Source of the DNA: a virus
DNA: 21,889 nucleotides
Virus record (IMG/VR): IMGVR_UViG_3300000115_000234
Span: 1-21,889 of that record
Strand: one strand, 5' to 3'
Below the pieces are notes generated by a model. That model was not told where the DNA came from and ran no database searches. It saw only the letters and a list, made by a program, of their open reading frames with translations. The translations under genes were made by a program, and so were the position numbers. Below, in pieces: positions 1 through 21,889 of this stretch (the first letter of the stretch is position 1; each line of letters opens with the position of its first letter).

Positions 1-3000
1 ATTATAGATGGGTCAACACCATCAAGATTTTTTGAAAAAGTAGGAATATCATCTGGAGGCAATGCACCTTCATCTTCTATAAACTCTTTAGCAGCTTCTA
101 AGGCTTTGTCTGAGGCATTTAAATTGTAAACAGGTATTCCGCCTCTAGCTGTATTATTAACTGTTTCTATGACTTCTTCTAAAGCTTTATTTGGAGTTGT
201 AGGATTTAATTTATTAGCAATATCATTCATATATTTAGTAACAATATTTGCAAGTTCTTCTTTTGTAGAAGCTAAACCTCTTGTTTCATTACCTATTGGT
301 TTCATAGTCAATCCTTTACCTTCCATAACAGATTTAACTTGTTCTGGAGGTAATGGGTCTCCTATATCAGTCATCTCAGGACCATAAAATCTTTGTGGAA
401 CTTCACCAGTTCTATCTATTGCTCTACCAAAATATGGATTAATTTCTGTTTGTGTAAGTTCTTCTAATGTAGCACTACCTAATATGTTATTAACATTTTT
501 AAAAAAATCTAAATTATTATCTGAATTTAAATATAAAGATTGTGCTATATCATCACCAAGTAATCCTTTTGTTTCTCTACCAAAACCTGGTCTTAAAGAA
601 CCTAATCCAAAAACATTTGGATTGGGTTGCCAATTTAAAGCACCAATATCTCTATCAGTACCTTTTTTAACAGCTATTAAAGTTAAATCAGATAATTTTT
701 CTCTCCAATCTACGCTTCTATGATAAGCAATAGCATCTACTGGATTAGTAAATACTACTAATCCTGGAGTTTCTATTTCTGTATCTGGGTTGTAAAAAAA
801 TTGTGAATCATCAAAAGCAAAACCTTCTTTTAAAATTCTATTAGCATCTGCTTTTTTAGCTATATAATAATATTGTTCATTCCATTTTCTTTGACTATCT
901 CTTCTACCTCTACTAAATAATGGGACATCATTAATTAAACTAGCTTGTCTATCTTTAGTTGCAGGAGAGTATTGATATGTTGGTTTAATGCCACGAAGGT
1001 CAGCAAGAACTTCTGCTTCTCCCATATATTGTTCATATTGATACATAGCATCTTCTAATGCATCTTGGGACATAATTCCTGAACCAGCATATGAATCTTC
1101 AAGCATATTAATATAATCTGATTCCATAGCTTTTAATAACATAGGCACATAACCTTTTACCTTACTCATAGGAACTTCATATCTAAGTATTTCAGGATTC
1201 CATTTTGCACCTTGTCTTTGTGCTTTATTAAATAAATTACGACTTATTTCTAATGCTTCTCTACTATCTAATGTTGTACTTGCAAATATATCTTCTGGAA
1301 GTTGTCCATAGTTTTTAATCTTTTCACCTTCAGGAATATTTAAAGCTCTAAATAAAACTAAATTACCTTTTTTGTTTGTAAACTTTTCTAAGAATTTTTT
1401 ACTAGCTCTTAATAAAGGTCTGTTTTGTCTACCTTTAAATGCTTCAACTATAGCCATTTTAAGTGGTGCAGGATTATCTCTATTACCACCTCGTTCTCTA
1501 CTCATTTCTAATTGGTCTATTATTGCACCAGTTTCAAAACGATTTTTTCTTACCCAATCAAAAGGAACTTCATTATTTTTAGGTATTAAATTAGTTCTAC
1601 TAAATGTAGGTATATCTCCAGCTCTTAACTCAGCTATTTGATTTCTTTGTTTTTCTATTTCTTTTTCTAATCTTTTAGCAGTAGAATCTGCCATTCTTTC
1701 GCTATTTAATTGTGCTTGTTTGTATTCTATACTTGCTTCTAAATTAGATATTGTTCTTTGTCTTTTTTGTGCATCAAAATAAGCCTTGTTAGTTTGTTCT
1801 GTTAAAGCATCTTGTTCACCTTCAGTTCTAGGTATTCTACTAAAGGTAGGTGTATCTTCTACAGCTTTTATTCTTGGGAAATAACCCCATCGTGCCCAAC
1901 CATTATTACCATCCCAACGAACATCACCTGCTCTTAATTTAAAAGTATGTATTGTTGATGGAGTTGTTTGAGGTGCATCAAACATATCCATAATTCTATC
2001 CATTGCTTCAAAGTTTTTTTCTTGTTGTAAATTAACAACTCCTTCTGCTCTTCTTCTAGCTTTATCTGCTTCTCTTATTTCTTCTCTTGTAACTTTAGAA
2101 TCTTCTACAAGATATTGTGCATCACTTAAAAATGGAGTTATTAAATCTCCTTCTCTCAAATCTCTTGAAGGTGCAGCTTGATACATAGTTATTTCTGCAT
2201 TTGGATTATCTTTTATTTCTATAAGTTTATTTATAAACTCACGCTCTTCTTGTTGTTCTAGTGATGTTCTAGCTGTACTAAATACTCTTAAATTGTTGTA
2301 ATCTACATCAGTACCAAAAGTAGAATAACCTTCTGGACTAAATTCTTCACTAGGCATTTCATTTAAGTTATGTGCAGGTGGACCATATTGTGCAGGCATA
2401 TAATCAGCTACATGACCAGATGTTTCATCTCTAGGTCCTCTAGCAAATGTAGGTGTATCTAAATAGTCATTTTCTACTTCATCTAATACATTGCCATATC
2501 TTATTAAATCTTCTTTTTTATCTAAAAGTTTAGTTGTTCTTATTTTATCTCTAGTTCTTTTACCAATTCTACCAGCTTCAATCTCTTCAAATATTTGATT
2601 TGCATTGTCAAATCCAGATATACGCAATGATTCACCAAGTTCAGCAAAGAACTCAATAATTTTATTAAATATACCTTCTGCTTTTTCTGGTAAAGGAGAT
2701 TCAACTCTTCTATTTCTATACATTTCTGCAATAGCTTCTTCTGTATAAAACTCATTAATAAAAGCATCACTAAGTTGAATAGATTTTTTAGTAGTAGTTG
2801 GTCTTTGTTGTTCTATAATAGTAGATTCGTTAATTCTTTTAGCTCTATCAAAATAAGTTTCTTTTTTAGAAAAAGCTATTTCATCTACAGATTTTGGAAC
2901 TCTAACTTTTTTAACTTGTTTTCTTAAATAGTCATATTCTTTTTCATTAATTAAATCTTTTTCTCTAAGAGCATGAATTAACTCATGGTCTAATACTTCA

Positions 3001-5516
3001 TTTAATTTTCTTTGTATTTCAGCATCTGTAGCTTTGCCATCAGGATTAACAGCATTTAAAGATATAAATATAATATCTGTCTGTCTATCGTATTCTCCTT
3101 CTACTGCACCTTCTGTTTTAGTTTTTCTAGTTATTGTTGGGTCAAATACTATTTTATCTCCTTGTTCTTGTAATGTAGAACTAGATAGTATGTCATTACT
3201 AACAATAACACCTGTTTCTTTTAACCCTATCTTTGCTAGTCTTTGTTTTAACTCTTGTGCAAACTTATTTATTCTTCCTTTTTCTACAGCTTCAGCAAAA
3301 TCTATAGTTCTTTTTGCTTCTTCTACAGGAGGTAGTTGTTCAGATTCTGTAGTTCTTTGTTCTTGTTCTAATTGTGCTATTGCTTCTGGAGATAATTTAC
3401 CTTCAGTAACAAGCCTATTAACAAATTCTTCTGTAGTTTCATTAAAAGCTTCTGCTCTTCTATCTATTTTTTGTTGAAAATTATCTGCAATTTTATATTG
3501 ATTACCTTTAACTTTTTCTGCTCTACCGCTATAAACTAAATCTTCAAAAAATTGTGGGTCTTTTATACCCATCATTTTAAGACTTTGTTTATTAAATAAA
3601 ACATTATCTTTTTTAAGATTAACAACTGTTTCTGATAAATCTTTAGCAGAATATATTCTAGGCTGTAAATTTGGAAAATCTACTTTAGTATTAAATCTTG
3701 GTATTGATTGTATTCTTGCAAGTAATAGTTCTTTTTGAGGCTTAGTCATACTCTTAAAAGAAGATGTACCAGTCCATCGTTTTGCTGCATATTGAAATGC
3801 AGGACTATTTATATCTATATTAATATTTTTTGCATTACCTAATTCTTTTAATCTTTTTATAGTTACATTAGTTTTATTATTATTTTGTATTACAGGTGCA
3901 ATATTTTTAGCATTAGAAAGTTTTGTAACTTGTTGTGCCATATCAGTTGTAAAGTTTTGAAAATCTTTTGCAGATAAAAGTTGTTTAACTTCTGAAAGTG
4001 TATAACTTTCTTTTAATGGTAGTTTTTTATACTTTTTATTTTTGCCTAACAATACATTTTGCATTGCTTGTACATTTTTTAAAGATGTATCATATGGCAC
4101 AATCTCTTTAAGACTAGCAGTAGTAGTATCTGTGTCCATAACTGTTTGTGCTAGTTCATAAGCAGATTTACTTTTATTTAATCCTAATATATATAAATCA
4201 TTATCTAATATTTGTTTTTGTTGATTTACTTCAAACTCTTGTAACAGTTTTTCTTTTTTATTTATAGCATCAACTTCTTTATTAAAAGTATTAATTTCTC
4301 CTAGATTATTATCTATGAGACTAAATGTATTATTTTGATTTTTTCTTATTTGTAATTGAGGAGGTGTAGAGATTTCTACAGGGTTGGGAACATTATCTAA
4401 TAATGGAAGAAGTAATGTTTCTTGAACATTAATATCTTGTGTTGGGTCAGCTATATCTATAACACCTTGTTGTTGTGCTATATCAAACTTTTTAGTTCTT
4501 AATAAATCTTGTTTTTTCTTTTCTGCTCGTTTTTCTTGTTCTGCTCTATATTCTGATGCTATACCTCTTCTACCACCATAGCCTTGTATGACAGTATTTA
4601 ATAAACCACCAGCAAAACCACCTACAGTAAAGTCATCAAATAGACTTTCTCCTATAGGAAGTTCATCGCTATAAAAACCTCTAGCATTAAAATCTTGTAA
4701 TAGTCCTGCTGTACTTTCTTGAAGTCCTTCTTGCACAGCACCTGCTGTAAAGTTTTTAGCATGAGCAAATATTTTTTGAGATGTTGTTGCATCTCTTAAT
4801 GCACTTTTAGGTATGCTTCTAAAAAAATTAAATATAGGTAATGCTTCTGATGCACCAATAACACCTGCTGTTAATGTGCTTAAATTTTCAGCAAAGAATC
4901 CTGGTTTTTCTTCTCCATATACTTCTTCTGCTATATCCATCATGTCTGCATTTTGAGACATATAAACAGATGAACCTAAACCTGCTGGATATAAAAATGG
5001 TTTTGATTTTAAAAATTTTGCATTAAAGTTTAAAGGATTTACTTTACCAAAACCTTTTGTACCAGGTTTAAATACTGGCATATATTTAGTGCTTTTACCT
5101 CTTGATAAAACACCTAATCCAACAAAAGGTAGTAATGAGCCTACTGCTTGACCAGCTTTAGTGCTAAAAGCATCTGCATATCTAGGGTCTCTATATCCTG
5201 CAATATTTTGTGCTACTCTTTCTTCTGTAGCTTTCATTTTATCTGCAAGTCTAACTAATGGACCTTCACCTAATGAATCTTGTGCTAATGCTTCAATAGG
5301 ACCTCTTAATCCCATAAGAGTAGTTTGTGCTATACCTCTAGGAATACTTTTAAATGCTTCTGCAGTTTGTCCTAAAAATGTACCTTCTGTATATTCTTTT
5401 GCTACATCAGGACCATATCCAGGTATTTGTGATAGTGCATAACCAACTTCTGCTCTAAGATTAGGGTCATCAGGAATGTATATTTCTCTTCCATCTGGTA
5501 AAGTAAAAGTTTTCAT
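1..5516 (-). CDS. Giant polyvalent virion protein (metallopeptidase + ADP-ribosyltransferase), C-terminus outside window
   Basis: One open frame runs from an ATG at 5516 to the window edge, giving at least 1,838 residues with no stop, so the C-terminus is missing. The N-terminal part has three hydrophobic Gly/Ala-rich stretches (about residues 122-140, 207-228 and 293-314) that could touch a membrane. A zincin motif HELIH lies at 844-848, with candidate third-ligand glutamates E926/E927. A coiled coil spans about 1240-1295. An R-S-E type ADP-ribosyltransferase is visible: R1390 in LFRAL, S1413-T-T, and E1500-A-E1502. A second, degenerate ART-like segment lies at about 1110-1215, and an unassigned domain at about 1540-1640. 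Phage polyvalent proteins with this composition are thought to be packaged in the virion and injected with DNA. It follows the transglycosylase gene after 2 bases, as T7 gp16 follows gp15. Domain calls rest on motifs read by eye; the injected role is inferred. Confidence 0.85.
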   Translation of the reverse strand, partial: MKTFTLPDGREIYIPDDPNLRAEVGYALSQIPGYGPDVAKEYTEGTFLGQTAEAFKSIPRGIAQTTLMGLRGPIEALAQDSLGEGPLVRLADKMKATEERVAQNIAGYRDPRYADAFSTKAGQAVGSLLPFVGLGVLSRGKSTKYMPVFKPGTKGFGKVNPLNFNAKFLKSKPFLYPAGLGSSVYMSQNADMMDIAEEVYGEEKPGFFAENLSTLTAGVIGASEALPIFNFFRSIPKSALRDATTSQKIFAHAKNFTAGAVQEGLQESTAGLLQDFNARGFYSDELPIGESLFDDFTVGGFAGGLLNTVIQGYGGRRGIASEYRAEQEKRAEKKKQDLLRTKKFDIAQQQGVIDIADPTQDINVQETLLLPLLDNVPNPVEISTPPQLQIRKNQNNTFSLIDNNLGEINTFNKEVDAINKKEKLLQEFEVNQQKQILDNDLYILGLNKSKSAYELAQTVMDTDTTTASLKEIVPYDTSLKNVQAMQNVLLGKNKKYKKLPLKESYTLSEVKQLLSAKDFQNFTTDMAQQVTKLSNAKNIAPVIQNNNKTNVTIKRLKELGNAKNINIDINSPAFQYAAKRWTGTSSFKSMTKPQKELLLARIQSIPRFNTKVDFPNLQPRIYSAKDLSETVVNLKKDNVLFNKQSLKMMGIKDPQFFEDLVYSGRAEKVKGNQYKIADNFQQKIDRRAEAFNETTEEFVNRLVTEGKLSPEAIAQLEQEQRTTESEQLPPVEEAKRTIDFAEAVEKGRINKFAQELKQRLAKIGLKETGVIVSNDILSSSTLQEQGDKIVFDPTITRKTKTEGAVEGEYDRQTDIIFISLNAVNPDGKATDAEIQRKLNEVLDHELIHALREKDLINEKEYDYLRKQVKKVRVPKSVDEIAFSKKETYFDRAKRINESTIIEQQRPTTTKKSIQLSDAFINEFYTEEAIAEMYRNRRVESPLPEKAEGIFNKIIEFFAELGESLRISGFDNANQIFEEIEAGRIGKRTRDKIRTTKLLDKKEDLIRYGNVLDEVENDYLDTPTFARGPRDETSGHVADYMPAQYGPPAHNLNEMPSEEFSPEGYSTFGTDVDYNNLRVFSTARTSLEQQEEREFINKLIEIKDNPNAEITMYQAAPSRDLREGDLITPFLSDAQYLVEDSKVTREEIREADKARRRAEGVVNLQQEKNFEAMDRIMDMFDAPQTTPSTIHTFKLRAGDVRWDGNNGWARWGYFPRIKAVEDTPTFSRIPRTEGEQDALTEQTNKAYFDAQKRQRTISNLEASIEYKQAQLNSERMADSTAKRLEKEIEKQRNQIAELRAGDIPTFSRTNLIPKNNEVPFDWVRKNRFETGAIIDQLEMSRERGGNRDNPAPLKMAIVEAFKGRQNRPLLRASKKFLEKFTNKKGNLVLFRALNIPEGEKIKNYGQLPEDIFASTTLDSREALEISRNLFNKAQRQGAKWNPEILRYEVPMSKVKGYVPMLLKAMESDYINMLEDSYAGSGIMSQDALEDAMYQYEQYMGEAEVLADLRGIKPTYQYSPATKDRQASLINDVPLFSRGRRDSQRKWNEQYYYIAKKADANRILKEGFAFDDSQFFYNPDTEIETPGLVVFTNPVDAIAYHRSVDWREKLSDLTLIAVKKGTDRDIGALNWQPNPNVFGLGSLRPGFGRETKGLLGDDIAQSLYLNSDNNLDFFKNVNNILGSATLEELTQTEINPYFGRAIDRTGEVPQRFYGPEMTDIGDPLPPEQVKSVMEGKGLTMKPIGNETRGLASTKEELANIVTKYMNDIANKLNPTTPNKALEEVIETVNNTARGGIPVYNLNASDKALEAAKEFIEDEGALPPDDIPTFSKNLDGVDPSI
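30..2459 (-). repeat. Five copies of a (D)xPxF(S/A)(R/K) interdomain motif in the giant protein
   Basis: The pattern occurs at D1020 (DTPTFARG), D1221 (DTPTFSRI), D1301 (DIPTFSRT), D1530 (DVPLFSRG) and D1823 (DIPTFSKN). In DNA these begin near 2459, 1856, 1616, 929 and 50. The intervals are 201, 80, 229 and 293 residues. Each copy sits between segments that look like separate domains (zincin, degenerate ART, coiled coil, intact ART, unknown), so it probably marks linkers or processing sites. The spacing is irregular, so this is a dispersed protein motif and not a tandem DNA repeat. Confidence 0.8.
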
Positions 5517-5518
5517 GT

Positions 5519-7483
5519 TTAAGTTAATCTTCTATTTACAGCATCTTGTCCATACGCTTTTATTACATATTGATAAGCAGATTCACCTATTGGTCTGCCA
5601 TCTTTACTTGTAATTGATTTAAGTGTGTTTATGTCTCCTCCTGATTTTAACCATGTATCAACATTACCAGGTCCTAAATTATAAGCTAAAGTGCCAAGAA
5701 AAACATCGCCATTATATTTATCTACCATTGCATAAAAATAATCTTCGCCAACTCTAATTTTTTCTTCAACAGAATTATTTTTAGCAGGTTCAATACCATA
5801 ACCAGGGTCTATAAGAGTACTAGGTAAAACTTGCATTGGACCTGTGGCTCCTGTAGTGTCATTTACAACATCTCTACCACTACTTTCTATTCTAATTATA
5901 TTATCTATAAGAGGGTCGTCAGTAAGAAATTCAGTACTAGCATAACCTTCATCATTTGGATTTGGCGTTAGTTCATCTTTTCTCATCTTTTTTTTTAAAT
6001 ATTCTATACCTTTAATTCCAAAATTTACTTCAGGATTTGTTTTCAAAAAAGTATCTTTTAATCTATTTATAAGACCTTTTGATTCTGTATCTGGTGGTGG
6101 AGTTTTAGTAACTTTATTAATCAATGCTCCATAATCAGTACCTTCAGCACCACTAAGTCCTTGTAATTGAGCTACAATATTAGATAATGCAAGTTCTGTG
6201 TTTCTATATTGTGGTGTATCTTGTTGACCTGCATCGACTAATCTTTGTAATTCTTCAGTAAAAATATTGTATTTATCTTGTAAAGCTTCTAATCCTTTAG
6301 CAGTTAATATTTTTTCTTTATATTTTCTTTCTTGTATATCACCAGCTAATGCAGTAATGCCTTGACCAAGCTCACTTGTATTTCTAGCACCCATAATAAT
6401 ACCACCTAGTTTAGCTAAGTCTAATGGGTCTATGCTTCTTTTAATTTCTTTAGTTGTTGTTTCTTTATCATCATCAACATCTAAATTAACTTTTTCTTCT
6501 GGGTCTTTTACAGCATAATATAATGCTGATAGCCCTGAAGCTCCTAAAGTACCAATTCCTGCATATTTTAAAAATTTAGTTAATCTTGGATGTCTACTTA
6601 AAAAATTACCACCAATTAATGCTAACTCTTGACCTTTAGGCACTCCTTGATAAGGAACTAAATTTGTACCTTTAACTCCTGGACCACCTAATGCTAAAGG
6701 AGTTGGAGCAGCTCTTGCAGCTCTTATAGCTTGTATTCCTTTAATACCACCTCTTAAAGCTACACCACCTATAGGAATATAGTTTAAATAATCTAATGGT
6801 TCATCTGTTGCTCTAGCAAGATTAGGTCTTTCAGCATCTGGTCTTGGGTCTCCAAAAAAGAATTGTGTACCACCTTCTATGAATTTATCAAAACCACTAG
6901 GTTCTTTTGCTGCATCTATTTGAGCTTGTAATCCTGCTGGTAATTGTGATGGATTTAATAAATCTTCAGGAGAAGTAGGTGAAAGTTGTGTTAAATCAGG
7001 TGTCATTCCTAATAAAAAATCTTTTCTTCTTTTATCATTTGATAAATTAATTTGTCTTATAATTTCTTCATCAGATAAATTTGCAATATCAATACCTAAA
7101 GTATTAGCTTCTGCAACTTGTTGTCTTGTTAAACCGCCAGATTGATAACCTGTTTTACCACCACTAGCCATCATTTGCATAGGAGAGGGCGGAGCCATGT
7201 TACCCATTTCACCTGATTGGAAAGCATTTGGTATATCAGATGATTGAGCCATAGCTCCTAAACCTGTATTGTTATTAGCAAAATCTGCTACTAACTCTTC
7301 AGAAACTGTAGTATTAGGTTTTGGTTGTTGAGCAGCATACATTTTTTCCATTTGTGTACGTCTTTGTATTTCACTTAATACTAAATAAGATGGATAATTA
7401 GCATTAGGGTCTTGCGACATTTGTATAAGCTGTTGCTTAGGAACAAACTCTAATTCTTGTGCTGCTTGTATTAAATTTGCCAT
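5519..7483 (-). CDS. Internal virion protein with C-terminal lytic transglycosylase domain
   Basis: This 654-residue protein ends in a soluble-lytic-transglycosylase (SLT, lysozyme-like) domain at about residues 525-645. The catalytic glutamate is E533 in IESSG, followed by GPMQVLP and AYNLGPGN, the usual three SLT blocks. Such a domain cuts the glycan strands of peptidoglycan, and in virions it opens the wall locally for DNA entry. The N-terminal half is Gln/Pro/Gly-rich, and near residues 103-121 it has the motif ASGGKTGYQSGGL also found in neighbouring virion proteins. A hydrophobic Gly/Ala stretch lies near residue 310. The ATG at 7483 follows an AGAGGA ribosome site and overlaps the upstream stop by one base. 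The place just before the giant protein matches the ejection-protein order of T7-like phages. The enzyme call is solid; placement inside the virion is inferred. Confidence 0.88.
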   Translation of the reverse strand: MANLIQAAQELEFVPKQQLIQMSQDPNANYPSYLVLSEIQRRTQMEKMYAAQQPKPNTTVSEELVADFANNNTGLGAMAQSSDIPNAFQSGEMGNMAPPSPMQMMASGGKTGYQSGGLTRQQVAEANTLGIDIANLSDEEIIRQINLSNDKRRKDFLLGMTPDLTQLSPTSPEDLLNPSQLPAGLQAQIDAAKEPSGFDKFIEGGTQFFFGDPRPDAERPNLARATDEPLDYLNYIPIGGVALRGGIKGIQAIRAARAAPTPLALGGPGVKGTNLVPYQGVPKGQELALIGGNFLSRHPRLTKFLKYAGIGTLGASGLSALYYAVKDPEEKVNLDVDDDKETTTKEIKRSIDPLDLAKLGGIIMGARNTSELGQGITALAGDIQERKYKEKILTAKGLEALQDKYNIFTEELQRLVDAGQQDTPQYRNTELALSNIVAQLQGLSGAEGTDYGALINKVTKTPPPDTESKGLINRLKDTFLKTNPEVNFGIKGIEYLKKKMRKDELTPNPNDEGYASTEFLTDDPLIDNIIRIESSGRDVVNDTTGATGPMQVLPSTLIDPGYGIEPAKNNSVEEKIRVGEDYFYAMVDKYNGDVFLGTLAYNLGPGNVDTWLKSGGDINTLKSITSKDGRPIGESAYQYVIKAYGQDAVNRRLT

Positions 7484-8748
7484 TAACTCATTCCTCTATA
7501 TAAACCTAAACCACTAAGTCCAGCTCCTACTGCAGTCTGAAATAATCCTGGTTGTTGTTGATATGTACTTATATTTTGTTCAGGTTGTACAGGTACACCT
7601 TGTAATAATCCACCTAACATACCTAATTGTTGTTGACCATAACCTTGTTGTCTTAAAAAGTCTTGATAACCCATATCTAAAGATGCTTGGTCCATAGCTC
7701 TTTGTTGTTGACCTACACTTCCTAATGCAGATATTCTATCTCTTACATCACTTTGTATATCTCCACCTACATTTCTAAGAGCATCTACAGATGCTAAACC
7801 ATATCTTTGAGACATATCAAAAGCTGATTGACCAAGTTTTTCTTGGGCTTGTCTTGCTGCTTCATTTTGTTGTGCTACTGTTAATCCTAATTTAGCTGCT
7901 TGTTGTCTTGCTGCTTCACCTGCTTGGTATCTTTGTGTATCTAATTGTGCTTGTTTTTGGAAAGAGCTTTCTTGTAATCCATATCCACTTTGTGCAAATC
8001 TTTCTTGTGCTTGCCTAGATTGTTCATCTGCTAAATATTGTTTTAAATTAAATTGTTGTCCTGATAATTGTGCTTGTCTTTCTGCTGCTAATTGTGCTTG
8101 TGCTGATTGAAAAGCACCTAAACTACCTTTTGTCTGTATATCACTAAGTTGTTGACCTAGATTACGTTCTCTTTCAGATTGCATAATAGCTTCACGATAA
8201 CCACCAAGACCACCAGACATAGATGCTGCATCAGCAACTTTATCACCCATTATGTCAGAACTTCTAATAGCTTCTCTTTTAGCTATATCTGTAACTGCTT
8301 GTTGATATGGATTCATAAATCTATCTATGTTAGATTCATAACCTAAAACATTGTAATCGGGTCCAGAACTTCTAGCTTGATATGAAGGTCCATATCCTTG
8401 TGCTTGATAACCTGGTCCCATCATTCCTGCTTGATAGCCAGAACCATATTGTCCTGCTTGATAACCAGAGCCATATGGTCCACCTAACATAAATGCTCTT
8501 TGTGAAGCTGCTTGATATTCTGGAGGAGTACCTGCTTGGGCATAACCTCTTGTCATACCTTGACTAGCTAATTCATCAGGAGAAAAATACGATATTCTTT
8601 CGCCACCATATGGAGTATATGGTTGATTAGATTCAGCTTCTCCTCTTTGAAGAAGTCGCTCAAAATATGGTTGTACATATTCTGGTAAATTACTTTGAAT
8701 TACTTTTGATTCAGTTGGTGCTGATGAACCGCTACTTCTTCCACCCAT
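7483..8748 (-). CDS. Gln-rich putative internal virion protein with 9-residue repeats
   Basis: The 421 residues are very rich in Gln, Ala, Gly and Tyr. Residues 91-135 form five consecutive 9-residue units of the type (Q)YGSGYQAG, increasingly divergent towards the C-terminal side. Residues of about 180-350 are long, Gln/Ala/Arg-rich and probably helical or coiled-coil (repeats such as RQAQ and RQQA). The C-terminus is Gly-rich and hydrophobic. No enzyme motif is seen. A strong AAGGAG site precedes the ATG, and the start overlaps the upstream gene's stop (TAATG). Its place between the GNAT-like protein and the transglycosylase protein is that of T7 gp14, an ejected core protein. I infer an analogous role without sequence similarity I can vouch for. 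Confidence 0.75.
   Translation of the reverse strand: MGGRSSGSSAPTESKVIQSNLPEYVQPYFERLLQRGEAESNQPYTPYGGERISYFSPDELASQGMTRGYAQAGTPPEYQAASQRAFMLGGPYGSGYQAGQYGSGYQAGMMGPGYQAQGYGPSYQARSSGPDYNVLGYESNIDRFMNPYQQAVTDIAKREAIRSSDIMGDKVADAASMSGGLGGYREAIMQSERERNLGQQLSDIQTKGSLGAFQSAQAQLAAERQAQLSGQQFNLKQYLADEQSRQAQERFAQSGYGLQESSFQKQAQLDTQRYQAGEAARQQAAKLGLTVAQQNEAARQAQEKLGQSAFDMSQRYGLASVDALRNVGGDIQSDVRDRISALGSVGQQQRAMDQASLDMGYQDFLRQQGYGQQQLGMLGGLLQGVPVQPEQNISTYQQQPGLFQTAVGAGLSGLGLYRGMS
8344..8478 (-). repeat. 27-bp tandem repeat, 5 units, coding YGxGYQAG
   Basis: Five in-frame 27-base units encode PYGSGYQAG, QYGSGYQAG, MMGPGYQAQ, GYGPSYQAR and SSGPDYNVL. The first two units are nearly identical and the last is strongly decayed. 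The period is a multiple of three, so copy-number change would keep the frame. Confidence 0.85.
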
Positions 8749-9227
8749 TATTCATTCTCCTTAAATTCGTATTCAAAAAAGATTGCTGTTTTTTCCCAAC
8801 CTTTTCTATCTTTAATCCAGTTCCAAAAACCTTCTCTACCAATACCTTCTATGCCTACACATTCATTACTTTTTGCCCAATTATTTATAACTTCAAGACC
8901 TCTATCAATCCATTCATTCATTTTTTTACCGCCAATATGGTCTATGTTTAACATTCTTTTATTAGTTGGATATTCAACTATTTTAGTTATAGAACATCCA
9001 ACTATATCTAAACTATCTTTATCAAAGATAATCCATAAAGAAGCCTTTTGATTTAAACAGTCATAAAATATATCTTGTGGTAGTGCTCTACCATTAGAAC
9101 GACTACAAGATTTTTGTAAATGTTTTTCACAATCTTCCCATACTAAAGTTAATTTATCATTTGGAACAAGAGATATATCAAAGTCATGCTCTAATTCTAA
9201 TTCTACTTTTTCTGCTACTTGATTCAT
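8748..9227 (-). CDS. GNAT-fold phage protein (internal virion protein A-like position)
   Basis: This 159-residue protein has the pattern of the GNAT-like small proteins common in marine phages. There is a central strand pair around LWIIFDK and DIVGCSITKIVEYP, then the helix NEWIDRGLEVINNWAKSNEC, then IEGIGREGFWNWI and a final strand IFFEYEF. The GIGREGFW stretch corresponds to the variable region near the acetyl-CoA site. I see no clear canonical R/QxxGxG/A pyrophosphate-binding signature, so catalysis is uncertain. The ATG overlaps the stop of the 862-residue gene by four bases (ATGA), which suggests translational coupling. In T7-like phages the gene at this place (gp13) is also of this general type and is needed for virion assembly or ejection; the equivalence is inference. 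Confidence 0.72.
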   Translation of the reverse strand: MNQVAEKVELELEHDFDISLVPNDKLTLVWEDCEKHLQKSCSRSNGRALPQDIFYDCLNQKASLWIIFDKDSLDIVGCSITKIVEYPTNKRMLNIDHIGGKKMNEWIDRGLEVINNWAKSNECVGIEGIGREGFWNWIKDRKGWEKTAIFFEYEFKENE

Positions 9228-11812
9228 GCTGGCATTACCTCTTCTGGATTTAATGGTGCAGCTTGTGTTTTACCACCAGTTTTAGCCATTCTAACTCTAT
9301 CTAACATACCATCTAATTGTTTAGAACCTGCATCAGAACTTCCATCACCTAACATAGATACAACATCTGCAGGAATAATATACTCATCTTGTGATACAGC
9401 AGCATCTGCAAATTTACCTATGTTCATAGGTAAATCATCTGCCATACCGCTATTACCATTACCTTGTATTAGTCCTTCTGTTTGTGCATCTGGATTACCT
9501 GCAGCTTGTTTTAATATAGTACTTCTTAACATTTGAAATTGTTCTGTGCCATATTTATTAACAAACATCATAATAATATCTTCGTTATCAGATTCGCCAA
9601 GAATAAATTTTATAACTTCTTGTGTTAATGGGTCTTGCATCATATCTATTGGTCCACCTTCTTGATAACCCATTGCTTCTACAGCTTCTCTACCTTTTTC
9701 TGTTTTAGCTAAAGCTTTTAAACCTTCATTAGGTAAATCAGTATCTCCACCATCTGCAAACATAGGTGGACCAAACATAGGCATACCACCCATAGGTTTA
9801 AATCCTGTTGGTGGTGTCATAGGTGTATTACCTGGTGCTGCTGGTGTAGGTGGTGTAAATGGTATTGGATTCTCATTAATCATTCTAGGTATTATAGGAT
9901 TATCAAAAAATCCAGAACCAACAGAAATATTAGGATTAATTTCATTATTTCCGCTAATAGGACCTATTTTATTTGATAATGGTGCACCTATAGACATAAA
10001 ATCATCACGCTTGGGTGGTGTAACACCTGCTGGACCAGTTATTGTACCATCAGAATTAAAAATTTCTGTTGGTCTTATTCCTGGACCATAGCCAAAGTCT
10101 GGCAGTTCTACTGGTTTAGGACGATTAGGTGGACCTATATCTGGTTTTCCTATAAAACCTGGTTTCGGTAAGAAATCACTACCACCTAATATTGGAGCTA
10201 CAGGTCTGCCCATGCTTCCAGGACCATCATTTACAGGCATTGGTTGTTTTATACCACTTACTGGTGCACCTATAGATATGAAATTATCTCTAGGATTAGG
10301 AGTATTTATTTTACTAAAATCAGGTATTGTTACATCTCTTCCTCCTTCAATAGGTATTGTTACTGTAGGAGGTGGTGTATTAACTGGAGGTGTTGATACA
10401 GGAGGTGGTGTATTAACTGGAGGTTGTGCTGGTCTACCAACTGCAATAGGATTAACAAAATTATTTGGTGGACTTATAGGCTCTACATTTCTAGTTCTAC
10501 CTTTACGACCTATACCATCATCAATAGGTGGTAATAGTGGTCCATCTGTTGGTGGTAAATCTCCGCCATCACTAGGTGGAGGAGTATCTATTGGTGGTTG
10601 TGGTGGTGGGGTATAAACTGGAGGTGGTGCGAAATATGGTTGTATAGGTTGTTGATTAAACCTTGCATAAGGATTAAACATACCACCCATTTGAGGATTG
10701 CCATAAAAACTTTGATAACGAGGACTTTGCATAAATGGATTACCAAATCCTCCATATCCTCCAAATCCTCCAAATCTAGGTTGATATGATTGATAACCTC
10801 TACCGCCCATAAATGGTGGTTGCAAAGGCATAGGTGGTCTAAATCCACCATAATTTGACATAGGAGGTCGTGCTTCTGTATTTTGTGGTTGTTGACTACT
10901 GCTATCTTGTATATCTCTAGCATATCTTGTTAGATATGTTTTTGGGTCATCGCCTTGAAAGTATCTGTATTCAGGCATAAAACCTGCCATATAACCAGGT
11001 GTTATAGGTCTAGTTTGTCTAGTAGTAGTTTGTGCACGACCACCAGGAACATAATATTCACCAGAACCTGTATTAAAGTTATTAGTTTCTCTTGGGTCAT
11101 AATAAACATTTTGACCTCTTCTATATCCTGTTTTACCGCCATCTGCAAAACTTGTACTACCACCTGAAGCTATTGGTATTTGTTCAGGATAATCTTCATA
11201 CATTTTTCTTTTACGCTCTTCTTCATCTAATTGAAGTTGAGCCATTTCTCTTTCAAATTGTTCTTGTGATGCCATTACTCCTTGTGTTCCTGCACCAACT
11301 CCTGCTACTATTCCACTTGGAGTCATTGCTGACTCAGCTAAAGTTTTAACTCCTAAATCAAATGTATTTGAACTCCCTCCTGGAGTTTGAGTAAATATAT
11401 CTTTCATTGATTCAAAAGCTGATTGGTCTATAGGTGCAGATGAACCAGTTGCTGTACCTGCTCCAGTACCTAAAGCTTTTGTACCCATACCTGCTGTAAG
11501 ACCTGATAATAATGCTTTAGAACCAGAGCCACCTGTTTGTGCATATGTAGCTAAACCTGCTCCTATACCTGCTGCTGCTGCTGCAGATAATCCTGCTGCA
11601 GTTCCTGCTCCTAATAAAGCAGTACCAGCCATGCTACCTAAAATTGGTGCCAAGAAAGGTAAGAAAGCTTCAGGTTGTCCTGTTTGTGGATTAACTGTTA
11701 TTGGCATAGCAGATGCTAATCCTTTAACTTCTGCAGGATTAACATGAAGAAGCATAGAATCTCCATAACGACCTTGTGCTGCTACATTTTGAGTTTGTTG
11801 TTTTATATCCAT
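9224..11812 (-). CDS. Large Gly/Pro-rich putative virion protein
   Basis: I do not recognise a functional domain in this 862-residue protein. The N-terminus (VNPAEVKGLAS, residues 25-35) is followed by a long Ala/Gly hydrophobic zone at about 50-120, like a glycine-zipper membrane insert. The middle (about 270-480) is rich in Gly, Tyr, Phe, Gln and Pro with many PPP/TPP runs. The sequence (R)D(D/N)F(M/I)SIGAP occurs twice, near residues 506-518 and 601-613. Short GG motifs recur: ASGGSTSFADGGKTGY near 215, FADGGDT near 685, and TGGKTQ near 847. The composition suggests an extended, disordered structural or ejected protein. The ribosome site AAGGAAA lies five bases before the ATG, after an 8-base gap, one of the few gaps in the window. 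Confidence 0.7.
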   Translation of the reverse strand: MDIKQQTQNVAAQGRYGDSMLLHVNPAEVKGLASAMPITVNPQTGQPEAFLPFLAPILGSMAGTALLGAGTAAGLSAAAAAGIGAGLATYAQTGGSGSKALLSGLTAGMGTKALGTGAGTATGSSAPIDQSAFESMKDIFTQTPGGSSNTFDLGVKTLAESAMTPSGIVAGVGAGTQGVMASQEQFEREMAQLQLDEEERKRKMYEDYPEQIPIASGGSTSFADGGKTGYRRGQNVYYDPRETNNFNTGSGEYYVPGGRAQTTTRQTRPITPGYMAGFMPEYRYFQGDDPKTYLTRYARDIQDSSSQQPQNTEARPPMSNYGGFRPPMPLQPPFMGGRGYQSYQPRFGGFGGYGGFGNPFMQSPRYQSFYGNPQMGGMFNPYARFNQQPIQPYFAPPPVYTPPPQPPIDTPPPSDGGDLPPTDGPLLPPIDDGIGRKGRTRNVEPISPPNNFVNPIAVGRPAQPPVNTPPPVSTPPVNTPPPTVTIPIEGGRDVTIPDFSKINTPNPRDNFISIGAPVSGIKQPMPVNDGPGSMGRPVAPILGGSDFLPKPGFIGKPDIGPPNRPKPVELPDFGYGPGIRPTEIFNSDGTITGPAGVTPPKRDDFMSIGAPLSNKIGPISGNNEINPNISVGSGFFDNPIIPRMINENPIPFTPPTPAAPGNTPMTPPTGFKPMGGMPMFGPPMFADGGDTDLPNEGLKALAKTEKGREAVEAMGYQEGGPIDMMQDPLTQEVIKFILGESDNEDIIMMFVNKYGTEQFQMLRSTILKQAAGNPDAQTEGLIQGNGNSGMADDLPMNIGKFADAAVSQDEYIIPADVVSMLGDGSSDAGSKQLDGMLDRVRMAKTGGKTQAAPLNPEEVMPA

Positions 11813-11820
11813 AAGTTTCC

Positions 11821-13125
11821 TTATTTATTTAATTTTTGTTTAACTAATTTTGTTAATCCACCAGATTTATAATTTGTTCTACCACCAGAAGCTTTTGGAA
11901 CTGGTATTCGAGATATTGGTCCTGAATAATCTACTGGTTCCATGCCTTCTAAATTAAAAAATCTAGCTGCTTCTGGATTATTTTTAATGTAATTTATTAC
12001 ACTAGGACTAAGTTTATATTGAAATTCTTTATCATCTATAGTTTCATATACAGGCTTGTCATATACTAATTGACCTTCGCCTTCTATAGCTGGTGTTCCT
12101 GCTTGTGCTAATTCTTTTAATCTTTGTTCATTAAAAAAATTTCTTGATGTATCTACTCTTTCACCTGCTGGATTTATATATCCTAAAGGAGTTCCTTCTC
12201 CTGGTCCAAAATATGTATATCCAGGTGTTCTTGGTTCAGCATCATCTTCATATTGTATTGCTTCAACATTAAATTGTTTTGGAGATTGATAAACTTCTTC
12301 TCTATCAGTCATAACTCTTTGTCCTATAAGTTTATTTAAAAAATCTATATCTACATCCATACTTAATGGAGAATCTCTATCTGCCATGGCATCTACTATT
12401 TGTTGTTTGTTATATCCATAAGAAGCTAAAAGTCTTACTACATTTTCTGCTTTTGTTCCTAGAGCACCTTTTACTTCTTCTCGACCAGATGCACCAAATA
12501 TAGGTCTATCTCCAAATTCAGGGTCTATACTTCTTAATATATTTTTTATATCATCTCGACCTTTATAAGCATCAACAATACCGCCATCATAAGGAGAATC
12601 AGTAAATTTCTGTGGATTTGATGTATCTCTCATAATAACAGCTAAATCTTTTGGTGCATTTTCTCTTATTGATTCATTAATTACTCTTGTTGCTTTATCA
12701 ATACCTACTTCACCTTGATTATATTGATTATAAATATTTTGTATATCATCATAATTTTTAGCCCTATATCTTGGATGTATAATTGTAGATTTACTTCTTG
12801 CTTCTCGTTCAAACATATCACCACGCTTTTTTTTATTTAACATAGGATTATTAGCTGCTAAATATAAAGCTTCTTCTATAGCTTTAATTTGTTTACTATT
12901 ATATCTATTAGCAATATCTGGTTGTAACAATCTTGCTCTAAAGTTATATGGTGTCATTAAAGAACTGCTATCTATAAAATCATTAATTAAAAAATTATCG
13001 TGATGTTTGCCAAACATTCTTGCTTTATATTCTCCACTTTTTGCTATTGTATCTTGTGGTGTGTATAAATATTTTTGAAATTCATTTATTTCTTGAGAAA
13101 TATCTGTTTTATCTTTTTTTGCCAT
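11821..13125 (-). CDS. Hypothetical virion-associated protein, 434 aa, with C-terminal SGG motif
   Basis: I do not recognise this protein. It is mostly hydrophilic and charged, without signal peptide or membrane segment, and looks globular and helical. The last 25 residues hold ASGGRTNYKSGGLTKL followed by a Lys-rich tail. That tail matches the ASGGKTGYQSGGLTR segment of the transglycosylase protein, which suggests that both proteins share an assembly, docking or processing signal. AGAGGAAG precedes the ATG, and the start overlaps the previous stop by one base. Its place in the virion block suggests a structural or ejected protein. No enzymatic role can be assigned. Confidence 0.65.
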   Translation of the reverse strand: MAKKDKTDISQEINEFQKYLYTPQDTIAKSGEYKARMFGKHHDNFLINDFIDSSSLMTPYNFRARLLQPDIANRYNSKQIKAIEEALYLAANNPMLNKKKRGDMFEREARSKSTIIHPRYRAKNYDDIQNIYNQYNQGEVGIDKATRVINESIRENAPKDLAVIMRDTSNPQKFTDSPYDGGIVDAYKGRDDIKNILRSIDPEFGDRPIFGASGREEVKGALGTKAENVVRLLASYGYNKQQIVDAMADRDSPLSMDVDIDFLNKLIGQRVMTDREEVYQSPKQFNVEAIQYEDDAEPRTPGYTYFGPGEGTPLGYINPAGERVDTSRNFFNEQRLKELAQAGTPAIEGEGQLVYDKPVYETIDDKEFQYKLSPSVINYIKNNPEAARFFNLEGMEPVDYSGPISRIPVPKASGGRTNYKSGGLTKLVKQKLNK

Positions 13126-13466
13126 TATCTATCTTCCTCTTTTGTTTCACAGCCAAACATATTAAAACTCATGTCAACTGCACTTGTATAAACTTTTACC
13201 ACATCAGTTTGATTTAATGTAATACCTAAAACTATTGCTAACGAATCATTAGCTGCTACTGATTTATCATAATAAAGATATTGTTTATCATCAGCACCTG
13301 CTCCTGCTACATGAACACTTAATCTAAATGTTATTGCAGAACCTGTTCTATTTGCAGCAACTATAGAACTAACTGTTGTTTGTGTCATATTAGGCACAGT
13401 ATAAAGTGTAGTAACTGTTGTTGCTGATGGGTCAACTTGACCTAAAACTTTTAAATTATCAGCCAT
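13125..13466 (-). CDS. Small beta-rich putative virion surface protein, 113 aa
   Basis: The protein is short, rich in Val, Thr, Ser and Ala with alternating beta-strand patterns, and has no signal peptide. Segments such as TTLYTVP, SSIVAANRTGSAITFRL and SLAIVLGITLNQTDVVKVYTS look like a small beta-sandwich of the type used for phage head or tail decoration. That comparison is by general pattern only; I cannot name a family. It overlaps the 67-residue gene by 8 bases and the 434-residue gene by one base. Confidence 0.6.
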   Translation of the reverse strand: MADNLKVLGQVDPSATTVTTLYTVPNMTQTTVSSIVAANRTGSAITFRLSVHVAGAGADDKQYLYYDKSVAANDSLAIVLGITLNQTDVVKVYTSAVDMSFNMFGCETKEEDR

Positions 13467-13662
13467 GTTTCATTCCCATTAATAAAAATTGATGTCTTTT
13501 TAAACCTTTACTTACTACAACACTTTGCAATTTTTGTAATTTATCTATTTCTATAGCTAAATCTTGTATTGCTTGTTCCATTATTCTTCTTGTAACTGCC
13601 TCATCTGCGGAACTATATTCTTGTTGTGCTAAAGGCAATGCTATTGATTTAGGATTTGCCAT
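13459..13662 (-). CDS. Small coiled-coil phage protein, 67 aa
   Basis: This is an unrecognised small protein. Residues 18-47 (ADEAVTRRIMEQAIQDLAIE and onward) form a probable amphipathic helix or coiled coil, and the C-terminus is basic and Met/His-rich. It starts on the stop of the 616-residue gene (TAATG) without an obvious ribosome site, so translation probably depends on the upstream gene. It may be a small accessory of the neighbouring hub protein; that is inference from position. Confidence 0.6.
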   Translation of the reverse strand: MANPKSIALPLAQQEYSSADEAVTRRIMEQAIQDLAIEIDKLQKLQSVVVSKGLKRHQFLLMGMKHG

Positions 13663-15512
13663 TATCTTTTACCATCTGGTCTTATATCTAATCTTAAATC
13701 TCCAAGTCTCCAACCATAATCACTTGATGAATTAGATACTCTAATAGCACATTGTCTGCTTCTGGCTCTTGTATTAGTAAATGTAGAAGCTGGTGTAACT
13801 GATACAGTAGATAAAGTAGATAAATCTTCTAAAGGATAATTTCTACCTTTAATTGTAATAGTTACATCATCTGTAGTATTTTGTTGGTCTCTAAATTGTA
13901 TATCAGGTATTATTTTATTTACTGCTATAAACTTTTCTCCATTTGGGTCTAAGTCAAAATCACTAGATTCTATATATGCAGTAAAATCACTACCATCGTC
14001 CCCATGTCCTACTTCATGTAAATAAATATAATTAGTATTTACTGTGCTATCATTTTTACTTGCTGCTATAGGATTGTTTAATATTACAGCAGAATCCCAA
14101 GCAGTTCTTACAAAATTATCTGATGTTGTGCCAATAGACCATACATTTTCTAAATAGTTATACATAACATATTTGTTTACTTCTAAACTATCTCCTGATG
14201 GATAAAACCACATTATTTCATTAGCACTATCATTTACTGCACCAAATACTTTAAATGCTTGTCCTTGATTTAAATCACTTAAAACATAATCTAATACTGT
14301 ACATGGTAATCTTTGAGCACTACCTGAGTAACTATAAAATCCACTATTATCCATAAAATAAACTTGATTATTAGCATTAACTGCTGCATTTGGAGATATT
14401 AAAGATGGACCATGTGCTACTTCATTAAATGAAAATACAAATGGTGCTCCTACAAATCTCATAGAAACTATACCTGCATCAGTCCAAATAAGTATTTCTT
14501 GTCTTGTTCTTAATGCACCTATAATTGTAGAACCCATAGATAGTTGTACACCACCAGCTTGATTAGTTGCAGTAGGAGTCCAATCTATAATACTTTCTGT
14601 ATCTGAAAATCTTACTAATAAAGGGTCAATAGTTGTAGAACCTATAGGATTACAACCAAAAGCTATTGCGTGTTTATCAACATCAGAAATCATTATTTGC
14701 AATACTTTTGTTGGCACATCACTAGCATTAGTTAAACTTGTTGCATTTACTGCTCTTGTATTTCCACCTGATGATTCATCCCAATAAAAAATACCACCAG
14801 CTCTTGGGTTTAAAACTACATCATCACCAAAGTTATCTATAGACCATAATCTTAATTGATTAGTTAATGTTAAATCATTAGCAGAACCCCATGTACTTGC
14901 ACCCCAAGTTCCAGAACCCCAACCTGTTGATTTTACATATACATCTAAACCTGTATTTATTTGATATGCTGCATCTGCAGCAGAACCACCATTACCACTA
15001 TCACTAGAGTTTGCTGTAGCTGTAGCTGTAAAAGTAAATGTATCTACACTAGGTACACTAGTTATTTGATATTCTTGATTTAACACAGAAGCAGTTATAT
15101 TACCGCCTAAACTTACTGCTGAACTTATTGTTACAAAATCACCTTCTACAGCACCATGTGCATCATCAGTTGCAGTTATAGTAGTGCTGCCATTAGTAGC
15201 AGCAAAAACAATACCATTAGTAGTCGTGGCTCGTATGGGGGTAACATCACTAAATACATTTCCTTCTAATATATAAAATTTTTGATGAGTACCAAGTGTT
15301 ATGTAATTTGTACCACTAGATGCTCTATAAATAAAAAGTTTTCTACAAGTTCCTATAAAACTATCTGTACTTTGTTTTTGCCAACCGCCTATTCTTTCAG
15401 GTCTACCTTTTCTAAATCTAACTTTATCTGCATCAAACCAACCACCTTCATTACTATAATTAGTACCTTCTTTGTTTATTCCTGGTTTAAATACATATTT
15501 TGCTAATGGCAT
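13662..15512 (-). CDS. Putative packaged-DNA stabilisation / tail hub protein (P22 gp10-like)
   Basis: The 616-residue protein opens with PGINKEGTNYSNEGGWFDADKVRFRKGRPERIGGW-type features: conserved Gly, Asp, Arg and Trp around residues 10-45. It is then beta-rich throughout with many aromatic and Thr/Ser residues. This start and overall make-up are typical of podovirus proteins annotated as P22 gp10-like DNA-stabilisation or tail-hub proteins, which close the portal after packaging and carry the tail. A GAGGT site lies about seven bases before the ATG, two bases after the endolysin stop. It is the first virion gene after the lysis block in reading direction. The family assignment is from memory of the pattern and should be treated as probable; a tail-needle or other hub protein is the main alternative. 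Confidence 0.6.
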   Translation of the reverse strand: MPLAKYVFKPGINKEGTNYSNEGGWFDADKVRFRKGRPERIGGWQKQSTDSFIGTCRKLFIYRASSGTNYITLGTHQKFYILEGNVFSDVTPIRATTTNGIVFAATNGSTTITATDDAHGAVEGDFVTISSAVSLGGNITASVLNQEYQITSVPSVDTFTFTATATANSSDSGNGGSAADAAYQINTGLDVYVKSTGWGSGTWGASTWGSANDLTLTNQLRLWSIDNFGDDVVLNPRAGGIFYWDESSGGNTRAVNATSLTNASDVPTKVLQIMISDVDKHAIAFGCNPIGSTTIDPLLVRFSDTESIIDWTPTATNQAGGVQLSMGSTIIGALRTRQEILIWTDAGIVSMRFVGAPFVFSFNEVAHGPSLISPNAAVNANNQVYFMDNSGFYSYSGSAQRLPCTVLDYVLSDLNQGQAFKVFGAVNDSANEIMWFYPSGDSLEVNKYVMYNYLENVWSIGTTSDNFVRTAWDSAVILNNPIAASKNDSTVNTNYIYLHEVGHGDDGSDFTAYIESSDFDLDPNGEKFIAVNKIIPDIQFRDQQNTTDDVTITIKGRNYPLEDLSTLSTVSVTPASTFTNTRARSRQCAIRVSNSSSDYGWRLGDLRLDIRPDGKR

Positions 15513-15514
15513 AG

Positions 15515-15958
15515 TTATACCTCATGCCATTCTTTACCTTCATATAACAAAGCTTCAGCTTCTCTTCTTCTAATTAAACCTTCAAGAACTTTGCCATTTG
15601 CTTTATTCCAACGCTTCATTTGTGGAACTACTTCATCATATTCTTGATTGTTTAATTTTTTTAACATAGTTGAAGAATTAAGATTGCCAGCACCAAGATT
15701 AAAAGTCCAAGATACTAAAGCATCAAACTGACATTGAACCATAGACCTTTTTACAGCTTTATTTACTGCATCTTCAAATACTTTTAAATCTTTTATTAAT
15801 AGCTCTTCAGCTTCTTCTTGGGTAAGAGTATTGCCTTCTTTTACATCTTTAGTTGAGCCATAACCAATAGTCCATACATCTGCTGCACATTTATAGGCTT
15901 CAAGTTTGCAACCTTCAAATTTTTTAATTAAATTTATACCTTCTTGTGATATGTTCAT
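15515..15958 (-). CDS. Phage endolysin, GH24 lysozyme (T4-type)
   Basis: The 147-residue protein is a muramidase that cuts the MurNAc-GlcNAc bond of peptidoglycan during lysis. The GH24 triad fits the E-8aa-(D/C)-5aa-T rule: E15 in KFEGC, C24 instead of aspartate, and T30 in WTIGYG. Later blocks FDALVSWTFNLGAG and RRREAE are typical of the family. The frame opens at 16021, but I choose the ATG at 15958 because an AAAGGGAGAA ribosome site sits just before it, and because the longer version adds only a charged, non-family extension. No N-terminal membrane or signal-anchor segment is seen, so release should depend on a holin. It follows the spanin pair directly, giving a compact lysis unit. Confidence 0.95.
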   Translation of the reverse strand: MNISQEGINLIKKFEGCKLEAYKCAADVWTIGYGSTKDVKEGNTLTQEEAEELLIKDLKVFEDAVNKAVKRSMVQCQFDALVSWTFNLGAGNLNSSTMLKKLNNQEYDEVVPQMKRWNKANGKVLEGLIRRREAEALLYEGKEWHEV

Positions 15959-15959
15959 T

Positions 15960-16343
15960 TTATTCTCCCTTTTTAGTTGTAGTAACTGTTCTATAATACA
16001 CAACAACTTCTTTAAGTTCATTTATATACCTTTTAAGTTCTTGCATATTATAAGCCATGACTTCGTAATCAGGTATTGTCATAGCTAAAAATACAAGTTC
16101 GCCTTCTTGTTTTTCTATTCTTGCAAGTTGTTCTTCCCAATTATCAGGAGTAACAACAATCCACATAGGTTCTTTTAAATCTATTTCTCTAGGCATAATA
16201 GGTTGTACTATTTTCCTATCTAGTGGCTTTGCTGTTACTTCTATCTGTTTAGTCGGTATCAGACTGCAACTGCAAGCCATCATCAAGGTCATCAACAACA
16301 TTGCTGATTTTCTCGATATCTTCCATGATATGTTTTGTACCAT
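15960..16343 (-). CDS. Outer-membrane spanin-like lipoprotein (Rz1-like)
   Basis: The 127-residue protein starts with a basic n-region (KISRK), a hydrophobic core AMLLMTLMM and the cysteines C24 and C26, consistent with a lipoprotein signal (MMA|C). The periplasmic part contains the WIVVTPDNWEEQLARIE region and a helix around MQELKRYINELKEVVVYYR. Proteins of this type stand next to endolysin and Rz genes in many marine phages. Its first 95 bases lie inside the 3' end of the Rz-like gene in another frame, the classical Rz/Rz1 nesting. A GGAAAGGAAA site precedes the ATG. The likely role is the outer-membrane half of a spanin that joins inner and outer membranes in the last step of lysis. The lipobox is imperfect (Met at -3). 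Confidence 0.75.
   Translation of the reverse strand: MVQNISWKISRKSAMLLMTLMMACSCSLIPTKQIEVTAKPLDRKIVQPIMPREIDLKEPMWIVVTPDNWEEQLARIEKQEGELVFLAMTIPDYEVMAYNMQELKRYINELKEVVVYYRTVTTTKKGE
15961..15974 (-). promoter_or_regulatory. Ribosome binding site deciding the endolysin start
   Basis: Read on the minus strand, AAAAAGGGAGAATAAA precedes the ATG at 15958, placing AGGGAG about six to seven bases upstream. The alternative start at 16021 has no comparable site. Confidence 0.7.
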
Positions 16344-16644
16344 TATTTATTTTCCTTTCCATTTCTACTGGGTCTGCCAGTATTTTTGCAGATAACTTAT
16401 AGTCTTTTATAAACTGTGTATATCTGTTTAGTTCTCTTTGTGCGGCTTGACTTTTTACAACAAGCTCATTTAACTGTCCTGTTTGTAATTCAAAATCATT
16501 CTGTAAACTTTCTATTGCTTCTTCTTGTGTAGCTATAGCACTTTCTAAAGCAACATTATTAGCTTTTAAAGTTACATTTTCGTTATATAACCAATAGCTA
16601 CCAAACCCTAAAACCATAATAATTCCTATTAAAACTTGTTGCAT
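16249..16644 (-). CDS. Inner-membrane spanin-like protein (Rz-like)
   Basis: This protein has 131 residues with one N-terminal membrane segment (about 3-19, VLIGIIMVLGFGSYWLY) and then a long coiled coil (about 24-85, with repeated Glu, Gln and Leu heptads). This is the type II single-pass layout of i-spanins, with the coiled coil in the periplasm. The C-terminal acidic tail overlaps the start of the lipoprotein gene. A good AGAGGA site lies seven bases before the ATG, which overlaps the previous stop by one base. Together with the overlapping lipoprotein and the endolysin it forms the disruption part of the lysis cassette. The family has little sequence conservation, so the call rests on architecture and position. 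Confidence 0.75.
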   Translation of the reverse strand: MQQVLIGIIMVLGFGSYWLYNENVTLKANNVALESAIATQEEAIESLQNDFELQTGQLNELVVKSQAAQRELNRYTQFIKDYKLSAKILADPVEMERKINNGTKHIMEDIEKISNVVDDLDDGLQLQSDTD

Positions 16645-16871
16645 TAAATATCCTCTATTATGTAATTTAAACCTGCTGCACTTCTATACTCTATAAGTTT
16701 ATTATTTTCATCACGAAATTTAAGATGTTTTTCTTTTTTAATTAATATTTTTTTTGTAATGTAACTTCGGTCATCTGAATCACCATATTCTTTATTAAAA
16801 GAAACAGTAACTTTATAGCGTGTCTTAAATAACTTTATAATCCATTTTATAACTAATTTAATTTTATTCAT
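16644..16871 (-). CDS. Small basic hypothetical protein, 75 aa
   Basis: I do not recognise this protein. The first 20 residues (MNKIKLVIKWIIKLFKTRYK) form a strongly amphipathic, Lys-rich helix that could lie on or insert in the inner membrane. The rest is charged, with strands around YKVTVSF and KILIKK. It starts one base after the cyclase stop, without a visible ribosome site, so it probably depends on translation of the cyclase. It lies between the signalling gene and the spanins, so a membrane-active lysis helper or cyclase partner are both possible. Neither can be shown. Confidence 0.6.
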   Translation of the reverse strand: MNKIKLVIKWIIKLFKTRYKVTVSFNKEYGDSDDRSYITKKILIKKEKHLKFRDENNKLIEYRSAAGLNYIIEDI

Positions 16872-16872
16872 C

Positions 16873-18630
16873 TTAATTAATTATAGTATATATTTGTATG
16901 GGTTTTTCTTTACCTTTTACATATATACTTTTTAACTCTTTTAGTGTAATTTCAGAATTAAAGTTTTTTGCGTTAATAGTGTTATAACCTATAACAATAT
17001 CTTCTCCAACTTCTTTAGTAGAGCTTTCAAGTCTAGCAGCAAGGTTTACAGCATCACCTATAGCTGTGTAATCAAACCTTGTATCGCTACCCATATTGCC
17101 TATAACAGCATATCCAGTATTAACTCCTACTCCTATTTCTACATCAATATTAGCTTGTTTTATTTTATCTTGTATTTCTTTTGCACATAGAACTGCAGCA
17201 GTTTCATGGTTTGGTAAATCTATAGGTGCATTAAATATAGCCATCATTGCATCTCCTATGTATTTATCTACCATACCATCATATTCTTTTACTGCATTAG
17301 CTTGTATTGTAAGAGCTTTGTTCATTATTTTTGTTACTTCTTCTGGCTCTAGTTTTTCAGACATAGCAGTAAAACCTCTTACATCTGTAAATAAAAAAGT
17401 ACAATATCTACGCTCACCACCTAAAACTAAAGAATCTGGGTTATCTTGTAATTTTTTAACTTGTCTTGGGTCAAGATAATGTTCAAACTGTTTTTTAATT
17501 TGTTGTCTTAGTTTGTATTGTTGTCTAAATCTTAAATAAAAACCTATAGAAGCTGTAATAAATTGTGAAATTAATGTCCAACTAACATCTATAAGCACTC
17601 CACGCTGTATTAGATAATGCCCAAAAAATATTGTTAAAAAGAATAATATACTGGTAAATACTATTCCTTTGGTCATTCCAAAAATATTTACGCATAACCA
17701 AACTAAAGTTACTGTTATCACTAAAATTAATAATTCTGCTGCTAAATGCCAATCAGGAATATAAGGACTATCTTGTATTAAGATTGATTCTGCTAGTGCT
17801 GTTTGTATTTTATGTGGCTCTAATAGTCCTACAGGTGTTGCTATCTGCGGCATAACTCCATTTGCAGTAACTCCTACAAATACAAACTTACCTGCTACTT
17901 CCATTTCTTTTAAATTAGTTTGTGGTGTATCTACCCAACTAATCCATTTACGACCAAGGCTATCTGTTTTAATAGGTGGTATTCCTCTAATTGATATTTC
18001 TTCTATACCATTATCATTAGTTTTTATAATATAAGTTTTTACATCAAATAAAGATTTATATATTTGTGTACCAAAACTAGGAATCCAATCATCGTTAGGA
18101 GTTTTTACTAAAAGAGGTATTCTTCTTACAAGTTGGTCAACTTCGGTGGGAGCAATGGCTAGACCCTGTAATGTATTATTTTTTAGAGTGTTCAGGTTTT
18201 CCTTAACTCCCAAAGATACTATACCACCATTATCTTTACCTTTCACTACTGTTCCTGTAGGTTTAGGATAATTTCCTTTACCATCTTCAAACATAGCTAT
18301 AACTGATGGTGCATACCCAAGTGTTTCTGCAAACATTTCATCACCACCCATTCGGTCTGCTTGTGGAAAACTTATAACCCAACCTACTCCTACAGCACCT
18401 TCATTAAGTAAATCTATTTGTATTTGTGCAAGTCTTTGTCTTGGTAATGGATAACCACCTTCTCTTTCTACATCTTCTTCAGTTATGTTAAGTATTACAA
18501 AGTTACCAGATTCTTGTGGTGTTTGTATTAAAGAATCAAATACTTTTAGTTTTAGTATTTCTGTAGGCGTTGATTGATATATTAATGGTAATAAAAGTAT
18601 TATAAGTATTGGTAATATTAATTTTTTCAT
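16873..18630 (-). CDS. CHASE2 sensor adenylate cyclase (class III)
   Basis: This 585-residue membrane enzyme should make cAMP from ATP. An N-terminal membrane segment (about 4-20) leads into an extracytoplasmic CHASE2 sensor domain (about 25-290). Three membrane segments follow (about 296-317, 322-341 and 345-366), then a short linker with YLDPRQVKKL, then the class III cyclase domain (about 405-585). The two metal-binding aspartates are D416 (FTDVRGF) and D460 (KYIGD). The adenine-selecting pair is K456 and D520 (FDYTAIGD), and the transition-state residues are N529 and R533 (NLAARLE). All are intact, so the enzyme should be active and prefer ATP. It starts on the FecR stop (TAATG) without a clear ribosome site. 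Neighbouring FecR and CHASE2-cyclase genes are known from bacterial genomes. A phage copy is unusual; cAMP-driven control of host genes during infection is inference. Confidence 0.94.
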   Translation of the reverse strand: MKKLILPILIILLLPLIYQSTPTEILKLKVFDSLIQTPQESGNFVILNITEEDVEREGGYPLPRQRLAQIQIDLLNEGAVGVGWVISFPQADRMGGDEMFAETLGYAPSVIAMFEDGKGNYPKPTGTVVKGKDNGGIVSLGVKENLNTLKNNTLQGLAIAPTEVDQLVRRIPLLVKTPNDDWIPSFGTQIYKSLFDVKTYIIKTNDNGIEEISIRGIPPIKTDSLGRKWISWVDTPQTNLKEMEVAGKFVFVGVTANGVMPQIATPVGLLEPHKIQTALAESILIQDSPYIPDWHLAAELLILVITVTLVWLCVNIFGMTKGIVFTSILFFLTIFFGHYLIQRGVLIDVSWTLISQFITASIGFYLRFRQQYKLRQQIKKQFEHYLDPRQVKKLQDNPDSLVLGGERRYCTFLFTDVRGFTAMSEKLEPEEVTKIMNKALTIQANAVKEYDGMVDKYIGDAMMAIFNAPIDLPNHETAAVLCAKEIQDKIKQANIDVEIGVGVNTGYAVIGNMGSDTRFDYTAIGDAVNLAARLESSTKEVGEDIVIGYNTINAKNFNSEITLKELKSIYVKGKEKPIQIYTIIN

Positions 18631-19748
18631 TAATCACTTTGTGTTATTGTTATTGTTGAATCACTACCACCATTAACTTTTATTATATTTGAAATACCAT
18701 CTTGTATAAATATAATTGTATAAGCATTACTTCCATTTAAGTCTACTCTAACGCTTTCATTTACTTCTCTTCTAAGACTAACTAAGTTACCTGTTATTAA
18801 AGCTGTTATTTGTGTTTCAGCATCTTTACCTAAAGAAGTACCACTAATTTGAGTGCTTGTAGCTTGTGCTAATTGTTCTTCTTCATCTTCTATAGCTAAA
18901 GCATCAAGAACATTAAGTAAATCTTCTAAATAATTTACATCAAGATAGTTAATATCTAGTTCTGTAAACTCTAAATTATTTTCTTTTAAAAAATCTTCTG
19001 CTAAATAATCTATATCTAAATCGTTAAAATCTAATACGCTATCTGTTTGTGATGTTGTAGTTTCTTCTTCTATATTTACTTCTTCTTTAGGAGGGGTAAC
19101 AATTAACATATTGTCTATAACATCTAAAGTTAAATCTAATATAACTGGTTTAGATGGTGCTGATTCAAATACGCTTACTGTGGTAGCCTCATAAGGTTTA
19201 TTAAGTAAAACAGTTCCCATAGCAGTAACTACCTCTATTTCGCCACTAGAGAGCCCTAGAGCGTCTGGAAGTAATATTATAAGGCTACGCCCTAGTTCAT
19301 CAACTGTAGCTGTAAAATCAGTTCCTCTAATAGCTATATTTGCAGTAGGTGTTTTAAGAGTAATGTTTTGTTTATCTATTTTATTAAGACTGCCTGTAAT
19401 AAATCTAGCAGTACCTAAACCAAAAGTAAGAGCCATTTTTGTTTTAGATGGGTCAGGGTCGTAAATATATTCATCTATTAACAGTTGTGAATGTTCAGTT
19501 AGTTTTACTATAGAATCATCTAAAAAAGTAATAGCCATTCTTCCATCAGTTGTTATGGCTTCATCATTACTTTGTATGGCAAATTTTAAATTAGCATCGT
19601 AAGGTTTGTCTCTTACTATTTGTGCTGAACCATTTAGTTCAGATATATCTCCAATATCAGCAACTTGTGCTTGTACCTTGGTCGTTTTGAATGACACAAA
19701 CAGTAGAAGCAGCAGTGCCAGAAACGGATATAATTTTAAGCCAGTCAT
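18630..19748 (-). CDS. Secreted FecR-domain protein with curlin-like C-terminal repeat
   Basis: The 372 residues start with a Sec signal peptide (hydrophobic 8-18, cleavage near VQA|Q, about residue 28). A FecR domain follows at about 39-146, ending in the family's signature TPTANIAIRGTDF. An acidic region at about 236-291 repeats the pattern LDxxYL. The last 40 residues contain Q349-D-G-I-S-N-I-I356 and a TITITQ end, like a curlin repeat. Unlike the sigma-regulating FecR of iron uptake, this one has no cytoplasmic anti-sigma part and is exported; stand-alone FecR proteins often pair with CHASE2 proteins. Its signal-peptide region is nested in the 3' end of the curlin-like gene (92-base overlap) with no clear ribosome site. 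A role as periplasmic or surface ligand for the CHASE2 sensor, or as fibre nucleator, is inferred. Confidence 0.88.
   Translation of the reverse strand: MTGLKLYPFLALLLLLFVSFKTTKVQAQVADIGDISELNGSAQIVRDKPYDANLKFAIQSNDEAITTDGRMAITFLDDSIVKLTEHSQLLIDEYIYDPDPSKTKMALTFGLGTARFITGSLNKIDKQNITLKTPTANIAIRGTDFTATVDELGRSLIILLPDALGLSSGEIEVVTAMGTVLLNKPYEATTVSVFESAPSKPVILDLTLDVIDNMLIVTPPKEEVNIEEETTTSQTDSVLDFNDLDIDYLAEDFLKENNLEFTELDINYLDVNYLEDLLNVLDALAIEDEEEQLAQATSTQISGTSLGKDAETQITALITGNLVSLRREVNESVRVDLNGSNAYTIIFIQDGISNIIKVNGGSDSTITITQSD
18681..18704 (-). repeat. Curlin-type motif QDGISNII at the C-terminus of the FecR protein
   Basis: Residues 349-356 of the FecR protein repeat the octapeptide pattern of the curlin-like neighbour and are followed by a Thr/Ile strand ending in TQ. 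The motif lies outside the FecR domain and the acidic linker, as a separate C-terminal module. Confidence 0.75.
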
Positions 19749-20388
19749 TATCTTGGGTACTCAGTTGTTGAATATTAAAAGTTCTTGAACCGCCAGTATG
19801 GTCTAAATAAAAATATCCACCTGCTGAAGCATTAACACCTGTACCTGTATAAGTAACTGCATTATCAGAACCATCTATATCCATAAAGTTAGTAGCTCCA
19901 TCAATATTAATATTTGATGTAACTGTGTTATTAGAACCTTGTATAATCCAATCTAAATTTAAGTTTGCTGCTATTGCGGTAGTACCTTGATTTAAAGTAA
20001 ATGTATTACTACTACCTGTAACTGCTACATTTTGGTCAGAACCATCAGAACTATAAGTATTAGTTGGGTCTACTTGTATAGTAAAAGTATTACTGCCACC
20101 AGTAAAATTATATAAACCTGTAAAAGTATTAGCGTTTATATCACCTAAAAATTTATTAGTAGCACCAATCATATTGATATCTAAGGTCATAGTATTACCA
20201 TCTAAATCAAAAGCGGTTAAACTGCCTGCAGAGCTGTTTAAACCACCTATGATATTAGATATACCTAGTTGTTCTAGGTCTATATTTGCACCAGTACCAG
20301 ACTGGTCTACAAAAATTTCGTTATCAGCCGCGTATGTTGTCAATGCACTCAGCATCACAATCAGGCTCATCAATTTTAATTTCTTCAT
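19657..20388 (-). CDS. Curlin-repeat-like exported protein (candidate CsgG substrate)
   Basis: The protein has 243 residues from the ATG at 20388, chosen because it begins a clean signal peptide (MKKLKLMSLIVMLSALTTYA|A). An AGGAG lies about 11 bases upstream; the frame itself opens at 20418. The mature part begins with EIFVDQSGTGANIDLEQLG and ISNIIGG, which fits the curlin pattern of Q-x-G-x-x-N. It then repeats short Gly-Ser-Asn-Thr-aromatic strands (GGSNTFTIQ, GSSNTFTLNQ, GSNNTVTS, GSDNAVTY, GGSRTFNIQQ), suggesting a beta-solenoid or amyloid fold. Two cysteines near the end (VCVIQND and the terminal Cys) could form a disulphide. It lies directly after csgG and overlaps it by 65 bases, which is what a CsgA/CsgB-type substrate would do. 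Amyloid formation is inference. Confidence 0.7.
   Translation of the reverse strand: MKKLKLMSLIVMLSALTTYAADNEIFVDQSGTGANIDLEQLGISNIIGGLNSSAGSLTAFDLDGNTMTLDINMIGATNKFLGDINANTFTGLYNFTGGSNTFTIQVDPTNTYSSDGSDQNVAVTGSSNTFTLNQGTTAIAANLNLDWIIQGSNNTVTSNINIDGATNFMDIDGSDNAVTYTGTGVNASAGGYFYLDHTGGSRTFNIQQLSTQDNDWLKIISVSGTAASTVCVIQNDQGTSTSC
20248..20271 (-). repeat. Curlin-type motif QLGISNII in the curlin-like protein
   Basis: Residues 40-47 read QLGISNII, matching the Q-x-G-x-x-N core of curlin repeats. The same pattern, with one residue changed, closes the FecR protein at 18681-18704 (QDGISNII). The codons differ at most positions, so this is not a fresh DNA duplication. Confidence 0.75.
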
Positions 20389-21196
20389 ATTTCCAAAAAC
20401 TCCTGTCGTAACCGACACTAATTATTTCTAATACAGCACTTTCTATTGCTTTCATTAAAGCTATAGTTGTTGATTCATTTCTGGAATTACCCATTTCTAT
20501 TTCAACAAGTTCTGTTCCTGCTTCTATAAAACGAAATATATCTTCTGATTTACCATAACTAAATATAGTTTTTTCAGTCATTACTTCTATAAGAATTTCT
20601 CCTGTAGCTACTGATACCATGCGTAAAGTTATTGCTACACTATCTTCTCTATACTGTACGCTTTTACCAATACCTAAATACCTAGCACCTGCACCACCTG
20701 TAGCTAAATTTGTTTCATAAGATATTACAGCACCTTCCATTAATATTCCTGCAAACAATAAAGGTCTTAATGCTTTTTTCTTTTCTTCATCTGATAGAGT
20801 CTGTTCTCTAGCACTACGAATTAATTGTCTTTCTTTGGTAAGATTATCTAATCCTACTCGTTCAACTACTGTAAAAAAATTTCCATTACCTGCGTGTTTT
20901 AAAGCTCGTATAAGTAAAGCATTTGGTTGTTGAGTTATTGCTGTACTAAACAAAGCAAACTCACTATTACTTTTACGCTGTCCTGTTTGGTCTGTAAATG
21001 CTGCTGGATATACAGCTACTACAGGTTTTAATATTGGTTGTTTTACATCAGCAAGTTCTTTTGATTGTAATTCAGATATATTTACAATGTTATGTGCTTC
21101 AAATCTTTGTTCGTATGTATCTTCAAGTTGGTCAAATATAGAACAACTAGAACAAAAAAGTACCAATAGGTATCGTAATTTCAGTAATTGTTCCAT
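20324..21196 (-). CDS. csgG: CsgG-like outer-membrane curli secretion channel
   Basis: The protein has 290 residues against 277 in E. coli. CsgG is a lipoprotein that forms a nonameric outer-membrane pore through which curlin subunits leave. The signal ends in a cysteine-rich lipobox (C15, C18). Family blocks are clear: VVAVYPAAFTDQTGQ (60-73), FSTAITQQPNALLIRALK (83-100), VVERVGLDNLTKERQLIRSA, ILMEGAVISYETN, GGAGARYLGIG, VATGEIL and a final SAVLEI..GYDRSFW. The constriction loop (about 74-83) keeps the phenylalanine (F83, E. coli F56) but lacks Tyr and Asn at the other pore-lining places, by my hand alignment. It overlaps csgF by 50 bases and has only a weak CGGAAC site, so coupling is likely. 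CsgE, CsgC and CsgD are not in the window. Confidence 0.95.
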   Translation of the reverse strand: MEQLLKLRYLLVLFCSSCSIFDQLEDTYEQRFEAHNIVNISELQSKELADVKQPILKPVVAVYPAAFTDQTGQRKSNSEFALFSTAITQQPNALLIRALKHAGNGNFFTVVERVGLDNLTKERQLIRSAREQTLSDEEKKKALRPLLFAGILMEGAVISYETNLATGGAGARYLGIGKSVQYREDSVAITLRMVSVATGEILIEVMTEKTIFSYGKSEDIFRFIEAGTELVEIEMGNSRNESTTIALMKAIESAVLEIISVGYDRSFWKYEEIKIDEPDCDAECIDNIRG

Positions 21197-21659
21197 CTTG
21201 TTCCGTTATTTTAAGTGTTAATGTTACGCCATCGCTTGTATATTCTATGGTGTTGCCTTCTAAAGTTATTGTTCCTGAGTTAGATGGTGTTTCACCAAAA
21301 AGATTATTAACTAACTGTCTTGATAGTTCTGCATATACTCTTGATTCTAAGTTACGCAAAAATCTAGCAAGTGTAGAATTTTCTTTTTCTCTTTCTATTT
21401 CTTCTTGTAAAGCTTTTATTTCTTCTTTAATAGTTAATTTACGACTAAACTCTTGATTTTCTATAGTTAAATAATGTGAGCTAGTACCAACACCATTAAA
21501 ACTAGGAGACTTAAATTTAAAAGTTATTGTGTCTGCTTTTATATTTATAGCAATAATACCTATAAACATAATTAAACCAATAAACATAATCCCTCTTATG
21601 ATTCTAGTTTTTTCTATTTCTTCTTGCACTTTTTGTTTTTGTGTCATTTTCTTTTTCAT
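21147..21659 (-). CDS. csgF: CsgF-like curli assembly factor
   Basis: The protein has 170 residues. CsgF binds the CsgG pore at the cell surface and helps place and nucleate the fibre. The mature N-terminus TITFKFKSPSFNG matches the E. coli CsgF peptide that plugs into CsgG (TMTFQFRNPNFGG). The second half, from ELSRQLVNNLFG through YTSDGVTLTLKITEQDG, follows the rest of the family. Between them lies a Glu/Lys-rich helical insert (about 75-110) absent from E. coli CsgF. The start at 21659 has a TTGGAG site and gives a long basic n-region (about 23 residues) before the hydrophobic core. An alternative ATG at 21587 has AGAGGG just upstream but would leave a signal without positive charges. It overlaps the holin-like gene by 56 bases. 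Confidence 0.92.
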   Translation of the reverse strand: MKKKMTQKQKVQEEIEKTRIIRGIMFIGLIMFIGIIAINIKADTITFKFKSPSFNGVGTSSHYLTIENQEFSRKLTIKEEIKALQEEIEREKENSTLARFLRNLESRVYAELSRQLVNNLFGETPSNSGTITLEGNTIEYTSDGVTLTLKITEQDGTITEITIPIGTFLF

Positions 21660-21879
21660 TTAACTCCAATACAGTATTTACTTTTTCTTGTAGACGAATC
21701 ATATCTTGGTCTAAAAGCCTAAGTTGGTCAGTTAGTCGTATAATTGTTTTTTTCATTTCAGATACAGCAGGGTCTATAGTATTAGTAATTGTTTGCCATA
21801 CATAATAAACAAAGTAACCAAGACCTACGACCATAATAGTTGTAAAGCCAAACTTTTCTACTAAAGTTACTATGTCCAT
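21604..21879 (-). CDS. Small holin-like single-pass membrane protein, 91 aa
   Basis: One hydrophobic segment (about residues 13-31, TIMVVGLGYFVYYVWQTI) is followed by an amphipathic coiled coil (about 40-75, with IIRLTDQLRLLDQDMIRLQE) and a basic tail. This layout, with the phrase NTIDPAVSEM after the membrane segment, resembles small holin-like proteins of phages, and the position at the head of a lysis block agrees. It could also be a scaffold for the CsgF/CsgG genes that follow. GAAGAG lies just before the ATG. Its end is nested over the start of csgF. The holin role is inferred from shape and place and is only moderately secure. Confidence 0.6.
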   Translation of the reverse strand: MDIVTLVEKFGFTTIMVVGLGYFVYYVWQTITNTIDPAVSEMKKTIIRLTDQLRLLDQDMIRLQEKVNTVLELNEKENDTKTKSARRNRKN

Positions 21880-21889
21880 TAATCTCTTC

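Follow-up and report, generated by a model that had tools for sequence, protein, structure and literature searches.

A seam motif of exchangeable cassettes in a giant polyvalent-type phage protein, a likely processing site of its built-in metallopeptidase

In a giant polyvalent-type protein encoded by an IMG/VR virus record, a short motif recurs at the borders between modules. We consider it likely (probability about 0.67) that the protein is processed at this motif by a metallopeptidase domain of its own, MPTase-1, and that the motif is a recombination seam as well; cleavage itself is inferred, as there are no cleavage data. What is shown below is that the motif exists, that it stands at the borders of modules, that it is constrained at the level of amino acids and that it disappears along with the HExxH residues. 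The DNA examined, here called the window, comprises 21,889 bases, and the features of the giant protein are listed in Table 1.

Table 1. Parts of the giant protein located in the window
Feature	Position	Strand	Remarks
Giant polyvalent-type protein	3..5516	-	at least 1838 aa; C-terminus beyond window end
MPTase-1, putative zinc metallopeptidase domain	2475..3314	-	aa 735-1014; domain HMM, weak Pfam
HELIH, predicted zinc ligands and general base	2973..2987	-	aa 844-848
TEEAIAE region, predicted third zinc ligand inside	2727..2747	-	aa 924-930; altered in all dead relatives
Motif A, DTPTFAR	2439..2459	-	aa 1020; pattern match; predicted disordered
Cassette 1, module family 3	1857..2438	-	ART-like by eye, no Pfam match
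Motif B, DTPTFSR	1836..1856	-	aa 1221; pattern match; predicted disordered
Cassette 2, module family 5	1617..1835	-	predicted helical coil
Motif C, DIPTFSR	1596..1616	-	aa 1301; pattern match; predicted disordered
Cassette 3, module family 4	930..1595	-	ART-like by eye, no Pfam match
Motif D, DVPLFSR	909..929	-	aa 1530; pattern match; predicted disordered
Cassette 4, module family 9	237..908	-	ART-like by eye; absent from L005/L020
Fixed module, family 2	51..236	-	about 70 aa; in nearly all relatives the module before the last seam
Motif E, DIPTFSK	30..50	-	aa 1823; fixed last seam, precedes LPD38 region

The protein meets two criteria for a polyvalent protein. The first, a large size with several unrelated domains, is satisfied by the 1838 or more residues of the window protein, by relatives of up to 3321 residues and by at least 13 module families. 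The second, a recognised polyvalent-associated domain, is met through LPD38 (PF18857), which is found in the full-length relatives with E values of 2e-32 to 2.5e-37; these relatives continue for about 1000 residues more, to the LPD38 end, and the window protein stops before that region. Searches of Pfam, PHROGs and NCBIfam with the window protein gave no significant match. That the giant is packaged in the virion and injected is a possibility inferred solely from gene order, since its gene stands beside virion genes. The neighbouring gene (5519-7483, minus strand), conserved at this place in close relatives, encodes a protein of 654 residues that carries an SLT transglycosylase domain (E 5e-12) at its C-terminus; it is a probable ejection partner of the giant.

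The pattern D-x-P-x-F-[SA]-[RK] has exactly five matches in the giant, versus 0.0034 expected from residue shuffling, and the looser pattern P.F[SA][RK] occurred no more than twice per sequence across 5000 shuffles. We modelled residues 640-1838 with AlphaFold2, using 66 homologous pieces; the model is modest (mean pLDDT 63, with 38% of residues below 50). The motifs (381-387, 582-588, 662-668, 891-897 and 1184-1190 in model numbering) all lie within stretches of pLDDT below 50 flanked by ordered segments, the sole exception being the first residue of motif C, which sits one place before its low-pLDDT stretch. A sixth look-alike, DEIAFSK (2885-2865, minus strand), was rejected: the HExxH domain is ordered where it stands (pLDDT about 90), and close relatives have DKIAFDK and DAIAFNK at the same spot. 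A sequence-only reading had claimed that five copies of (D)xPxF(S/A)(R/K) stand between 30 and 2459, at the borders of otherwise different domains. Both claims held, as all five copies are present there on the minus strand, in low-pLDDT linkers at which the homology to relatives breaks. Motifs buried inside domains would have refuted its proposals, and the AlphaFold2 model has none of the five so placed. What that reading missed is the second aspect of the motif, namely that it marks the seams at which cassettes are exchanged by recombination.

Scanning the proteins of viral contigs yielded about 100 loci. In about 70 related giants, all of uncultured marine phages, the motif stands at the seams between modules. 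A non-redundant set of 67 proteins contains 136 instances of P.[FY][SA][RK], with the consensus [DE]-[ILV]-P-[TLN]-[FY]-S-[RK]. Splitting 30 proteins at the motif (124 module junctions) gave a fixed N-terminal block carrying the HExxH domain, at least 13 exchangeable module families and a fixed C-terminal block, which consists of a module of about 70 residues followed by LPD38. The order of the modules varies widely, being N-3-5-4-9 in the window protein, N-5-7-4-9-C in L032, N-3-6-14-11-2-C in L018 and N-10-8-5-7-C in L078. Pairs of proteins with a common left module and different right modules show an identity of about 40% before the motif and of nearly 100% at its fixed positions, and they fall to background identity about 5 residues past it. 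The motif is a border mark, and homology ends precisely there. A recent loss of a cassette near a seam is seen in L020, which derives from the same contig as L005: cassette 4 is gone at junction D, and the deletion ends 4 codons past the motif, the sequence reading DVPLFSRGRRD and then NKTPNKALEE.

The strict motif was absent from 116,862 residues of other open reading frames of these phages. The search of other polyvalent proteins that the sequence-only reading had proposed as a check showed that the motif recurs in the relatives, and it was rejected as a general trait of LPD38 proteins, as 11 distant LPD38 giants, mostly from cultured phages, are not enriched in [FY][SA][RK]. PLxRFG (NCBIfam tail-700) was also set aside, being a C-terminal domain of about 680 residues that is different from the motif. 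The modules are independent units: a GNAT-like one is found as a free-standing gene of 107 residues in Vibrio phage D279. This module (residues 1322-1434 of L051; also L111-L118) is common to DarB-like and PLxRFG giants, whose phages infect Klebsiella, Serratia, Pseudomonas, Vibrio and Ruegeria. No motif was found around the GNAT-like cassette in these other phages, indicating that the motif code belongs to the present lineage.

These observations could be explained if the motif were a recombination seam only, i.e. a short shared sequence that permits the in-frame exchange of cassettes and has no role in the finished protein. In favour of this view, homology ends exactly at the motif, and between unrelated seams DNA identity is restricted to its 21 nucleotides. 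Furthermore, the exchanging seams have been homogenised to the codons CCT-NNN-TTT-AGT-AGA, far above their usage elsewhere in the same genes. Of 14 module families, 13 have AGT as their majority serine codon, versus 37% in the control (binomial with one vote per family, 2e-5), and CCT behaves likewise. This codon homogeneity is a sign of recombination or copying at the seam. Yet, at the last seam, where no exchange takes place, the amino acids are retained although the codons differ (TCN for serine in 20/20, and TAC or TTC for some of the aromatics), and the x position of the motif is free at all three nucleotides. The serine is encoded by both AGY and TCN, two sets that no single substitution connects; since the residue has been kept across them, selection acts on the protein sequence, on the serine side chain. 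A role as a seam alone also leaves the loss of the motif together with HExxH unexplained, and we regard it as unlikely.

Where MPTase-1 is intact, the last seam has the proline and the aromatic residue in 36/36 proteins each and the serine in 35/36, with variable neighbouring positions. L020 has FLK in place of FSK. Some last seams have A, V or L where the basic residue is expected, which is therefore not essential there.

MPTase-1 is the putative enzyme of the N-terminal block. An HMM of this HExxH domain matches almost every relative whose N-terminal sequence is long enough, and the zincin-like signature (HExxH plus a downstream glutamate ligand) is conserved in all but 7 of them. Among family members, sub-threshold Pfam matches were to SprT-like (15), M76 (8), BSP (7) and M91 (6). 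Foldseek found no significant match for MPTase-1 in the PDB, so that the zincin fold is not confirmed, and only two weak matches in BFVD, one of them to a protein annotated as large polyvalent. A second HExxH domain follows MPTase-1 in most relatives (at about residues 1100-1310; L032, L045, L085 and others) and is missing from the window protein.

The strongest pattern came from seven relatives (L042, L046, L047, L065, L054, L082 and L080) in which the MPTase-1 domain is still recognised (E 1e-91 to 1e-114) whereas the first histidine of HExxH is gone, the sequence reading DGNVIE, DGDLIK, DAQVIH, DGQIIH, DGQVIH or DKEVVS instead. The EExIAE ligand region is changed in all of these proteins, here called dead, and the motif is absent from 7/7. 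At the last seam, of which both flanks survive in the dead proteins, P-x-aromatic is present in 36/36 proteins with an intact MPTase-1 versus 0/7 dead ones, which have KMPVNE, KLPELKM, KLPELNM, IKLTELNM, DIPLPKN, GMPEVSE and DVSGFNE. Internal sites have decayed as well. PEQ[IV]PLFSRG of the sisters L036, L041 and L050 (PQQVPLFSRG in L041) corresponds to PEQTSFVFEQG, PEQRDLFSPF, PEQKDLFNAF and PEQKDLFIPF in L042, L046, L047 and L065, and a module border of L080 reads TGQLSLFERS where TGQLPLFSR is found otherwise. Close relatives with an intact peptidase carry the motif in 36/37 cases, the exception (L100) being truncated, with the near-site DIPLWSA. Because relatives with a dead peptidase have also lost the motif, the motif is most likely a cut site of the built-in peptidase.

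Fisher's test gives 3e-8 for the co-loss, and it ignores the relatedness of the proteins. The N-terminal tree supports 2 independent losses and the C-terminal tree 3, with the motif gone every time; sign tests on independent pairs yield p values of 0.25 and 0.5, and significance is unreachable with so few events. The co-loss is a strong pattern, but it is no statistical proof, the phylogeny-corrected sample being small. Two further scans for relatives with a dead peptidase found none, only more intact ones that carry the motif. In more distant relatives with an intact HExxH (e.g. L057, L058, L079 and L081) the last-seam site is altered or missing; several divergent ones (L057-L059, L068, L071, L072, L074 and L087) have P-x-F-[HNKY]-[RMV] or similar there. 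Enzyme and site may possibly have changed specificity jointly in these proteins.

Another protease, of the phage prohead or of the host, might cut the motif while MPTase-1 has a different job. Virion proteases are indeed known to process ejected proteins, as for P1 Pro on DarA (PMC12810830) and SPN3US gp245, which cuts after AxE (PMC10052503). However, the motif shows nothing of an AxE-type signature and occurs in no other protein than the giant, and its loss goes with that of the MPTase-1 catalytic residues. The second HExxH domain fails to track the motif, being present in dead proteins without motif and missing from motif-rich ones (the window protein, L018-L020, L051, L049 and L092); as it is retained where MPTase-1 is dead, it has another role. 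This explanation is unlikely. The motif might also be a docking site, left uncut, at which MPTase-1 or a different partner binds so that modules are packed, tethered or guided for ejection. A strict P-x-aromatic-S in a disordered linker would suit a bound peptide too, and the co-loss demonstrates a dependence on MPTase-1 without demonstrating cutting. Against docking, which we also doubt, the dead proteins retain the domain and have mainly lost zinc ligands, and binding alone should not require the catalytic histidine and glutamate. Least likely of all are plain flexible linkers that aid unfolding through the tail: they would fit the predicted disorder, but not the strict conservation of proline, aromatic residue and serine or the co-loss with HExxH, and other giant LPD38 proteins lack such enrichment. 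Of the options offered by the sequence-only reading, cut sites for the giant's own HELIH peptidase are thus the best backed, through co-loss in 2-3 lineages, with cleavage, injection and timing inferred; cutting by a virion protease and flexible linkers are both disfavoured.

Under the preferred reading, i.e. processing by MPTase-1, the giant would be a polyprotein of the polyvalent type, built from effector cassettes that each end in [DE]-[ILV]-P-x-[FYW]-S-[RK] within a disordered linker. MPTase-1 of the N-terminal block would recognise the motif and cut the chain between cassettes, freeing single cassettes and the C-terminal LPD38 part. Whether this would occur in cis or in trans, and in the virion or after injection, belongs, like cleavage itself, to what is inferred. 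For HExxH enzymes, the scissile bond may directly precede the aromatic residue, which is no more than a guess here. Phages swap cassettes at the same seam, each incoming cassette bringing its own site; in a protein whose peptidase is no longer active, the sites would cease to be under selection and would decay. In a bolder version, which we hold to be as likely wrong as right, one 7-residue code would serve both as the MPTase-1 cleavage site and as the in-frame crossover point for effector cassettes. If so, any incoming cassette would automatically be released after delivery.

The functions of the modules are mostly unproven. The ART-like labels of the window cassettes rest on inspection by eye, without Pfam support, and are tentative. 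A cassette of one relative matches ART-PolyVal below the cutoff (E 1.8e-4), and one relative shows a weak GNAT match.

Elsewhere in the window (16873-21659, minus strand) stand curli-type secretion genes, with CsgG (E 4e-49), CsgF (E 1e-15), FecR and a CHASE2-adenylate/guanylate cyclase; among 15 related virus records, CsgG is present in 9 and the cyclase in 11. A curli-type module with a cyclase is already known from HTVC023P-type pelagiphages (PMC9599517), and the module may hint at a SAR11-like host. The INPHARED phage collection contains no match to MPTase-1, so that no cultured phage carrying it was found. One match in genome_contigs falls in a Ca. Pelagibacter MAG and could be a binned phage contig. 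Within the collections searched, the system is known here from uncultured viruses only.

Processing of polyvalent proteins into functional units by metallopeptidases (MPTases) was already proposed by Iyer et al. in 2017 (PMC5512222). New here are the site code and its co-loss with the enzyme, for which we found no earlier report; a search of the open-access literature retrieved no phage report of a PLFSR, PTFSR or PxFSR motif. A portable site code would render the processing idea directly testable and the borders of effectors readable from the sequence, and would explain how phages exchange injected effectors yet keep each of them releasable. The cassettes also make up a list of candidate injected effectors, most of them without annotation, of marine phages that are uncultured.

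The giant resembles the polyvalent proteins of Iyer et al. in being a very large multidomain phage protein, with LPD38 at the end in relatives and an HExxH domain in the middle. In contrast to those, it has a uniform short motif at its seams that moves along when cassettes are swapped and disappears when the catalytic residues do; the sections of that paper bearing on MPTase processing name no cleavage site. Antirestriction proteins that phage P1 ejects (the DarA/DdrB system) are also cut (PMC12810830, PMC5512222), but DarA is trimmed at its N-terminus by Pro, a prohead protease encoded apart from it, autoprocessing of DdrB is merely predicted, and there is no multi-site chain of cassettes. 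SPN3US gp245 likewise recognises a short linear code (AxE) in several head and ejected proteins (PMC10052503). It is, however, a separate protease with a glutamate-containing site, whereas here the site is P-x-aromatic-S-[RK], occurs only in the giant and goes with a built-in peptidase; having no glutamate at its end, [DE][ILV]Px[FYW]S[RK] does not qualify as an AxE-type prohead protease substrate. Finally, in polymorphic toxin systems, too, a fixed carrier bears cassettes that can be exchanged, and some of these systems release them by autoproteolysis (PMC5512222), but their variable part is C-terminal, whereas the giant described here holds several cassettes in mid-chain between fixed ends, each with its own seam.
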